This document shows positions 1 to 64,000 of a stretch of DNA of 64,000 nt, in pieces. Below the pieces are notes generated by a model. The model was given only the letters and a program-made list of their open reading frames with translations, was not told the DNA's origin and made no database searches. The stretch is from Alkaliphilus metalliredigens QYMF (GTDB lineage Bacteria; Bacillota; Clostridia; Peptostreptococcales; Natronincolaceae): contig NC_009633.1 in the NCBI RefSeq assembly GCF_000016985.1, forward strand, positions 2,523,539-2,587,538, written 5' to 3'. The translations under genes were made by a program, and so were the position numbers. Position 1 is the stretch's first letter, and every line of letters starts with the position of its first letter.

Positions 1-232
1 CCCGGAAGAAGAAGCAATGTATTTAGAAAGATATGAACAAGGAGACGAGGAAGCCAGAAATATCTTAGTTGAAAGGAATTTAAGGTTGGTTGCCCATGTT
101 GTCAAAAAGTATAGTAATGTAAATAGAGACGCTGATGATTTGATTTCTATAGGGACAATTGGTTTAATTAAGGCAATTACCACATTCAATCGAGGTAAAG
201 GAACGAGACTAGCAACCTATGCTGCACGGTGT
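1..232 (+). CDS. sigK: RNA polymerase sigma-K factor, 5' portion (interrupted by skin element; start lies before the window)
   Basis: The reading frame enters at base 2 and encodes the N-terminal half of the late mother-cell sigma factor. Region 2 motifs are visible: [12 protein letters not shown] (region 2.1), then [12 protein letters not shown] (regions 2.2-2.3, core binding and -10 melting), then [10 protein letters not shown]. Homology to SigK stops at codon ATA (233). Beyond it the unexcised frame runs on through unrelated codons to a stop at 349, giving a truncated and presumably inactive product. The missing half, in frame, begins at 3880. After excision, the part of the protein inside this window would be about 200 residues. 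The true start and the promoter lie upstream of base 1, so regulation cannot be read here. Identity is well supported by residue pattern; that the split is developmentally repaired is inference from the Bacillus and C. difficile skin precedents. Confidence 0.93.
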
Positions 233-259
233 ATAGAAAAAGCTATGCTCCCAAAGTGC
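231..259 (+). other. Left attachment site of the skin element (attL)
   Basis: The core ATAGAAAA (233-240) is followed inside the element by CTATGCT (243-249) and AAAGTGC (253-259). The same two blocks occur inverted at the right end (3866-3883), so in the excised circle they would form the two arms of a dyad centred on the AA at 239/240. The site overlaps the 3' end of the recombinase gene, whose stop codon is at 259-261. The crossover dinucleotide is inferred from symmetry, not demonstrated. Confidence 0.75.
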
Positions 260-1845
260 TATATGTTCAACAGATGTATATCAAGACTTTCGCCATCCCA
301 TACAATCTTCTCAATAATACCGTTAATAAAATTACGTTTACTTTCATAGAGAGTCCCATCGACTATTTCAGAAAAACCTACAGAGGGCATTTTCAACAAA
401 TCAATATTTAGTAATTGTATTTCCTTGTGATCATTTTCAAGCTCTTGAGAAAGCACTTTGTTTGCTTGTATGAGTCGCTTTATTTCATTCAAAATATAAT
501 CAGATACAAACTCATCATCTGATTTAGATAGCTGTTTCACTAAATTATCGATGGCCTTATGTTTGTTATGGATTTTATTTTGTAGTTCCTTAACTTCTAG
601 TTTCTTCGTATTAATATTCACATTGTACTGATCTAAAGATTTAAGCACATCATTAGCTAACAGTACCTTCAGCTCTTCCATAATTCCTTTATCTACTTTC
701 ATCCCTTGTAGATTAGGACATTTGCATTTTACGCCTCGGGAAATGTTTTTATTGTTACAAACATAGTAATATATCCTTTTACCGGTTTCTTTGCTAACTT
801 GACCATACTTAATCCCCATAAAGGACCCGCAACCAGCACATCGAATCAATCCTGACAGTAGGGCAGTATGAGAAGTTCCTTGTCTAGGGGCTTTGTCTTT
901 GTTTATATGCATCATATGCTGTACCTGGATCCATTCTCTGCCATCTATAATTCCTTTATGTTTACCGATAGCAACAATCCATTCAGACATATCCTTTCGT
1001 TTAACCGACTTCCCTTTTTTCACTAGATTCTTGTTATAGACCATAGCCCCATGTTGTCCAGTCCATTCTGACTTCTCGTTGGCAATTTGGGCTCCATTAG
1101 ATGAAAAATATGCATATAGGGCTCCATCGGTTTGAGCATACACAGGATTGGTTAGGATTGTGCGTAAAGAGTGTTTTTGAAAACACTTTCCTGTTTTAGT
1201 TGTTAGATCATTTTGAATTAAGTAAGTTTCTAATTTACTAAGGGACTTAAATTCTAGATATTTATCGAATAATAATGTAACCAAGGTCAATTCTTCATCA
1301 ATGGGAGAGAGCTTAAACATTTTCTTTTCCTTCATGGCGGTATCCATATAGATAATGGATTCAGATTCAAACCCAGTGGGAGTGTTACCTCCTAACCACC
1401 TACCTGTACGAGCTAACTGTAGCATATTGTCTCTGATGCGCTCAGCGATGGTTTCTCTCTCTAATTGAGCAAAGACAGATGCAATATAAAGCATGGCACG
1501 TCCCATGGGAGTAGCGGTATCAAACTGTTCTTTAACAGATACAAAAGAGATGTTATTGTTTTCCAACATTTCTATAGTTCTTGCAAAGTTAGATATATTT
1601 CTACTGATACGATCCAGTCTATAGCAGATTAAGACATCAAACCTTTTAGCCCGAGCTTCTTTGATTAGCCTTTGAAATTGTGGACGGTCAGTATCTCCAC
1701 CAGAAAATCCTTCATCTTCATATACATTAATCTCAGCTTTTTCAAAGTGTTTCTCGATGTATTCCCTACAAATCGTTATTTGATTTTCAACTGATTCTCC
1801 TTGTCCGGTGAATTTAGATTTTCTCGAGTATATTGCTATATTCAT
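259..1845 (-). CDS. spoIVCA: Large serine recombinase, SpoIVCA-like sigK-element excisionase
   Basis: 528 residues, the normal size for a large serine recombinase. The resolvase domain starts at the N-terminus with AIYSRKS (catalytic Ser10 and Arg8), followed by [13 protein letters not shown], then CYRLDRISR, and [17 protein letters not shown] leading into the long helix. The central recombinase domain contains NPVYAQ. A zinc ribbon (CAGCG near residue 337 and a second Cys pair, CKCPN, near 375) is followed by a coiled-coil-rich tail. It is transcribed towards sigK and its stop codon overlaps the left attachment arm. The gene shows no frameshift, unlike the polymerase gene in the same element, suggesting selection for function. 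It probably excises the element in the mother cell; this is inferred from position and family. It is preceded by a good ribosome-binding site (AGGGGG). Confidence 0.93.
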
Positions 1846-1994
1846 AATAAATTGCCCCCTATATGTGAATCACTACCGTTCTAAGGTAAATGAGCTATAT
1901 TATTAAATCATTATATTATATTAAACAAGACAGAGATTTAAAACAAAGAGACAAGATCTATTATAATAATCTGCATGAGGAGGTATTCCGTATT

Positions 1995-2234
1995 ATGATC
2001 AAATCAATTAATGAGCATGATAATGTAAGTATTGTGATTGGAATTTTTTCAATACTGGTGGGCGTTTTATTTCCACTTGTGGGGACAACAGTGGGTATAG
2101 TTGGATTACTCGTTGCAATTAAGGGGGGTTCAATTCTTAATAAAAAGAAAAGGAAAATTGGGATCATATTGAACTTATTAGGGATTAGTACAATTCTTTT
2201 AGTGGTATTCTCTTTGAATCTACAGTTTTTATAG
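1995..2234 (+). CDS. Small two-segment membrane protein of unknown function (skin cargo)
   Basis: 79 residues from ATG 1995, chosen because GAGGAGG lies at 1977-1983; an upstream in-frame start (1890) has no comparable ribosome-binding site. One long or two short hydrophobic stretches fill residues 11-42, a basic KKKRK turn lies at 50-54, and another hydrophobic segment runs from 56 to the end. I do not recognise the family. It lies divergently from the recombinase inside the skin element and has no visible partner. It could be a small phage-derived membrane protein; nothing in the sequence fixes a role. Confidence 0.6.
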   Translation: MIKSINEHDNVSIVIGIFSILVGVLFPLVGTTVGIVGLLVAIKGGSILNKKKRKIGIILNLLGISTILLVVFSLNLQFL

Positions 2235-2577
2235 GTAAAATGAATAGATACATAATTTTTAATATCAGAGGAAGAACAAATACTAGAAGAGATTAAAAAA
2301 CAGAGCAGATACCTACTGGAGAAATATATCTTAGTAGGCATCTGCTTATTCACATGCAATTTACATTAAGAATAAACCATTTTTGAAAGGATTAATATAT
2401 AGGAACTAGTCCTTTATGCTATCTATCTCATTTTGGATATTTTGTAGTCGACGTAGCATTTCTGGTGCAAGATAAACGATAGAAGTCGAAAAATAATGAT
2501 AAGGGAAAGTGAAAAGAGATTTTATTGTGAATAGTACAATCTATGACTTCCATATGTTTTATTGCGGGGGTGGTGGA
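2235..2577. other. Non-coding stretch inside the skin element
   Basis: About 340 bp without a convincing gene. It holds a hairpin with 14-nt arms and one mismatch (AGCAGATACCTACT at 2304-2317 against 2333-2346), which may end transcription of the small membrane-protein gene although the following T-run is poor. A short open stretch around 2266-2368, rich in E, K and I, has no start codon or ribosome-binding site and may be a gene fragment. Nothing else was recognised. Confidence 0.5.
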
Positions 2578-2757
2578 ATGAATATTAGAACATTGTACAA
2601 AGGTGTTTTATATAAAAACCTAAGTAAAGTAGAAAAGGATTACTTAAGGAAAAAAGTAACAGATAAATGTGAGAAGATTATTTCTCAAGAAGTAATCCGC
2701 ATGATCGAGGAAGGAAAGTCAATGGAAGAGATTAAGCATTTTTTAAAAATTAACTAA
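2578..2757 (+). CDS. Small charged hypothetical protein (skin cargo)
   Basis: 59 residues from ATG 2578, preceded by GGGGGTGG; an earlier in-frame ATG at 2509 is possible but poorly supported. The product is basic and predicted helical, with EEGKSMEEIKHFLK at the C-terminus, and carries no cysteine pairs, signal peptide or membrane segment. The family is not recognised. The C-terminal helix-loop pattern resembles short DNA-binding or anti-sigma-like proteins, but that is only a resemblance. Confidence 0.5.
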   Translation: MNIRTLYKGVLYKNLSKVEKDYLRKKVTDKCEKIISQEVIRMIEEGKSMEEIKHFLKIN

Positions 2758-2844
2758 TTAAAGGTTGAGTTAAAAGCCTAGGATTACTGATGATTATCCT
2801 AGGAAGTATATTTTGGGGGTAGACAGGATTTTCTTTTATCAGTA

Positions 2845-3057
2845 CTACCAAGGGATTTTGTCCCATTGGTCACCACTTAATATGGGTAATATTTTGTTTT
2901 TTAGCGATTCAGGCACATCTTTTAATTGTACATTGTCTATTTTACTGATAATGGAAGAATCTAGTTTCAATTGTGTAGCTAACATTTTAGCTGTGAGTCC
3001 TTTGTTTTTTCTAAGCTCTTTGACTGTTTTATTTTTATTTCTCAACATAAAAAACAT
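2845..3057 (-). CDS. Small helix-turn-helix protein (XRE-like)
   Basis: 70 residues, with ribosome-binding site GAGGTGAT just upstream of ATG 3057. Residues 12-42 read as a helix-turn-helix: TVKELRKNKGLTAKMLATQL then DSSIISKIDN, followed by a short tail. It is transcribed away from the polymerase IV-like remnant, with a 205-bp shared upstream region that contains a perfect SOS-type box. This layout suggests a local regulator of the polymerase gene or of the element. No other domain is present, and the target is unknown. Confidence 0.62.
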   Translation of the reverse strand: MFFMLRNKNKTVKELRKNKGLTAKMLATQLKLDSSIISKIDNVQLKDVPESLKNKILPILSGDQWDKIPW

Positions 3058-3213
3058 GTGATCACCTCATTTGAATTTACTATTATAATTCAATATTGAT
3101 TTAAATAAATCCTTCTTGATTAGATAATATGATAATACAAAAAGGCTAAAAAAATATTAAATAGCTATATTGGGACATTGTGAGTAGAAGTCTTATTTTT
3201 GGTTCTTTACACA

Positions 3214-3225
3214 GAACTTATGTTC
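3214..3225. promoter_or_regulatory. LexA (SOS) box upstream of the polymerase IV-like remnant
   Basis: GAACTTATGTTC is a perfect 12-bp match to the Gram-positive GAAC-N4-GTTC operator. It is centred about 40 bp before the ATG at 3263. The same window contains lexA with a second box (52761-52774), so a cognate repressor is present. The polymerase gene it would control is broken, so the site is probably a relic. Confidence 0.75.
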
Positions 3226-3262
3226 GGGTAAAATAAGGATATACGAGGTGAGGTGTCATTTT

Positions 3263-3719
3263 ATGAAAGAGAGGATTATTTTTCATATTGATGTAAATTC
3301 AGCATATTTATCATGGGAAGCTGCCTATAGATTACAAAAAGGCGAAACACTGGATCTGAGAGAGGTTCCTTCATGAGTTTCAAAAGTATTCCCATCAAAG
3401 AAAGCTTTTAACTGCCATGGATTGTACCAATACATTATATGAAATTTCTAAGGAACTCTTTAATGAGTGCTGGAAGGGTGAACCCATACGGCATTTAGGG
3501 ATCCGCCTTGGGGAATTATCTTCAAATAAAAGTAGTCAACAGTCTTTTTTTGAAGTGAATGATGAAAAAAGTAGAGAATTAGACCGTGCTATTGATAATA
3601 TCAGATTAAAATATGGTTCTCGATCTATTATAAGGGCAAAGTTTATCAACTCAGAAATCAAACCTTTAATCGGTGGAGTAGGTCAGGATGATTATCCCAT
3701 GATGTCCAGTTTATTATAG
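3263..3719 (+). pseudogene. Y-family DNA polymerase (DinB/UmuC-like), internally deleted
   Basis: The N-terminus is typical: from ATG 3263, IIFHIDVNSAYLSWEAAYRL contains the metal-binding Asp of the palm, and the frame stops at 3374-3376 after LDLREVPS. A second frame, shifted by one base, carries the C-terminal little-finger region from about 3378 to 3719, with YSHQRKLLTAMDCTNTLYE and GEPIRHLGIRL, ending GGVGQDDYPMMSSLL. About 250 central residues, including the catalytic DE pair and the thumb, are missing, so the product cannot be a polymerase. The SOS box upstream shows it was once a damage-inducible translesion polymerase. Its decay contrasts with the intact recombinase at the other end of the element. 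Confidence 0.85.
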
Positions 3720-3808
3720 AAACACGACAAATAGCATTAAGTAAAATTGAATAATAGATTGACGGATAGAGTATAGGGGATACCTGATGGGGATCGGGAG
3801 TGTAGACC

Positions 3809-3860
3809 CATATTATTTCCTATGTTAATATATATAATATGAAGTATAGGAAATAATATG
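3809..3860. repeat. Inverted repeat just inside attR
   Basis: Perfect 15-bp arms, CATATTATTTCCTAT at 3809-3823 and its complement at 3846-3860, separated by 22 AT-rich bases. The right arm ends 5 bp before the inner attachment arm at 3866. It could be a terminator for the old polymerase gene, although no T-run follows. It could also be a binding site for an accessory protein controlling excision. Both roles are conjecture. Confidence 0.6.
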
Positions 3861-3865
3861 AAGTT

Positions 3866-3899
3866 GCACTTTCGTAAGCATAGAAAATGAAATACTAAT
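3866..3899 (+). other. Right attachment site of the skin element (attR)
   Basis: Inside the element lie GCACTTT (3866-3872) and AGCATAG (3877-3883), inverted copies of the left-arm blocks. The shared core ATAGAAAA is at 3880-3887 and sigK sequence follows. On the sigK side a weaker dyad (GTAT at 231-234 with ATAC at 3892-3895 after joining) centres on the same base step. This is the arrangement expected for an attP-type pair of arms and an attB-type pair of flanks for a large serine recombinase. Confidence 0.72.
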
Positions 3900-4251
3900 G
3901 ACAATCCGTTCGAATAAAAAAACAAAGGCAGAGGTTTCACTACAGGATCCGATTGGTGTTGATAAGGAAGGCAATGAAATATCACTGCTCGATATACTAG
4001 GCACTGAGTCTGATGGTGTTGTAGATGAAGTGGAATTAAAGATTCAAATTAGAAAACTATATCAGAAAATGTCTAAAGTTTTAAAAAGCAGAGAAAAAAT
4101 GGTGATAGAATTAAGATATGGAATTGCTGGTTGTGGTAGCAAAACCCAACGTGAAATTGCCAAAATGTTAGGGATTTCACGGTCATATGTGTCGCGGATA
4201 GAAAAGAGGGCTATTAATAAGTTGCATAAAGCCTTTGAGAGTAATGATTAG
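3880..4251 (+). CDS. sigK: RNA polymerase sigma-K factor, 3' portion
   Basis: In the frame that follows from joining 232 to 3880, this segment encodes 123 residues beginning I-E-N-E-I-L. It carries the region 3 segment VSLQDPIGVDKEGNEISLLD and region 4 with the -35-recognition helix-turn-helix TQREIAKMLGISRSYVSRIE. An ATG at 3898 could start a fragment in the unexcised chromosome, but no good ribosome-binding site precedes it, so the segment is probably silent until excision. A weak hairpin follows the stop. Length and motifs agree with full SigK once the halves are joined. Confidence 0.93.
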   Translation: MENEILMTIRSNKKTKAEVSLQDPIGVDKEGNEISLLDILGTESDGVVDEVELKIQIRKLYQKMSKVLKSREKMVIELRYGIAGCGSKTQREIAKMLGISRSYVSRIEKRAINKLHKAFESND

Positions 4252-4613
4252 TAGCGTAGAGTAGTTAAAGAATCCTTTCATAAATCCCTCTTTAAATGAT
4301 AGGGGGATTTTAAAATACCTAAAGACACTGATGCAAATAAGAAGATATTGAAAAGTAGCGAAAAAGCGTTGTTAAGGGTCGAATAAAAGATGAAAATATA
4401 TTATCGTGTAAGAACCATGATGTAATTCGCGGTAAATGTTGAAATGATACTATTTCCAAGGGAATAATTAATTAAAAATATTAATCATAAGAGATGTTAT
4501 CATAGTTGATAAGTTGTTATCTATAAATTTAATATAGATAATAATCCTTTTTTATCTGATCTTACTATTAAGCCTATGATATAATATAATACATTCAGGA
4601 AGGAAGGAGAATT
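4252..4613. other. Intergenic region after sigK
   Basis: About 360 bp with no gene recognised. A hairpin (AAATCCCTC at 4282-4290 pairing with 4302-4310, one G-U pair) is the likely sigK terminator, with a weak T-run. A second hairpin has arms TTATCTATA (4517-4525) and 4533-4541. TATAAT at 4580-4585 may be the -10 of the next gene, but I do not see a convincing -35. Confidence 0.5.
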
Positions 4614-5051
4614 ATGGTAAAAAACAAAACAGTTAAAGGGTTCAGAGCATGCAAAAAGTGTAAATCCCCTGTACAGGAAAGTGCACTTTACGATTATTGT
4701 GACAATTGCTATCAAAAAATAGAAGAGGTATTCGATAAAATTAGAGCGTATTTAATAGAATACCCTGGAGCAACAGGGTTTGAGATGGAGCAACGATTAG
4801 GGATACCTATTCATGTCATCAACAATTTCGTTAATGATGGAAGGCTAGAGGAAATACCTAATGAATATTTACATGTTGATTGTCAACGGTGTGGGTGTCT
4901 ATTGCTTTCTGCCCACCACAAGTATTGCCCTAAATGTGAAATTGATGTAATTAGGGAACTGAATCAAGCAAAAGACAGCTTTAAAATCGTACCACCAAAT
5001 AATACATTACAAGGGAAAATGAGATTCCGTAAATATGCTAGGGAAGAATAA
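4614..5051 (+). CDS. YvyF-like zinc-ribbon regulatory protein
   Basis: 145 residues, preceded by GGAAGGAAGGAG. The N-terminal third has ACKKC near residue 12 and YCDNC near 32, followed by a helical segment ending NNFVNDGRLEE. This is the arrangement of the YvyF/TIGR03826 flagellar-region proteins, in which a zinc ribbon is followed by a winged-helix-like region. A second pair of motifs, CQRC and CPKC (about residues 87-105), forms another zinc ribbon. No flagellar genes are nearby, so a flagellar role is not supported by context. A regulatory or adaptor role is likely. Confidence 0.7.
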   Translation: MVKNKTVKGFRACKKCKSPVQESALYDYCDNCYQKIEEVFDKIRAYLIEYPGATGFEMEQRLGIPIHVINNFVNDGRLEEIPNEYLHVDCQRCGCLLLSAHHKYCPKCEIDVIRELNQAKDSFKIVPPNNTLQGKMRFRKYAREE

Positions 5052-5159
5052 TAATAGGTAATTTTGTTTTTTGTAGATAAATTTCATGTGAGTGGAAATA
5101 TTAAATAATAGAAATTAAAACATAAGATAAAGAAAGAATATATAAGAGGTGAAGTAGAG

Positions 5160-5663
5160 ATGAAATTACTAACTCCTGATTTATATGCAGAATCTATATT
5201 AGAGATAGATTTAAATAAATTAAAGGAACGAAATATTAAAGGACTTATTATTGATATTGATAATACCTTAGTTGCTTGGGATATTAAATATGCAAGTGAA
5301 AGAACAAAGGAATGGTTGATGAACTTAGAGAAGGAAGGTTTTAAGGTTTGTTTAGTATCAAATAATACTGAAGACAGAGTTGTTACCTTTAATGAACATC
5401 TCAAATTACCAGCCATTCATAGGGCAACTAAACCTCGAAGAGGTGCCTTTAGGAAGGCAATGCAAATGATGGGAACAGATATACAAAATACTGCTATTAT
5501 TGGTGATCAAATCTTTACAGATGTATTAGGTGGCAATCGAATGGGTATTGCAACTGTTTTAGTTGTGCCTATTGAAAGTAAAGAGTTTTGGTGGACTACA
5601 TGTGTAAGAAAGGTCGAAAGACATGTCCTAAGGATTGTACTGAAAGATCATAGGGATGATTAA
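5160..5663 (+). CDS. yqeG: YqeG family HAD IIIA-type phosphatase
   Basis: 167 residues, the usual length of YqeG. The HAD motif I DIDNTL is at residues 32-37 with the nucleophile and acid aspartates, motif II is VSNNT, and motif III is IGDQIFTDVLGG. Start ATG 5160 follows GAGGTGAAG. In Bacillus yqeG precedes the GTPase yqeH and shikimate dehydrogenase aroE. Here neither follows, although an aroQ remnant lies 3 kb downstream. The substrate is unknown; related mitochondrial proteins dephosphorylate phosphatidylglycerol phosphate. Confidence 0.9.
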   Translation: MKLLTPDLYAESILEIDLNKLKERNIKGLIIDIDNTLVAWDIKYASERTKEWLMNLEKEGFKVCLVSNNTEDRVVTFNEHLKLPAIHRATKPRRGAFRKAMQMMGTDIQNTAIIGDQIFTDVLGGNRMGIATVLVVPIESKEFWWTTCVRKVERHVLRIVLKDHRDD

Positions 5664-5726
5664 AAAATAAATAGAACCTGATGTATGGGCAAAACCATGT
5701 CTCAAATTATTTTCATATTCAAAAAT

Positions 5727-5788
5727 AATATAAAAACACAAAGAAAGTACAGTATCTTATGGGCGTACTGGCTTTGTGTTTTTATATT
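5727..5788. terminator. Long hairpin terminator after yqeG
   Basis: Perfect 17-bp arms (5727-5743 and 5772-5788, including AACACAAAG) enclose a second small stem, AGTAC (5746-5750) with GTACT (5765-5769). The 3' arm ends in a T-rich stretch. It lies 64 bp after the yqeG stop and could work in either direction. Confidence 0.65.
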
Positions 5789-5943
5789 GAAGAGTTGTGA
5801 AAGGTATAAATATAATATTTTAGTGAAAAAATAGAAAATTGTAGCAGGAAATGACGAAAAGAGATAGAATACATAAAAAAACAGGACAGTAGTTCTATCT
5901 AGTTTCGCTATTTTGAGACAGATACATACAATGGAGTAACCGA

Positions 5944-5977
5944 CTAATAATATTTGTGATATTATTAGCTTTTTTTG
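5944..5977 (+). terminator. Intrinsic terminator in the leader of the pilin cluster
   Basis: CTAATAATAT (5944-5953), loop TTGTG, complementary arm 5959-5968, then CTTTTTTT. This is a classic Rho-independent terminator on the + strand, about 140 bp before the first small ORF of the pilin cluster. Either it ends an unseen short transcript or it is an attenuator. Confidence 0.7.
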
Positions 5978-6116
5978 TTGGTCATATATTAAATTTTCAA
6001 AAAAATAAAAAAAGAGGTATGTCATTTGCTGAAAGAAGTCATATAAAGGGAGTGCAGATGATTATGATGCTAAAATTTCAATTATATCTATTAAAACAAA
6101 GTAAGTAGGTGAAACA

Positions 6117-6188
6117 ATGAGGGACTATAACTTTTTTGAATCCTATGATAAACAGTTACAATTATTTGAGGGTTTGGGATCTTACTAA
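6117..6188 (+). pseudogene. Short ORF resembling the N-terminus of a PilN-like pilus assembly protein
   Basis: 23 codons from ATG 6117, with ribosome-binding site TAGGTGAAACA, reading MRDYNFFESYDKQLQLFEGL and then stopping. Clostridial PilN-type proteins often open with a similar D-x-N-F-F-x-x-Y stretch. The ORF ends 13 bp before the first prepilin gene. I read it as the leftover start of a deleted pilus assembly gene, but the match is too short for certainty; it could be a leader peptide. Confidence 0.3.
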
Positions 6189-6201
6189 AGGAGTCCATTA
6201 T

Positions 6202-6636
6202 ATGAATAATAATGAAAAGGGATTCACATTGATAGAAATTATAATTACGCTATCCATTATTGCGATTATGGGAGCAATGGCATTCCCAAGTTATAGAGGT
6301 TTTTATAATGAAATTGCATTAAAGACTACGGCTCAGGAGATAGAGAGTGCCCTCCACCTAGCCCAACAGCGAAGCATAGATGAATCAAGAGAATTTTGTG
6401 TTGAATTAATTGGAAATGAAATAAGAGTTAGGGAATATGTATTTGGAGGTAAAGTTGTATTTCTTCAAGAGATGTCTCCGAAGATTAAAGTTTCAACAGA
6501 GTCCCTGAGTCGAATTAGTTATACTCGGGATGGCGTAAGTAGGTATGGTGCCTTTGTCATTACTAATGGAAAGAATAAGGCGAAAGTTGATACCTTAATT
6601 GGGACGGGAAGGGTCAGAATTTCTTATTTTAAATAA
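6202..6636 (+). CDS. Type IV prepilin-like protein (GspH/FimT type)
   Basis: 144 residues from ATG 6202, chosen for the ribosome-binding site AAAGGAG and because it gives a standard class III leader: MNNNEKG, then FTLIEIIITLSIIAIMGAMAFP. Prepilin peptidase should cut after Gly7, leaving Phe1 and Glu5. The rest is a soluble pseudopilin-like domain with an ALHLAQQRSIDESRE segment typical of GspH/FimT. It heads a four-gene minor pilin set. No PilB, PilC, PilT or prepilin peptidase gene is seen in the window. Confidence 0.85.
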   Translation: MNNNEKGFTLIEIIITLSIIAIMGAMAFPSYRGFYNEIALKTTAQEIESALHLAQQRSIDESREFCVELIGNEIRVREYVFGGKVVFLQEMSPKIKVSTESLSRISYTRDGVSRYGAFVITNGKNKAKVDTLIGTGRVRISYFK

Positions 6637-6652
6637 TAGGGAGGGTGGCAAA

Positions 6653-7036
6653 GTGAAAAATAATGGGTTTACCTTTGTGGAGGTATTGATAGCACTTATG
6701 ATATTAACAATTGCAATAGCACCTGGAATGAGAATGTTTACCCATGCTATGAAAGTCAGTGAGCTGAGTCAACATACTTACAGGAGTCATAAACAAATGC
6801 AGGAAGTGATGGAGACTATAAAAGCGTTAAAGTCTGTGGAAAATGAATTAACCCTTCAACTAGATGAAGCAGTGAAAATTCAACTAAAAAATGTAGATGC
6901 AATTTATGACTTCTATCAAGTGGATTTATACATAGAAGGCAAAGACAATCAATATTTATCTAGTTATTTGTTGGGAGAAACCGCCTACTCTTTATTGAAT
7001 AAAAGATATCAAGAGTTACCTGTTACCCTAAATTGA
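6653..7036 (+). CDS. Type IV prepilin-like protein (PilV type)
   Basis: 127 residues from GTG 6653, with GGGAGGGTGG just upstream. The leader is very short (VKNNG), followed by FTFVEVLIALMILTIAIAPG, so cleavage is expected after Gly5 with Glu5 of the mature pilin conserved. The C-terminal part is short and has no recognisable adhesin domain. It lies 16 bp after the previous gene and is surely co-transcribed. Confidence 0.82.
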   Translation: MKNNGFTFVEVLIALMILTIAIAPGMRMFTHAMKVSELSQHTYRSHKQMQEVMETIKALKSVENELTLQLDEAVKIQLKNVDAIYDFYQVDLYIEGKDNQYLSSYLLGETAYSLLNKRYQELPVTLN

Positions 7037-7095
7037 GAAAGCGTAAGGAGTGGTAATGATCATAATGGTTGATGAGTACCTAGGAGGTAGGTGAA

Positions 7096-7623
7096 ATGAC
7101 TAAAAGATTACATCGCCAAGAAGGACTGACATTAATCGAAGTATTAATAGCAATGACAATCGGTTCAATGATTGTCATTCTATCTATTTCTTATTTGAAT
7201 ATTGTAGTAAGGGGGTATATTACTCAACAAGATACATTACGAGTTGAACGAAATATGAGGTTCGCCCTAAACTATATAGAGAAGCGCATAAGGGAATGTG
7301 ATCAAAATCAAATCATTTATCATAGTGATACCCGAACTATTGAAGGGAGAAACTATGATAATCAGAGTATCTGGATTGATTTAAGTGGCAATAAAAGATC
7401 TCAACCGAATACGTTAATCTATTTTTATAAGGATACAGGAGAATTGAGAGTTAATAAAAATAATGAAAATAATGTACTAGTCAATATGATTAATGATATT
7501 ATTGTAAATGAATTGGTTGAAGGAAAATTAATTGAGATCGAAATTTTTGGACATGGCAGTAGCCATCCTATTAAAACCATTCTTAGACTAACAAATCCTC
7601 TAGATGGAGTGGAACCGCAATGA
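7096..7623 (+). CDS. Type IV prepilin-like protein (PilW/PulJ type)
   Basis: 175 residues. Leader MTKRLHRQEG is followed by LTLIEVLIAMTIGSMIVILS, the prepilin peptidase signature with Glu5. The body contains RNMRFALNYIEKRIREC and an IYFYKDTGELR stretch similar to PilW/PulJ-like minor pseudopilins. The stop overlaps the start of the next gene by the ATGA motif, indicating translational coupling. Confidence 0.85.
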   Translation: MTKRLHRQEGLTLIEVLIAMTIGSMIVILSISYLNIVVRGYITQQDTLRVERNMRFALNYIEKRIRECDQNQIIYHSDTRTIEGRNYDNQSIWIDLSGNKRSQPNTLIYFYKDTGELRVNKNNENNVLVNMINDIIVNELVEGKLIEIEIFGHGSSHPIKTILRLTNPLDGVEPQ

Positions 7624-8243
7624 TAAAAGGATATTGTACTTCCTCAAGAGGCATGGTTATGATTACGGTTATTATGATTATCTCAGTAGTTTTGTTATTA
7701 GCATTGTCTATGGTCACAGTATCAACCAATCATTATCAGATGGTGCATTCAAGTTCAAGTGGAATCAAGGCATATTACCTTGCTGAATCCGCCATTGATA
7801 TAACAACTTATGAATTACTTATCATGAGTGAACAAGCAATTTTTTATTTTTTAACGGATCTACAATCATATAAGATACAATATATTCTAGAAGGAGAAGA
7901 AGGTGATACAATCTTATTGAAGGATTATCATCCGCCAATTCTAGAGAATTATCTTGAGGACAAAGTAGTAGATCATTTAAGTATTATTGAAAGAAGGATC
8001 ACTCAGCCATTTGAAGAATATCATGCAAGTCATTACTATGAGATTTTAATTGAGGGGGTTAGCTTAAGTACAAATCATATTCAGATGATGGGAATCGGTT
8101 CTTATGATGAAGCTAGACGATTTATTAAGTTTGTGGTGCAGCTTCCAGAAGTAATCGAAGTTGGTGTAGATGCATTGGGTTTACCTGAAATAGAAGTGGT
8201 GCCCCTGAGGGTCGTATCTTATTATCAAACTTTTGGAGAATAA
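7620..8243 (+). CDS. PilX-like minor pilin/pilus assembly protein
   Basis: 207 residues, starting at ATG 7620 in the ATGA overlap. An N-terminal basic stretch and SSRGMVMITVIMIISVVLLL give a membrane segment without the canonical Glu5. AYYLAESAIDITTYELL follows, the AxxLAESA pattern of PilX/GspK-type proteins. The remaining domain is acidic and of unknown fold. It closes the four-gene prepilin set. Confidence 0.78.
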   Translation: MIKGYCTSSRGMVMITVIMIISVVLLLALSMVTVSTNHYQMVHSSSSGIKAYYLAESAIDITTYELLIMSEQAIFYFLTDLQSYKIQYILEGEEGDTILLKDYHPPILENYLEDKVVDHLSIIERRITQPFEEYHASHYYEILIEGVSLSTNHIQMMGIGSYDEARRFIKFVVQLPEVIEVGVDALGLPEIEVVPLRVVSYYQTFGE

Positions 8244-8323
8244 GCATGTTTATATAACAAATGAATTTTATATAGCTCAAATTGTATCATGAAATTTTGA
8301 TTCGTGAGGGGAAGGGTTTAATA

Positions 8324-8590
8324 ATGGTAAAGAACTATATGGAAGAAGTTGTAAATCAGGAAATAATGAAGATTTTAAAAAACTATCCACAACAGTGTCA
8401 ATGTGTTAGGTGCATTAATGATATGAAGGCTATTACCTTAAATGATTTGCCACCTAAATATATCGCCACAGATCAAGGCGAGGTATACACTAAGGTGAGT
8501 GAACTGTCAATACAGTTTGCAACAGATGTAACGAGGGCACTGATTGATGCCATTAATCGAGTAGGTGAATACCCAAGACATAGAAAATAA
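8324..8590 (+). CDS. comFB: ComFB family late competence protein
   Basis: 88 residues from ATG 8324, with GAGGGGAAG upstream. The sequence has the ComFB core: N-terminal VVNQEIMKILKNYPQ, then CQCVRCINDMKAITLNDLPPKY, with Cys residues spaced as in the family and probably zinc-binding. ComFB domains are linked to competence and, in cyanobacteria, cyclic-nucleotide signalling. Its place after minor pilins fits a pilus or DNA-uptake context. Confidence 0.85.
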   Translation: MVKNYMEEVVNQEIMKILKNYPQQCQCVRCINDMKAITLNDLPPKYIATDQGEVYTKVSELSIQFATDVTRALIDAINRVGEYPRHRK

Positions 8591-8737
8591 TGCAAAATAT
8601 TCTAAGTAGTTTCAAGGATGTAGTGTCTATGTAGGGTTACTCGAAGTTGTAATAAATTCTATTCAAAGCAATAAAAGTGTGATATGATATAGAGGAATTT
8701 ATTAACAAGGAAGTGTTTGTCAGAACTGGGAAAATAC

Positions 8738-8986
8738 ATAGTGGTTCTATGGTTCTAGCCTTAATTCATGATGTAAAGAGAGCCTGAATTCTATAGAAAA
8801 TTGACATTAGCTGAGATCAATGAAATATTATTGACAGAAGTTGCAAAAAACAATGTGCAATTGGACATAATACAAACAAATAGACAACACTCTGCCACAG
8901 CATGTGCATGTCTTGGACAAGTAGGTGGGTTTGCCGTTTCAAGTTATGTGCTGGCTCTTAAGGCCCTAGTGGAATATACCCAGTGA
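8738..8986 (+). pseudogene. aroQ: 3-dehydroquinate dehydratase (type II), decayed
   Basis: Pieces of type II dehydroquinase are recognisable in order. IVVL is followed by several stops where HGPNLN should be, then REPEFY, LTLAEINEILLTEVAKNN and LDIIQTN. There the protein jumps directly to RQHSATACACLGQVGGFAVS and ALKALVE, the normal C-terminus. About 65 central residues, including the NPGAYTH and EVHLSN active-site blocks, are missing, and the N-terminal loop carries stops and a frameshift. The place just before the M24 peptidase and efp is where aroQ (yqhS) sits in Bacillus and many Clostridia. The enzyme cannot be functional. Confidence 0.86.
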
Positions 8987-9013
8987 TAAATTGCTTGGCT
9001 AAGGGGGAACTAG

Positions 9014-10081
9014 ATGGAAAGCCGTATTCAAAAAATAAGAGAAACATTAAAAGACAAGAATTTAGACTGTATGCTGCTGTATAAACCTGAGAATCGACGG
9101 TATGTCTCTGGATTTACTGGAACAACTGGTTATGTGGTGGTCACTCATGATGAAGCTAAATTCATGACAGATTTTAGATATATCGAGCAAGCAAAAACGC
9201 AGTGTCAAGGTTTTGAAATTATTGAAATCAGTAAAGAAAAACCACTTACTTATGTCTTAAATCAATTTCAAATCAGTAAATTAGGTATAGAAGAAGACCA
9301 TGTAACCTATGGGCAATATAAAGATTATTCTATGAAGTTAGACCAGATAGAGCTAATTGCCTTAGATGGCGCTTTGACAAAGCTGAGGGTTATAAAAGAT
9401 GAAGATGAAATTAACAATATTACTCAAGCAGCTAGAATTGCAGATAAAGCTTTTATACATATATTAAAATATGTTAAACCCGGAATAATGGAAATTGAAG
9501 TTGCTTTAGAAATTGAATCTTTTATGAAGCAAAAGGGTGCAAGTAAATTGAGTTTCGATATGATTGTCGCTTCAGGAGAAAGGTCTGCTTTGCCCCATGG
9601 GGTTGCTTCTAATAAGACGTTATCCCTAGGTGATACCATTACGTTAGATTTTGGTTGTGTATACAATGGCTATTGCTCTGATATGACTCGGACCTTTATA
9701 CTGGGTCAAGCTACTGAAAAACAAAAAGAAATTTATGCTATTGTATTAGAAGCACAAAACAAAGCATTACAATCTGTCAGACCTGGTATTACAGGAGCAG
9801 AGTTAGATGAGATTGCTAGGGATGTGATTTCTAAGAAAGGCTATGGTGCCTACTTTGGACATGGTTTAGGACATGGAGTTGGCTTAGAAATTCATGAGCT
9901 CCCTCACATTAACCAGTTAGGCAAAGAGCCCTTAGCGCCCGGCATGGTTATCACAATTGAACCAGGTATATATGTGCCTGGATTTTCAGGGGTGAGAATT
10001 GAAGACTTAGTCGTTGTGACACATGATGGATATGAAGTCTTGTCCAAATCAACTAAAGAGTTCATAGAGCTAAACAGATAG
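9014..10081 (+). CDS. M24 family Xaa-Pro peptidase (YqhT-like)
   Basis: 355 residues with a creatinase-like N-terminal domain (to about 125) and a pita-bread catalytic domain. The metal ligands are visible: Asp in TLDFG, Asp in CSDMTRTF, His in GHGLGHGVGLEIHE, Glu in TIEPGIY and Glu in RIEDL. This is the usual dinuclear metal set of proline-specific aminopeptidases. It lies directly upstream of efp, an order shared with Bacillus (yqhT-efp). Ribosome-binding site AAGGGGGA precedes ATG 9014. It is a cytoplasmic enzyme cutting N-terminal Xaa-Pro bonds. Confidence 0.93.
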   Translation: MESRIQKIRETLKDKNLDCMLLYKPENRRYVSGFTGTTGYVVVTHDEAKFMTDFRYIEQAKTQCQGFEIIEISKEKPLTYVLNQFQISKLGIEEDHVTYGQYKDYSMKLDQIELIALDGALTKLRVIKDEDEINNITQAARIADKAFIHILKYVKPGIMEIEVALEIESFMKQKGASKLSFDMIVASGERSALPHGVASNKTLSLGDTITLDFGCVYNGYCSDMTRTFILGQATEKQKEIYAIVLEAQNKALQSVRPGITGAELDEIARDVISKKGYGAYFGHGLGHGVGLEIHELPHINQLGKEPLAPGMVITIEPGIYVPGFSGVRIEDLVVVTHDGYEVLSKSTKEFIELNR

Positions 10082-10116
10082 CAATATAGACAAATGAATA
10101 TGGAGGGATTTACTTT

Positions 10117-10674
10117 ATGATTTCAGCAGGTGATTTTAGAAAAGGTGTTACATTTGTAATGGATGGGCATCCATATGTGGTAATAGATTTCCAGCATGTG
10201 AAGCCTGGAAAAGGAGCAGCATTTGTCCGAACTAAATATAAAAATTTAAAAACTGGATCCACTAGGGAAGAAGCTTTTAATCCTTCTGATAAATTTCCAA
10301 GGGCTCATATTGAAACAAAGGAAATGCAATATTTATATAACGATAGTGATCTTTACTACTTTATGGATAATGAAACCTATGAACAAGTTCCTTTAACATT
10401 AGTTGAAGTAGAAGACGCTATTAAATACCTAAAAGAAAATGATAGTGCAATAATTAAATTTTACGAAGGAAGACCTTTTCAAGTTGAACCACCCATTTTT
10501 GTTGAATTAAAAGTTATTGAAACAGAACCTGGTGTCAAGGGAGATACTGCCACCAATGTAACAAAAGCTGCTACTGTTGAAACAGGAGCAATTGTATATG
10601 TTCCAGTGTTTGTCAATGAAGGAAATATAATTAAAGTTGACACCCGTACTGGAGAATATATGTCAAGGGTATAA
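10117..10674 (+). CDS. efp: Translation elongation factor P
   Basis: 185 residues, exactly family length. The KOW-like N-terminal domain carries the loop KPGKGAAF that in other bacteria holds the modified Lys32. Two OB domains follow, ending in [12 protein letters not shown], a standard EF-P terminus. It relieves ribosome stalling at polyproline. No EpmA or EpmB is seen in the window, as expected for a Firmicute with a different or absent modification. The gap to the M24 peptidase gene is 35 bp. Confidence 0.97.
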
Positions 10675-10730
10675 AATATCTAAAAAAGGAAATATTAAAA
10701 TCGTATGATAAAAAGAGGAGGAGATATATA

Positions 10731-11153
10731 ATGAACCATTTATATGAAAGAGTAGCGTACTTAAAAGGCTTAGCAGAAGGATTAAATGTAGAAGAGAACT
10801 CTAAGGACGGTAAGCTATTAATGGGCATCATCGAAACATTAGAGGATTTTGCAGATGGGTTAGTTGAACTAAGTGAGGACCAAGATGATTTAGCTGAGTA
10901 TGTAGAATCATTAGATGAAGATTTAGCAGAAGTAGAAGAAGAATTATTTGAATGTGATGAGGAAGACTTAGAAGATGAAGAGGATATTGATTTTGTTGAG
11001 GTAGAATGTCCAAACTGTCACGAAGATGTTTATGTTGATGAAGACTTGATATACGAAGATGACGTAGATATTGTTTGCCCTCGTTGTCATGAGCATGTCG
11101 ACCTAGTAGAAGAAGCCTATGATATTGAAGATTTAGACGATATAAAAGAATAA
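10731..11153 (+). CDS. CD1247 N-terminal domain-type acidic zinc-ribbon protein
   Basis: 140 residues, very acidic. The N-terminus (LYERVAYLKGLAEGLNV, then GKLLMGIIETLEDFADGL) matches the domain named after C. difficile CD1247. A Glu/Asp-rich helix and two Cys pairs (CPNC and CPRC, about residues 92-117) form a small zinc ribbon. The function is unknown. It follows efp with a strong ribosome-binding site (GAGGAGG) and is ended by the terminator at 11171. Confidence 0.8.
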   Translation: MNHLYERVAYLKGLAEGLNVEENSKDGKLLMGIIETLEDFADGLVELSEDQDDLAEYVESLDEDLAEVEEELFECDEEDLEDEEDIDFVEVECPNCHEDVYVDEDLIYEDDVDIVCPRCHEHVDLVEEAYDIEDLDDIKE

Positions 11154-11170
11154 AATAATAATAATTCTAA

Positions 11171-11203
11171 AAACCAATGATAAAATCATTGGTTTTTTTC
11201 TTT
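11171..11203 (+). terminator. Intrinsic terminator before the spoIIIA operon
   Basis: AAACCAATGAT (11171-11181), three-base loop, complementary arm 11185-11195, then a T-rich tail. It separates the efp group from the sporulation operon. Confidence 0.9.
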
Positions 11204-11270
11204 TTTTTGATAAAGAAAGCATATTTTGATAGAAAGGTAAATATCTATTTATATAAAGGAGGGACATGTT

Positions 11271-12311
11271 GTGAGACATCAAAACCAGAGTATTAATTTT
11301 ATCAAAAAAGAACTTATAAATAGTGCTGTTGAGCAACTTCAACAATACCTATGTCCTGAGATCAGAGAAGTCATCAATAAAATACCCTTGGAATTTAAAG
11401 AAGTGATGGAAGAAATAAGATTAAGAGCTAATCAGCCATTGATGGTAGGTGGGAATGGACAAGACTATTTTGTAACAGAACAAGGTCAATTAGAGCGCAA
11501 TGAGTATTTAGGCCATGTAGTCAAGAGGATTAATATTCAAAATACACTACAATTCATATCAAATTATTCAATTTACTCCGTAGAAGATGAATTGAGAAAT
11601 GGTTATATTACAGTTGAAGGAGGTCACCGGATCGGTATCGTTGGAAAAGCTGTAAAAGATAAAACAGGGGTAAAAACCCTAAAGGATTTTACAGGACTGA
11701 ATATTAGAGTTGCAAGAGAGAAAAAAGGTATTGCTTTACCATTACTATCCCATCTAATTGACCATAATCATGAGATGTTAAATACCCTCATTGTTTCGCC
11801 ACCACAATGTGGGAAAACAACATTACTAAGAGATATCATCAGAAATATTAGCAGAGGTGTTGAAGAGATTTCTTTAAAAGGACACAAGGTAGGCGTTGTG
11901 GATGAACGTTCTGAAATTGCAGCATCCTTCCAAGGAGTCGCACAAAATGATTTAGGCCCAAGAACGGATGTATTAGATGCCTGTCCAAAGGCCATAGGCA
12001 TGATGATGTTAATACGTGCCATGTCACCAGATGTCATCGCTACTGATGAAATTGGGAGACACGAGGATGGCATGGCAATAGAAGAAGCAATCATGGCTGG
12101 AATAAAACTAATTACAACTGTGCATGGCAATTCACTAGATGAAATATTAGGTAGAAAAGTAATTGGTCATTTGATTCAAGATAAAATTTTCCATCGAATC
12201 ATATTTCTATCCAATAAAAATGGCCCTGGGACCATAGAAAAAATCCTTGATGGTGAAAGTTTATCTCAATTAAAAATGTCACCCTTATTATTAAAAGGAG
12301 TGGTGGGTTAA
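11271..12311 (+). CDS. spoIIIAA: Stage III sporulation protein AA (secretion-type ATPase)
   Basis: 346 residues from GTG 11271 with AAGGAGGG. The Walker A variant PPQCGKTTLLRD lies near residue 177, and a Walker B-like DVIATDEIG precedes HEDG. This is the ATPase of the SpoIIIA-SpoIIQ channel through which the mother cell feeds the forespore, related to type II/IV secretion ATPases. It heads the complete AA-AH operon. GCATATTT about 50 bp upstream could be a sigma-E -35, but no clear -10 is visible. Confidence 0.97.
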   Translation: MRHQNQSINFIKKELINSAVEQLQQYLCPEIREVINKIPLEFKEVMEEIRLRANQPLMVGGNGQDYFVTEQGQLERNEYLGHVVKRINIQNTLQFISNYSIYSVEDELRNGYITVEGGHRIGIVGKAVKDKTGVKTLKDFTGLNIRVAREKKGIALPLLSHLIDHNHEMLNTLIVSPPQCGKTTLLRDIIRNISRGVEEISLKGHKVGVVDERSEIAASFQGVAQNDLGPRTDVLDACPKAIGMMMLIRAMSPDVIATDEIGRHEDGMAIEEAIMAGIKLITTVHGNSLDEILGRKVIGHLIQDKIFHRIIFLSNKNGPGTIEKILDGESLSQLKMSPLLLKGVVG

Positions 12312-12833
12312 ATGATACTTAAGCTGTTATTATCTATACTTATCGTAATCTGTAGTGGATTAATCGGAATCATATATGCCAAAGCATATATAGATCGGAG
12401 CAAATTACTAAGAGATTTGATTTCTACATTACAAATGTTAGAGACAGAAATCATGTATGGAGCCACGCCCTTACCAGAACTAATGGTTTTATTGGCTGCA
12501 AAATCAGAAAGGGAAATCGCAAGATTGTTTCAGATGACAGCTCACAATTTACAAAAACATGATGGACATACCTTCGCGTCAGTATGGCGGAAATCTGTTA
12601 ATGTCATGGGAAAAGAAACAGTGTTGAAAGAAAGGGATATTGCTTTATTGGTCTCTTTAGGAAATAATCTTGGGATTTCTGATCAAGAAAATCAAGTAAA
12701 GCATATCAGGTTAACAATGGAAGAGATGAGAAGAAACTATGACGAAGCTATTATGCTACAGCGTAAAAATGAAAAGTTGTATAAAAGTCTCGGAGTGTTG
12801 TTTGGATTAACAGTCGTAATTGTTTTCTTTTGA
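12312..12833 (+). CDS. spoIIIAB: Stage III sporulation protein AB
   Basis: 173 residues starting immediately after the spoIIIAA stop. There is a membrane segment at the N-terminus (about residues 2-22) and another at the C-terminus, with a helical body containing LQMLETEIMYGATPLPELM. The family resembles GspF-type platform proteins of secretion systems. It is the membrane anchor partner of the SpoIIIAA ATPase. Confidence 0.95.
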   Translation: MILKLLLSILIVICSGLIGIIYAKAYIDRSKLLRDLISTLQMLETEIMYGATPLPELMVLLAAKSEREIARLFQMTAHNLQKHDGHTFASVWRKSVNVMGKETVLKERDIALLVSLGNNLGISDQENQVKHIRLTMEEMRRNYDEAIMLQRKNEKLYKSLGVLFGLTVVIVFF

Positions 12834-12867
12834 TTTATACAAAAGGTTAAATAGAGGAGGTAAAATC

Positions 12868-13071
12868 ATGATTATGAATGTAGATTTAATTTTTAAAATA
12901 GCGGCAATTGGCATTGTTGTGGCTGTTTTAAATCAGGTGTTAATCCGAGCAGGAAGAGAAGAACAGGCTATGATGACTACTTTAGTGGGAATTGTTGTTG
13001 TGTTGACCATGGTTATTAATCTAATCAATAATCTATTTGACACAGTTAAAACAATGTTTCAATTGTATTAA
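12868..13071 (+). CDS. spoIIIAC: Stage III sporulation protein AC
   Basis: 67 residues from ATG 12868, chosen for AGAGGAGG 9 bases upstream; ATG 12874 is an alternative. Two hydrophobic segments are separated by RAGREEQAM. Length and pattern are typical of SpoIIIAC, a small membrane subunit of the channel that is related to SpoIIIAD. Confidence 0.93.
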   Translation: MIMNVDLIFKIAAIGIVVAVLNQVLIRAGREEQAMMTTLVGIVVVLTMVINLINNLFDTVKTMFQLY

Positions 13072-13083
13072 GGATGTGATGAA

Positions 13084-13470
13084 ATGGAAATTTTTCAAGT
13101 TGTTGCTATAGGCTTGGTTGCTGCTATTTTATCAGTCGTATTGAAAAATCAGAAGCCAGAGATTGGTATGTACATTAGTATTGTTACTGGGCTTATCATC
13201 TTCTTTTTTATTGCAACTAAACTGCAGGCAGTTATTGAAATCTTAAGTCAGCTAGCAACTAAAATTAATCTAGATAGTGTCTATCTTTCTACGATTCTGA
13301 AGATAGTGGGGATTGCATACATTGCTGAATTTGGATCACAAGTTTGTAAGGATGCCGGTGAAGGATTAATTGCTTCTAAAATAGAATTTGCAGGTAAAAT
13401 TTTGATAATGGTGATGGCAGTTCCAATTTTGGTTTCGTTGATGGATTTAATTATAAATATGGTGCCCTAG
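13084..13470 (+). CDS. spoIIIAD: Stage III sporulation protein AD
   Basis: 128 residues with four hydrophobic segments, including a GMYISIVTGLIIFFFIATKL stretch and EFGSQVCKDAGEGLIASKIE, both family hallmarks. It is an integral membrane subunit of the SpoIIIA-SpoIIQ complex. The gap to spoIIIAC is 12 bp. Confidence 0.95.
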   Translation: MEIFQVVAIGLVAAILSVVLKNQKPEIGMYISIVTGLIIFFFIATKLQAVIEILSQLATKINLDSVYLSTILKIVGIAYIAEFGSQVCKDAGEGLIASKIEFAGKILIMVMAVPILVSLMDLIINMVP

Positions 13471-13473
13471 GAT

Positions 13474-14655
13474 GTGAAGCATATGAAGAAGCTTATTTTT
13501 CTTGTAATAGGAATAATGATAATGATGTTATCAGTAAGCTGGGCTGATGAAGGAAGCTTAACTACAGATGACATCATTGCAAGTCAAATTAACAAATTAG
13601 ATACCGACGAATTACAACAGATTATGAATAGCATTAACCAAGATGCAGAAGGATATTTTCCTAGTATAGAAATAAAACCACTCATCTTTAAAATCATTAA
13701 AGGTGAAGAGGTCTTATCCCTGAAAGAGATCAGCCAAGCTGTTTTAGGATACTTATTTAAAGAAGTTCTCATCAACTGGAGATTACTTGGACAAATTGTT
13801 ATATTGGCGGCTATATATGCTGTTTTAAGTAATTTGCAAAGTGCATTTGAAAATGATGCTGTGGCTAAGCTAGCCTATACTGTATGCTATTTGGTCATCA
13901 TTTCTATCACAATACAAACCTTTATGATTGCTATTAATATAGGAAGAGACGCAATTACATCAATGGTCACTTTCATGCAGGTTTTATTACCCATACTACT
14001 TGCATTATTGATGGCCATGGGAGGCATCGCAACCTCAGCTTTTTTTCATCCCGTATTATTAGCATCAATCGGTTTAATTGGAACCATTATACAAAATGTA
14101 GTTCTACCCTTAATCTTTTTTTCGGCTATTCTGGCAGTTATCAATAACTTTACACACAAGATCCAAATCACAAAGCTAGCTAGTCTACTGAAACAAGCAG
14201 CCATAGTCATTCTTGGGTTCGTACTAACGACTTTTGTTGGAATCATTACAATCCAAGGGATAACAGCATCAACGGTGGATGGCATTACCATTAGAACAGC
14301 AAAGTTCGCTGTAGATAAATTTATACCTGTTGTGGGTGGGTTCTTATCAGATGCTGTTGATACTGTAATCGGCTGCTCTTTGCTACTAAAGAATGCTGTT
14401 GGCGCCATTGGATTGCTCACTATATTCTTAATTTGTTTGATTCCCATGATCAAAATTTTAGCATTGGTCATTATTTACAAATTAAGTGCAGCGATTATAG
14501 AACCCATTGCAGATAAACAATTAGTTGATTGTCTCAACAGTATGAGTAACTCATTGGTAATACTTTTTGCAACTGTATCCTCTGTAGCCATTATGTTTTT
14601 CATAACCATAACAATTATTGTTGCAACAGGTAATATCACAGTGATGATGAGGTAG
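13474..14655 (+). CDS. spoIIIAE: Stage III sporulation protein AE
   Basis: 393 residues from GTG 13474, or 390 from ATG 13483, which has slightly better spacing from CTAGGATG. An N-terminal signal sequence, a soluble loop rich in Asn/Asp to about residue 75, and then at least six membrane segments are present. It is the large polytopic subunit of the feeding-tube apparatus. The start is only 3 bp after the spoIIIAD stop. Confidence 0.95.
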   Translation: MKHMKKLIFLVIGIMIMMLSVSWADEGSLTTDDIIASQINKLDTDELQQIMNSINQDAEGYFPSIEIKPLIFKIIKGEEVLSLKEISQAVLGYLFKEVLINWRLLGQIVILAAIYAVLSNLQSAFENDAVAKLAYTVCYLVIISITIQTFMIAINIGRDAITSMVTFMQVLLPILLALLMAMGGIATSAFFHPVLLASIGLIGTIIQNVVLPLIFFSAILAVINNFTHKIQITKLASLLKQAAIVILGFVLTTFVGIITIQGITASTVDGITIRTAKFAVDKFIPVVGGFLSDAVDTVIGCSLLLKNAVGAIGLLTIFLICLIPMIKILALVIIYKLSAAIIEPIADKQLVDCLNSMSNSLVILFATVSSVAIMFFITITIIVATGNITVMMR

Positions 14656-14663
14656 GTGATAAG

Positions 14664-15287
14664 ATGGAAATGATTAGAGAATGGGTTGTAACGATATTGT
14701 CTGTCATTATTTTTGTAACCTTCATAGAAATTTTAATCCCTAATTCAAATTACAAAAGGTATGTCAATGTCGTAATAGGGTTATTGGTGATGGTTATTAT
14801 TCTAAGTCCTCTCAATAAGCTAATAAGAGGCGACGTAGATATGACGGAAAGTATGCTTGAGACCTCTCAAAAAATAGAACATTTAACGATGGAAAAAAGA
14901 CTTGATAGCTATGAAGCACATCAAAGTGAAATGATTATTGGAGTATATGAGGATAATCTAAAGAAACAGATTAAAATGCGAATCGAAGATAGAATGGATT
15001 ATCGTGTGGCATCTATAGATTTAGACATTGAAGTAAAGGATCAAGCAAATCTAGGACACATTAATGAAATATCATTAACTTTGCATTCCCAAGCAAATGA
15101 AGTGATTGAAAATGCAAATATAGAGCTCGTAAAAGTTAGTGTTCAAATAAGTGAAAAAAATAATAATACTCAGGACATTAAAAGCATATCCATAAGTAAT
15201 GAAGAAGAGGATGTAATAAGGGAACTAAGTGACTATTACAACATAGCAAAAGACAACGTTTTTGTACAAATACTTAAGGAAAATTAG
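14664..15287 (+). CDS. spoIIIAF: Stage III sporulation protein AF
   Basis: 207 residues. Two hydrophobic helices (about 8-25 and 33-50) are separated by PNSNYKRYVN, a family signature. A soluble region follows whose C-terminal half has the beta-alpha pattern of ring-building motifs. It is anchored in the mother-cell membrane. Confidence 0.94.
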   Translation: MEMIREWVVTILSVIIFVTFIEILIPNSNYKRYVNVVIGLLVMVIILSPLNKLIRGDVDMTESMLETSQKIEHLTMEKRLDSYEAHQSEMIIGVYEDNLKKQIKMRIEDRMDYRVASIDLDIEVKDQANLGHINEISLTLHSQANEVIENANIELVKVSVQISEKNNNTQDIKSISISNEEEDVIRELSDYYNIAKDNVFVQILKEN

Positions 15288-15307
15288 AGAACAAGGGGAG
15301 GATACAA

Positions 15308-15898
15308 ATGAGTGAGAGAAAATGGGATGAAGTACTAAAGGGGTTACTGTCAAAAAAGTATGTGGCTAATATAATTGTACTTATGGCGATAGCAGTTATT
15401 GCATTAATTGTTTCCAGTGATTTTCTTGCCCCAAACACGAAGCCAAATAACATTCAAAGCGACCCATTGGGAGACACACTGGTTCAACAAAATCAAGGTA
15501 ATCTAACAGATGAAGAGCGGATAGAAGGGAGGCTAAAGGCAATATTAGAGAATATTCGTGGAGCAGGAACTGTAGAAGTCATGATTACCTTTGAGATAGG
15601 ACCTGAAATTATTCCTGCTTCAAATGTTGTACAATCTCAGGATTTGACTGAGGAAAAAGATGCCAATGGCGGCGAAAGGACTATCACTTCAACAAACACA
15701 AATGAGACAATCGTCACCACAAATGATAGTGGTGGGAATAACCCCCTGGTATTGAAAGAAATCAAACCACAGATCAATGGCGTGATTGTCGTTGCACAGG
15801 GGGCGGAAAATGCTGAAGTGAAAAGGAAACTGTATGATGCAGTTAGAACCGTTTTACAGGTGTCTGGACATAAAGTCCAAATTTATCCTAAAAAATAA
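15308..15898 (+). CDS. spoIIIAG: Stage III sporulation protein AG
   Basis: 196 residues with one membrane helix (about 20-38). A linker precedes the ring-building domain containing LKAILENIRGAGTVEVMITFE and an insertion rich in Asn/Thr, then INGVIVVAQGAENAEVKRKL. In B. subtilis this protein forms a 30-fold ring resembling secretin and FliF rings. Confidence 0.95.
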   Translation: MSERKWDEVLKGLLSKKYVANIIVLMAIAVIALIVSSDFLAPNTKPNNIQSDPLGDTLVQQNQGNLTDEERIEGRLKAILENIRGAGTVEVMITFEIGPEIIPASNVVQSQDLTEEKDANGGERTITSTNTNETIVTTNDSGGNNPLVLKEIKPQINGVIVVAQGAENAEVKRKLYDAVRTVLQVSGHKVQIYPKK

Positions 15899-15917
15899 TA
15901 GAATTGATTGAGGGGGA

Positions 15918-16688
15918 ATGGAAATGAAAATTAACATCCATAGAAGAAAAAACTTTGTAATATTGTCCTTGATTCTGATGTTGGGTCTCATTGGATATGT
16001 CAACTATAGTCTAAATAAGCAATCCTTACTTCAAACATCTAATGAACTTGAAAAATACGAACTGGGTATGTTAGAAGAGAGTGGAATGCTACGGGAGTTG
16101 TTAGATGATGAAGAAGAAGTGTTTAATGAAGAAGACCCCGAGGGGATAGAGGATGAATTAGGAGATATAGAGACAGAAGAATCAGGCGATGTAGAGACAG
16201 AAGAAATGTCTTTTGACGAACCACGTATGAACAATGCCACCATAGTAGATAGTTTAGACAATAATCAAGTAATAGATATTGCACAAGAAACCAGTGCAGA
16301 AATTGCACAAGTGATTACAAGTAAGGAAACCATGAGAAGTTCTGCCTATTTCATTGAAAGTAAGCTAGAAAGAGACAAAAAACGTAGTGAAATGATGAAT
16401 AGCTTATCTGAGATGATAAATAATACCAATACCAGTCAAGCCATGAGAGGTCAGGCAGAAGACATAAAGCTACAGGTGATTGTTAGTACAGAAACAGAAG
16501 TATTTATAGAAAATATGATTATGGCAAAAGGCTTTAATGATGCAATTGTATACCTATCAGATGAATCAATTAGTATTGTGGTTCAAAGTCAGCAATTAAC
16601 AGAAAAAGATGTTGCTCAGATCGTAGACATAGTCAGAAGAGAAACCGATATTACCATGGATAAAATAATTATAATGAATAAAGATTAG
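15918..16688 (+). CDS. spoIIIAH: Stage III sporulation protein AH
   Basis: 256 residues. One N-terminal membrane helix is followed by a strongly acidic linker (roughly residues 45-95, many Glu/Asp) and then a YscJ/FliF-like domain with ESKLERDKKRSEMMNSL and the conserved C-terminal AKGFNDAIVYLSDESISIVV. It pairs with forespore SpoIIQ across the intermembrane space. spoIIQ itself is not in the window. The acidic linker is longer than in B. subtilis SpoIIIAH. Confidence 0.94.
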   Translation: MEMKINIHRRKNFVILSLILMLGLIGYVNYSLNKQSLLQTSNELEKYELGMLEESGMLRELLDDEEEVFNEEDPEGIEDELGDIETEESGDVETEEMSFDEPRMNNATIVDSLDNNQVIDIAQETSAEIAQVITSKETMRSSAYFIESKLERDKKRSEMMNSLSEMINNTNTSQAMRGQAEDIKLQVIVSTETEVFIENMIMAKGFNDAIVYLSDESISIVVQSQQLTEKDVAQIVDIVRRETDITMDKIIIMNKD

Positions 16689-16694
16689 AACTGT

Positions 16695-16723
16695 TTGTCA
16701 ATAAAGTCGGAATTTGGTATAAT
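16695..16723 (+). promoter_or_regulatory. Sigma-A-type promoter of the asp23 gene
   Basis: TTGTCA (16695-16700), a 17-bp spacer and TATAAT (16718-16723). It lies just after the spoIIIAH stop, so asp23 is transcribed independently of the sporulation operon. Confidence 0.85.
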
Positions 16724-16755
16724 GAAGCTATAAAGAACACTCAGGAGGTGAAGAA

Positions 16756-17148
16756 GTGGATCATGTGGATAATTTAGAGTATGGAGAAGTGAAAATCGCT
16801 GATGAAGTAGTTGCCACCATAGCAGGCTTAGCAGCTACTGCAATAAAAGGTGTTGCCGGAATGAGTGGAGGATTAGCTGGTGGTATTGCTGAAATGCTCG
16901 GTAAAAAAAGTTTATCAAAGGGTGTAAAGCTAGAAGTGAAAGAACGCGATGCATCAATTGATCTATATATTATCTTAGAATATGGAACAAAGATTCCAGA
17001 TGTTTCTTGGGAGATACAAAACAATGTAAAAAAAACCATTGAAACCATGACAGGTCTTTCGGTATTAGAAGTGAATATACACGTACAAGGAATCAACTTT
17101 CCAAAAGAGGAAAAAGAACAAGAAGTAAAAACGCAACCAAACAAATAA
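16756..17148 (+). CDS. Asp23/Gls24 family envelope stress protein (YqhY-like)
   Basis: 130 residues from GTG 16756 with AGGAGGT. The family core is clear: GEVKIADEVVATIAGLAA, then GVAGMSGG and VNIHVQGI near the C-terminus. In Bacillus, YqhY sits next to accBC and nusB and affects acetyl-CoA carboxylase activity. Here accBC is absent and nusB follows. Confidence 0.93.
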   Translation: MDHVDNLEYGEVKIADEVVATIAGLAATAIKGVAGMSGGLAGGIAEMLGKKSLSKGVKLEVKERDASIDLYIILEYGTKIPDVSWEIQNNVKKTIETMTGLSVLEVNIHVQGINFPKEEKEQEVKTQPNK

Positions 17149-17149
17149 T

Positions 17150-17189
17150 GCTAAAACTAACCCTCTGATACCAGAGGGTTAGTTTTAGC
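17150..17189 (+). terminator. Perfect 18-bp hairpin after asp23
   Basis: The arms are 17150-17167 and 17172-17189 (core AACCCTCTG, loop ATAC). The stem contains its own T-rich 3' arm but no long T-run follows. It is probably the asp23 terminator. Confidence 0.75.
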
Positions 17190-17335
17190 TATTCAACAAA
17201 ATGGACAGGCTATATGGGGGTATCATACATCACTGGAAACTATTTTATCCCATGGTGTTTAAAATGCTTCACTATATCGAACAATATATACTAATAATAT
17301 AGAATAACTGAGTGTTATATTTAGGAGGGAAAAAC

Positions 17336-17755
17336 GTGAGTCGTAAATTAGCAAGGGAATTTTGTATGAAAGTTTTATTTGAAATGGAAATGAACAATGA
17401 AATGAATGTAGAAAGCATCAAATTATACATGGATAGAGAACCACAAAAAATAGAGCAACAGGAATATGTACATACCAGCATTACTAAAACAATAGAAAAT
17501 TTAGAAGAAATTGACACCTATATAAAGCAGTATTCAAAGGGCTGGAAGTTGAATCGAATTGCAAATGTAGATTTGGCTATATTAAGATTGGCCTTAACAG
17601 AAATGCTGCATATGGGTGAAATTCCCTATCGTGTATCGGTCAATGAAGCCATTGAATTAGGCAAAAAGTATAGTGCTGAAGAGTCTGCCTCCTTTATTAA
17701 TGGGATTTTAGGAAGATTTATAGAAGAAGAAGAAGGAATTAAGAATGACGACTAG
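17336..17755 (+). CDS. nusB: Transcription antitermination factor NusB
   Basis: 139 residues from GTG 17336 with TTAGGAGGG. Typical NusB: VSRKLAREFCMKVLFEME at the start, ANVDLAILRLALTEML, and the C-terminal VNEAIELGKKYSAEES and FINGILGRF. It binds boxA RNA with NusE for rRNA antitermination. Its 3' end overlaps the next gene by 11 bp. Confidence 0.96.
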   Translation: MSRKLAREFCMKVLFEMEMNNEMNVESIKLYMDREPQKIEQQEYVHTSITKTIENLEEIDTYIKQYSKGWKLNRIANVDLAILRLALTEMLHMGEIPYRVSVNEAIELGKKYSAEESASFINGILGRFIEEEEGIKNDD

Positions 17756-18737
17756 GAAGCAGGCTATACTTGGAATTGATACTTCTAACTATATGACTTC
17801 ACTAGCTATTATGAATTTACAAGGAGCCCTTTTAAGTGAAGAAAGAAGTCTCTTACCTGTAAAAACAGGAAATCTGGGATTAAGACAGTCCGATGCTTTA
17901 TTTCATCATATTAAAAACTTGCCGGTGCTATGTAAAAAACTGATGCAACAAGTTGATTCCATTAATATTGTTGGAATCAGTGCCTCGGTAAAGCCAAGAC
18001 CTTTGGCGGACTCTTATATGCCTGTGTTTTTAGCATCACAGTCTTTTGCAACTTCAATGGCAAGTTTGATGAATGTCCCATTCTATTCTTTTAGTCACCA
18101 GGAAGGTCATATTGAAGCTGGTTTCTGGTCACAAGCGAGAACCTGCACCCAAGAATTTTTAGTTTTACATATATCTGGAGGAACAACAGAAATGTTAAAG
18201 GTAGTACCCTATGACAACAGATATGATATAGAGATTGTTGGAGGTTCTAAAGATATTAGTGCGGGACAATTAATCGATCGAATCGGTGTCAGGTTAGACA
18301 TGCCTTTCCCTGCAGGACCTCATTTAGAAAGTCTTAGTTTGGAATGGCAGGGCCCTAAAATAAAACTTCCTATATCAGTTAAAGAAGGATGGGTTAACTT
18401 TTCTGGATTAGAAACCCATATTACAAGATTGCTGAATCAAGAGTATAGTAGTCAACAAATTGCCAGTTCTTTATTTCATACAATCGGTCAATCTTTAGTG
18501 TTGATGATTAAGACTGCCAAGTTTCAGAGTCTTATTAAAACTGCACTGGTGGTTGGAGGTGTTGCATCGAACCAACAGATTAGGACTTTGATAGAAAAAG
18601 AATTATCTAGTGAAAACATCGAAGTACTTTTTGGACAAACCCAATATTGTTCAGATAATGCAGTGGGAATTGCAGCATTAGGAGTAAAGTCATATCTCAA
18701 TAGAAATCAGACCCATTCTGAAAAATCAGAAACCTAA
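17745..18737 (+). CDS. M22-type glycoprotease-like protein (TsaD/Kae1 paralogue)
   Basis: 330 residues. GIDTSNYMTSLA is the ATPase-fold start of the TsaD family, SHQEGHIEA gives the HxxxH metal pair, HISGGTTE the phosphate loop, and VVGGVASNQQIR with DNAVGIAALG the C-terminus. It is more divergent than true TsaD, which is normally paired with tsaB elsewhere. It is known in Clostridia as an O-sialoglycoprotein endopeptidase-like gene next to nusB. The substrate is unknown. Confidence 0.85.
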   Translation: MTTRKQAILGIDTSNYMTSLAIMNLQGALLSEERSLLPVKTGNLGLRQSDALFHHIKNLPVLCKKLMQQVDSINIVGISASVKPRPLADSYMPVFLASQSFATSMASLMNVPFYSFSHQEGHIEAGFWSQARTCTQEFLVLHISGGTTEMLKVVPYDNRYDIEIVGGSKDISAGQLIDRIGVRLDMPFPAGPHLESLSLEWQGPKIKLPISVKEGWVNFSGLETHITRLLNQEYSSQQIASSLFHTIGQSLVLMIKTAKFQSLIKTALVVGGVASNQQIRTLIEKELSSENIEVLFGQTQYCSDNAVGIAALGVKSYLNRNQTHSEKSET

Positions 18738-18789
18738 TTATATTTACAATATCAATTAATAAGTTGAGTAATGGAGGATATTAAAAATA

Positions 18790-20022
18790 ATGCAGATAAA
18801 AGCGCTGAGTGTATCGGAAATTAATCACTATATTAAGCGAATTATGATTAACGATCCAATCCTTTCTAACGTTTACATAAAGGGAGAGATCTCAAATTAT
18901 AAACTCCATAGTAGTGGACATATATACTTTACCTTGAAAGATGAAAAGAGCAGAGTCAGTTCTGTGATGTTTAAAACCAATACGGAACAATTGAAATTTT
19001 TACCTGAAGAAGGAATGCAAGTCCTATGTAGGGGATACATATCCCTTTATGAACGAGGGGGACTGTATCAATTTTATGTAGATCACATGGAAGCTGCAGG
19101 TGTGGGTGCGTTATATTTAGCCTATCAACAGCTTAAAGAAAAGTTAGAAAAACAAGGTTATTTCGATGGAAAATTTAAAAAGGAAATACCACTTATTCCT
19201 AGAAAAATAGCTGTGGTGACATCGCCCACCGGGGCAGCGGTTAGAGATATTATCTCTGTTATAAAGCGAAGATTTCCCCATGTGGAGATATATTTGTTTC
19301 CAGTATTAGTGCAAGGGGACCGAGCAGCACCGTCCATTGCAAGGGCAGTGGAGTTGTTGAATTTGTTTGGAGGAATTGACGTTGCTATCATTGGTAGGGG
19401 TGGGGGATCTATAGAAGAACTCTGGCCATTCAATGAGGAAACTGTGGCTGAAGCAATATTTTCCAGTCAAGTCCCAATTATCTCTGCAGTAGGCCATGAA
19501 ACTGATTTTACCATTGCAGATTTTGTTGCGGATTTAAGAGCACCCACTCCTTCGGTTGCAGCTGAGCGAGTTGTACCAGATGTAAAAGAGGTAGTAGAAA
19601 GATTAAATACACTTAAAGATAGACTAAATAAAACCTTAGTAAAAAGCATTGACGCAAAACGAAATCAATTGGGTATTATAAAAAGCAATTATTACTTTAA
19701 AAATCCTCTAAATATGATATATGATCGACAACAACATTTGGATATTCTGATGAAGGACTTGACAAGAAACATAAATGTTAAGAATAGTCTTTACTCAAAT
19801 AACGTACATAGATTAGGAGAACGACTAAACAGCGTAAGCCCACTTTCTGTTTTTTCAAGGGGATATGCCCTTGCAGAGAACAAAAAAGGAGAACGAATTA
19901 AGACCATTAGTAATGTGAAATTAAAAGAGAGTATTACTGTTCAGTTAATAGATGGACAATTGTCATGTGAAGTGACAAATATTTTAAAGGAGGATAAGTT
20001 GGTTGGCAAAAATCAAATTTGA
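18790..20022 (+). CDS. xseA: Exodeoxyribonuclease VII large subunit
   Basis: 410 residues. An N-terminal OB fold (about 1-100) contains [20 protein letters not shown]. The catalytic core carries [14 protein letters not shown], then [16 protein letters not shown] and [16 protein letters not shown], and APTPSVAAE leads into the coiled-coil tail. It degrades single-stranded DNA with XseB and overlaps that gene by 20 bp. Confidence 0.97.
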
Positions 20023-20230
20023 AGAAGGTATTAAAAAATTAGAAGAAATTATTAATCAATTGGAGAACAAAGAACAAGGCTTAGATGATGCCCTTGAACT
20101 TTTTCAAGAAGGGGTACGATTGTATCGGATTTGTAACGAGAAACTAACAGAAGCTGAAGAAAAAATTTCAGTTATGATAGAAGAAGGCAATCAATTGGTT
20201 GAAAGACCTTTTGAGGGTGGGGAGGAATAA
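20003..20230 (+). CDS. xseB: Exodeoxyribonuclease VII small subunit
   Basis: 75 residues from TTG 20003, supported by AAAGGAGGAT within the end of xse[18 protein letters not shown] and [23 protein letters not shown] are the family's two helices. Confidence 0.95.
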
Positions 20231-20232
20231 AA

Positions 20233-21120
20233 ATGGAATGCAAAGCGATCATGAAGGAATACCAAATTTTAACGGACAAGAAACTGCACCACTACCTAGA
20301 CGTCAAAGAAGATAAAAACAAAACGGTCATAGATGCAATGAGATACAGCATTTTTGCAGGAGGTAAAAGACTAAGACCCATCGTAGCAATTGCTACTTAT
20401 AATCTCTTTAAAGACAACCTAGAAGAAGTATTACCCTATGCCTGCGCACTGGAAATGATTCATACTTATTCATTAATCCATGACGATTTACCAGCCATGG
20501 ATGATGATAACTACAGAAGAGGAAAGCTAACTAATCATAAGGTTTATGGAGAGGGAATTGCAATACTTGCAGGTGATGCGCTTTTGAACTATGCATTTGA
20601 AATTATGATTTCCCATGCTCGAACACAATCAAACGCCAATGTCCACCTTCAAGCAATAGAAGAAATTGCAAAGGCTGCTGGGATGAATGGCATGATTGGA
20701 GGACAAGTTGTAGACCTAGAGAGTGAGAATAAACAGGTCGATAAAAATACACTCAATTATATCCATTATAATAAAACTGCTGCTCTTATTATAAGTGCCT
20801 TCAAGGTAGGCGCAATTATTGCAGAAGCTACGGAAACAGACATTGCCCATATGAATTCTCTGGGAAAGAATATTGGATTAGCTTTTCAGATACAAGATGA
20901 TATTCTAGATATTATTGGAGATGAAAAAAAATTAGGTAAGGATATTGGAAGTGATGTAGAAAATAATAAATCTACATATCCATCACTATATGGATTGCAA
21001 ACTTCCATTGATGAGGTGAAGCGATTAACAACTAATGTAGATAAAGTACTCAATATCTATGGAAAAAGGTCACGCTTTTTACATGACTTGAGTCACTACT
21101 TGGTGAATCGAGAGGTCTAG
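20233..21120 (+). CDS. ispA: Polyprenyl (farnesyl) diphosphate synthase
   Basis: 295 residues with both aspartate-rich motifs: DDLPAMDDDNYRRG, the first DDxxxxD-type motif of short-chain prenyl synthases, and DDILDIIGD, the second. GGKRLRP is near residue 36. It makes farnesyl or geranylgeranyl diphosphate for cell-wall lipid and quinones. OLE RNA is characteristically found close to this gene, and here it lies about 500 bp downstream. Confidence 0.95.
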   Translation: MECKAIMKEYQILTDKKLHHYLDVKEDKNKTVIDAMRYSIFAGGKRLRPIVAIATYNLFKDNLEEVLPYACALEMIHTYSLIHDDLPAMDDDNYRRGKLTNHKVYGEGIAILAGDALLNYAFEIMISHARTQSNANVHLQAIEEIAKAAGMNGMIGGQVVDLESENKQVDKNTLNYIHYNKTAALIISAFKVGAIIAEATETDIAHMNSLGKNIGLAFQIQDDILDIIGDEKKLGKDIGSDVENNKSTYPSLYGLQTSIDEVKRLTTNVDKVLNIYGKRSRFLHDLSHYLVNREV

Positions 21121-21135
21121 TAAGGAGGAACAGTA

Positions 21136-21585
21136 GTGGGATTTTTTCATGGTATTGGTAATAATAAAATATTAGGGACTGCATTATTAGCTTGGTTTAT
21201 TGCTCAAACGATAAAGGTAATTCATACCTTTATCGTAGATAAGCGATTTAACTTATCTAGATTTGTTGGCTCTGGAGGAATGCCTAGTTCTCATTCTTCC
21301 TTTGTAATGGGATTAACCACTGCGATCGGATTAGACAAAGGTTTTGATTCCGCTATTTTTGCTGTTTCCTTAGCGTTCTCTTTAGTGATTATGTATGATG
21401 CAGCTGGGGTTCGTAGAGCTGTTGGGAAACAGGCGATTATTTTAAACAGAATGATTGAGGATATCCATCATAAAAGAAAGTTAAAGTTAACAGAACAACG
21501 ATTAAAGGAGCTTATAGGACATACTCCCATTGAAGTCCTAGCAGGAGCTATATTAGGGATTGTGGTGGCTAAACTAATGATTTGA
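21136..21585 (+). CDS. Divergent PAP2 (DUF212) family membrane protein
   Basis: 149 residues from GTG 21136 with AAGGAGG. SGGMPSSHSSFVMGLTTAIG and YDAAGVRRAVGKQA are the conserved blocks; the SSH and the Arg recall the PAP2 phosphatase signature. Several membrane segments are present. It may act on prenyl phosphates, which fits its place between ispA and dxs, but that is inference. Its stop codon lies within the OLE promoter region. Confidence 0.9.
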   Translation: MGFFHGIGNNKILGTALLAWFIAQTIKVIHTFIVDKRFNLSRFVGSGGMPSSHSSFVMGLTTAIGLDKGFDSAIFAVSLAFSLVIMYDAAGVRRAVGKQAIILNRMIEDIHHKRKLKLTEQRLKELIGHTPIEVLAGAILGIVVAKLMI

Positions 21586-21610
21586 TAAATCCATTAAAAT
21601 ATGGTATAAT
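21582..21610 (+). promoter_or_regulatory. Sigma-A-type promoter of OLE RNA
   Basis: TTGATA (21582-21587), a 17-bp spacer and TATAAT (21605-21610). The -35 overlaps the stop codon of the DUF212 gene. It predicts an OLE 5' end near 21617. Confidence 0.85.
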
Positions 21611-21616
21611 ATTAGG

Positions 21617-22232
21617 TGTTTTAGTAGTAGTGGTGCAGTATTCTAGTCAATTAACCTAGTTTGGAAGGCGGGGCTAAAAATCCGTTGAAGGGCACATCGA
21701 TGAAGTTCCTGGTTTTGGCTGCCGACGCCCAGTTGGGGGTTATTTCTGGGAGTAAAGAGATGGGGGCGATCCACAATGGCATGTGGGCGATGACCCTCCC
21801 TCTGTGGAGACTACCTTAGAAACATTGTTTTAAAAGTGGGAGAAACCTGCAGAATATGAAAGACATAAACTGTAGTGTAGCCTGCCTTGAGTGGCATAGG
21901 TGGATAAGTAGATCAGTTTCTTGAAATCAGGGCCCGACGGAGAGGATCATCGCTATTTGAAACCTATGCTGCAAAAGAGGCTAAGAGTTAGCTTAATTGC
22001 TGAGGAAAACTCCTAGACTGTTCTTTTCTAGAAGTATATTAAGGATTACAGTGCGGACTAAGTGGTAATCCAGTCCTATCTCTGGCGACAAGATAGATAT
22101 CATTTTAAAGGGAAACCGCTACTTTGGCGACAGGTAGTAGTGATTTGGGAAATCCAACTGGACCTAAGCCGTAAGATTTACTTAGTATACTACCACTACT
22201 ATCAGCTGATAGCATAGAAGCTATCAGCTTTA
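21617..22232 (+). ncRNA. ole: OLE RNA (ornate, large, extremophilic)
   Basis: A gene-free stretch of about 610 nt, G-rich compared with its surroundings, between the ispA/DUF212 pair and an OapA-like membrane protein gene followed by dxs. That is the published setting of OLE RNA. The size matches the roughly 600 nt of known OLE. The ends pair: TAGTAGTGGT (21625-21634) with ACCACTACTA (22192-22201), closing the whole RNA in a basal stem. No open frame with a ribosome-binding site crosses it. OLE forms a membrane-bound ribonucleoprotein with OapA and helps Halalkalibacterium tolerate cold, alcohol and Mg stress. Identification rests on length, context and closing stem; no covariance search was run. 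Confidence 0.9.
22204..22229 (+). terminator. Hairpin at the 3' end of OLE RNA
   Basis: AGCTGATAGC (22204-22213), loop ATAGAA, perfect complement 22220-22229, then TTATATTT. It immediately follows the closing stem of OLE. The T-run is weak, so some read-through into the downstream genes is likely. Confidence 0.75.
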
Positions 22233-22321
22233 TATTTACATAAAACGAGACTTAATATATATAATCTTAATAATACACCAAATATAGGCGGTTACAATAA
22301 TCATTTACAGGGGGGTATAAT

Positions 22322-22954
22322 TTGTCCGATAAAAGCAACGGCGCTAAAAAAAGTAACTATAAATTGACTCATTACTGGGAAAAATATAACTTGAAATGGA
22401 GCGTTGTGATATCGATTTGGACTTTTTTCTTAGCAATGATTATAAGTGTCGCAGCTGAATTAATACTACGTAATACTGAAGTGCTTTTTTCTTTTTTTAT
22501 ACTTTTAATAATCATATTTGTTGGGGTGCTTAGCGATATCGTTGGTATAGCAGTTACCTCATCCTCTATAAAACCTTTCCATGCCATGGCTGCAAATAAG
22601 GTGGCCGGAGCCAAGTATGCAATTCAATTGGTGAAGAACGCTGGTCCAGTTTCTAATTTTTGTAATGATGTAGTGGGAGATATTTGTGGCATCATTAGCG
22701 GTGTTGCTGGAGCCAGTATTATATTACAAATGCCAAATCTACTGTTTCCTCTATCTAAGACCGTCTTAACAATTGTGATGAGTGGATTTGTCGCTTCATT
22801 AACAGTAGGAGGAAAGTCTATAGGGAAAAGTATTGCAATAGATCACTCAGAAAAAATTGTTTTTCAAGCAGGTAGATTTCTCAGTTTTCTTAATCGAAAA
22901 CTTGATATAGAAGTGATTCCTAATAAAAGGGTAAATAAGAGGAAAGAGAGATGA
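22322..22954 (+). CDS. oapA: OLE-associated protein A-like membrane protein
   Basis: 210 residues from TTG 22322 with GGGGGGTATAA. A charged N-terminus (SDKSNGAKKSNYK) precedes membrane segments at about 30-50 and 58-80. NAGPVSNFCNDVVGDICGII and SGVAGASIIL follow, then another hydrophobic segment and a basic C-terminus. The gene lies right after OLE RNA, as oapA does in Halalkalibacterium, and the protein has the expected size and basic character. It probably anchors OLE to the membrane. The stop overlaps the dxs start. Confidence 0.85.
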   Translation: MSDKSNGAKKSNYKLTHYWEKYNLKWSVVISIWTFFLAMIISVAAELILRNTEVLFSFFILLIIIFVGVLSDIVGIAVTSSSIKPFHAMAANKVAGAKYAIQLVKNAGPVSNFCNDVVGDICGIISGVAGASIILQMPNLLFPLSKTVLTIVMSGFVASLTVGGKSIGKSIAIDHSEKIVFQAGRFLSFLNRKLDIEVIPNKRVNKRKER

Positions 22955-24861
22955 GAAAAGTGTATCGATATTTAGAACAGATAAACTCTCCAGAGGACTT
23001 GAAGAAACTTAAGGAAAATGAAGTGAGATTATTAGCACATGACATTAGAAAATTCTTAGTTCAGTCAGTTTCAAAAACAGGGGGGCACTTAGCTTCAAAT
23101 CTTGGGGTTGTCGAGTTAACATTAGCATTGCATACAATATATGATACACTGAAGGATAAAATCATTTGGGATGTGGGACATCAAGCCTATGTTCACAAAA
23201 TATTGACTGGAAGAAGAGAGCAATTTAAAACATTGAGACAGTACAAAGGACTTAGTGGATTCCCTAAACGACATGAAAGTTCTCATGATCATTTCGACAC
23301 GGGACATAGTAGTACATCCATTTCAGCTGCCCTAGGGTTGGCTAGTGCCCGGGATCTAAAAAAAGAAAAGCATGAGGTTGTAGCAGTAATTGGTGATGGC
23401 GCATTGACTGGCGGTATGGCATTTGAAGCCTTAAATCACGGAGGTCAAAGTAAAAAGAATATCACAGTTGTATTAAATGACAATGAAATGTCCATTTCAC
23501 AAAATGTAGGTGGTTTATCTAACTACTTGAGTAAAATACGCACAGCACCTATCTACGCTAAAGTTAAAGATGATCTGGAGTTATTGTTGGGTAATATACC
23601 AGCAATAGGAAAAAGCGTGAAGAAAACAGCAGAAAAAGCAAAGGATAGTATCAAGTATTTTTTCGTACCAGGGATATTATTTGAGGAGCTTGGGTTTACA
23701 TATATTGGGCCAATTGATGGTCATGATTATAATGCCTTATGTACAGCCATTAAAAATAGTAAGAATATCAAAGGACCGAAACTAATTCATGTGATTACTA
23801 AAAAAGGAAAAGGATATAAGCTAGCTGAAAAGTCACCAGCTGAATTCCATGGAGTCAGCCCATTTAAAATCGAAACAGGCAAGCCTATTTCTTTAACAAA
23901 AAACCTATCTTTTTCAGAGGTTGCAGGAAACACTTTAATAGAAGCCGCAAAAACCAATCCACGTATTGTTACGATTACAGCTGCCATGCCTTCAGGAACA
24001 GGACTGGCTGATTTTGCTGAACAGTTTCCTGAACGTTTTTTTGATGTTGGCATCGCTGAACAGCATGCTGTGACCTTTGCAGCGGGTATGGCTGCTGAAG
24101 GGTACAAGCCTTTCTTCGCTGTGTACTCAACGTTTTTGCAACGGGCTTTTGATCAAGTGATTCATGATGTATGCATACAGAATCTTCCTGTTACATTTCT
24201 CATCGATCGAGCCGGATTAGTTGGAAATGATGGAGAAACCCATCATGGTGTTTTTGATATTTCATTTTTATCGTGTATACCTAATCTGACTATTTTAGCG
24301 GCAAAGGATGGCAATGAACTTCAGGCCATGATTCAGTTTGCTGAAAAGCATGAGGGACCTGTAGCCATTCGATATCCAAGGGGCACCACGGCACTTGATA
24401 AAGAAAAGAGCATTTTGCCTATTCAACTAGGTAAAGGGGAAGTAATCTGTGATTGGGGTAAAGATGCACTTATTCTCACTGTAGGGAACATGAATGAAAT
24501 AGGAGTGGCATTATGCCAGCAATTGAACAATAAAGGAATTGGAGCAACAGTCATTAATCCTAGATTTATTAAACCGATAGATCAACATTTAATTTTACAA
24601 CATGCTAAATCTCATAAACGCATTTATGTACTAGAAGATAATGCTAAAATCGGAGGATTTGGAGAGCAAATTAGGTCTTTCTTAAATGAATACGAAGTCT
24701 ACAAACCAGTCAAGCTTTTTGCTCTTCCAGATGCATTTATTGAACAAGGAAATGTTGCTCTTCTTTATAAGGATTGTAAATTAAATCAAGAAGAAATATT
24801 CACTGAAATTTATCAAGACTTTACAAAGGGTATCATAGGAAAATTGGCAATAACACGATAA
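22951..24861 (+). CDS. dxs: 1-deoxy-D-xylulose-5-phosphate synthase
   Basis: 636 residues. Thiamine diphosphate-binding GDGALTGGMAFEALNHGG with the downstream NDNEMSIS, the catalytic-region DVGHQAYVHK at the N-terminus, and FDVGIAEQHAVTFAAGMA in the pyrimidine domain with the general-base Glu. It is the first step of the MEP isoprenoid pathway, so together with ispA it frames the OLE locus with isoprenoid genes. Confidence 0.97.
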   Translation: MRKVYRYLEQINSPEDLKKLKENEVRLLAHDIRKFLVQSVSKTGGHLASNLGVVELTLALHTIYDTLKDKIIWDVGHQAYVHKILTGRREQFKTLRQYKGLSGFPKRHESSHDHFDTGHSSTSISAALGLASARDLKKEKHEVVAVIGDGALTGGMAFEALNHGGQSKKNITVVLNDNEMSISQNVGGLSNYLSKIRTAPIYAKVKDDLELLLGNIPAIGKSVKKTAEKAKDSIKYFFVPGILFEELGFTYIGPIDGHDYNALCTAIKNSKNIKGPKLIHVITKKGKGYKLAEKSPAEFHGVSPFKIETGKPISLTKNLSFSEVAGNTLIEAAKTNPRIVTITAAMPSGTGLADFAEQFPERFFDVGIAEQHAVTFAAGMAAEGYKPFFAVYSTFLQRAFDQVIHDVCIQNLPVTFLIDRAGLVGNDGETHHGVFDISFLSCIPNLTILAAKDGNELQAMIQFAEKHEGPVAIRYPRGTTALDKEKSILPIQLGKGEVICDWGKDALILTVGNMNEIGVALCQQLNNKGIGATVINPRFIKPIDQHLILQHAKSHKRIYVLEDNAKIGGFGEQIRSFLNEYEVYKPVKLFALPDAFIEQGNVALLYKDCKLNQEEIFTEIYQDFTKGIIGKLAITR

Positions 24862-24875
24862 TTAGGAGTGTGCTT

Positions 24876-25679
24876 ATGGGTAAGAAAGTAAGGATTGATT
24901 TGCGATTAGTAGAAGAAGGCTACTTTGATAGCAGGGAAAGAGCTAAAAGCTCTATTATGGCAGGGGTTGTTTTAGTTGATCAGCAGGTGATTGATAAACC
25001 TGGTACAAAGGTTGACGAAGATCTGCCTATTAAAATAAAGGGTAATCCCATACCCTATGTAAGCCGTGGTGGCTTAAAGCTACAAAAGGCCATGGAGGAG
25101 TTTCAATTGAATTTGCAAAATAAAGTTTGTATGGATATTGGAGCTTCTACCGGAGGATTTACAGATTGTATGCTTCAAAAAGGTGCTAAAAAAGTGTATG
25201 CAATTGATGTTGGATATGGTCAACTAGACTGGAAGCTTAGACAGGATGAGCGTGTCATCTCGATGGAAAGAACAAATATTCGTTATGTGACTCCTACAGA
25301 TATAACTGAAGAGCCGGACTTCGCATCAGTTGATGTATCCTTTATATCCCTAAGGCTTGTTCTACCGGTCATCAAAAATCTCTTGTGCTCCAATGGAGAG
25401 ATTATTGCATTAATCAAACCTCAATTTGAAGCAGGTAGAGAAAAAGTTGGGAAAAAAGGTGTTGTGCGTGATATTCAAGTGCACGAAGAGGTTGTGAAGG
25501 AAATTTATGACTTCGCAAAGGAACATGAATTGTATACCCACGGATTGAGTTACTCACCAATTAAAGGGCCTGAAGGAAATATAGAGTATTTGATATATTT
25601 GAAAACCAACAGTGAAGGATCTATTATTAGTGAAGATCAAATAAAAGCGGTCGTTCAAGCTTCTCATAGCCAGCTATAG
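24876..25679 (+). CDS. tlyA: TlyA family rRNA 2'-O-methyltransferase
   Basis: 267 residues from ATG 24876, preferred over GTG 24870 because the ribosome-binding site TTAGGAG is at 24862-24868. An S4 RNA-binding domain occupies residues 1-65 (KVRIDLRLVEEGYFDSRERA). An FtsJ-like methyltransferase domain follows with DIGASTGGFTDCML (SAM loop), VDVSFISLR and LIKPQFEAGR. Family members methylate 16S and 23S rRNA. In many Clostridia nadK comes next; here it is absent. Confidence 0.93.
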   Translation: MGKKVRIDLRLVEEGYFDSRERAKSSIMAGVVLVDQQVIDKPGTKVDEDLPIKIKGNPIPYVSRGGLKLQKAMEEFQLNLQNKVCMDIGASTGGFTDCMLQKGAKKVYAIDVGYGQLDWKLRQDERVISMERTNIRYVTPTDITEEPDFASVDVSFISLRLVLPVIKNLLCSNGEIIALIKPQFEAGREKVGKKGVVRDIQVHEEVVKEIYDFAKEHELYTHGLSYSPIKGPEGNIEYLIYLKTNSEGSIISEDQIKAVVQASHSQL

Positions 25680-25827
25680 TGGGAGATAATTAAGTGATTT
25701 ATGAAGAAATTTGAAGGAATTTATTTTCCTGTGGAGAATAGTTAATCGTAAGGTATATGATTATACAAAAAATTCCATACTTAAGATGAATAATGATAGG
25801 ATTAAATCATTTAAGAGGAGGCTTATT

Positions 25828-26277
25828 ATGAAATATAGCAGGCATGCGAAGATATTGGAAATTATTGATACCATGGAAATTGAAACACAGGAGGAATTAT
25901 CAGAAGAATTACGAAAAATTGGATTTAATGTAACCCAGGCTACAGTATCAAGAGATATAAAAGAGCTACGCTTGATAAAAGTTTTATCCAAAAGCGGTAA
26001 TTATAAATATGCTACTTTACGAAGTCAGGAAAATGTCTTATCAGATCGACTGGTTAGACTATTTAAGGATTCAATCTTATCTATTGAGTATGCTGGAAAT
26101 ATAATGGTTATGAAAACCTTGGCAGGTGCTGCCCAAGCTGCTGCATCAGCAATTGATGCAGTAGATTTAAAAGGCGTAATGGGAACGATTGCAGGTGACG
26201 ATACAATATTTGTTGTAGTTAGAGATCAGGATCAAATGCAGGAGATTGAAGAGAAATTTAGAAGGTTAACAAAATAG
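25828..26277 (+). CDS. argR: Arginine repressor
   Basis: 149 residues from ATG 25828 with AAGAGGAGG. The winged helix contains [20 protein letters not shown] and SRDIKELRL. The C-terminal oligomerisation and arginine-binding domain has [19 protein letters not shown] and [14 protein letters not shown]. The argR-recN order is conserved in Firmicutes. Confidence 0.96.
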
Positions 26278-26291
26278 ATTGGAGGGGCCGT

Positions 26292-28001
26292 ATGCTGTTA
26301 GAACTAGAGGTGAGCAACTTTGCATTGATTGATCAATTACATATACAGTTTGAAAACGGCCTAAATATTTTAACTGGTGAAACCGGTGCAGGAAAATCCA
26401 TTATTATCGATGCGGTCAATATGGTCATCGGTGCTAGAGCAGACCGAGAACTAGTTAGAACAGGGGCTAATAAGTGTACAATACAGGGAATTTTTAGCTT
26501 GGAAAATAAGGTAGAATTAGTAAGAATGCTTAGTAATTATGGAGTTGATATAGATGAAGAGGAAAATTTAATTATTACAAGAGAAATTTATGCCAGTGGC
26601 AGAAGCATATGTCGTTTGAATGGTGTCATTGTTCCACTGAATATATTAAATAAAGCCACAAGAAGACTGATCGATATCCATGGACAACATGAGCATCAAT
26701 CTTTACTTGAAACCCACAATCATATTGATATGTTAGATGCCTATGGAGGCGAAAAAACTGCCGACTATTTATCTAAAATCAATGAGAGATATCAGCGACT
26801 TATTCAAGTGCAAAACAAACTAAAAAGTATTTGTTATGATGAAATGGAAAGAGAGCGTCAGATTGATCTCTTACGATTTCAAATAGAAGAGATTGATATG
26901 GCGGCCCTCATTCCTGGTGAAGAGGAGGATTTGTCAAAACAAAAAGAAATTGTTGCCAATAGCGAGAAAATTTTTTCTACTCTTTCAAATGTATATAATA
27001 ACTTGTATGGAGGCACATCGGATTCTGCCATAGTCGATACCCTTGCCACAATTATAATTGGAATTGAACAGATTGCAAGCTATGATCCTGCACTTCGAGA
27101 ATTTCATGAGTCTTTGCAAGAATTGCAATATAAAATAGAAGATATCACAATGGGTGTTAGAAACTATCGTGATACAATTGACTTTGATCCATTATTATTA
27201 GAAGACATTGAACAAAGACTCGACACCATTAACCATCTAAAAAGAAAGTATGGTGTATCCATAAAGGAGATACTAAATTACCGTCATAATATTCAAGCTG
27301 AATTAGAACAATATGAAAACAATGAATTTGAAATTATAGGACTAAAAGATGAAATAGTGCTTATGAAAAATGAGTTGAAGGAACTTGCTTTAGCCATGAG
27401 TCAGCTTAGGATAAAAACAGCTGATATATTTGAAAAACAAATTACGGCTATATTAGAAACCCTAAATATGGGGAAGGTTTCTTTTGAAGTATCCATTATC
27501 CAACGGCAAGATCATCTAGGCGAAATGCTTTTTACTTCTAAGGGAATAAATGATGTGGAATTTTTGATTTCAACTAATTTAGGAGAGCCATTAAAATCAT
27601 TATCAAAGATTGCCTCTGGTGGTGAAATGTCTAGAATTATGTTAGCATTCAAAACAATTCTGGCTGATGTAGACCATATGCCGACTTTAATATTTGATGA
27701 AATTGATACAGGAATCAGTGGCAGGACAGCACAAATCGTAGGGGAAAAATTATATGACATTTCTAAAAAACATCAAGTGCTTTGCATTACACATCTTCCA
27801 CAAATAGCAAGCATGGCAAATTATCACTATTTAATCGAAAAGAAGGAAAAAAATGATACAACACAAACAACAATCAGTAAATTAGATAAAGAACACCGGG
27901 TTCAAGAATTAGGAAGATTGTTGGGGGGAGAATTAACCGAAATCACCCTAAAGCATGCAGAAGAAATGATTAATCAAGCTTACCTTAAACGAAACGCTTA
28001 G
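26292..28001 (+). CDS. recN: DNA repair protein RecN
   Basis: 569 residues. An SMC-like ATPase with Walker A TGETGAGKS near residue 30, DIHGQHEHQSLL, a long central coiled coil, signature SLSKIASGGEMSRIMLAFK, Walker B PTLIFDEIDTGISG, and the H-loop CITHLPQIAS. It acts in double-strand break repair. No SOS box was seen upstream. Confidence 0.97.
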   Translation: MLLELEVSNFALIDQLHIQFENGLNILTGETGAGKSIIIDAVNMVIGARADRELVRTGANKCTIQGIFSLENKVELVRMLSNYGVDIDEEENLIITREIYASGRSICRLNGVIVPLNILNKATRRLIDIHGQHEHQSLLETHNHIDMLDAYGGEKTADYLSKINERYQRLIQVQNKLKSICYDEMERERQIDLLRFQIEEIDMAALIPGEEEDLSKQKEIVANSEKIFSTLSNVYNNLYGGTSDSAIVDTLATIIIGIEQIASYDPALREFHESLQELQYKIEDITMGVRNYRDTIDFDPLLLEDIEQRLDTINHLKRKYGVSIKEILNYRHNIQAELEQYENNEFEIIGLKDEIVLMKNELKELALAMSQLRIKTADIFEKQITAILETLNMGKVSFEVSIIQRQDHLGEMLFTSKGINDVEFLISTNLGEPLKSLSKIASGGEMSRIMLAFKTILADVDHMPTLIFDEIDTGISGRTAQIVGEKLYDISKKHQVLCITHLPQIASMANYHYLIEKKEKNDTTQTTISKLDKEHRVQELGRLLGGELTEITLKHAEEMINQAYLKRNA

Positions 28002-28021
28002 GTTTCAGGTAAGCTTTTTTT
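27977..28021 (+). terminator. recN terminator
   Basis: AAGCTTACCT (27977-27986) pairs with 28008-28017 and is followed by a T-run to 28021. The hairpin straddles the recN stop codon. Confidence 0.88.
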
Positions 28022-28191
28022 ATGTTTGAAATCATAAAATACTGAAAAATAAAAGTTAAAAAAGGAGGATAGTGACAACTTTAATATATTTTATATATTA
28101 TAATCAATCTCCAAATAAGCCAAATTAATAGTAATCATAAAACAATGCTTTTTATTTTAAAATGATTACATTTGGTAGGAGCGTGATTCCT

Positions 28192-29472
28192 GTGAATTAT
28201 TTCAAAAGAAAATCAATATTTGCTATTTCTTTTTTTTGTATAATAATTATCGCACTGGTTTATGGATTTACATTTCAAGTATTAAAGCAAATTCCACAAG
28301 AATACAATATCTCCGTAGGGGATGAGCATATACTCAATGCACATTTCCCTCTTAGTTTTTCTATGACAGTGGATACTGAGTCAATTATAGAATTAACCAA
28401 GTTAAATCAGAAAAGAAGAATCCAAAATCAATTTGAACTTAGAACCGTGGATAAGGGAACTGCACATTTAGACTTGAAAATATTAGGGTTTGTACCCTAT
28501 CGAACCATTAAAGTTAATGTGGTACCGAAATTACACTTAATACCAGGTGGGCAATCTATTGGCGTAAAACTGAATACAGAAGGCGTTTTAGTTGTGGGTA
28601 TTGCAGAAATCCAAGATGATAACAGTATCAATCACAATATAGCAGAGGCAAACGATATACGTATAGGAGATTCTCTGATGTACATTGATGGAAAATCCAT
28701 TAATGACGCAGGACATGTGGCTGAATTAGTTCAAGGAAGTGATGGATCGGAGATGAAACTTACTTTTAAGAGAAATGGAAATGAGTTCACAAAAAATATT
28801 AATCCAGTCAAAGCTGCTGAAGGAGAAACTTATCGTTTGGGATTATGGGTTCGAGATAAAACTGCAGGAGTGGGAACGCTTACATTTTATGATCCAGTAA
28901 GCTACAAATTTGGTGCACTTGGCCATGGCATTACAGATATAGACACAGGAAATTTAGTAGCCATTAGAGATGGAGATATGATGAAATCTAGAGTTATATC
29001 TGTTGAACAAGGGCAAAGAGGTAAGCCAGGAGAAATAAGGGGCGTATTTCATGAAATGCATAATCCTATCGGGAGATTAGAAAAAAATACTGCTTTTGGA
29101 GTCTATGGAGAACTTTTTTCTAGTCTTGACAGTGATTTATATAATAATCCACTTCCCATAGCATTTCAACATGAAATTCAACAAGGACCTGCCCAGATAC
29201 TAACCACAACAGAAGATAACGAAGTAAACATATATAATATTGAAATCGTAAGATTAAACGGTCAAAGCAAAGCTGACTCAAAAAGCTTAGTGATTAAAGT
29301 AACCGATGATACTTTATTGGAAAAAACAGGAGGTATAGTTCAGGGAATGAGCGGAAGTCCAATCATCCAGAATAATAAAATTGTGGGTGCAGTAACCCAT
29401 GTGTTAGTAAACGATCCAACCAGAGGATATGGGATTTATATCGAATGGATGCTGGAACAAACCAATTATTAG
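28192..29472 (+). CDS. spoIVB: SpoIVB peptidase (S55)
   Basis: 426 residues from GTG 28192, chosen for TAGGAG 11 bases upstream and a compact signal-anchor; ATG 28162 is an alternative. An N-terminal membrane helix is followed by a PDZ domain (about 125-210, containing EANDIRIGDSLMYIDGKSI) and the S55 domain with catalytic His in GALGHGITDID and Ser in GMSGSPI. Made in the forespore, it signals pro-sigma-K processing across the membrane, so it works on the product of the split sigK in this window. Its usual partner spo0A follows. Confidence 0.95.
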   Translation: MNYFKRKSIFAISFFCIIIIALVYGFTFQVLKQIPQEYNISVGDEHILNAHFPLSFSMTVDTESIIELTKLNQKRRIQNQFELRTVDKGTAHLDLKILGFVPYRTIKVNVVPKLHLIPGGQSIGVKLNTEGVLVVGIAEIQDDNSINHNIAEANDIRIGDSLMYIDGKSINDAGHVAELVQGSDGSEMKLTFKRNGNEFTKNINPVKAAEGETYRLGLWVRDKTAGVGTLTFYDPVSYKFGALGHGITDIDTGNLVAIRDGDMMKSRVISVEQGQRGKPGEIRGVFHEMHNPIGRLEKNTAFGVYGELFSSLDSDLYNNPLPIAFQHEIQQGPAQILTTTEDNEVNIYNIEIVRLNGQSKADSKSLVIKVTDDTLLEKTGGIVQGMSGSPIIQNNKIVGAVTHVLVNDPTRGYGIYIEWMLEQTNY

Positions 29473-29547
29473 AATAAAATGTTGTAGTATTTACAAGAAT
29501 AGTATCGAATAAAGTATTACGCTTTTTTGGATAAAATTTCTGTAAAG

Positions 29548-29574
29548 GAAGGAAAAGATACTACATTGTCGAAT
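29548..29574 (+). promoter_or_regulatory. Sigma-H promoter of spo0A with overlapping Spo0A box
   Basis: GAAGGAAAA (29548-29556) and GTCGAAT (29568-29574), separated by 11 bp, match the sigma-H consensus RNAGGAWWW / RNNGAAT exactly. TGTCGAA (29567-29573), a perfect Spo0A box, covers the -10. A one-mismatch box TATCGAA lies at 29503-29509. This suggests sigma-H activation with autoregulation by Spo0A. Confidence 0.85.
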
Positions 29575-29622
29575 CAATAAATAGAGTAGAGAAAAGAAAA
29601 GAGAAATTCAGGGGGGTTTATA

Positions 29623-30420
29623 GTGAAAAATAATATTAAAGTTTTAATTGCCGATGATAATAAAGATTTCTGTGATATTTTGAAGGAATATCTCCAAAGG
29701 CAAGCAGATATCGAAGTGGTTGGGATTGCAAAAGATGGTCTTGAGGCTGTAGAGCTTATTCAAGAAATGACACCAGATTTAGTTGTGTTAGATATCATTA
29801 TGCCACATCTTGATGGACTAGGGGTATTAGAGCGATTAAATAAGCTCAATTTAGAAAGTTTTCCTAAGGTAATCATTCTATCTGCTGTTGGACAAGATAA
29901 GATCACCCAAAGAGCGATTAACCTTGGCGCTGATTACTATGTTATTAAACCATTTGACTTTGAAGTATTTATAGAAAGAATCAGAGAAATGACCAGTGGC
30001 ATATCCCTACCAACAGAAAACAGAAGATACAATATGTCTGGGCAGACACCATTAGTAACGAATAACAGAAGCCTAGAAGCGGAAATTACAAACATTATAC
30101 ATGAGATTGGAGTTCCAGCTCACATCAAGGGATATTTATATTTAAGAGAGGCAATTACAATGGTTGTTGAAGATGTAGGACTTTTAAGTGCCGTTACTAA
30201 GGAATTGTATCCTTCCATTGGTAAGCGTTTTAACACAACCTCGAGTAGAGTAGAAAGAGCGATTCGCCATGCAATTGAAGTTGCGTGGAGTAGAGGTAAG
30301 GTAGACACAATAAACAACTTATTTGGATATACAGTTCATAATGATAAAGGAAAACCAACTAATTCAGAATTTATTGCAATGGTAGCAGATAAACTAAGGT
30401 TAGAACAAAGAATTGGATAG
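29623..30420 (+). CDS. spo0A: Sporulation master response regulator Spo0A
   Basis: 265 residues from GTG 29623 with GGGGGG. The receiver domain has the acidic pair D11-D12, phosphoacceptor D57 in [10 protein letters not shown], the Ser/Thr switch in ILSAVG, and Lys in VIKPFDF. The C-terminal DNA-binding domain contains the highly conserved [20 protein letters not shown] recognition region. It controls entry into sporulation by binding TGTCGAA boxes, six of which are clustered at 50993-51189. Confidence 0.98.
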
Positions 30421-30453
30421 GACAGATTAAAATCACTGTAATTGAAAATGTAT

Positions 30454-30505
30454 AAACACTTGATAATATTGGTGGTAGATTAATATTATCAAGTGTTTAT
30501 TTTTC
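30454..30505 (+). terminator. spo0A terminator
   Basis: Perfect 17-bp arms at 30454-30470 and 30482-30498 (AAACACTTGATA...), followed by ATTTTTC. Confidence 0.92.
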
Positions 30506-30566
30506 ATGAAGATGTTAAAGAATAGTAATAGCAAATGAAAATTGAAATAGTAGGTGATTATAGAAT

Positions 30567-31145
30567 ATGAAATATATTATATTTGATTTTGAATTTAATT
30601 CTGCATTCCGAATAGATAGGAAGACAAAAAGACTGATGAAAGGAAATACAAATCCTTTATGTCCACAAGAAATCATTGAAATTGGTGCAGTCAAAACAAA
30701 CGATGAATTTGAGATTGAAGAGACATTTCAAATGTTTGTTAGGCCTGTACTGTATACCAAACTCCATCCTAAGGTAAAGAAGAAAACGCAAATAACAAAT
30801 GAGGATTTGTTAGGCGGAAAGTCCTTAAATTCTTCAATTACAGCACTACAACATTGGATTAATGAAGATGAATTCATTATGTGCTCCTGGGGCAAAGATG
30901 ATATAAATGAATTAAAAAGAAACTGTAGTTTTTTTGAAATCCAAACCAATTGGATTGATAAATATTGTGACATACAGAAAATGTGTATGAATTACTTGGA
31001 TTTGCCCAAGGGAAAACAAATAGGATTAAAAAAAGCAGTAGAAACTTTCAATATAGAAATAGACAGTCGTTTCCATAAGGCTTTAAATGACTCTATTTAT
31101 ACTGCTAAGATACTAAAGAAACTCAACTCTGATTGTTTGCTGTAA
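30567..31145 (+). CDS. DEDD-type 3'-5' exonuclease
   Basis: 192 residues. IIFDFEFNSAF gives the first Asp-Glu pair (Exo I). CSWGKDDINELKRN is the Exo II region. HKALNDSIYTAKIL contains the H-x4-D of Exo III, so it belongs to the DEDDh group, like KapD or RNase T-type enzymes. It is a stand-alone exonuclease without a polymerase domain. The substrate (RNA or DNA) cannot be told. Confidence 0.85.
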   Translation: MKYIIFDFEFNSAFRIDRKTKRLMKGNTNPLCPQEIIEIGAVKTNDEFEIEETFQMFVRPVLYTKLHPKVKKKTQITNEDLLGGKSLNSSITALQHWINEDEFIMCSWGKDDINELKRNCSFFEIQTNWIDKYCDIQKMCMNYLDLPKGKQIGLKKAVETFNIEIDSRFHKALNDSIYTAKILKKLNSDCLL

Positions 31146-31205
31146 AAAGGTTATGTAAACTAATCGAGTGACCCTTTGAATTCGTTAAAGTGAGTGAAAA
31201 ACATA

Positions 31206-31247
31206 AAAGATCCCTATGTGAGTGTTCATCCTTACATAGAGATCTTT
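31206..31247. terminator. Bidirectional terminator between the exonuclease gene and recX
   Basis: AAAGATC...CTATGT (from 31206) pairs with ACATAG...GATCTTT (to 31247), with T-runs usable on both strands. The two genes converge here. Confidence 0.8.
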
Positions 31248-31250
31248 TTA

Positions 31251-32075
31251 TTAATCCAACAATTGTCTTGTGATCTGGGAAATAAGATCTTTCTCAAAGC
31301 CTTTTTGGTATAGTTTAGAAGAAATGATCTGTTTTAATTGGTAATTATTATCTACCTTGCTTTGGTGTTTTTGCAACACTTTTTCACCGATTTTTAATGC
31401 TTCTGTTTCATAGATATCTGATTTAGAAAAAATGATTGATTGCACTTCGGTATCGTGATCTAAAAAATTCTGGCACTGGTGAATAATCTCCCAGGAAAAT
31501 CCTTTTGATGACAAACGAGCACTTAGTTTATTCTTCAGTTCTTTAATGGGTAGATTAGATTTGGCTAAAAAGAATTTTTTGCTTAGGTTCTTGGCAATCA
31601 AAATCTCGTCTTCTAGAGGTATGGTTTCAAGAGCTTGCTCTATATGTTCGTTTTTTACGCCCTTCTTCATCAGATCCTGTTTAACCAAAGACTTCCCCTT
31701 TCCTTGGTAGTTGATCTTGCTCTTTGTAAAGTCTATTGCAAACTGCTGATCATCTATATATTGATAATATGATAACTTAGCTAGTACCTCCTGAATTATT
31801 TCAGTACGATACTCTTTCTTTTCTAAATAATCATAAACTTCTTGCTTAGTTCTAGAACGATAGGATAAGTATGTTAAGGCTTTTTGAAATCCTTTTTTAA
31901 TCTCGTCTTCTTTTATAATCTGTGAGAGCCTCACTGAATCCACTTGATCTCCTGTATGAATATGAAATTTAATGATCACTTCTTTATGGCATGAAAAAGC
32001 ATATTTTTGATCAATATACACATTAACTCTGGTATCAGTTGATTTTTGAGGCTCAATTGCAGTTATTTGATTCAA
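31251..32075 (-). CDS. recX: Regulatory protein RecX
   Basis: 274 residues with tandem three-helix RecX repeats: LTYLSYRSRTKQEVYDYLEKK, then YIDDQQFAIDFTKSKINYQGKGKSLV, and LKNKLSARLSSKGFSWEIIHQC. It is longer than E. coli RecX, as usual for Firmicutes, because of an extra repeat at the C-terminus. It modulates RecA filaments; recA itself is not in the window. Start at 32075. Confidence 0.93.
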   Translation of the reverse strand: MNQITAIEPQKSTDTRVNVYIDQKYAFSCHKEVIIKFHIHTGDQVDSVRLSQIIKEDEIKKGFQKALTYLSYRSRTKQEVYDYLEKKEYRTEIIQEVLAKLSYYQYIDDQQFAIDFTKSKINYQGKGKSLVKQDLMKKGVKNEHIEQALETIPLEDEILIAKNLSKKFFLAKSNLPIKELKNKLSARLSSKGFSWEIIHQCQNFLDHDTEVQSIIFSKSDIYETEALKIGEKVLQKHQSKVDNNYQLKQIISSKLYQKGFEKDLISQITRQLLD

Positions 32076-32319
32076 TCAATCACTCCCTTTTTGTAAAACG
32101 CTTTCACTTTTCAGTTTCGAACTGCCACTACCCTTATTATATTGAAAAAAAGTACAAAGTAAAAGGATGAAATCGTAATTAAATACAAAGCTCCTCAAAC
32201 AGGTTCTCAGCTATCTTACCATTGTTTTAGAATATAAAAGTGATGCTAAGATGGAATCCTGAGAATGTTTATTAAAATTATACAAATACTAACTATAGAA
32301 AAAAGTGGAGGTAGCATTG

Positions 32320-33441
32320 ATGATAATAAAGGGCAGAGTCAAAATGGATGAGAAAACCAAAGTATTGGTCAGTAGAATCAATACTGGCGAAATAGCAGTA
32401 ATAAACCATAGGGACATCGATGAAGTCGCTGCTAACTCACTAGTCAAAAAAAAAATTGCTGCTGTTGTCAACTGTGAGCCTTCAATAAGCGGGCGTTATC
32501 CTAATCTAGGTCCTGGTATATTAAATAAAGCTAATGTTCCAATTTTTGATGTGAAGGAAGGAGATTTATTCAAAATACTTAAGGAAGGTCAGCTAATTAA
32601 AATTGAATCAGATAGCCTCTTCTATCAAGAAAAAAAAATTGCTACAGTTGAAGAGTTAACCAGTGCGAAAGTTGAAAGGTTACTCTGTGTGGCGGAAGAA
32701 AACATTGAAAAAGAATTAGGGAAATTTATTGTGAACACACTACGGTATGCATACAAAGAGAAAGATTTTATATTAGGAAAGTTATTGATACCAGATGTTA
32801 AAACCAGAATTAAAGGAAAGCATGTTCTTGTTGTGGTTAGAGGACAAAATTATCGTGAGGACCTAGGCACGATTCGCTCTTATATTAGTGAAGTCAAACC
32901 AGTTCTAATTGGTGTAGACGGAGGAGGGGATGCATTGCTTGAGTTTGGATTGATCCCGGATATGATTGTTGGAGATATGGATAGTATTACGGATGAATGT
33001 TTAATAAAGAGTAAAGAAATTATTGTGCATGCCTATCCAGATGGAAGAGCCCCAGGGATGGAGAGGGTACAGGATTTAAATCTAGAAGGGATTATATTTC
33101 CTGCACCAGGTACAAGTGAAGATATTGCCATGCTACTGGCATACGATAAAGGTGCAGACTTAATTGTGGCAGTAGGGGCACATTCAAACATGATCGATTT
33201 TTTAGAAAAAGGGCGTAAGGGTATGGCTAGTACTTTTTTAGTTCGAATGAAAATCGGTGGGAAATTGATTGATGCCAAAGGGGTTAATAAATTATATAAA
33301 AGTGTGTTTGAATTTAAACACATTATATGGCTAGTCTTAGCAGCCCTAATTCCTGTACTCATTATATTACTCATTTCACACCCCATACAAAGCTTAGTTA
33401 GGTTGTTGAGTATCAGGATTAGAATGTTTTTAGGTGTATAG
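32320..33441 (+). CDS. steA: SteA-like putative cytokinetic ring protein
   Basis: 373 residues from ATG 32320 with GTGGAGGT. The N-terminal part contains VVNCEPSISGRYPNLGP, the mark of the SteA family, then a thiamin-pyrophosphokinase-like fold with PVLIGVDGGGDALLEFGL and IPDMIVGDMDSI, then FPAPGTSEDIAMLLAYDKGA. A C-terminal hydrophobic helix (about 345-365) anchors it. SteA and SteB affect the cell envelope and division in corynebacteria, and the next gene is SteB-like. Confidence 0.85.
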   Translation: MIIKGRVKMDEKTKVLVSRINTGEIAVINHRDIDEVAANSLVKKKIAAVVNCEPSISGRYPNLGPGILNKANVPIFDVKEGDLFKILKEGQLIKIESDSLFYQEKKIATVEELTSAKVERLLCVAEENIEKELGKFIVNTLRYAYKEKDFILGKLLIPDVKTRIKGKHVLVVVRGQNYREDLGTIRSYISEVKPVLIGVDGGGDALLEFGLIPDMIVGDMDSITDECLIKSKEIIVHAYPDGRAPGMERVQDLNLEGIIFPAPGTSEDIAMLLAYDKGADLIVAVGAHSNMIDFLEKGRKGMASTFLVRMKIGGKLIDAKGVNKLYKSVFEFKHIIWLVLAALIPVLIILLISHPIQSLVRLLSIRIRMFLGV

Positions 33442-33456
33442 ATGGAGGAATGAGCC

Positions 33457-34353
33457 ATGCTTAACATAAAATATTTTGTCATTTCTATTGCTGCAATATT
33501 TATAGCCCTGGGTATTGGTATGTTCATCGGGTTTAATATGAATGGACAAGAAATTTACTTTAAACATCAGGAGGCTTTAATAGATAGTTTAGAAAATCGC
33601 TTTAGTGAGTTTAAGATAGAAAAAGAGTTGTTAGAACAAAACATACAACAAATAACCATTGAAAACAATAAGAAGGATAATTTTATTGAAAAAGTATATT
33701 TAGAAGTTATCTCTGAGCGACTATTAGGAATCAACGTAGGGATTATTCAAACAACAGATCAGTTTTATTATAACAATATTAGAGAAACCTTAGAAAATGC
33801 TGGTGCATTGATTCCAATGGAAATCGTTTATACAGATAAACTCTTTAATGTTTCTGAATCCTATATTGACGAAATCAATTTAGTGTATCAACTAGATCTT
33901 GTGGGTAGAAGTGATTGGTTATCTTATGTGAATCATCAAATAACAGGATATGTAAAAAGTGGCGAAGCCAGTCATTTTATTGTTGAATTGGTTGATAATC
34001 AACTCATTCAGGTAGTGACTTATTATGATGATCTAACAGTCTATCCCATTAATCAAGTAGTACTTGCAGGAGGACATATTAGTGAAGACAAAAACAAACC
34101 CAATATGATTGATATAGATTTGATTAATCGGTTTAGAGAAAATAACTTGCCAACCATAGCTGTGGAGCGTTTAGACGTAGGGTATTCTTATATTTCATAC
34201 TATAAGCAAGCTACTGTTTCAACGATAGATAATGTAAATACAAAAATCGGGGAAATCTCATTGGTTTTAGTGCTAAATGGAGCTGATGGGAATTTTGGAG
34301 AAAAACCCACGGCTGATGAGCTCGTCCCTTCGGTAACAAATATTGAAGAATAG
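33457..34353 (+). CDS. steB: SteB/MctB-like coiled-coil membrane protein
   Basis: 298 residues. An N-terminal membrane helix (about 3-25) is followed by a coiled coil (HQEALIDSLENRFSEFKIEK) and an extracytoplasmic domain with VVLAGG. The family is annotated as the copper-transport outer-membrane protein MctB in mycobacteria and as SteB in corynebacteria. The pairing with SteA argues for the latter role here, since a Clostridium has no outer membrane. Confidence 0.8.
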   Translation: MLNIKYFVISIAAIFIALGIGMFIGFNMNGQEIYFKHQEALIDSLENRFSEFKIEKELLEQNIQQITIENNKKDNFIEKVYLEVISERLLGINVGIIQTTDQFYYNNIRETLENAGALIPMEIVYTDKLFNVSESYIDEINLVYQLDLVGRSDWLSYVNHQITGYVKSGEASHFIVELVDNQLIQVVTYYDDLTVYPINQVVLAGGHISEDKNKPNMIDIDLINRFRENNLPTIAVERLDVGYSYISYYKQATVSTIDNVNTKIGEISLVLVLNGADGNFGEKPTADELVPSVTNIEE

Positions 34354-34364
34354 GGGGCTAAAGG

Positions 34365-35057
34365 TTGAAAAATCATATTTCCATCGTTATTCCTGCTTAT
34401 AATGAGGAAAAAAGAATTATTAAAACCCTAACAACATTAAAGAAAAGTAAAATGGTTGATGAAATAATTGTGGTAGATGATGGCTCTACCGATAAGACCT
34501 ATGAGTATGCCTCAAAAGTCGAAGGAATTCAACTACTTAAACAATTAAAAAACCGTGGGAAAGGTTATGCACTGACAGTGGGCATCAATGAAGCATTGAA
34601 AAATTCAAATATCATTCTCTTATTGGATGCCGACCTAGAAGAAAGTGTCATAGATTTCTCTAAACTCATTCTTCCCATCAGCGAAGGAAGGGCTGATGTG
34701 ACAATAGGCAAATTTCCACCTTCAAAGAAAAAAGGAGGCTTTGGATTTGTTAAAAAATTAGCCAAATATGGTGTTTATATACACACAGGTCATAAACTAG
34801 ACACTGTACTTTCAGGACAGCGGGCCTTAAAAAGTAATGTATTGAAAAATATTAATACAAACTTTCAAGGTTACGGTGTTGAGCTTGGTATGACAATTGA
34901 CATATTAAAGAAAGGATACCATATAGAAGAGGTTGAGGTGAATATGCTTCATAATGAAACCGGAAGAAACCTCACGGGATTTATTCATAGAGGAAAGCAG
35001 TTTTGGCAAATACTATGTGTTCTACTAAAACATTCTTTCAAAGAAAAGCAAAGGTGA
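34365..35057 (+). CDS. Family 2 glycosyltransferase
   Basis: 230 residues from TTG 34365 with AGGGGG. GT-A fold: ISIVIPAYNEEKRI, DEIIVVDDGSTD, LKNRGKGYALTVG and LLLDADLEE (DxD-type metal site). No membrane anchor is seen, so it is a small cytoplasmic or peripheral enzyme, similar to dolichol-phosphate mannose synthase-type proteins. The acceptor may be a lipid phosphate handled by the next gene. Confidence 0.88.
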   Translation: MKNHISIVIPAYNEEKRIIKTLTTLKKSKMVDEIIVVDDGSTDKTYEYASKVEGIQLLKQLKNRGKGYALTVGINEALKNSNIILLLDADLEESVIDFSKLILPISEGRADVTIGKFPPSKKKGGFGFVKKLAKYGVYIHTGHKLDTVLSGQRALKSNVLKNINTNFQGYGVELGMTIDILKKGYHIEEVEVNMLHNETGRNLTGFIHRGKQFWQILCVLLKHSFKEKQR

Positions 35058-35061
35058 TAAA

Positions 35062-35898
35062 ATGGAAATAATGTTACTAATCCTAAGTGCAACCCTGACT
35101 TATGTCATGAAACCCTATTTAAGACAACTGTTAATCGAATCAGGAATGATTGGTAAAAACTATGAAAACAAAGAGATCCCAGTAGGTATGGGTCTATTAC
35201 TTATCCCGATTATGACCATTCAATTATTCTTAATCCAAGCCATATATCCGTTTTACTTTAAAGTTGAAAGGTTTCAACTTAATGTACTTCTGTTGTTTTT
35301 CATTGGTATATTAATGATGGCCTTTTTAGGCCTATTAGATGATACAGTAGGGAGTAGAGACACTTTAGGCTTCAAGGGACACCTTGGACAATTAGTAAGG
35401 GGACGATTAACCACAGGGGGCTTAAAGGCAGTCTTAGGGGGTCTGACGGCTTTACTGATCAGTAGCATATTATCCAGTAGTATTATAGAACTCATCTTAA
35501 ACACCTTATTGTTAGGGTTATTTACTAATTTAATCAATCTACTTGATTTAAGACCAGGTAGGGCTATGAAGGGATATATTAGTCTATTGATGGTGTTTTT
35601 AATCCTTGGAATCACATATGAGTCTAGAATCATTTTCTTCACGATACTTGGATATTGTATTGTGTACCTTCCTCAGGATTTACGAGCAGAGTATATGATG
35701 GGAGATGTAGGATCTAATACACTGGGAATGACATTGGGTATTATGAGTATGTTAAGTTTTTCAAGCATCGTAAAGTATTTGCTATTGTTTATTTTAATCA
35801 TCATACATATGATTGCAGAAAAATATTCAATATCAAAAATAATAGACGGTAATTCGATATTGAGGTTTATAGACAATTTAGGAAGAAAGACACATTGA
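35062..35898 (+). CDS. MraY/WecA-type membrane sugar-phosphate transferase-like protein
   Basis: 278 residues with about eight membrane segments. GLLDDTVGSRDTLGFKGHLGQ corresponds to the conserved aspartate loop of phospho-N-acetylmuramoyl-pentapeptide transferases. NLINLLDLRPGRAMKG is the NxxNxxDGxDG-like loop, and LPQDLRAEYMMGDVGSNTLG matches the third (MGDxGS) loop. It is shorter than MraY and lacks the HHxxE loop. It is probably an alternative polyprenyl-phosphate glycosylation enzyme working with the adjacent GT2. Confidence 0.8.
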   Translation: MEIMLLILSATLTYVMKPYLRQLLIESGMIGKNYENKEIPVGMGLLLIPIMTIQLFLIQAIYPFYFKVERFQLNVLLLFFIGILMMAFLGLLDDTVGSRDTLGFKGHLGQLVRGRLTTGGLKAVLGGLTALLISSILSSSIIELILNTLLLGLFTNLINLLDLRPGRAMKGYISLLMVFLILGITYESRIIFFTILGYCIVYLPQDLRAEYMMGDVGSNTLGMTLGIMSMLSFSSIVKYLLLFILIIIHMIAEKYSISKIIDGNSILRFIDNLGRKTH

Positions 35899-35989
35899 TA
35901 TAAAGCCAGTGGCTTAATAGATGATTTAAGTGAGTAAAGATTGCAAAAGTGGGATATATAGCTAAAGATATGAGAAAAGTGGTGAAAAG

Positions 35990-37090
35990 ATGATGATGAG
36001 TTTGAGAAGAGGTATTGTAACGTCACTTGAAAGAAAATTTAAGGGACGAACAGATATTATGGTGAAAATCAATGAGAATGAAGAAAGAGCCATCAATTAT
36101 AATAATTTAACAGGAGAAGTGGAATTCAATGACGAAGTAATATTAAATACAACAGCTGTTGACTTGAAACTAGGGACAGGTGGATATCACTATGTTGTTG
36201 CTAATTTAAGATATTCAGAAATACCACTTCACGGACAAGGACATATTATGAAGTTAAGGTATACACCCTATCAGCTAAAAGTGCTAGCAGCTGAGGAACA
36301 AACCAGTCCTCACCACGATGTTTTCAAGAATTTCAAGTCATTAGAAGGATTACCAGTCATTGTTGCCACATTACACAGCATGTTAATCCCGATTGCATGC
36401 ACATTGAAACAATTGAATCATCGTATACGCATTGCTTATATTATGACTGACGGAGCAGCATTGCCTATTGACTTTAGTAATACAGTGTACGAGTTGAGGT
36501 CGAAAAAAATAATTGACCACACGATTACCATAGGACATGCCTTCGGAGGAGAATTAGAGTGTGTTAATATTTACAATGGACTCATTGCAGCTAAGGAATT
36601 AACACAGTGTGATGTCATCATTGTATCCATGGGGCCTGGTATTGTGGGTACAGGAACAACCTATGGATTTAGTGGTATAGAGCAAGGAAGCATCTTAGAT
36701 GCAGTTGATTTGCTAAAAGGAACAGCAATAGCTGTTCCAAGAATAAGTTTTGCAGATCCAAGAATAAGACATAAAGGAATGAGCCACCACTCCCTTACAG
36801 TGCTAGATAAAATTACTAGAAGTAAATCCAAGGTTGTGCTTCCTCATTTGAACAAAGAACAAAAGGGTTGGATTAGTCATCAGATTCAAACGTTAGGTTT
36901 AGATTCAAAGCATGAATTCATAGTGGAAGATGGTAGTATACTTGAAGATGCATTACAAAATTTTAATTTATCTGTCAATTCAATGGGGAGAAGCTTTTCT
37001 GATGATCCAGCTTTTTTCTTAACTTGTAGTGCCGCGGCTACTTATGTTCATAAGATGCGGTATGGCTTTGAAGAAAATCTGCAAGTGTAA
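35990..37090 (+). CDS. DUF3866 family protein
   Basis: 366 residues. The pattern YNNLTGEVEFNDEVILNTTA, HGQGHIMKLRYTPYQ, then VIIVSMGPGIVGTGTTYGFSG and FADPRIRHKGMSHHSLT is that of DUF3866, found in Clostridia and Actinobacteria near NUDIX hydrolase and SteA/SteB genes. There is no signal peptide. The function is unknown; the conserved His and Gly-rich loops suggest an enzyme. Confidence 0.85.
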   Translation: MMMSLRRGIVTSLERKFKGRTDIMVKINENEERAINYNNLTGEVEFNDEVILNTTAVDLKLGTGGYHYVVANLRYSEIPLHGQGHIMKLRYTPYQLKVLAAEEQTSPHHDVFKNFKSLEGLPVIVATLHSMLIPIACTLKQLNHRIRIAYIMTDGAALPIDFSNTVYELRSKKIIDHTITIGHAFGGELECVNIYNGLIAAKELTQCDVIIVSMGPGIVGTGTTYGFSGIEQGSILDAVDLLKGTAIAVPRISFADPRIRHKGMSHHSLTVLDKITRSKSKVVLPHLNKEQKGWISHQIQTLGLDSKHEFIVEDGSILEDALQNFNLSVNSMGRSFSDDPAFFLTCSAAATYVHKMRYGFEENLQV

Positions 37091-37239
37091 TTTGTTGGCC
37101 CTTAAAATTTGTAAGCATTTGTCTTAGTATGCCTACCTTACCGCAATAGAATAATTTCTCACGAGAGATTTTTAACACGTTAATCCACCCCTATTTTTAA
37201 TTGATGTTTGTCCTATTATATTCATTGGGAGGTTAAATT

Positions 37240-37788
37240 ATGACCATGGAAGAAAAAACGATGAAAACCGAGCGGGTTTATGAAGGGAAAATTATAAACT
37301 TGAGAGTGGATACAGTTGAATTGCCAGATAAAAAATACTCTAAAAGAGAAATTGTAGAGCACTCTGGGGCCGTAGGAATTATTGCCCTAACAGACTCAGG
37401 AAATATTGTACTGGTTAAGCAGTTCAGAAAACCTGTAGAAGATAGTCTATTAGAAATTCCTGCAGGAAAGATTGAGAAAGATGAAGAAGCTGATGCGTGC
37501 GCATTAAGAGAACTTGAAGAAGAAACAGGATACCGTACTTCTAATATGCAAAAGCTTATTTCTTTCTATACAACACCTGGTTTTTCAAATGAGGTCATAC
37601 ACCTCTATCTTGCCTTAGATTTGGATAAGGGAATCGCAACACCAGATGAAGATGAATATATTGAAGTAGTTGAATTAAGCATTCAAGATGCCCTTGAGAT
37701 GATTGAACTTGGTGAAATTAAGGATGCAAAAACAATTATCGGTATTTTAACTGCCAATCAACGTTTTTTAAAGAAAGCCAACTCGTAA
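37240..37788 (+). CDS. nudF: NUDIX hydrolase, ADP-ribose pyrophosphatase type
   Basis: 182 residues from ATG 37240 with GGGAGG. The Nudix box GKIEKDEEADACALRELEEETGY (the 23-residue G-x5-E-x7-REUxEExGU pattern) lies at about residues 83-105. The N-terminal beta-sheet VYEGKIINLRVDTVELPD is typical of ADP-ribose pyrophosphatases. It is adjacent to spoIIM as in Bacillus. Confidence 0.92.
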   Translation: MTMEEKTMKTERVYEGKIINLRVDTVELPDKKYSKREIVEHSGAVGIIALTDSGNIVLVKQFRKPVEDSLLEIPAGKIEKDEEADACALRELEEETGYRTSNMQKLISFYTTPGFSNEVIHLYLALDLDKGIATPDEDEYIEVVELSIQDALEMIELGEIKDAKTIIGILTANQRFLKKANS

Positions 37789-37859
37789 AGGACAAGGCAT
37801 AAAAGTCTCCTTCTAAGCATAATGATTTTAAAAGTGATGCATTTAGAGGGGGAATAAAT

Positions 37860-38495
37860 ATGAAAAACAATCGTATAATCACATGGGTTGAGAAACACAT
37901 TAAAGAACATATCTTTATATACGCCCTTGTGATTTTATGCTTTCTGATAGGAATTTCTGTAGGTGCCTTTACGGTTAAAGCGCTAGATGTCCATCAAAAA
38001 CAAGAGCTTGTTTCCTATTTGAAAGGTTTTTTTCAGTTGTTTGACGCTAATGAATTAAATGGTGTGACGATTTTCAAACAATCCTTTACCAACAATTTTC
38101 AGTTACTAGCACTTAATTGGATACTAGGGATCACCGTGATTGGTATTCCTTTTGTGTTTATGATTGTTGGATTCAAGGGTTTTGTGATTGGATTTACCGT
38201 GGGGGTCCTCATTGAAGAATTTAAAATGATAGGGTTTCTATTATTTTTATTTGCTATTTTTCCACAAAACATACTCATCATAGGAATCTTTATTTTGTCA
38301 GGTGTAATCTCAACGTCTTTCACAGTACGATTAATTAAATCAAAGGTTAATAAAGTAAGAAACTTTAGCTTCGGAAAACAATTTATTCAATACAGTATAC
38401 TCAATCTCATTCTGTTCGGTCTCATTATCATTCCAGGCTTGATAGAAGCATTTTTAGCGCCGATTTTTATACGGTTAATCAGTCGGTATATCTAA
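37860..38495 (+). CDS. spoIIM: Stage II sporulation protein M
   Basis: 211 residues, polytopic. The first helix includes ALVILCFLIGISVGAF, then the soluble loop LKGFFQLFDANELNG, and at least four further helices. SpoIIM is the scaffold of the SpoIIDMP complex that remodels peptidoglycan during forespore engulfment. The arrangement nudF-spoIIM-xerD-deoB-pnp-dacF follows Bacillus. Confidence 0.92.
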   Translation: MKNNRIITWVEKHIKEHIFIYALVILCFLIGISVGAFTVKALDVHQKQELVSYLKGFFQLFDANELNGVTIFKQSFTNNFQLLALNWILGITVIGIPFVFMIVGFKGFVIGFTVGVLIEEFKMIGFLLFLFAIFPQNILIIGIFILSGVISTSFTVRLIKSKVNKVRNFSFGKQFIQYSILNLILFGLIIIPGLIEAFLAPIFIRLISRYI

Positions 38496-38635
38496 CAAAA
38501 GCCATCAATGAAGACATAACCTAATATTAAAGCGCATTCTTAGCAGGAAATAAACACAATATGTAGAATACGTATATATATGTAAAATACTAGATTCAAG
38601 TAACGTAAATACATGCCGTATAGGGGAGTTTTCGT

Positions 38636-39520
38636 ATGGATATATTAATAAACAATTTTATCATTTACTTAAAAAATGAAAAGCATCTGTCAACAAATAC
38701 ATTGGAGTCATATAAAAGAGATGTCAAGCAATTTACAAGCTACTTAGCAGGAAGTGATATCCATGATATAGAAGAAACAACAAAAACCACGATTATTACG
38801 TATCTATTTTACTTACAAAAGGAGGGGCGTGCTGCCTCTACGATTTCAAGGAGTTTAGCTTCCCTTAGGAGCTTTTATCATTATTTATTACTACATAAAA
38901 AAGTGGATATAGATCCTACGTTTAATTTAGAATCTCCTAAGATGGTGAAAAAACCACCTAACATATTAACACTTGAAGAGGTGGAATTGTTGTTACAACA
39001 ACCATTAAATACTACGCCAAAAGGAATAAGGGATAAAGCTATGTTAGAATTGCTCTATGCCACCGGAATTCGTGTGACAGAGTTAATCTCATTAAATCTA
39101 GAGGATGTTAATGTAAATCTTGGATATATTAGATGTTGTAATAATACTAAAGAAAGAGTGATACCTATTGGGACCCTTTCTTTGATCGCTTTACAGAAAT
39201 ACATAAATTATTATCGGGATGCTTTTACTAAAGATAATGAAGAAAAAAGTTTGTTTCTTAATTATCATGGGGGCCGTTTAACGAGGCAAGGGTTTTGGAA
39301 AATTATAAAGGTTTATACAAAGCAAGCAGCTATCGAAAAAAGTATTACACCCCATACATTAAGACACTCCTTCGCAACACACCTCATTGAAAACGGAGCT
39401 GACCTTAAATCTGTGCAAGAAATGTTAGGCCATTCTGATATTTCAACAACTCAGGTATATGCACAGTTAACTAAACATAAAATCAAGGATGTATATAATA
39501 AAACCCATCCCAGGGCCTGA
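38636..39520 (+). CDS. xerD: Site-specific tyrosine recombinase XerD
   Basis: 294 residues, normal for XerD. SAM-like N-terminal domain with FIIYLKNEKHLSTNTLESYK. Catalytic residues: Arg in LYATGIRVTELISL, His/Arg in HTLRHSFATHLI, His in MLGHSDISTTQ, and the nucleophile Tyr in QVYAQL. It resolves chromosome dimers at dif. No dif-like site was recognised in the window. Confidence 0.95.
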   Translation: MDILINNFIIYLKNEKHLSTNTLESYKRDVKQFTSYLAGSDIHDIEETTKTTIITYLFYLQKEGRAASTISRSLASLRSFYHYLLLHKKVDIDPTFNLESPKMVKKPPNILTLEEVELLLQQPLNTTPKGIRDKAMLELLYATGIRVTELISLNLEDVNVNLGYIRCCNNTKERVIPIGTLSLIALQKYINYYRDAFTKDNEEKSLFLNYHGGRLTRQGFWKIIKVYTKQAAIEKSITPHTLRHSFATHLIENGADLKSVQEMLGHSDISTTQVYAQLTKHKIKDVYNKTHPRA

Positions 39521-39621
39521 TATCAGGTCCTGTTTTATGGATTAAATCTCTCTTATAAAAGATAAGGTGATAAAGTTCATTTTCACTTGGGTATAATAGA
39601 ATTAAAAAGAGGAGGTAAGTG

Positions 39622-40794
39622 ATGATTAATAGAGTTGTTTTATTCATTATGGATAGTGTAGGAATTGGCGCTTTACCAGATGCTGACCAATTTGGTGATG
39701 TTGGTTCCAATACCTTAGGCAATATTTCTAAGGTAGAACAAGGGATTGCCCTCCCTAACTTAACAGCATTGGGCCTTGGTAATATCGAAGACATTCAAGG
39801 TGTGAATCCGGTTGAAAGTCCCAAGGGGGCCTATGGTAAGTCAGCAGAAGTTTCTAATGGAAAGGATACAACAACAGGTCACTGGGAGCTGGTAGGCTTA
39901 GAGGTCACCGAACCCTTTAATACCTATCCACAAGGGTTTCCAGCTGATGTGGTTGAAAACTTTGAAAAACAAATCGGGAGGAAGATGTTAGGCAATAAGC
40001 CTGCTTCGGGAACGGTTATTCTTGATGAACTGGGAAAAGAGCATATGCAAACGGGCCATCCAATTGTTTATACATCTGCTGACAGTGTGTTTCAGATTGC
40101 AGCCCATGAAGAGGTGATCCTCCTAGGGGAGTTATATAAAATGTGTGAAATCGCTAGGGAGATTATGAGGGGCGACCATGCCGTTGCAAGGGTAATTGCT
40201 AGACCCTTTGTTGGGGATCCAGGCAATTTTATTCGAACATCAAACCGTAGGGATTACTCACTAGATCCATTTGGGAAAACCCTGTTAGATATAGCAAAAG
40301 AGGCAGGCAAGGATGTGATAGGTATTGGGAAAATCGAAGATATCTTTAACGGAAATGGCATTACAGAAGCAATACATACCAAGGATAATATGGATGGTAT
40401 TGATCAAACCATAGCATATTTAAAAAAGGAGAATAAAGGAATTATTTTCACGAATCTAGTTGATTTTGACTCGAAATATGGCCATCGTAGAGACCCAAAA
40501 GGATATAAACAAGCTTTAGAAGAAATGGATCGTCGTATTCCTGAAATTTTAAGCCATTTAAATGATGAGGATTTAATTATATTTACTGCTGATCATGGAA
40601 ACGATCCTACTTTCAAAGGGTCAGATCATACAAGGGAGTATATTCCTATTGTCATTTACGGAAAACAGGTTAAGGCCGGTGTCAATATTGGCACAAGAAA
40701 GTCTTTTGCAGACATAGCTGCAACGATTTCAGACATTCTCAATATCGATGATACAGGCAATGGTGAAAGTTTCAAAAAATTCATTTTAGAGTAG
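39622..40794 (+). CDS. deoB: Phosphopentomutase
   Basis: 390 residues from ATG 39622 with AGAGGAGGT (GTG 39619 is an in-frame alternative). It is an alkaline phosphatase-fold metalloenzyme: FIMDSVGIGALPDA, GKDTTTGHWE with the phosphorylated Thr, NLVDFDSKYGHRRD, and FTADHGNDPTFKGSDHTRE. It interconverts ribose/deoxyribose 1- and 5-phosphates and heads the nucleoside catabolic run deoB-pnp-pnp-pdp. Confidence 0.96.
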   Translation: MINRVVLFIMDSVGIGALPDADQFGDVGSNTLGNISKVEQGIALPNLTALGLGNIEDIQGVNPVESPKGAYGKSAEVSNGKDTTTGHWELVGLEVTEPFNTYPQGFPADVVENFEKQIGRKMLGNKPASGTVILDELGKEHMQTGHPIVYTSADSVFQIAAHEEVILLGELYKMCEIAREIMRGDHAVARVIARPFVGDPGNFIRTSNRRDYSLDPFGKTLLDIAKEAGKDVIGIGKIEDIFNGNGITEAIHTKDNMDGIDQTIAYLKKENKGIIFTNLVDFDSKYGHRRDPKGYKQALEEMDRRIPEILSHLNDEDLIIFTADHGNDPTFKGSDHTREYIPIVIYGKQVKAGVNIGTRKSFADIAATISDILNIDDTGNGESFKKFILE

Positions 40795-40840
40795 AAAATT
40801 ATTAAATGTAACTAAAATGTGATATAAGGAGTTTAATATA

Positions 40841-41662
40841 ATGGAAAATTCATATCAACAAATCAATGAATCTATTCAATATATAAAATCAAGGATTAAG
40901 AATAATCCACAAATAGGACTCATTTTAGGATCCGGGCTAGGTGTTTTAGCTGAAGAAATTAAGAATCCTGAAGTGATTGCTTACCAAGATATTCCTAATT
41001 TCCCTGTCTCTACAGTAGAAGGCCATGCAGGAGAATTGGTCATGGGAGAAATAGAGGATAAATACGTGATTGCAATGAAGGGACGTTTTCATTTTTATGA
41101 AGGCTACTCTATGAAAATGGTGACATTTCCCGTACGAGTGATGATTGCTTTAGGAATTGAAAACTTAATTGTAACAAATGCTGCTGGCGGAGCGAATTAT
41201 GATTTTACTCCTGGAGACTTAATGATCATCACAGATCATATTAATTTTTCGTTTGATAACCCCCTTATCGGTATTAACGATGAGAGGTTTGGCGTCAGGT
41301 TTCCTGATTTATCAAATGCATACGACGAAGGCTTGATCGATATTGCAAAAAATGCTGCCGTTGATTTGGACATGAATATTCAAAATGGCGTCTATGCTTT
41401 TATGACTGGTCCAACCTATGAAACGCCAGCTGAAGTAAGAATGATGCGAATCCTTGGAGCTGATGCAGTGGGGATGTCAACTGTGCCCGAAATAACCGTA
41501 GCTGCCCATGGAGGGGTTAAGGCACTGGGTATTTCATGTATTACAAATATGGCCGCAGGGATACTAGACCAACCATTAAATCATGATGAGGTAATGGAAA
41601 CCGCTGCCAAGACAAGAGATAACTTTGTGAATTACATCAAACGAATTATTGAAACCATTTAA
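40841..41662 (+). CDS. punA: Purine nucleoside phosphorylase (6-oxopurine type)
   Basis: 273 residues. Phosphate loop ILGSGLG near residue 28, GRFHFYEGYSM, and the purine-site block GPTYETPAEVRM with Glu194. SCITNMAAG carries Asn236. These two residues correspond to Glu201 and Asn243 of human PNP, the residues that read the 6-oxo group of inosine and guanosine. It is therefore a standard trimeric PNP. A paralogue with both residues changed follows 12 bp downstream. Confidence 0.95.
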   Translation: MENSYQQINESIQYIKSRIKNNPQIGLILGSGLGVLAEEIKNPEVIAYQDIPNFPVSTVEGHAGELVMGEIEDKYVIAMKGRFHFYEGYSMKMVTFPVRVMIALGIENLIVTNAAGGANYDFTPGDLMIITDHINFSFDNPLIGINDERFGVRFPDLSNAYDEGLIDIAKNAAVDLDMNIQNGVYAFMTGPTYETPAEVRMMRILGADAVGMSTVPEITVAAHGGVKALGISCITNMAAGILDQPLNHDEVMETAAKTRDNFVNYIKRIIETI

Positions 41663-41674
41663 GGGGGAGCTGCG

Positions 41675-42505
41675 ATGAAGGACTTACTAGCTAAAATTCA
41701 AGAGTCAAAAGCATTTATCCTGTCAAAAACTGCATTAAAGCCAAGTATTGGTCTCATATTAGGGTCAGGATTAGGGACATTAGCAGATGAAATTGAGGAT
41801 AAAGTCATAATTGATTACAAAGAGATACCCCATTTCCCCACTTCTACTGTTGAAGGTCACGCTGGACAATTAGTGCTTGGCCGATTAGAAGGAAAGTACG
41901 TTGTAGCTATGCAGGGAAGGTTTCACTACTATGAAGGGTATTCCATGCAGGAGATTACTTTTCCAGTACGTGTTATGAAGGCAATTGGGGTGGAATTGTT
42001 ATTGGTGACCAATGCCTGTGGCGGGTTAAATGCAAAACTCCATCCAGGAGCACTAATGGTCATTGAAGATCATATTAATCTTACAGGAGCCAATCCGTTG
42101 ATCGGCCCAAATATGTCTGAACTTGGACCAAGATTTCCAGATATGTCATCGGCTTATGATCGAGAGTTAATTGAATTAGTCCATCGGGTAGGGGCTAAAC
42201 ACCAGATTGAGATTCATCAAGGTGTTTATCTTGCAATCAGTGGACCAAATTACTTGTCTAAGGCGGAATTAAACATGGTGAGAATTTTAGGGGCAGATAC
42301 TGTAGGTATGTCGACAGTACCCGAGGTAATTGTAGCTAGACATGCTGGCATCAAAGTCTTGGGATTATCCTGTGTAACAGATATGGCGATCCCTGAAGAA
42401 CTAGAGTCGGTTAGTCATGAGCAAGTCATTGCAATTGCAAATAAAACACGTCCCCAGTTCATTTCTTTAGTGAAGGGGATTTTAAACGAGGTGTTAGAAG
42501 GGTGA
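41675..42505 (+). CDS. Second purine nucleoside phosphorylase-like protein with altered base-binding residues
   Basis: 276 residues, similar along its whole length to the preceding PNP: ILGSGLG, EGHAGQL, GRFHYYEGYSM, STVPEV. However, the purine-site block reads GPNYLSKAELNM, with Leu194 where the first copy has Glu194, and the later block reads SCVTDMAIPEE, with Asp236 in place of Asn236. In the related enzyme MTA phosphorylase the equivalent positions are also not Glu and carry Asp, which favours 6-aminopurines. I infer adenosine- or methylthioadenosine-like specificity, or loss of the usual one. It is followed by pdp with overlap. Confidence 0.82.
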   Translation: MKDLLAKIQESKAFILSKTALKPSIGLILGSGLGTLADEIEDKVIIDYKEIPHFPTSTVEGHAGQLVLGRLEGKYVVAMQGRFHYYEGYSMQEITFPVRVMKAIGVELLLVTNACGGLNAKLHPGALMVIEDHINLTGANPLIGPNMSELGPRFPDMSSAYDRELIELVHRVGAKHQIEIHQGVYLAISGPNYLSKAELNMVRILGADTVGMSTVPEVIVARHAGIKVLGLSCVTDMAIPEELESVSHEQVIAIANKTRPQFISLVKGILNEVLEG

Positions 42506-43827
42506 GAATGGTAGATATTATTTCTAAGAAAAAGGAAGGATCTGCTTTATCTAGGGAGGAAATCATTTATTTTATAGAGGGTTATACAAATGGGAATATT
42601 CCAGATTATCAAGTTTCTGCACTATTAATGGCAATTTTCTTTCAAAAAATGAATAAAGAAGAAACTGTATATTTAACTGAAGCCATGATGAATTCAGGAG
42701 ATTTGATTGACCTCAGTGATATTGAAGGAATTAAGGTGGATAAACACAGTACCGGAGGCGTTGGAGACAAAACATCCATTGCCCTAGGAGCTATGGTAGC
42801 CGCCTGCGGTGTTCCAGTAGCCAAAATGTCAGGAAGAGGATTGGGACACACCGGAGGAACCATTGATAAACTAGAGGCAATCTCAGGCTTTACTGTAGAT
42901 ATGACAAAAGAACAATTTGTTAATAATGTGAATGAGATAAAGTTGGCCATCGGAGGTCAAACTGGAGATTTAGCTCCCGCAGATAAAAAGTTGTATGCAT
43001 TAAGAGACGTGACTGCAACTGTTGATAATATTTCATTAATTGCAAGTAGCATTATGTCTAAGAAACTGGCTTCAGGAGCAAATGCCATTGTTTTAGATGT
43101 CAAAACAGGTAGTGGTGCTTTCATGAAAGACTTAGATGACTCATTTGATCTTGCTCAGGAAATGGTTCAAATAGGCTGTCAAATGAATCGAGAAACTGTT
43201 GCCTTAATTACGGATATGGATCAACCCTTAGGGTGCGCGGTTGGAAATAGTTTAGAGGTAAAAGAAGCCATTGAAACCTTGAAGGGTAATGGACCTAAAG
43301 ATTTCACAAACCTATGTATACACCTAGGTGCATATATGCTATTGCTAGCAGAGAGGGTTGCCACTGTAGAGGATGGAAAGAAAATGATACAGGATACAAT
43401 TGATCAGGGCACGGCCCTTATGGTATTTGAAAAGTTCATTCAAGCCCAAGGCGGCGATCCAAAGGTGATCTATAATACTGATTTATTGTCTAAATCCAAG
43501 GGCATTTATAGACTTCAAGCCCTAGAGCAAGGTTATATACATAAAATTCAGGCCGATATCATCGGAATGAGCGCATTAGTCCTAGGGGCTGGACGAGAAA
43601 CAAAAGAGAGTGTGATTGATTTATCCGTTGGGATTGTCTTGAATAAGAAGATTGGCGATTTCGTTGAAAAAGGCGATATCTTAGCCTACGTTCACTATAA
43701 TGACGAATCTAAAAAAGAAGATGCTTTACAATTACTTGAAAATGCATATGAAATAAATGAAATAAAAGTTCAGCAAAGACAACTGATTTTTGGGATAGTC
43801 AGTAAAGAGGGAATGAAGAGACTGTAA
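42502..43827 (+). CDS. pdp: Pyrimidine-nucleoside phosphorylase
   Basis: 441 residues from GTG 42502, overlapping the previous stop (ATG 42508 is the alternative). VDKHSTGGVGDKTSIALGAM is the phosphate-binding signature of the thymidine/pyrimidine phosphorylase family. KMSGRGLGHTGGTIDKLEA and ASSIMSKKLASGA follow. It phosphorolyses uridine and thymidine. Its terminator overlaps the stop codon. Confidence 0.96.
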   Translation: MRMVDIISKKKEGSALSREEIIYFIEGYTNGNIPDYQVSALLMAIFFQKMNKEETVYLTEAMMNSGDLIDLSDIEGIKVDKHSTGGVGDKTSIALGAMVAACGVPVAKMSGRGLGHTGGTIDKLEAISGFTVDMTKEQFVNNVNEIKLAIGGQTGDLAPADKKLYALRDVTATVDNISLIASSIMSKKLASGANAIVLDVKTGSGAFMKDLDDSFDLAQEMVQIGCQMNRETVALITDMDQPLGCAVGNSLEVKEAIETLKGNGPKDFTNLCIHLGAYMLLLAERVATVEDGKKMIQDTIDQGTALMVFEKFIQAQGGDPKVIYNTDLLSKSKGIYRLQALEQGYIHKIQADIIGMSALVLGAGRETKESVIDLSVGIVLNKKIGDFVEKGDILAYVHYNDESKKEDALQLLENAYEINEIKVQQRQLIFGIVSKEGMKRL

Positions 43828-43848
43828 GTACAGTCTCTTCATTTTTTT
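43815..43848 (+). terminator. pdp terminator
   Basis: GAAGAGACTGT (43815-43825), loop AAGT, perfect complement 43830-43840, then ATTTTTTT. The 5' arm contains the last codons of pdp. Confidence 0.95.
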
Positions 43849-43905
43849 ATATCTCTTTGTGTAACAGGAGGGTAATTTTTACATTAGCTGTGTCTTCTTC
43901 TCTCT

Positions 43906-43935
43906 GTATAACTATGTTTCCTGTTGGAGAATATA
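43906..43935 (+). promoter_or_regulatory. Sigma-F/sigma-G-type promoter of dacF
   Basis: GTATA (43906-43910), exactly 15 bp, then GGAGAATATA (43926-43935), matching the Bacillus sigma-F consensus GYWTA-N15-GGNRANAMTW at nine of ten -10 positions. dacF is a known forespore (sigma-F) gene in B. subtilis, which supports the call. Confidence 0.72.
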
Positions 43936-43965
43936 ATATTGACAAAACAATAAGGAGGAGACGAT

Positions 43966-45129
43966 ATGCAGAGGAAAAAGTTTTTAAAGCTGATGAGTGG
44001 GTGTTTGATCTTAATGACAGTACTGGCATTAAATACCACAACCCTATTGGCTCAGCCCTTTGAATTACAGAGTAAAGCTGGAATTTTAATTGATGCTGCC
44101 ACAGGTGAAGTCTTGTATGAAAAAAACATTCATGAATCATTACCACCAGCCAGTGTTACTAAAATTATGACAATGCTCTTAACTATGGAAGCGTTAGACA
44201 CAAATAGAATTACTTTGAATGACAAAGTAGTCGTTAGTGAAAGAGCATCTAGTATGGGTGGCACCCAGCTTTATTTAGAACCTGGTGAGGTTAAAACAGT
44301 AGAGGAATTAATGAAAGGAATTGCCATACGATCAGCTAATGATGCCTGTGTTGCAATAGGTGAGCATATTTCAGGCTCAGAAGATGCTTTCGTTCAAAAG
44401 ATGAATGAAAGAGCTAAGGAGCTGGGAATGAAAAACACGACTTTTATAAATACAAATGGACTCCCAGCAGAAGGACATGTGACTTCAGTTTATGATATCG
44501 CTTTAATGTCTAAGGAACTACTCAAGTACCCAGATGTGCAGAAATGGTTGACAACATGGATGGATACAGTGGTTGTAGGTAAAAGAGAATCAACCCAAGA
44601 GTTAGTAAATACAAATCGATTAATCCGTACTTATAAAGGTGCTACTGGACTAAAAACAGGATTTACACAAGCAGCCCTACATTGTTTATCTGCTTCAGCC
44701 ACAAGAGGCAATAACACATTTATAGCTGTTGTGTTAGCGGCCCCAACCTCACAGGTTAGATTTAGTGAAGCTGCTCAATTACTTGACTTTGGATTTGCAA
44801 ATTATAATACAATAGAAATTGCTGAAAGAGATGTCTTCATTGGTAATATCAACATTCAAAAAGGTCAAGAATCAATCGTTAGAGGTGTAGCAAAGGAGGA
44901 CCTAAAGGTTCTTGTGAAAAAGGGTGAAGAAGACCAAGTACAAAAGGAAGTGATCTTACCACAGTTTGCTAATGCCCCTGTTCTAAAAGGTGATAAAATG
45001 GGGGAAGTGATTGCCACTATCAATGGGAAGGAAGTAGGGCGAGTAGACATTATTAGTGAGAGTGACATAGAAAAAGCTAATGTGGTCAATATGTTTACTA
45101 AAATGATAAGAAGTGTTGTTGGAGAGTAG
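43966..45129 (+). CDS. dacF: Sporulation D-alanyl-D-alanine carboxypeptidase (DacF)
   Basis: 387 residues. The signal peptide ends near residue 29 (VLALNTTTLLAQ). Penicillin-binding motifs are S63-V-T-K66, SAN near 126 and KTG near 226, followed by the PBP5-type C-terminal beta domain and an amphipathic membrane-binding tail. It trims stem peptides of forespore peptidoglycan. In Bacillus dacF leads into spoIIAA-AB-sigF; here it is closed by a terminator and spoIIA is absent. Confidence 0.94.
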   Translation: MQRKKFLKLMSGCLILMTVLALNTTTLLAQPFELQSKAGILIDAATGEVLYEKNIHESLPPASVTKIMTMLLTMEALDTNRITLNDKVVVSERASSMGGTQLYLEPGEVKTVEELMKGIAIRSANDACVAIGEHISGSEDAFVQKMNERAKELGMKNTTFINTNGLPAEGHVTSVYDIALMSKELLKYPDVQKWLTTWMDTVVVGKRESTQELVNTNRLIRTYKGATGLKTGFTQAALHCLSASATRGNNTFIAVVLAAPTSQVRFSEAAQLLDFGFANYNTIEIAERDVFIGNINIQKGQESIVRGVAKEDLKVLVKKGEEDQVQKEVILPQFANAPVLKGDKMGEVIATINGKEVGRVDIISESDIEKANVVNMFTKMIRSVVGE

Positions 45130-45160
45130 AGCAGTGTACTATACTGCTCTACTTTTTCTT
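45126..45160 (+). terminator. dacF terminator
   Basis: GTAGAGCAGT (45126-45135), 7-base loop, complement 45143-45152, then TTTTTCTT. It begins within the dacF stop codon region. Confidence 0.93.
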
Positions 45161-45211
45161 AGGAATGATTTATGCTATAATTAAATAATGTAGTGCAAAG
45201 GGGTGATGTAA

Positions 45212-47839
45212 TTGAAGGTAATTATTAGTCATGAAAATTTAGATTTTGATGGATTGGCTAGTATGGTAGCTTGTTCAAAGTTGCATCCTGATGCAAGATT
45301 ATTCTTTTCTGGCAAATTGAATGATTATGTAAAGCAATTTTTTAATTTATACAAAAATTCACTATCAATCAATCATGCTAATCAGGTGGATTTAGATGAA
45401 ATAGAGGAACTCATTATTGTAGATGTGAGTACACCAAATCGAATTGGTAAGTTTAAAGAGCTCGTGGATAAAAATATAAAAATAACAATTTTTGATCATC
45501 ATATTCAGGGTGATAATGTGATCGATTGTGAAAACAAAATAATTAAGCCCTATGGTGCATGTACAACTATATTGGTTCAGGAAATCATAAGCAAAGAGAT
45601 CTCCTTGACTTCTTTTGAGGCAACATTACTTGCTATTGGTATTTATGCAGATACAAACTGTTTAACATTTAATGGGACAATTGATAAGGATGCGGAAGCT
45701 GTTGCCTTTCTCTTAAGCCAGGGTGCTAACATACAAATCGTTTCACAATATGTACAGGCATCTTTAGAGTATGAGCAGAACCAATTATTAAATGAATTAT
45801 TAATGAAGTGTCAAGAGATTAATATCAAGGGTAATGAAGTTGTCATAGCTGTATCAACCTATGATCACTTTATTGGGGGATTAGGAAGTATCGCACATAG
45901 AATAATGGATATTAAAAGATGCGATGGGGTTTTTCTAATCGTTAAAATGGACAAGAATTGTTATGTAGTTGGAAGAAGTGGAAGTGATAACCTTAATATT
46001 CCTTATATTTTAACCCCATTTAATGGAGGGGGTCATGAACGGGCGGCCTCTGCAACTGTAAAAGAAGCAGATCCCCTTGATCTAAAAAATCAACTCATAG
46101 AATCATTAAAGGAAAGAGTTAATCCCCAATTAACAGCTGGAGAAATGATGAGCCACCCCGTAAAAACAGTGTATGAGCACATGAAAATACAAGAAGTAAA
46201 TAAAATTATGCTAAGATATGGACATACTGGAATGCCGGTTCTTGAAGGAGATCAAATGATCGGTATTATTTCTAGAACTGATGTAGATAAGGCCATTATT
46301 CATGGATTAGGACATGCACCAGTAAAGGGTTTTATGACTAAGAATGTGAAAACAATTAACCCTAGCACTACCCTTAAAGAGATGAACCTATTACTAACTC
46401 GTAATAATATCGGAAGACTACCTGTAGTAGAAGATAACCAATTAATTGGAATTGTCACCAGAACAGATGTTTTGAAAATCATGTATGGTGCCGGGAGTCC
46501 CTACTGGTATAAAGAAACCTATGAAAAATCACTGAAATCCTATAATTTTAAAAAAGAGCTAGCGCAACTCCCGATGGATATACATACTATGTTCCAACAG
46601 GTAGGGCAGCTAGGAGATACAATGGGCAATGATGTTTTTATTGTGGGTGGTTTTGTAAGAGACTTTTTATTGGGTGAAGAAAATCAAGACTTGGATTTTG
46701 TTGTGGAAGGAGATGGGATTGCCTTTGCTCAAGCTTTAAATGAGATTATTCAAGGACGCCTAACGATCCATGAAAAATTCGGTACTGCAACAATCCAATT
46801 GCCAGATAAAAGGACATTGGATGTTGTCACAGCCCGAAGAGAATATTATGAGTATCCTGCAGCAATGCCCCAAGTAGAAAAGAGCTCTATTTGGAGTGAT
46901 TTATTTCGAAGGGACTTTACAATTAACGCCATGGCAATTCAATTAAACAAATCCAAATTCGGTCAACTGATTGACTACTTTGGGGGAATTCAGGACTTAG
47001 AGGATAAGAATATTAGGGTTTTATATAATTTAAGCTTTGTTGAAGATCCCACACGAATATTTAGAGCAATTAGATTTAGTACACGACTTAACTTCAACAT
47101 CGAAGATGAGACCAAGACATTTATACATGAAGCCATAAAAGATGGCATGTTAGATAGACTGAGTGCTGAGCGTTTAAGAGAAGAGATTTTAAACACGATT
47201 CTAGAAAAGAACATCCAAGAGAATATACTTTCACTTGATCGTTTTAAGGTATTAGAAATAATCCACCCTAAGCTTCAAGCCTCACAGGCAAATGTTGAAA
47301 AACTACAAACCTTAAAAGAGACAATAAACTATTTTAGGACATATGAGTCCAGGCCTGATGAAATTGAGGTGGTCTTAATCGTGTTAATGCACCTTTTATC
47401 TGATTTAAATGAGCATGACTTAGTGGAGAGTCTAAACAAATTGATTGCAAATAAAGGAAACTATTCAAAAATAAAAGAAACATTGGAAAATAGAAAGATC
47501 ATTTATGAGCAATTAAAGCAAGAAGATCTCAATAGCTATGATCTATATCAACTCCTTAACCAGTTTTCATTAGAGAGTATCATCTATTATTATAACGACT
47601 GTGATCATTCCTATGTGAAACATTATTTACTGTTCTATGTTTTAAAGCTAAAGGAGATTCACGTAGAAATATCAGGTGAAGATTTAATTAAATTGGGGAT
47701 TAAACCTGGTCCGATTTTTAGGATTGTATTAGAGAGGGTACTGGAGGAGAAGGTGAAGGGCAACATTTACCGTCGAGAAGAAGAAATTCAATTTGCTCAG
47801 CAACTTTATAGGAGCCTGAAGGGGGAGAAGAATGCCTAG
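45212..47839 (+). CDS. DHH-CBS-CBS-tRNA nucleotidyltransferase fusion protein
   Basis: 875 residues from TTG 45212 with AAAGGGGTGAT. Domain order: a DHH/DHHA1 phosphoesterase part (residues 1-305; DFDG near 12, IFDHHIQGDN, GGGHERAAS near 275); a pair of CBS domains (about 310-430, each ending G-I-x-x-R-T-D-V); then a class II CCA/A-adding nucleotidyltransferase (from about 470: VFIVGGFVRDFLLG, DLDFVVEGD, RRDFTINAMA, EDPTRIFRAIRF) with a helical tail. Such fusions are known in Aquifex, cyanobacteria and Clostridia and add CC or A to tRNA. The DHH part may be a nanoRNase or oligonucleotide hydrolase, and the CBS pair an adenylate sensor; both are inference. Confidence 0.92.
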   Translation: MKVIISHENLDFDGLASMVACSKLHPDARLFFSGKLNDYVKQFFNLYKNSLSINHANQVDLDEIEELIIVDVSTPNRIGKFKELVDKNIKITIFDHHIQGDNVIDCENKIIKPYGACTTILVQEIISKEISLTSFEATLLAIGIYADTNCLTFNGTIDKDAEAVAFLLSQGANIQIVSQYVQASLEYEQNQLLNELLMKCQEINIKGNEVVIAVSTYDHFIGGLGSIAHRIMDIKRCDGVFLIVKMDKNCYVVGRSGSDNLNIPYILTPFNGGGHERAASATVKEADPLDLKNQLIESLKERVNPQLTAGEMMSHPVKTVYEHMKIQEVNKIMLRYGHTGMPVLEGDQMIGIISRTDVDKAIIHGLGHAPVKGFMTKNVKTINPSTTLKEMNLLLTRNNIGRLPVVEDNQLIGIVTRTDVLKIMYGAGSPYWYKETYEKSLKSYNFKKELAQLPMDIHTMFQQVGQLGDTMGNDVFIVGGFVRDFLLGEENQDLDFVVEGDGIAFAQALNEIIQGRLTIHEKFGTATIQLPDKRTLDVVTARREYYEYPAAMPQVEKSSIWSDLFRRDFTINAMAIQLNKSKFGQLIDYFGGIQDLEDKNIRVLYNLSFVEDPTRIFRAIRFSTRLNFNIEDETKTFIHEAIKDGMLDRLSAERLREEILNTILEKNIQENILSLDRFKVLEIIHPKLQASQANVEKLQTLKETINYFRTYESRPDEIEVVLIVLMHLLSDLNEHDLVESLNKLIANKGNYSKIKETLENRKIIYEQLKQEDLNSYDLYQLLNQFSLESIIYYYNDCDHSYVKHYLLFYVLKLKEIHVEISGEDLIKLGIKPGPIFRIVLERVLEEKVKGNIYRREEEIQFAQQLYRSLKGEKNA

Positions 47840-48452
47840 TTTAGATTTAAATAGAATTTTAATGACCTTGCCAGGCATATTAATTGCATTGAGTGTTCAT
47901 GAGTTTGCCCATGGATATACAGCCTATCTCTTAGGTGACCCCACTGCAAAACAGTATAAAAGATTAACACTAAATCCAATTGCCCACATTGATATAATTG
48001 GATTTTTAATGCTAATATTTGCAGGATTTGGTTGGGCTAAGCCCGTTCCCATTAATCCAAATTACTTTACAAGAAGAAAGTTAGGATACTTTCTTGTTTC
48101 CATAGCAGGACCTTTATCTAATGTCCTTTTAGCAATTTTCTTCTCCTTCGTTCTAGGGTTTCAAGTTCAATACTTTAGCAATGCCATTCTCAACAACATT
48201 TTGGTTTATACTATCTTTATTAACCTTGTTTTAGCTGTTTTTAACATGTTTCCTATTCCACCGTTAGATGGCTCTAAGTTGCTCTTAATTGCTCTACCAG
48301 ATAAATATGAAGCAAAGTTTTTTGGATTAGAAAAATACTCCTATATTATTTTAATTTTACTCTTAGTATTTAATATTATTGATAAGGTACTTTTTCCTAT
48401 TGTCAATTTCCTATTCCAATTACTGATGATTATGCTAATGTACGTTTTTTAG
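47832..48452 (+). CDS. Site-2 protease family protein (M50, YwhC-like)
   Basis: 206 residues. Zinc motif HEFAHG (His-Glu-x-x-His) is near residue 23 within the first membrane region, and NMFPIPPLDGSKLL supplies the third ligand Asp. Four to five membrane helices are present. It lacks a PDZ domain, so it is the compact S2P type also related to SpoIVFB. It starts 8 bp inside the previous gene and precedes scpA, a common clostridial order. The substrate is unknown. Confidence 0.9.
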   Translation: MPSLDLNRILMTLPGILIALSVHEFAHGYTAYLLGDPTAKQYKRLTLNPIAHIDIIGFLMLIFAGFGWAKPVPINPNYFTRRKLGYFLVSIAGPLSNVLLAIFFSFVLGFQVQYFSNAILNNILVYTIFINLVLAVFNMFPIPPLDGSKLLLIALPDKYEAKFFGLEKYSYIILILLLVFNIIDKVLFPIVNFLFQLLMIMLMYVF

Positions 48453-48462
48453 GAGGGATCTT

Positions 48463-49209
48463 ATGGCATACAATATTAAAATAGAAGCATTTGAAGGGCC
48501 CTTCGATCTTTTGTTCCATCTTTTAGAGAAAAATGAGATTGAAATATATGATATCCCTATTCATGATATCACTGAACAATATGTGGATTATCTAAAACAA
48601 ATGGAGCACTTGGACCTGGATGTAACAAGTGAATTTTTATTAATGGCAGCTACATTGTTAGAAATAAAGTCAAAAATGCTACTGCCTCGACCTATAATAG
48701 ATGATCAACAGCTTGAAATAGGGGAAATAGACCCGAGAGAAGAACTAGTGAAACGGCTCTTGGAGTATAAAAAGTATAAAAATGCAGCTGGAGAATTAAG
48801 AGATAAAGAGGATTCTTTGAATAGGCTTTATTTTAAACCAAGGGAAGAATTCATAATTGAAAAAGAGATATATGATGAAGTATTAGAGGGTATGGATCTA
48901 ACGGATTTGATAGGTGCCTTCGAAAAGATAATCCAGGGTAAGTTCAAACATCACGTTAAAGTCCAGCAAATTAGAGAAATGCAACGTGAAGAAGTATCCA
49001 TTGAAAAAAAAGTTCAAGATTTGATTCATCTGATTAATGAGAACGGAACGGTAAGTTTTCACTCATTATTTAGTGACACCACTAGTAAGATCGAGGTAAT
49101 TACAACTTTTCTAGCTTTACTAGAATTAATCAAAATGAATAAAATCATTATCCAACAAACAAAAAGTTTTGAAAGTATTATGATCAAAGAGAAAAATCTG
49201 TCACAATAA
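48463..49209 (+). CDS. scpA: Segregation and condensation protein A
   Basis: 248 residues. FEGPFDLLFHLLEKNEIEIYDIP is the kleisin N-terminal helix, EFLLMAATLLEIKSKMLLPRP follows, and the winged-helix C-terminus has VSFHSLFSDTTSKIEVITTFLALLELIK. It bridges the Smc dimer heads together with ScpB. Confidence 0.96.
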   Translation: MAYNIKIEAFEGPFDLLFHLLEKNEIEIYDIPIHDITEQYVDYLKQMEHLDLDVTSEFLLMAATLLEIKSKMLLPRPIIDDQQLEIGEIDPREELVKRLLEYKKYKNAAGELRDKEDSLNRLYFKPREEFIIEKEIYDEVLEGMDLTDLIGAFEKIIQGKFKHHVKVQQIREMQREEVSIEKKVQDLIHLINENGTVSFHSLFSDTTSKIEVITTFLALLELIKMNKIIIQQTKSFESIMIKEKNLSQ

Positions 49210-49225
49210 CATAGAGGTGTATGAA

Positions 49226-49798
49226 ATGGATAAAAACTATATAAAAGCAGCGATAGAAGCAATCTTATTTGCTTGGTCAGATCCGATATCCTCAAGTGAA
49301 TTAAGCAATATACTCGATATCAAGGTAACTGAAACAAAAGAAATAATGAAGGAAATGATAGATGAGTTCAACTTTCACAAAAGAGGAATCCAAATTATAC
49401 AGATGAATGATCATTATCAAATGTCTACTAGAGCGGAGTATCATGAAATTTTGCAGAAATTATTTGAACCTAAGCAAAATAAGGGCTTAACCCAGGCATC
49501 TTTAGAAACCCTTGCGATCATCGCATATAGACAACCGATTACTAAGACGGAAATTGAAAGTGTACGAGGTGTAAAATGTGATAAAGCAATTAGTACATTG
49601 TTTGAAAAAAACTTAATTGAAGACAGAGGAAGACTAGAGAAGACAGGAAGGCCCATTTTATTTGGGACGACACTGCATTTCTTGAAAAACTTTGGTCTTA
49701 AATCACTAGAGGATCTTCCGAAAATCACAGAGATAGATCAAGCAAATGAGGAAGAGTTAATTAAAGATATATATAATCAGCAATTAAAGGGGCGATAG
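49226..49798 (+). CDS. scpB: Segregation and condensation protein B
   Basis: 190 residues from ATG 49226, preferred over GTG 49217 because AGAGGTG lies 8 bases upstream. Two winged-helix domains; IEAILFAWSDPISSSEL and ETLAIIAYRQPITKTEIESVRGV are family marks, as is GRPILFGTTLHFLKNFGL. It is the ScpA partner in the Smc condensin. Confidence 0.96.
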   Translation: MDKNYIKAAIEAILFAWSDPISSSELSNILDIKVTETKEIMKEMIDEFNFHKRGIQIIQMNDHYQMSTRAEYHEILQKLFEPKQNKGLTQASLETLAIIAYRQPITKTEIESVRGVKCDKAISTLFEKNLIEDRGRLEKTGRPILFGTTLHFLKNFGLKSLEDLPKITEIDQANEEELIKDIYNQQLKGR

Positions 49799-49803
49799 GA
49801 ACA

Positions 49804-50649
49804 ATGAAACAAAGGATTGGATTTATTGGAACAGGAAACATGGCGACTGCCATTGTTCAAGGGTTAGTCAAAGATTATGTGGGCATGGAGAATTATATAT
49901 CTGTAAACAACAGACCTACAACTCAAGATAAAATGTCAAAGGCTGAAAGTTTACATAAAAAATTTAATGTAAACCTAGAAGCCAGTAATCTTGATATTGT
50001 AAAAAAAAGTAAGATAATCTTTTTAACAGTAAAGCCAAACATCTACCCAAAAGTATTAGAGGAAATCAGAGAATTTATCACATCAGAGCATGTTATTGTA
50101 TCGGTAGCAGCGGGTGTGAGTATTGCATTAATAGAAGGTTTTTTTGATAAGCCTGTCAAAGTAATCCGAACGATGCCTAACACACCTGTCTTTGTAGGTG
50201 AAGGAATGACGGCGGTTACACCTAATAATTACGTCACTGATGATGAGTTAAGGACAGTTGTTGAAATATTTAGTAGTATGGGTGAGGTTGAGATAATAGG
50301 GGAGGGAATAATGGATGCAATTCCAGCTATTAGTGGTAGTAGTCCCGCCTATGTTTATACATTTATTGAAGCATTGGCAGATGGAGGCGTGTCATTGGGC
50401 ATTCCCAGAGATAAAGCCTATAAATTTGCAGCCCAAGCAGTTTATGGTGCCGCGAAGATGGTCTTAGAAAGCAATGAACACCCTGGAGTGTTAAAGGACC
50501 AGGTATGCTCTCCAGCAGGGTCTACCATTGAAGCACTTTATGTTTTAGAAAAAAATGGATTTAGAGGAACCATTATTGAAGCAATGAAGGCATGTACCCA
50601 TAGAGCCAAGGAATTAGGCCTTAGTGAGCACAAGACACATATCGAATAA
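49804..50649 (+). CDS. proC: Pyrroline-5-carboxylate reductase
   Basis: 281 residues. NAD(P)-binding IGFIGTGNMATAIVQG at the N-terminus, MPNTPVFVGEGMTA and ISGSSPAYVYTFIEALADGG, with the dimer region VCSPAGSTIEALYVLE. It catalyses the last step of proline synthesis. A strong terminator follows. Confidence 0.96.
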   Translation: MKQRIGFIGTGNMATAIVQGLVKDYVGMENYISVNNRPTTQDKMSKAESLHKKFNVNLEASNLDIVKKSKIIFLTVKPNIYPKVLEEIREFITSEHVIVSVAAGVSIALIEGFFDKPVKVIRTMPNTPVFVGEGMTAVTPNNYVTDDELRTVVEIFSSMGEVEIIGEGIMDAIPAISGSSPAYVYTFIEALADGGVSLGIPRDKAYKFAAQAVYGAAKMVLESNEHPGVLKDQVCSPAGSTIEALYVLEKNGFRGTIIEAMKACTHRAKELGLSEHKTHIE

Positions 50650-50680
50650 AAAAGTAGAGCAGAAATCGCTCTACTTTTTT
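50648..50680 (+). terminator. proC terminator
   Basis: Arms 50648-50660 and 50668-50680 (AAAAAAGTAGAGC and complement). With A-run and T-run on either side it can stop transcription from both directions. Confidence 0.93.
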
Positions 50681-50727
50681 ATTGTCTTGATTTAAGTATG
50701 GATTTTATAAATAAATAACTCAATAAT

Positions 50728-50886
50728 CTAAGTTGTTTCTAAATTTTCTTTTGACAACGATTTTAATTTATACAATTGAGTAGAATCATCTGGAAGCTTA
50801 CTAAAAGACTTATAAGTAATTGTTTTGTTAGGTGATCCGCTGTGTAGTCCTAAAGCGATGGCCACATATCCTAAATTGATTTTCAT
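50728..50886 (-). pseudogene. uvsE: UV DNA damage endonuclease UvsE, N-terminal remnant
   Basis: 52 codons on the minus strand from ATG 50886 to TAG 50728, with ribosome-binding site AGGTGA. The start LGYVAIALGLHSGSPNKTIT, then YKLKSLSKENLETT, matches the opening of UvsE/UVDE TIM-barrel endonucleases, which are normally about 300-420 residues. Everything after the first beta-alpha unit, including the metal ligands, is gone, and only 48 bp separate the stop from the proC terminator. A deletion joined this start to sequence beside proC. The remnant is probably non-functional. Confidence 0.8.
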
Positions 50887-50992
50887 AAATACTTCACCTC
50901 AGCCGTTATAGAATGTATGATAGACCTATTCATATGAATGGTACGTGATATTCATTATCAATTGATAGGGTGGTATTGATAAAACAATTAAT

Positions 50993-51189
50993 TTCGACAT
51001 CCGCAAAATAGAGTTGGAATTTATGTCGAACTTTAAAAAGCAATATTTAGAAATGAAGTCGAAAAATCATGTCGAATGAAAATGATATCGACAAATCGAC
51101 ACGACAAACATAGACAAAGTATTTGTCGAATAAAACTAAAGCGTTTGTCGAAATTCAGATATGTCAGTTTAAGGATGGTTATTGTCGAA
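50993..51189. promoter_or_regulatory. Cluster of Spo0A boxes
   Basis: Six perfect TGTCGAA heptamers fall in 197 bp: 50993-50999 (reverse), 51024-51030, 51070-51076, 51124-51130, 51146-51152 and 51183-51189 (all forward). One-mismatch copies are at 51057-51063 (AGTCGAA), 51087-51093 and 51095-51101 (both reverse, TGTCGAT). TGTCGAA is the core of the Spo0A recognition sequence and also sits on the spo0A promoter in this window. The nearest genes are the uvsE remnant (minus strand) and the tyrosine recombinase (plus strand, ATG 51616). Binding by Spo0A is inferred from sequence only. Confidence 0.72.
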
Positions 51190-51258
51190 TCACTAACATT
51201 ATGATAACCAGCAATTCGTATTCATAACCGGAGTTTTAAAAGAAAGTTACTTAAATGC

Positions 51259-51288
51259 GTAGTTGTTTGTAGTTGTTTGTAGTTGTTT
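51259..51288 (+). repeat. Three tandem copies of a 10-bp repeat
   Basis: GTAGTTGTTT is repeated exactly three times (51259, 51269, 51279), followed by a partial copy. Ten base pairs is one helical turn, so proteins bound to each copy would face the same side. It lies between the Spo0A boxes and the promoter at 51360. Confidence 0.8.
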
Positions 51289-51359
51289 ATAGTAGCTATG
51301 GTAGTTCAATGATGATTCAAGAGGGCTTCATAGATAAACTGACAATTACATGGTAAGCG

Positions 51360-51388
51360 TAGACAGATTTGGTAAGATAGGTTATAAT
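51360..51388 (+). promoter_or_regulatory. Promoter of the tyrosine recombinase gene
   Basis: TAGACA (51360-51365), a 17-bp spacer and TATAAT (51383-51388). The predicted transcription start near 51395 coincides with the first base of the long hairpin at 51394, giving a leader of about 220 nt before the recombinase ATG. Confidence 0.75.
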
Positions 51389-51393
51389 TGATA

Positions 51394-51607
51394 CACCCTT
51401 AACTATTCTTTAAATGCATATTTAGGGAATAGTTAAGGGTGGATTAAATTGGGGCTTGCTAAATTCCCCGTTTATACTACACACGCCTACTACCATCATT
51501 TGTGGTGTCTCTACTTTACTTATTCGTTATTTGTGATAAAATTTTTATAGTTGATGCTCTTATATGTCGTCAACGTTCCCTAGTCTTTTTAATAAGCCCC
51601 AAAGGAG
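51394..51607 (+). promoter_or_regulatory. Structured 5' leader of the recombinase mRNA
   Basis: The leader opens with a perfect 15-bp stem (CACCCTTAACTATTC at 51394-51408 with 51427-51441) holding a smaller TAAAT/ATTTA stem. Next, TTGGGGCTT (51449-51457) can pair either locally (GGGG with CCCC about 51465) or at long range with AAGCCCCAA (51594-51602), which abuts the Shine-Dalgarno AAAGGAG (51601-51607). A further GTTGA/TCAAC stem lies between (about 51550-51573). Alternative pairings that reach the ribosome-binding site are the architecture of a riboswitch or other translational switch, but no known class was recognised. Confidence 0.5.
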
Positions 51608-51615
51608 TGAATGTC

Positions 51616-52734
51616 ATGTCTAGAAAAAAAAACATCTCAGTTCATAATAAGTCAGATAAACCAGATAATATTGTCACAAAAGAAAATGAAATCATTGAAC
51701 AATGTTTGAAAATTGAGTCACAACTCCCCCCTTTTATGAAGGATTTCTTCTTATACTTAAAAAATGGCGTTGCCCTTACCACGCGATTGGCCTACTCAGA
51801 GGATGTCTTATTTTTTTGTAAGTACCTGGTAAGTCATACGGAATTAACTGATGCAGACCATACTACTCTTATTAAAATTGAAACGTTTCAGCAAATGACA
51901 GCCAAAGATATTAATCGCTATTTAGGTGATTTTTGTTCTAGATATAGTATAGAAAAAGAAGAATCAATTAAAATAATGGAGAACCATAATCGAGCCTTAG
52001 CTAGAAAGAAATCCTCTTTGGCGGTTTTATTTAAGTTTTTATACCGTGACGGATTAATCAAACAAAATATTTCAGATGGATTGAATCCGATTCGACTACC
52101 AAAGCCACAGCCTGATGCAATTAAGCGATTAGAAATTGATGAGGTGGCTCGAATGATTGATTGTGTGGATCTAGGTGAGGCGTTTACCGAAAAGGAAAAG
52201 ACATATTGGCAAAAAACTAAATTAAGAGATAAGGCCATTTTAATGCTCTTTCTTACCTATGGGTTAAGATTAAGTGAACTTGAGCAATTAAACATTTCTT
52301 CTTTTAACTTTAATAGAGGTGAGTTCAAAATATATAGGAAGCGTGGAAAAGAAACTGCAATGCCTATTAATCGAACCTGTGAGACGGTCATCAAAGAATA
52401 CATGGCAAATGAAAGACCTCAATCAAGTGCATTAGATGAGGAGCATAAGGATGCCCTCTTCCTATCGCTACAAAGAAAACGAATGACCACCAGGGCCATA
52501 CGGAATATGGTGAAAAAGTATACTGCCCTAGTATTAGATACCACTGCTAAAAATGGCTATAGTCCCCATAAATTACGGGCAACTGCTGCTACGTCCCTAA
52601 TTCAGCAAGGATTCTCAATTTATGATGTTCAAAATTTATTAGATCACGATGATGTCACTACCACACAGTTGTATGCAGCTCATAAAAAGGATGTTAAAAG
52701 ACAAATTGTTAAAAACTTTGAGTGGCTTGATTAA
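51616..52734 (+). CDS. Tyrosine recombinase (XerC/phage integrase type)
   Basis: 372 residues from ATG 51616, chosen for AAAGGAG 8 bases upstream. A basic N-terminus of about 30 residues precedes a core-binding domain (FMKDFFLYLKNGVALTTRLA). The catalytic domain has Arg in YGLRLSELEQL, a Lys-containing beta hairpin RGKETAMPI, His and Arg in SPHKLRATAATS, His in LLDHDDVTTTQ, and nucleophile Tyr in QLYAAH. All catalytic residues are present. It is longer than XerC/XerD, and xerD is already at 38636, so this is an additional recombinase. It sits between the Spo0A-box array and lexA, with no integrated element or attachment site visible nearby. Confidence 0.9.
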   Translation: MSRKKNISVHNKSDKPDNIVTKENEIIEQCLKIESQLPPFMKDFFLYLKNGVALTTRLAYSEDVLFFCKYLVSHTELTDADHTTLIKIETFQQMTAKDINRYLGDFCSRYSIEKEESIKIMENHNRALARKKSSLAVLFKFLYRDGLIKQNISDGLNPIRLPKPQPDAIKRLEIDEVARMIDCVDLGEAFTEKEKTYWQKTKLRDKAILMLFLTYGLRLSELEQLNISSFNFNRGEFKIYRKRGKETAMPINRTCETVIKEYMANERPQSSALDEEHKDALFLSLQRKRMTTRAIRNMVKKYTALVLDTTAKNGYSPHKLRATAATSLIQQGFSIYDVQNLLDHDDVTTTQLYAAHKKDVKRQIVKNFEWLD

Positions 52735-52760
52735 TAGGTTGATTAACAAAACATACAATC

Positions 52761-52800
52761 CGAACAAATGTTTGATGTTTCAATAGGCTTATGATATAAT
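52761..52800 (+). promoter_or_regulatory. lexA promoter with LexA box
   Basis: CGAACAAATGTTTG (52761-52774) matches the Bacillus LexA operator CGAACRNRYGTTYC at 13 of 14 positions. It overlaps the -35 TTGATG (52772-52777); the -10 TATAAT is at 52795-52800, spacing 17. This indicates autorepression. Confidence 0.85.
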
Positions 52801-52830
52801 ATAAAAAAATAGTTTAGGAGGCAGGACTCC

Positions 52831-53451
52831 ATGTATGAGGATTTAAATGATAATCAGATTAAAATATTGCATTATATGAAATCGGAGATCAGTCAAAAGG
52901 GTTATCCCCCTTCAGTTAGAGAAATATGCCAAGCTGTTGGATTAAAATCGACTTCTACTGCCCATGGGCACTTATCGAAATTGGAGTTGAAAGGGTATAT
53001 ACGTAGGGATGCGACAAAACCTCGTGCAATTGAAATTTTAAGCCAGGGAGATGAACAATCCCCTTATATCCACAAGGAAATTATTAATGTCCCTATTGTT
53101 GGAAAAGTGACTGCTGGACAACCAATCTTAGCTGTAGAAAATATCGAAGACACCTTTCCTCTTCCAATCGATTTTGTTGATAGTGAGAGTACATTTATTT
53201 TAACAGTTAAAGGAGATAGCATGATTGATGATGGTATACATGAAAATGATTATGTTGTCGTCCGGCAACAATCTGATGCTCGAAATGGTGACATTGTTGT
53301 CGCATTAATTGATGATTCAGCTACAGTAAAAAGATTTTATCGTGAAAAAGATCACATTCGATTACAGCCGTCTAATACGTCCATGTCCCCTATTTTAGTT
53401 GATGATGTCACTATATTAGGTAAGGTTACTGGGGTTTTTAGGAAGATTTAG
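52831..53451 (+). CDS. lexA: LexA repressor
   Basis: 206 residues. N-terminal winged helix [20 protein letters not shown]. Self-cleavage site in VTAGQPI (Ala-Gly bond). Catalytic Ser in [10 protein letters not shown] and Lys in [11 protein letters not shown]. All elements of an active repressor are present. It should control the SOS box at 3214 and its own promoter. In this window one of its obvious repair targets (the Y-family polymerase) is broken. Confidence 0.96.
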
Positions 53452-53472
53452 TTACTTAATAAGGAGAACTAT

Positions 53473-53530
53473 AAAAGTAAAATAAAAAAGAAAGGAGATT
53501 TTATTCTCCTTTCTTTTTTATTTTACTTTT
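53473..53530 (+). terminator. lexA terminator with 26-bp perfect arms, invaded by an IS
   Basis: The arms are 53473-53498 and 53505-53530 with loop TTTTAT; the core is GAAAGGAGA. It is unusually long for a terminator. The last bases of the 3' arm are the target duplication of the insertion sequence that begins at 53530. Confidence 0.9.
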
Positions 53531-53553
53531 AGGCGTTTGCGAAACGCCATAAC

Positions 53554-53577
53554 CCGCATTATTGCGGGACTTTTTTT
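53554..53577 (+). terminator. Terminator at the left end of the IS
   Basis: CCCGCA, loop TTAT, TGCGGG, then ACTTTTTTT. It follows the small palindrome GGCGTTTGCGAAACGCC (53532-53548) at the very tip of the element. It shields the transposase gene from read-through transcription entering from lexA. Confidence 0.85.
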
Positions 53578-53588
53578 AAGCATAAAAA

Positions 53589-53663
53589 ATATAACTCCTC
53601 ACCAGATTGTGGTAAAATTGAATTGTCAAGAAACAATTCCACACCATCTGAAAGGAGTTATAT
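53589..53663 (+). promoter_or_regulatory. Leader hairpin hiding the transposase ribosome-binding site
   Basis: ATATAACTCCT (53589-53599) is the exact complement of AGGAGTTATAT (53653-53663), which contains the Shine-Dalgarno just before ATG 53664. Inner pairs CAGAT/ATCTG and GTGG/CCAC extend the stem. In full-length read-through RNA the ribosome-binding site would be buried, a common way for IS elements to limit transposase. Confidence 0.75.
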
Positions 53664-55124
53664 ATGTCTATTTTAACACATAAACAGCTTTCTTTGGCTG
53701 AAATTCATTCCGATTGTGCCAATTATTTTGGAAATGATAAGCATCACTTTCTTTCTCTTTTAAAAGAAAACCTTAATCTTAATGAGATAATACCTCTTTC
53801 TTTTCATCGTAATTACTATGCATCCACTGGCAGACCTAGAAAACATCATCTTACATCAATGGTTTGGGCTTTGCTTCTGCAGCGGATTTTCTCCATTCCA
53901 AACGATACATTGTTGCTTACTTTTCTTCAGTTTTCTAAGGAACTTAGAGATTTTTGTGGTTTCACCAATGTTCCTGATGCTTCTAGATTTACTAGATTCA
54001 AACAAGATTTTTTGCTAGACTTACAATCATTCTTTGAGCATCTTGTGGATGTCACTGAACCTATTTGCCAGGCTATTGATCCTCATAAGGCCTCTATGAC
54101 TGTCTTTGATACTTCTGGCATTGAAGCTTTTGTTACTGAGAACAATCCTAAATATGCTAATAAAATTATTAAACAACTTAAAGCTTTTAAAAAGAGCCAT
54201 AACCTTGGTGATTCCTATGATCCATATAAAGTAGCCTATGGTTCCATGCCTTCTCATGCAGCTGCTAATCCAGAGATCAAGCAACTTTACATCAATGGTC
54301 ATTTTTGTTATGTCTATAAATTTGGGATGATCACCAATGGTCTTGGTATTATTCGTGATATTACTTTTTATGACCAAGATTTTATGAATGCTCATCCTAA
54401 CATCGTTGTTGACAAAAAGTCGGATTCTCCTGATGAGGATAAGTCCCTTGGTGATGCAAAAGCTCTTTTACCAGTGTTATCTGACTTTTTTAATAAACAT
54501 CCACTCATTCAACCTAATATCTTTATCGGAGATGCTGCTTTTGATACCATTTCTATCTACAAAGGAATTTTTTCGGATTTAAAGTTCAATAAAGCTTATA
54601 TTCCCTTAAATCCTCGTTCTTCCCTTAGCAGCTCTGAATACACTCTTACTGAAGATGGGATTCCCTGTTGTCCTCATGATCCAAAACTGCCTATGAAGCC
54701 TGAAGGCAATACTTCTCATCTTCGCTGTGGTATTCCTACTTTCAAGTTTGTCTGTCCGAAAATGTCTTGGACTAAATGTGAAGACGGCAAGTACCGACGC
54801 CGGCATAATTGCGATAATCCCTGTACTTCATCACCTTGTGGTAGAATGATTTATGTGTATCCTGAAAAAGACTTACGGGCATATCCAGGCGCCATTCGTG
54901 GTACCGATGATTGGGATAAAACCTATAAAGCCCGAGGTGTCGTTGAGCAAACCATTAACCATTTCAAAGATAGCTTTTGTATTGCTAATCGAAGAACACA
55001 GAATGCTAAAACATTGCATGCCGACCTGATTATTGCTGGTATAACGCAGCTTGTTACAGTTATCCTTGCTGACAAAATACATCAACACAAATATATCAGA
55101 AGTTTAAAACCACTTATTGCATAG
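53664..55124 (+). CDS. DDE transposase
   Basis: 486 residues. N-terminal DUF772-like region with YYASTGRPRKHHLTSMVWAL. Catalytic acidic residues: Asp in MTVFDTSGIEAF, Asp in IFIGDAAFDTISIY and Glu in ARGVVEQTINHFKDSF. A Cys-rich insertion (about residues 330-395: CCPHD, LRCGIP, CPKMSWTKCEDGKYR, CDNPC) sits before the last motif, as in IS1182-type enzymes. No frameshift is present, so it is likely active. Codon use is richer in T-ending codons than in the neighbours, in keeping with foreign origin. Confidence 0.92.
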   Translation: MSILTHKQLSLAEIHSDCANYFGNDKHHFLSLLKENLNLNEIIPLSFHRNYYASTGRPRKHHLTSMVWALLLQRIFSIPNDTLLLTFLQFSKELRDFCGFTNVPDASRFTRFKQDFLLDLQSFFEHLVDVTEPICQAIDPHKASMTVFDTSGIEAFVTENNPKYANKIIKQLKAFKKSHNLGDSYDPYKVAYGSMPSHAAANPEIKQLYINGHFCYVYKFGMITNGLGIIRDITFYDQDFMNAHPNIVVDKKSDSPDEDKSLGDAKALLPVLSDFFNKHPLIQPNIFIGDAAFDTISIYKGIFSDLKFNKAYIPLNPRSSLSSSEYTLTEDGIPCCPHDPKLPMKPEGNTSHLRCGIPTFKFVCPKMSWTKCEDGKYRRRHNCDNPCTSSPCGRMIYVYPEKDLRAYPGAIRGTDDWDKTYKARGVVEQTINHFKDSFCIANRRTQNAKTLHADLIIAGITQLVTVILADKIHQHKYIRSLKPLIA

Positions 55125-55269
55125 TTAACCGGTACGCCTTGTCTCTTTAAAAAATTTAATCAGCACTCAATTTTCTGCCCTTCTAACTACTTTTCAAATT
55201 TAGTTTCGCAATTACCTATTATTTTACTTTTCTGAAACCAGTTCACTCTAAATAGTATATATCAAAATA

Positions 55270-56550
55270 CTATTCATTAAGATCATAAATTGTTTGTAGT
55301 GCCTTCAGTGCTCCTAGTTTAGCATGTTCATAGGTTAATCCGCCTTGGAAATAAACAATATATGGAGGCTTGATAGGTGCATCTGCACTGAGCTCAATTG
55401 AAGAGCCTTGTATAAAGGCCCCAGCGGCCATTATAACAGACGAATCGTATCCAGGCATAGCCCAAGGTTCTGGTGTCACAAATGAGTCCACAGGCGCCGC
55501 TGATTGAACTCCTTTACAAAATGCAATTACCTTTAATTCACTACCCAATTTGATAGATTGTATGATATCACTTCTTGGGTCGTTATACTTGGGTTTCACT
55601 TCGTACCCTTCAGCTTCAAATAGCTTTGAACAAAAAACTGCACCTTTTATGGCAGCACTCACAATTTGAGGCGCCAGAAATAATCCTTGTAGCATTGTTC
55701 TTGATTGACCAAAGGTTAAACCACATTCCTTTCCTATGCCTGGGGAGGTAAGCTTATAGGATACCTCTTCTATTAAAGTTTTTTTACCCACGATATAGCC
55801 ACCACCTAATGCGATGCCCCCTCCTGGGTTTTTAATAAGTGATCCAGCTAAGATATCTACCCCAACCCCTGTTGGCTCTTCGGTCTCCAAAAACTCTCCA
55901 TAGCAATTATCAACCATGCATATGATATCGGATCTCCTACCCTTGATCAGTTTAACAATTTCTGCAATGGTTGAGATGGAGATAGCATCTCTAAATCCAT
56001 AACCGGTAGAGCGTTGGATATAGATAAGTTTCGTTTTTTTGCTAATGGATTTATCTATTGCATCAAAATCTACCTGGCCTTCTCGAAAATCTACTTGTTT
56101 ATACTTAACACCAATATTGATTAAACTCCCCTTATAATTACCACGAATTCCAATTAGTTCATCTAGGGTATCGTAGGGTTTACCCGTAACAGAAATCATT
56201 TCATCTCCTGGATTTAGTAAACCAGTTAGACATAGACTTAAGGCATGGGTGCCATTTGCGATAGTAGGTCTAACAATACTATCCTCTGCCTTAAAGACCA
56301 TAGAATAAATCGCTTCTACCTTTTCTCGGCCGATGTCATTATAACCATATCCAGTTGTCCAGTTAAAGTGTTGGTCACTTAATCTGCATTCTTGCATCGC
56401 TTTTAATACTTTATATTGATTGGATTGATTGACTTGGTCTATCTGACTAAATACGTCCCCCAAAGTCTCCTCTACTCTAGTTGCTTTATCTAAAAGTCCC
56501 GCACTGATATTGAACAGTGTTCCTAGTAAATGATTTGCTGAATCCATCAT
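55270..56550 (-). CDS. ynbB: YnbB-like PLP-dependent enzyme (methionine gamma-lyase family, 'aluminium resistance')
   Basis: 426 residues from ATG 56550, chosen for AGAGGAT six bases upstream; ATG 56556 is the other option. Fold type I PLP enzyme: RPTIANGTHALSLCLTGLLNPGDE, VDNCYGEFLETEEPTGVG (Asp for the pyridine nitrogen), and the PLP Lys in AGSLIKNPGGGIA. The family is called aluminium resistance protein in databases, but its reaction is not established. In B. subtilis ynbB follows spoVK and hflX; here it closes a similar cluster. Confidence 0.9.
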   Translation of the reverse strand: MMDSANHLLGTLFNISAGLLDKATRVEETLGDVFSQIDQVNQSNQYKVLKAMQECRLSDQHFNWTTGYGYNDIGREKVEAIYSMVFKAEDSIVRPTIANGTHALSLCLTGLLNPGDEMISVTGKPYDTLDELIGIRGNYKGSLINIGVKYKQVDFREGQVDFDAIDKSISKKTKLIYIQRSTGYGFRDAISISTIAEIVKLIKGRRSDIICMVDNCYGEFLETEEPTGVGVDILAGSLIKNPGGGIALGGGYIVGKKTLIEEVSYKLTSPGIGKECGLTFGQSRTMLQGLFLAPQIVSAAIKGAVFCSKLFEAEGYEVKPKYNDPRSDIIQSIKLGSELKVIAFCKGVQSAAPVDSFVTPEPWAMPGYDSSVIMAAGAFIQGSSIELSADAPIKPPYIVYFQGGLTYEHAKLGALKALQTIYDLNE

Positions 56551-56594
56551 TTTCATCCTCTTTTCTTTCGTGATTATGATCGAAGTGTATTAAG

Positions 56595-56831
56595 TTAATA
56601 TTCCGTGGAGGTCATCGCTTCCTCTGAACTGGATTTCGCTTTATGTAGATATGCCTTATGAGTACTTAAACAAATTGGACATTGCTTGTGTCCAAAGTAA
56701 TACGACTTATCGATTAATCGTTGACGCTTAAGTCCTTTATTTAAGCCCTCTTTCACACCGAAGCGTCTGCCAACGCCATATCCCATTAGAATTAATACAA
56801 GTGAATAACTTAATATATATCCATATAGCAT
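56595..56831 (-). CDS. Small membrane-anchored protein with a CxxC motif
   Basis: 78 residues from ATG 56831 with AGGAGGG. One N-terminal membrane helix (about 4-20) is followed by a basic stretch GLNKGLKRQRLIDK and CPIC at residues 51-54. The pair could bind metal or form a redox site; only one pair is present. No family recognised. It is in the same direction as, and close to, the neighbouring genes. Confidence 0.6.
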   Translation of the reverse strand: MLYGYILSYSLVLILMGYGVGRRFGVKEGLNKGLKRQRLIDKSYYFGHKQCPICLSTHKAYLHKAKSSSEEAMTSTEY

Positions 56832-56841
56832 TATATCCCTC

Positions 56842-57396
56842 CTAGAGGCTTGAATACAAGTAGTTTATTAGAATTGCCACCGGGATGATGATTAAGGTGT
56901 TAATCCAGCTCATCATAAAGGAGATAACAACTAAAATTAAGATTGTTATGCTCACTTCTACTTTCCCAAAACTGTTAACTAAATTGGGAAACCCATACTT
57001 GCGATCATAGTAACAATCCATCAGGTCATCCATGAGTTGAATGATCATTATAATGATCATACTATGTAAAAAAATCCATACTGGGATAAGTAGTAAATTT
57101 ATAAATATGATTAATAGAAGTTCTTGATAAGATTTCAATTGACTAGGCAGCATTAAATTTAGTTTTCTAAACATACCTAGAGCATAGGCTGAAGTAAACA
57201 ATCCAAAGCTATAAAATGGATCAAGTATCATGGCCATTGACATGAACAGCAGGCAGTAAGGAAGGCGGTGCTTCATGATTTCCAAGTAAAAATGACCTTT
57301 ATGATAAAAATCTTGGTCTATTTCATCATCTAGTATTTTAATAATGACGCCAATGAGAAAAATTGCAATATAACGTCTAACTATTTCGCCCCACAA
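56842..57396 (-). CDS. Polytopic membrane protein with aspartate-rich motifs
   Basis: 184 residues, overlapping the GTPase gene by 20 bp, with TTG 57396 as the likely start after GAGGTGAG. About five hydrophobic segments are present. Two acidic motifs stand out: LDDEIDQD (D23, D24, D27, D29) and MDDLMDCYYD (D123, D124, D127, D131). The second has the DDxxDxxxD spacing seen in UbiA-type prenyltransferases, which bind prenyl diphosphate through Mg. The protein is much shorter than UbiA (about 290). A UbiA-like fold is only a suggestion. Confidence 0.6.
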   Translation of the reverse strand: MWGEIVRRYIAIFLIGVIIKILDDEIDQDFYHKGHFYLEIMKHRLPYCLLFMSMAMILDPFYSFGLFTSAYALGMFRKLNLMLPSQLKSYQELLLIIFINLLLIPVWIFLHSMIIIMIIQLMDDLMDCYYDRKYGFPNLVNSFGKVEVSITILILVVISFMMSWINTLIIIPVAILINYLYSSL

Positions 57397-57982
57397 ACAT
57401 ACTCACCTCTTTAAAGCCGATTTTTTTTGTGGCAGATATAGGAATGATATAGGTGCTAGGAAACTTTTTTTTGAGATCATGGAGAATGCGCTTATCTTGT
57501 ACTTTGTCCATCTTATTAGCAAGAATACAATAAGCCTTCTTGAGGCTAGCAAATTCGTTAATTTGATAATCGATCTGACTTAATGAATTAATTTCATTTT
57601 TGTCCATTGCCCAAACATCAATGATATGTAATAGAATTTCTGCATCTTGTAACGTGCTCAGTGTCTGAATCATCGAAGTGCGCACTTGGTCATTTTGAGG
57701 AATGCCATCTATTAAACCTCCGGTATCTAAAAAAGTACAATTAACAGTTCCTTTATAAACAGGAATTGACAAGTGAATTTCATAAACTTCTTTGGTTTTA
57801 AAAGGTGTTGGACCGATTAACATATTCTTTGCAATGTCTATGGCGTAATGTCTTTTTCTTACTTCACCTTTATCGGTTAGTACATTGATTTCACAGGTGT
57901 CCACCCCTAAGTATTCTGCGAAATTTAAAAATAGAGTTGTTTTTCCCACGTTTGGTTTGCCAATTAATATGCAGTTAGGCAT
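57377..57982 (-). CDS. Small Era/TrmE-like GTPase
   Basis: 201 residues. G1 GKPNVGKTT (residues 8-16), switch region with GEVRKRHYAIDIA, G3 DTGG near 89, G4 NKMD near 153 and G5-like ISATKK near 180. It is a bare G domain without the N-terminal domain of HflX, the GTPase that normally lies between spoVK and ynbB in B. subtilis. The start follows the spoVK stop with no gap. The role is unknown; co-transcription with spoVK suggests sporulation. Confidence 0.82.
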   Translation of the reverse strand: MPNCILIGKPNVGKTTLFLNFAEYLGVDTCEINVLTDKGEVRKRHYAIDIAKNMLIGPTPFKTKEVYEIHLSIPVYKGTVNCTFLDTGGLIDGIPQNDQVRTSMIQTLSTLQDAEILLHIIDVWAMDKNEINSLSQIDYQINEFASLKKAYCILANKMDKVQDKRILHDLKKKFPSTYIIPISATKKIGFKEVSMFVGRNS

Positions 57983-58942
57983 TTAATTCTCACCCTCCGT
58001 AAAATCAAAGTCGTTTCTTAACAAGATCATCAGATCATCTCGTGTGTAAATACTTTTGTGCCTCAATCGAACAGCTTGCTTCCTGATTGCTTTCTCAATT
58101 AGATTTCGAACAAGTCGTGCATTTCCAGAATTGATGCCATCCCTCTTCTTCTTGGAAGCCAGTAGACTATATAATTTGGCTTTAGCAGATTTAGATAGTA
58201 CATATTCTTTTTGTTCAACCATTAATTCTGATATATCAATCAATTCTTCAATTGTATAGTCTTCGAAATCGATGTGTATAGGAAATCTAGACTGTAGCCC
58301 TGGGTTGATCTGAAGAAATTCATCCATTTCTTCCATATATCCTGCTAGAATCAGTATCAATTCATCCTTATGGTCCTCCATGGCCTTCACTAAAGCGTCT
58401 ATGGCTTCCTTACCAAAATCCTTTTCCCCTCCTCTTGCTAAAGAATATGCCTCATCAATAAAAAGAATGCCACCTAATGCATCCTTTACTTGTTGTTTTA
58501 CCTTTTGAGCAGTATGACCAATATACTCCCCAACAAGGTCTGCCCGTTCTATCTCAATTAAATGACCTTTTTTTAAAATACCCATGGCACAAAAAATTTT
58601 TCCTAAAAGTCTGGCAATGGTTGTTTTGCCTGTGCCCGGATTACCCTTGAAAATCATATGTAAAACTAAAGGTGCGGATTGAAGTCCAGCATTGCGTCTT
58701 ATTTGCTGCATTTCAGTATAAGCTATCATTTCATTTACAAGTACTTTGACTTTTTTCAGTCCGATTAATTCATTTAACTCTTCTAATAGATTATCTAGAG
58801 ATTGAATATCTTGTTCCTTTGATATGAATGGCTTTTCAGATTGAGATTGGGATTGCGAGGTCGTTTCAAAAACAATCATCTGACGGATTAATTCATTACT
58901 TGAAATATCACCTTTGCGAAAGGCATTAAATGGATAATTCAT
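57983..58942 (-). CDS. spoVK: Stage V sporulation protein K (AAA+ ATPase)
   Basis: 319 residues. CbbX-like AAA+: LIGLKKVKVLVNEM, Walker A FKGNPGTGKTTIAR, RADLVGEYIGHTAQK, Walker B GGILFIDEAYSL, sensor 1 region LILAGY, and sensor 2 arginine in SGNARLVRNLIEKA. Needed for spore maturation in Bacillus. Ribosome-binding site GAGGGAT. It leads a four-gene run to ynbB. Confidence 0.93.
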   Translation of the reverse strand: MNYPFNAFRKGDISSNELIRQMIVFETTSQSQSQSEKPFISKEQDIQSLDNLLEELNELIGLKKVKVLVNEMIAYTEMQQIRRNAGLQSAPLVLHMIFKGNPGTGKTTIARLLGKIFCAMGILKKGHLIEIERADLVGEYIGHTAQKVKQQVKDALGGILFIDEAYSLARGGEKDFGKEAIDALVKAMEDHKDELILILAGYMEEMDEFLQINPGLQSRFPIHIDFEDYTIEELIDISELMVEQKEYVLSKSAKAKLYSLLASKKKRDGINSGNARLVRNLIEKAIRKQAVRLRHKSIYTRDDLMILLRNDFDFTEGEN

Positions 58943-59012
58943 TATGATCCCTCACTTAAATACAAAGATACTATTGTATTCTATTCATATAAATTTAAAA
59001 AGTGACATAAAA

Positions 59013-59051
59013 AAATGCCTATTTATTTAAATTAAAAATAAATAGACATTT
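59013..59051 (-). terminator. hfq terminator
   Basis: AAATGCCTATTTATTT (59013-59028) pairs with 59036-59051 with one mismatch. Read on the minus strand it ends in a T-run (59012 downward). It separates the mutS-hfq run from spoVK. Confidence 0.85.
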
Positions 59052-59131
59052 CAAATTCATAATATATCATAATTGTACACCAATAAAACAAAGGACATAG
59101 CATCAGCCTAGAATGCCCTAGGGTTTAGGTA

Positions 59132-59374
59132 TTACTCACCTTGTTTTTTTGATGACTGCATAAAATTAATGGGTGTAATAGGCAGAATGGTTGAAATAGC
59201 ATGTTTATAGATCAATTGTTGCTTCCCATCACTGTCTAGTACAATGGTATAATTGTCGAATCCTTTAACAAATCCCTTTAATTGAAAACCATTAACTAGG
59301 TATATCGTGATTTGTATGTTTTCTTTACGAACTTGATTCAAAAATACATCTTGAAGATTGATGTTGTTTTTCAT
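59132..59374 (-). CDS. hfq: RNA chaperone Hfq
   Basis: 80 residues from ATG 59374; the in-frame GTG at 59383 overlaps the ribosome-binding site AAGGAG and is unlikely. Sm1 motif [30 protein letters not shown], and Sm2 motif [10 protein letters not shown] (the YKH form of Hfq). The miaA-hfq order is widespread. Confidence 0.96.
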
Positions 59375-59410
59375 TATACTCACTCCTTATATGGTGTTGT
59401 TAATACTATT

Positions 59411-60349
59411 CTATGATAAATTGAAATATCCTTCTACATTCTTCAGAATGGCTTCAATTATATTCGAAGAGGATTGATCCGTTAAATTATACCACTGAAT
59501 TTCCTGATAACGATTAAACCAAGTTAGTTGACGTTTAGCATATCTACGGGTGTCTCTCTTTAAAATAGTGATTGCTTCCTCAAGATCATACTGACCTTCT
59601 AAGTAAGCAATGATTTCTTTATAGCCTAGACCCTTAAAAGCTATTAATTCTGGGGTATACCCACAATCTAGCAAATTCTTTACTTCTTCAATTAAACCAG
59701 TTTCAATCATTTGATCTACTCGATAGTTGATTCTTTCATATAACTCGCTACGGTCTCTGGTTAACCCAATGAGTAAGGGCTCATAACAGGTGTTCTTTTC
59801 AATGTCATTTTTAAAATCTCCGAAATTTTCACCGGATTCATAGTTCACCTCTAATGCTCGAATCACACGTTTCACATTGTTGGGATGAATTTTGGTTGCA
59901 GCATTAGGATCGATGTCTTGAAGCTTTTTATATACATATTCATTACCATATAATTGAGCGTCTTTCTGGAGTTTCTGCCTAAGATTCCAGTTTGAAACCG
60001 CACTGGTAAAATCCATATCATAAAGAAGTGAATTGATGTACAATCCAGTACCTCCAGCAACAATAGGGAATTTATTTCTTTTCGTTATGGCATCAATCAG
60101 TCGTGCTGCCTCTGACTGAAAATCAGCCACTGTAAATGAAGCATCAGGTTCAATAATATCAATTAGATGATGTGGAATACCCTGTTGTTCCTCTAAAGAG
60201 GGTTTTGCGGTGCCTATATTCATGTGGCGATAAAGTTGCATAGAGTCAGCAGAGATAATTTCTCCCTTTAGTCGCTGACATAAAGCAATACTTGTTTCCG
60301 TTTTACCAACAGCTGTAGGACCTACAAGCATTAATATTTTTTTTTTCAA
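59411..60349 (-). CDS. miaA: tRNA dimethylallyltransferase
   Basis: 312 residues from TTG 60349 with GGAGGGGT. P-loop GPTAVGKTETSIAL, DSMQLYRHMNIGTAKP, GGTGLYINSLLYD and RYAKRQLTWFNR are all family hallmarks. It prenylates A37 of tRNAs reading UNN codons, consuming dimethylallyl diphosphate from the pathway that starts with Dxs. Confidence 0.97.
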   Translation of the reverse strand: MKKKILMLVGPTAVGKTETSIALCQRLKGEIISADSMQLYRHMNIGTAKPSLEEQQGIPHHLIDIIEPDASFTVADFQSEAARLIDAITKRNKFPIVAGGTGLYINSLLYDMDFTSAVSNWNLRQKLQKDAQLYGNEYVYKKLQDIDPNAATKIHPNNVKRVIRALEVNYESGENFGDFKNDIEKNTCYEPLLIGLTRDRSELYERINYRVDQMIETGLIEEVKNLLDCGYTPELIAFKGLGYKEIIAYLEGQYDLEEAITILKRDTRRYAKRQLTWFNRYQEIQWYNLTDQSSSNIIEAILKNVEGYFNLS

Positions 60350-60364
60350 GTTACCCCTCCTATT

Positions 60365-62278
60365 CTATTGTATCCGTTTAAATAATTTTTCAATCTGATT
60401 TTTTGTTAGTGTTAATAAAATAGGTCGACCATGGGGACAAGTTAAAGGTGGTTCTAACTTCTCTAAGTCCCTAATTAATTGCTGTATTTCTTGAATATCT
60501 AAAATATCCATTGCTTTAATCGCCTCTTTACAGGATCTTTGAATGATTTTTTCTCTAATATAGTCAGGTTTGACGTGCTTTTCGTTCTTCACTTGATCAA
60601 TGAGTTCAAAAATAAAATTGTAATCCTTGGGTTTGTCCAACAACAGAGGAACAGCTCTTATAATGATACTATTTTGTCCAAAGGCTTCTAATTCAAAACC
60701 CAGTGGAATAAACTCAGAAATGTTTTCTATGAGTGTTATATAATCCTCATGAGAAAATTCTAATACAACTGGTGTTAAAAGCTGTTGAGAAGCAACCGTT
60801 TCTTTTTTGAGTTCTTCATGAAATTGGATATACAATAGCTTTTCATGGGCAGCATGTTGATCTATTAGATACACGGACTGATCCTTTTCAATGACAATAT
60901 AGGTATTGAAAAGTTGTCCCACCACTTTATAATTCTGTAAGTACGTTTTGATAAAGTTCTTCTGTAGTTGAGGGTTTGTCCTTATCCCTCTTGATTCTAC
61001 AGGCAGTTCATTAGATATAATAGATGCAACATTTAACTGGGTATCCTCAGTTTTCAAAGTATTGACCATGGGTGGAGGCTGCACCTTGGGTCGACTATCC
61101 ATCACATATTGAGAATTGTATTCTTTTACTTTTTCCTGCTCATCGGCTACCATGACCTTATCCTGCTGTTTAACCCCAATGGATTCTTTAGACTGAATAT
61201 TTTCTTGAGACAAATTAATCTCTTTTAAATGATGGTGCTGCTGATGTTGATTTTTTGTGGAGGGAATCATCATTATTTCTGAAATGGTACTACTTTCAGA
61301 GAGCACCTGAGTAACGTAATTGTAAATATAATGATATATTTCCTTCTCTTTGTGAAATTTGATCTCGGTTTTTGAAGGGTGGACATTGATATCTGCATCC
61401 TCAGGATCAATTTTGATATTTAAAACACAAATCGGGTACTTATTGATTGGTATTTTTCCTTTATAGGCCTCTTCTATTGCTTGACTGATCAGTTTACTTT
61501 TAATATACCTTCCATTAACATAGAATATTTGAAAGCTTCTATTCCCACGCACAAAATCTACTTGACTAATGAAGCCATCCAACTCAAGAGCTGGTTTGTT
61601 AACAGATAAGGGGATGAGATTTTGAAAAAAGTTTTTTTCGAATACCGATAAAATAACACTAGATAGCGTCCCATCCCCTGGAGTTGTGAAGATCGTTGTC
61701 TGGTTATTTATGTATTTAAAAGCAATATGTGGGCTGCTTAAGGCTAAGCGAGAAATCATTTCACTAATGCGAGCAGTTTCAGCCTGTGTACTTTTCATAA
61801 ACTTATAACGTGGAGGCGTGTTGAAAAAAACATTTTTGATAATCATTGTTGTTCCCGTTGGACATCCAACTTTTTTCTGATTAGTAATCTCGCCACCTTC
61901 AATCTCAGTTAAAATTCCATAGCTTTGATCCTTAGGCTTTGTGATCATTTCTACTTGAGATACAGCAGAAATACTTGCTAAGGCTTCTCCCCGAAACCCC
62001 AAAGAAAAGGTTGTACTTAAATCCTGCAATGAGGAAATTTTGGAAGTACTATGGCGCATAAATGCTCGGTTCACATCATCACTGGAGATGCCGATACCGT
62101 TATCGGTTACCCGAATGTACTTCTTACCACCCTCTTTTATTTCGAGAGTAATGGCAGTTCCCCCAGCATCTATTGCATTTTCAATTAGTTCCTTAACAAT
62201 CGAATAAGGACCTTCAACCACCTCTCCAGCAGCAATTTTATTAATAGTTAAATTATCTAGCAGTTTAATCTGAGGCAT
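60365..62278 (-). CDS. mutL: DNA mismatch repair protein MutL
   Basis: 637 residues from ATG 62278, preferred over GTG 62287 which overlaps AAGGAG. GHKL ATPase: [41 protein letters not shown]. The C-terminal endonuclease domain has [14 protein letters not shown] (DQHAx2Ex4E), CKEAIKAMD and CPHGRPI, so this is the latent-endonuclease type of MutL. A long variable linker (about 340-440) separates the halves. Confidence 0.97.
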
Positions 62279-62317
62279 CTCTTTCACTCCTTAGTCTCTA
62301 GGGTGGGTGTACAGGAA

Positions 62318-64000
62318 CTATAAGCTACTAATTCTTTTTTGCAGTTGGTATAAAAGATTCATTGCCGTCATCGGCGTGGTTTCCAATAGATTAAGAGAAC
62401 GAATATCTTCAATAATTTCATTGTAAGAGAAGCTAGTTAAATCTAATTGTATACCGTTAGTATCTCTTGAATTTCCTTCTGACTCTCGAGATAACGCAAT
62501 TTCTTCTTCAGCAGGAATTTTTATTTCATTATTCTTTTTCTCTAGATCACTTAATATTTCTTGAGCTCTTATAAGGGTGTTTAGTGGTAGGCCTGCTAGC
62601 TTAGCTACTTGTATGCCATAGCTTTTACTGGTACTACCCGATACTACTTTTCGAAGAAACACAATTTCCTCTCCATCCTCTTCTACTAATATATTATAAT
62701 TTTTAACACCCTGGATTTTCCCTTCCAGCTCTGTTAGTTCATGATAGTGGGTTGAAAAAAGTGTCTTACTTTTTTTATATTGCTGCATATACTCAATAAC
62801 AGCCCAGGCGATGCTTAATCCATCAAAGGTACTTGTACCTCTTCCGATTTCATCTAGGATCACTAAACTGTTGGCAGTGGCGTTATTTAAAATATTAGCC
62901 ATTTCACTCATTTCAACCATGAAGGTACTATGGCCCTGGGCAAGGTCATCGCTAGCGCCAATTCTTGTGAAAATCCGATCAACAATTCCAATAGATGCTT
63001 CAGATGCAGGCACAAATGAGCCTATTTGAGCCATTAATACAATCAATGCGACTTGCCGCATATAGGTTGACTTTCCTGCCATATTAGGACCTGTAATGAT
63101 AGACATAGAACAATCCCGATTATCCATATAAGTATCATTTGGGACAAAGGACTCTTTGTTGAAGGTTAATTCCACAACTGGATGTCTGCCTTCCACAATC
63201 TTAATTTCATTTGAAGTGTTTATATGTGGCTTAATAAAATTGTTTTCAGCAGCAATTTCAGCAAAGGAGTAGAGTACATCTAACTCAGCGATGGCTCTAG
63301 CAGTTTGCTGTATTCTTGTTATTTCGTGGGCAATTTTTTCCCTAACTTCTATAAATAAGTGATACTCCAGTAGGATGACCTTTTCCTCAGCACCTAATAT
63401 CTTTGACTCAATTTCCTTTAGTTCTGGTGTCACATAGCGTTCACAATTGGCTAATGTTTGTTTTCGGATATACTCGGTGGGAACCATAGATAGATTTGAT
63501 TTAGTGATTTCTATGTAATATCCAAAAATCTTGTTGTATTTAATTTTTAAAGATTTAATGCCACTGTTCACTCTTTCCTTTTGTTCTAGTTGAGCAATCC
63601 ATTGTCGTCCCTCTGTGGACGCATTTTTAAGCTCATCTACCTCTTTGTGGTAGCCCTCTTGGATGATTCCACCGTCCTTAGAAGAAAGAGGTGCATCCTC
63701 AAGAATGGACAGTTCCACAAGAGAATGAACTTCGTCTAAAGGATCAATGCTCTGTACTAAGCTTTGAAATGTTTCACCTTGAATTTTTTCCAACCCATTG
63801 ATAATGGAAGGTAAATATGAGAGGGAATTTTTTAAGGCAATTAAGTCACGGGGCGTCACTGAGCCATATGAAATTTTTCCTGCTAGACGTTCTAGATCAT
63901 ATATTTTTTTTAAGGACTCCTTAAGTTCTTGACGCAACTCTATTTGCTCCTTTAAAAGCTGGACAGCCTCTAGTCTCTTATTAATGATGACAGGATCAAT
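62318..64000 (-). CDS. mutS: DNA mismatch repair protein MutS (C-terminal two thirds; cut by window end)
   Basis: The frame is open to base 64000, giving 560 residues of a protein usually near 870. From the edge inwards: the lever domain start DPVIINKRLEAVQLL, clamp, then the ATPase domain with Walker A GPNMAGKSTYMRQ, DDLAQGHSTFMVEM, Walker B LVILDEIGRGTSTFDG and the H-loop STHYHE. The C-terminal helix-turn-helix dimerisation segment closes it. The mismatch-reading N-terminal domain is outside the window. Confidence 0.97.
   Translation of the reverse strand: MDPVIINKRLEAVQLLKEQIELRQELKESLKKIYDLERLAGKISYGSVTPRDLIALKNSLSYLPSIINGLEKIQGETFQSLVQSIDPLDEVHSLVELSILEDAPLSSKDGGIIQEGYHKEVDELKNASTEGRQWIAQLEQKERVNSGIKSLKIKYNKIFGYYIEITKSNLSMVPTEYIRKQTLANCERYVTPELKEIESKILGAEEKVILLEYHLFIEVREKIAHEITRIQQTARAIAELDVLYSFAEIAAENNFIKPHINTSNEIKIVEGRHPVVELTFNKESFVPNDTYMDNRDCSMSIITGPNMAGKSTYMRQVALIVLMAQIGSFVPASEASIGIVDRIFTRIGASDDLAQGHSTFMVEMSEMANILNNATANSLVILDEIGRGTSTFDGLSIAWAVIEYMQQYKKSKTLFSTHYHELTELEGKIQGVKNYNILVEEDGEEIVFLRKVVSGSTSKSYGIQVAKLAGLPLNTLIRAQEILSDLEKKNNEIKIPAEEEIALSRESEGNSRDTNGIQLDLTSFSYNEIIEDIRSLNLLETTPMTAMNLLYQLQKRISSL

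Follow-up and report, generated by a model that had tools for sequence, protein, structure and literature searches.

Organisation of the locus

The window, by which we mean the whole 64,000-bp stretch of the Alkaliphilus metalliredigens QYMF chromosome that was analysed, contains a non-coding array of TGTCGAA heptamers (Table 1). The array is located ~110-310 bp from the start of a uvsE remnant on its left side, uvsE being the gene for a UV-damage endonuclease. On the right side it is followed by a dif-like element at a distance of ~210 bp and by an XerS-like recombinase gene, which starts at ~430 bp and precedes lexA. Directly right of lexA, close to the switch in GC skew, an IS1182-like transposase frame is present (53664-55124). 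Between the array and the dif-like element we observed three tandem copies of AGTTGTTTGT (51261-51290), the last of which reads AGTTGTTTAT. The palindrome-like element on the left side of the array presumably resembles a Fur-type box; a TGATA-ATTATCA-type palindrome was also seen by eye in several relatives, where it separates uvsE from the boxes, and in some in which uvsE has been lost.

Table 1. Positions of the features in the window
Feature	Position	Strand	Basis or remark
Single Spo0A-type box, used as yardstick	29567-29573	+	49 bp before spo0A
spo0A	29623-30420
XerD gene	38636-39520		XerD gene search
uvsE remnant	50728-50886	-	first 52 codons, then a stop, rest missing; frame and comparison with the UvsE of a relative
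Palindrome-like element TGATATTCATTATCAATTGATA	50946-50967	.	read by eye
Spo0A-type box array, six perfect TGTCGAA	50993-51189 (197 bp)	.	sequence read and motif search
Perfect TGTCGAA box	50993-50999	-
Perfect TGTCGAA boxes	51024-51030, 51070-51076, 51124-51130, 51146-51152, 51183-51189	+
One-mismatch box AGTCGAA	51057-51063	+
One-mismatch boxes TGTCGAT	51087-51093, 51095-51101	-
dif-like element, 30 bp	51403-51432	+	comparison of the upstream regions of recombinase loci
Tyrosine recombinase, XerS-like (372 aa), probably acting on dif	51616-52734	+	frame, profile and ortholog searches
lexA	52831-53451	+	frame and profile searches

The sequence-only reading had described six perfect boxes, five of them in the same orientation, together with three copies carrying one mismatch, all in non-coding DNA, and each of these points was confirmed at exact positions. 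Nine perfect TGTCGAA copies occur in the whole window, whereas shuffled windows contained 4.08 on average (sd 2.00) and reached nine in two out of 100 cases. When nine positions were drawn at random, six of them never fell within 197 bp (0/200,000 simulations). The three copies outside the array are located at 23293, inside a long reading frame, at 29567, before spo0A, and at 59254.

Furthermore, we searched the whole chromosome of 4,929,566 bp for pairs of perfect boxes. Tandem boxes spaced 8-38 bp apart gave three matches, two in the array and one at 4524263, so that close pairs occur at one other place only. Divergent pairs were found in the array only, and convergent pairs were found nowhere in the chromosome. 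The reversed control patterns gave 1+1 matches for tandem, 1+1 for divergent and 4+4 for convergent pairs, and judged by these controls a single box pair can be a product of chance. By the pair patterns used, the array is without equal elsewhere in the genome.

TGTCGAA as a probable Spo0A box

TGTCGAA is the recognised core of Spo0A binding sites, proven in Bacillus and C. difficile according to the accessible part of PMC3485338. In all 20 spo0A upstream regions that were fetched, 17 from the family of the window and three from the related family f11, a perfect TGTCGAA precedes the conserved spo0A start by 70-100 bp. Because of this occurrence we infer that the heptamer functions as a Spo0A box within the clade. 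The earlier assignment of the array boxes to Spo0A gains support from these upstream regions, and the boxes are probably Spo0A boxes that are predicted to bind the regulator. The upstream regions of spoIIGA were dropped as a second yardstick, since a perfect box was present in none of the 23; the three spoIIGA promoters that were viewed harbour weak boxes of the AGTCGAA type. Judging from spoIIGA, perfect boxes thus identify no more than a part of the Spo0A regulon.

The flanking bases of the array boxes differ from those of the boxes before spo0A, and in one genome of the family (G013; 91% complete and containing spoIIGA) boxes are present while Spo0A was not found. Both observations would suit boxes that are bound by a factor other than Spo0A, or decaying relics that are bound by nothing. 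We regard this as rather unlikely, given that the local excess of boxes is about hundredfold and occurs in many genera, that all six copies are intact in the window genome and that the heptamer coincides with the proven Spo0A core.

A putative dif site next to the array

The dif-like element has the sequence CTATTCTTTAAATGyATATTTAGGGAATAG. With up to three mismatches allowed, 148 of 393 genomes from this order contain it, and the reversed control gave no matches. By our reading of the table of matches, 145 of these genomes contain one copy and three contain two. The element is present in 20/20 genomes of the family of the window and is single-copy in the window genome. Its distance from dnaA was worked out for 11 of 20 searched genomes, in each of which both lie on one contig of known length, and amounted to 0.46-0.55 of the chromosome in all 11. 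In the window genome the GC skew switches sign within ~3 kb of the element. The two 12-bp arms match at 10 of 12 positions. Because it is single-copy, opposite dnaA, close to the skew switch and built from near-symmetric arms, the element is a putative dif site, and it is called dif below. Firmicutes dif sites have been predicted earlier with a XerCD-type profile, as stated in the accessible part of PMC3025954, which makes no mention of Alkaliphilus. The Bacillus-type dif was also considered as the terminus site and was rejected: using a 25-bp consensus and up to three mismatches, it was found in 0/12 genomes.

The inverted-repeat arms of dif run beyond the conserved core, with a sequence that varies among genomes yet stays complementary. 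In the window genome the perfect inverted repeat stretches over 51394-51441. In the 20 family genomes the arms are extended by 5.0 bp on average, compared to 2.16 bp for shuffled partners, and none of 2000 shuffles reached 5.0. The effect is weaker in 20 other genomes (3.05 versus 2.44; 15/2000 shuffles). These values come from the window and from dif flanks including L061-L080. The complementary extension suggests a hairpin, a terminator or symmetric binding.

In four of 40 dif flanks, all from the family of the window, we observed, to the right of the array, an inverted pair of DnaA-type boxes exactly 9 bp apart, TGTGGATAA-N9-TTATnCACA (positions relative to dif: L063, -573; L067, -1286; L068, -868; L078, -1281). 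In the window itself, a search up to 2.5 kb from dif found no DnaA boxes.

The recombinase gene and the array

Among the profiles, XerS (NF003462) gave the best score for the recombinase, 151.6 bits, which is below the cut-off of 267. Orthologs were found in 55 of the 60 genomes searched, the window genome included, and the recombinase belongs to the core genes of this order. The gene adjoins dif in the window and in many, not all, relatives. Because of this adjacency, the ortholog count, the best score with XerS and a size typical of single-recombinase systems, the 372-aa protein is likely the partner of dif, although a XerD gene is also present, as it is in 12/12 genomes checked. The pair is widespread in the order and may represent an undescribed single-recombinase dimer-resolution system. 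A literature search with pieces of the 30-bp site, which covered little subscription literature, returned no description of it, and in the literature on XerS/difSL and clostridial dimer resolution we recognised no description of the pair.

The array is located upstream of the recombinase gene and in the same direction, and the sequence-only reading had proposed that Spo0A controls recombination from there. The stretch that the sequence-only reading took for the promoter and leader of the gene does lie beyond the array but holds dif, and the other side of the array is occupied by the truncated uvsE frame. Moreover, only three of 30 recombinase loci, the window included, carry two or more perfect boxes in the 1.5 kb before the gene (two of the 30 have less than 1.5 kb of upstream sequence), and in all three dif is located between the boxes and the gene. 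Elsewhere the boxes lie beside uvsE. The array was thus rejected as the recombinase promoter, most orthologs having no boxes upstream, and control of the recombinase gene by Spo0A through the array appears very improbable.

Nor did the idea of a second sporulation-linked DNA rearrangement find support: the recombinase is a core gene, and its site is single in the window genome and lies opposite dnaA, as for chromosome-dimer resolution. With one copy of the site in the window genome, an element of the sigK type, in which two sites flank an insertion that interrupts a gene, was rejected.

Two more tyrosine-recombinase-like frames of 181 and ~295 aa were seen by eye ~0.4-2.6 kb left of dif in three loci (L081, L082 and L085). 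One or two TGTCGAA copies are present upstream of the shorter frame in these loci.

Distribution of the boxes in relatives

Around the 20 dif loci of the family, the box density reaches 4.97 per kb between -450 and -200 of dif (24 boxes in 4,832 bp, from 10 loci), while there are zero boxes between +30 and +1000. Two contigs hold few bases left of dif (G016, 916 bp; G014, 282 bp). This peak first suggested strict linkage of the boxes to dif, a view that was weakened by the finding that the boxes travel with uvsE. On the box side of dif, uvsE is transcribed away from dif. An intact uvsE directly faces dif in seven family genomes (G001, G004, G008, G009, G011, G012 and G015), and in 7/7 the array is located between the two and contains at least two perfect boxes. 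In three further genomes (G006, G007 and G017) one or two coding genes separate uvsE from dif, and the boxes stay beside uvsE. Four boxes are found at the uvsE of an Alkaliphilus MAG (G014, L176), on a contig other than that of dif and with no dif in 5.2 kb upstream, and two boxes are found at the uvsE of Geosporobacter ferrireducens, 124 kb from dif with the chromosome taken as circular.

In total, at least two TGTCGAA or TGTCGAT boxes are present within 400 bp upstream of 14/16 uvsE orthologs of both families (13/16 for TGTCGAA alone). The exceptions are Anaerosolibacter carboniphilus, which was assigned to its family by genus name, and G002, which has weak boxes near dif and a uvsE located 9.6 kb away without boxes within 400 bp. 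In family f11, boxes within 700 bp left of dif were found in 2/2 genomes with an adjacent uvsE and in 0/9 without (Fisher p 0.018, kinship-uncorrected).

We also compared 50 uvsE loci whose stretch has no dif. Within 400 bp before uvsE these contain 13 boxes in 19,803 bp versus 35 in 547,079 bp elsewhere, an approximately tenfold excess, and 7/50 of these loci have any perfect box upstream. L176 and L179, members of the same two families, account for six of the 13 boxes; when both are left out, seven boxes in 5/48 loci remain, corresponding to a roughly sixfold excess, and two of these five loci (L199 and L203) are near-identical. Of the eight family genomes without this uvsE, four retain two or more boxes close to dif (G000, G003, G005 and G013; in G005 one of them is TGTCGAT) and four do not, compared to retention in 11/12 with uvsE, a difference that is not significant (p 0.11).

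In the relatives the boxes thus mostly track uvsE.

The same data bear on the possibility that the array serves dif as an accessory site. In that case Spo0A~P bound to the array would act directly on dimer resolution or terminus pairing, timing or directing resolution or holding sister termini together at sporulation onset, so that the forespore gets one clean chromosome, and uvsE would be a neighbour that shares the array. The one-sided box peak near dif and the boxes that remain there in four genomes without this uvsE would fit such a role. There are also related cases: at the psi site of pSC101, Xer recombination is helped by ArcA, likewise a response regulator (accessible part of PMC5357621), and sister termini cohere in sporulating B. 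subtilis by a cause that is not known according to the accessible part of PMC7515245. However, in several genomes the boxes have parted from dif along with uvsE, coding genes intervene in G006, G007 and G017, and family f11 has no boxes at dif where an adjacent uvsE is missing. We therefore consider a dif accessory site unlikely.

It is less probable still that the array titrates Spo0A or controls another transcript, for example one directed rightward toward dif. In its favour, six boxes are many, and other genes are located right of the array in G003, G006, G007 and G017; against it, these right-hand genes are, by eye, unlike one another.

A proposed control region of uvsE that may have outlived its gene

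The uvsE remnant shares 41 of 51 residues (80%) with the start of the 324-aa UvsE of G004. With 52 codons left, no intact uvsE is present beside the array in the window genome, and the missing codons are gone, because the proC frame ends 78 bp beyond the remnant. A single further UvdE-type gene was found in this genome; it is only distantly homologous (32% identity), and its locus has no boxes. Full UvsE proteins of the family share 59-71% identity with the one of G001. As the remnant is more similar than this, the comparison suggests a recent deletion, with the caveat that the N-terminus may be better conserved than the rest of the protein. A recent deletion would account for an array that is still perfect.

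We favour, as reasonably probable, the explanation that the array is a Spo0A-bound control region of uvsE that was orphaned by a probably recent deletion. The uvsE gene of the family is often located at the replication terminus and points away from dif. As known from elsewhere, Spo0A~P increases when sporulation begins; it would then bind the boxes and either raise or lower leftward transcription into uvsE. The UvsE family functions in the repair of UV lesions, a task that the enzyme would perform in the spore or the germinating cell, and the developing spore would thereby be equipped with UV repair. In the window genome, where uvsE is mostly deleted, the last two steps, uvsE transcription and UV repair, would be broken, leaving an intact but orphaned array that has presumably lost its function. 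Control of the XerS-like recombinase gene by the array is probably absent.

Several observations count against control of uvsE by the boxes: only 7/50 unlinked uvsE loci have a box, spoIIGA has none, and the family boxes are located 120-370 bp before uvsE, which is rather far for a classical activator. In addition, G002, G013 and the four genomes that keep boxes without uvsE may reflect a certain link to dif, or a different role of the boxes. The accessible part of PMC3416734 lists ywjD, a putative UV damage endonuclease gene, among sporulation genes and marks it with a G, which we take as sigma-G.

If control of uvsE is true, UV repair by UvsE joins the Spo0A regulon in this clostridial group, a link that did not turn up in a literature search, and the window shows a strong regulatory array outliving its gene. 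The by-product of the analysis, dif and its recombinase, may matter more, as it suggests a further single-recombinase dimer-resolution system in a clostridial order. Should the array instead serve dif as an accessory site, the control of sporulation would reach directly into chromosome resolution; the terminus cohesion of B. subtilis has raised this question (PMC7515245, accessible part).

Comparison with known systems

Like the Spo0A box clusters in Spo0A-regulated promoters of Bacillus and Clostridioides, such as those of abrB and spo0A, the array consists of multiple intergenic boxes with the TGTCGAA core (PMC3485338, accessible part). It differs from them in having six perfect boxes over 197 bp and a likely target that is truncated and ~110-310 bp off. 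The sequence-only reading had compared it with a Spo0A-bound site as near the Bacillus oriC. That remark is sound in so far as Spo0A boxes are present at oriC of B. subtilis (PMC5295017, accessible part) and lie in both cases at a landmark of the chromosome cycle. Unlike oriC, however, the array is located at the replication terminus and has no DnaA boxes nearby.

According to the accessible part of PMC5357621, XerS/difSL of streptococci and XerH/difH of epsilon-proteobacteria combine one recombinase of ~350-370 aa with an adjacent terminus site. The recombinase of the window resembles these single-recombinase modules in size and in its adjacency to the terminus site, whereas the sequence of the 30-bp site differs, the XerS cut-off is not reached and a XerD gene is also present. 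Finally, psi of pSC101 with its ArcA site resembles the window in that a response-regulator site lies beside a Xer site, an analogy that applies only to the reading of the array as a dif accessory site.
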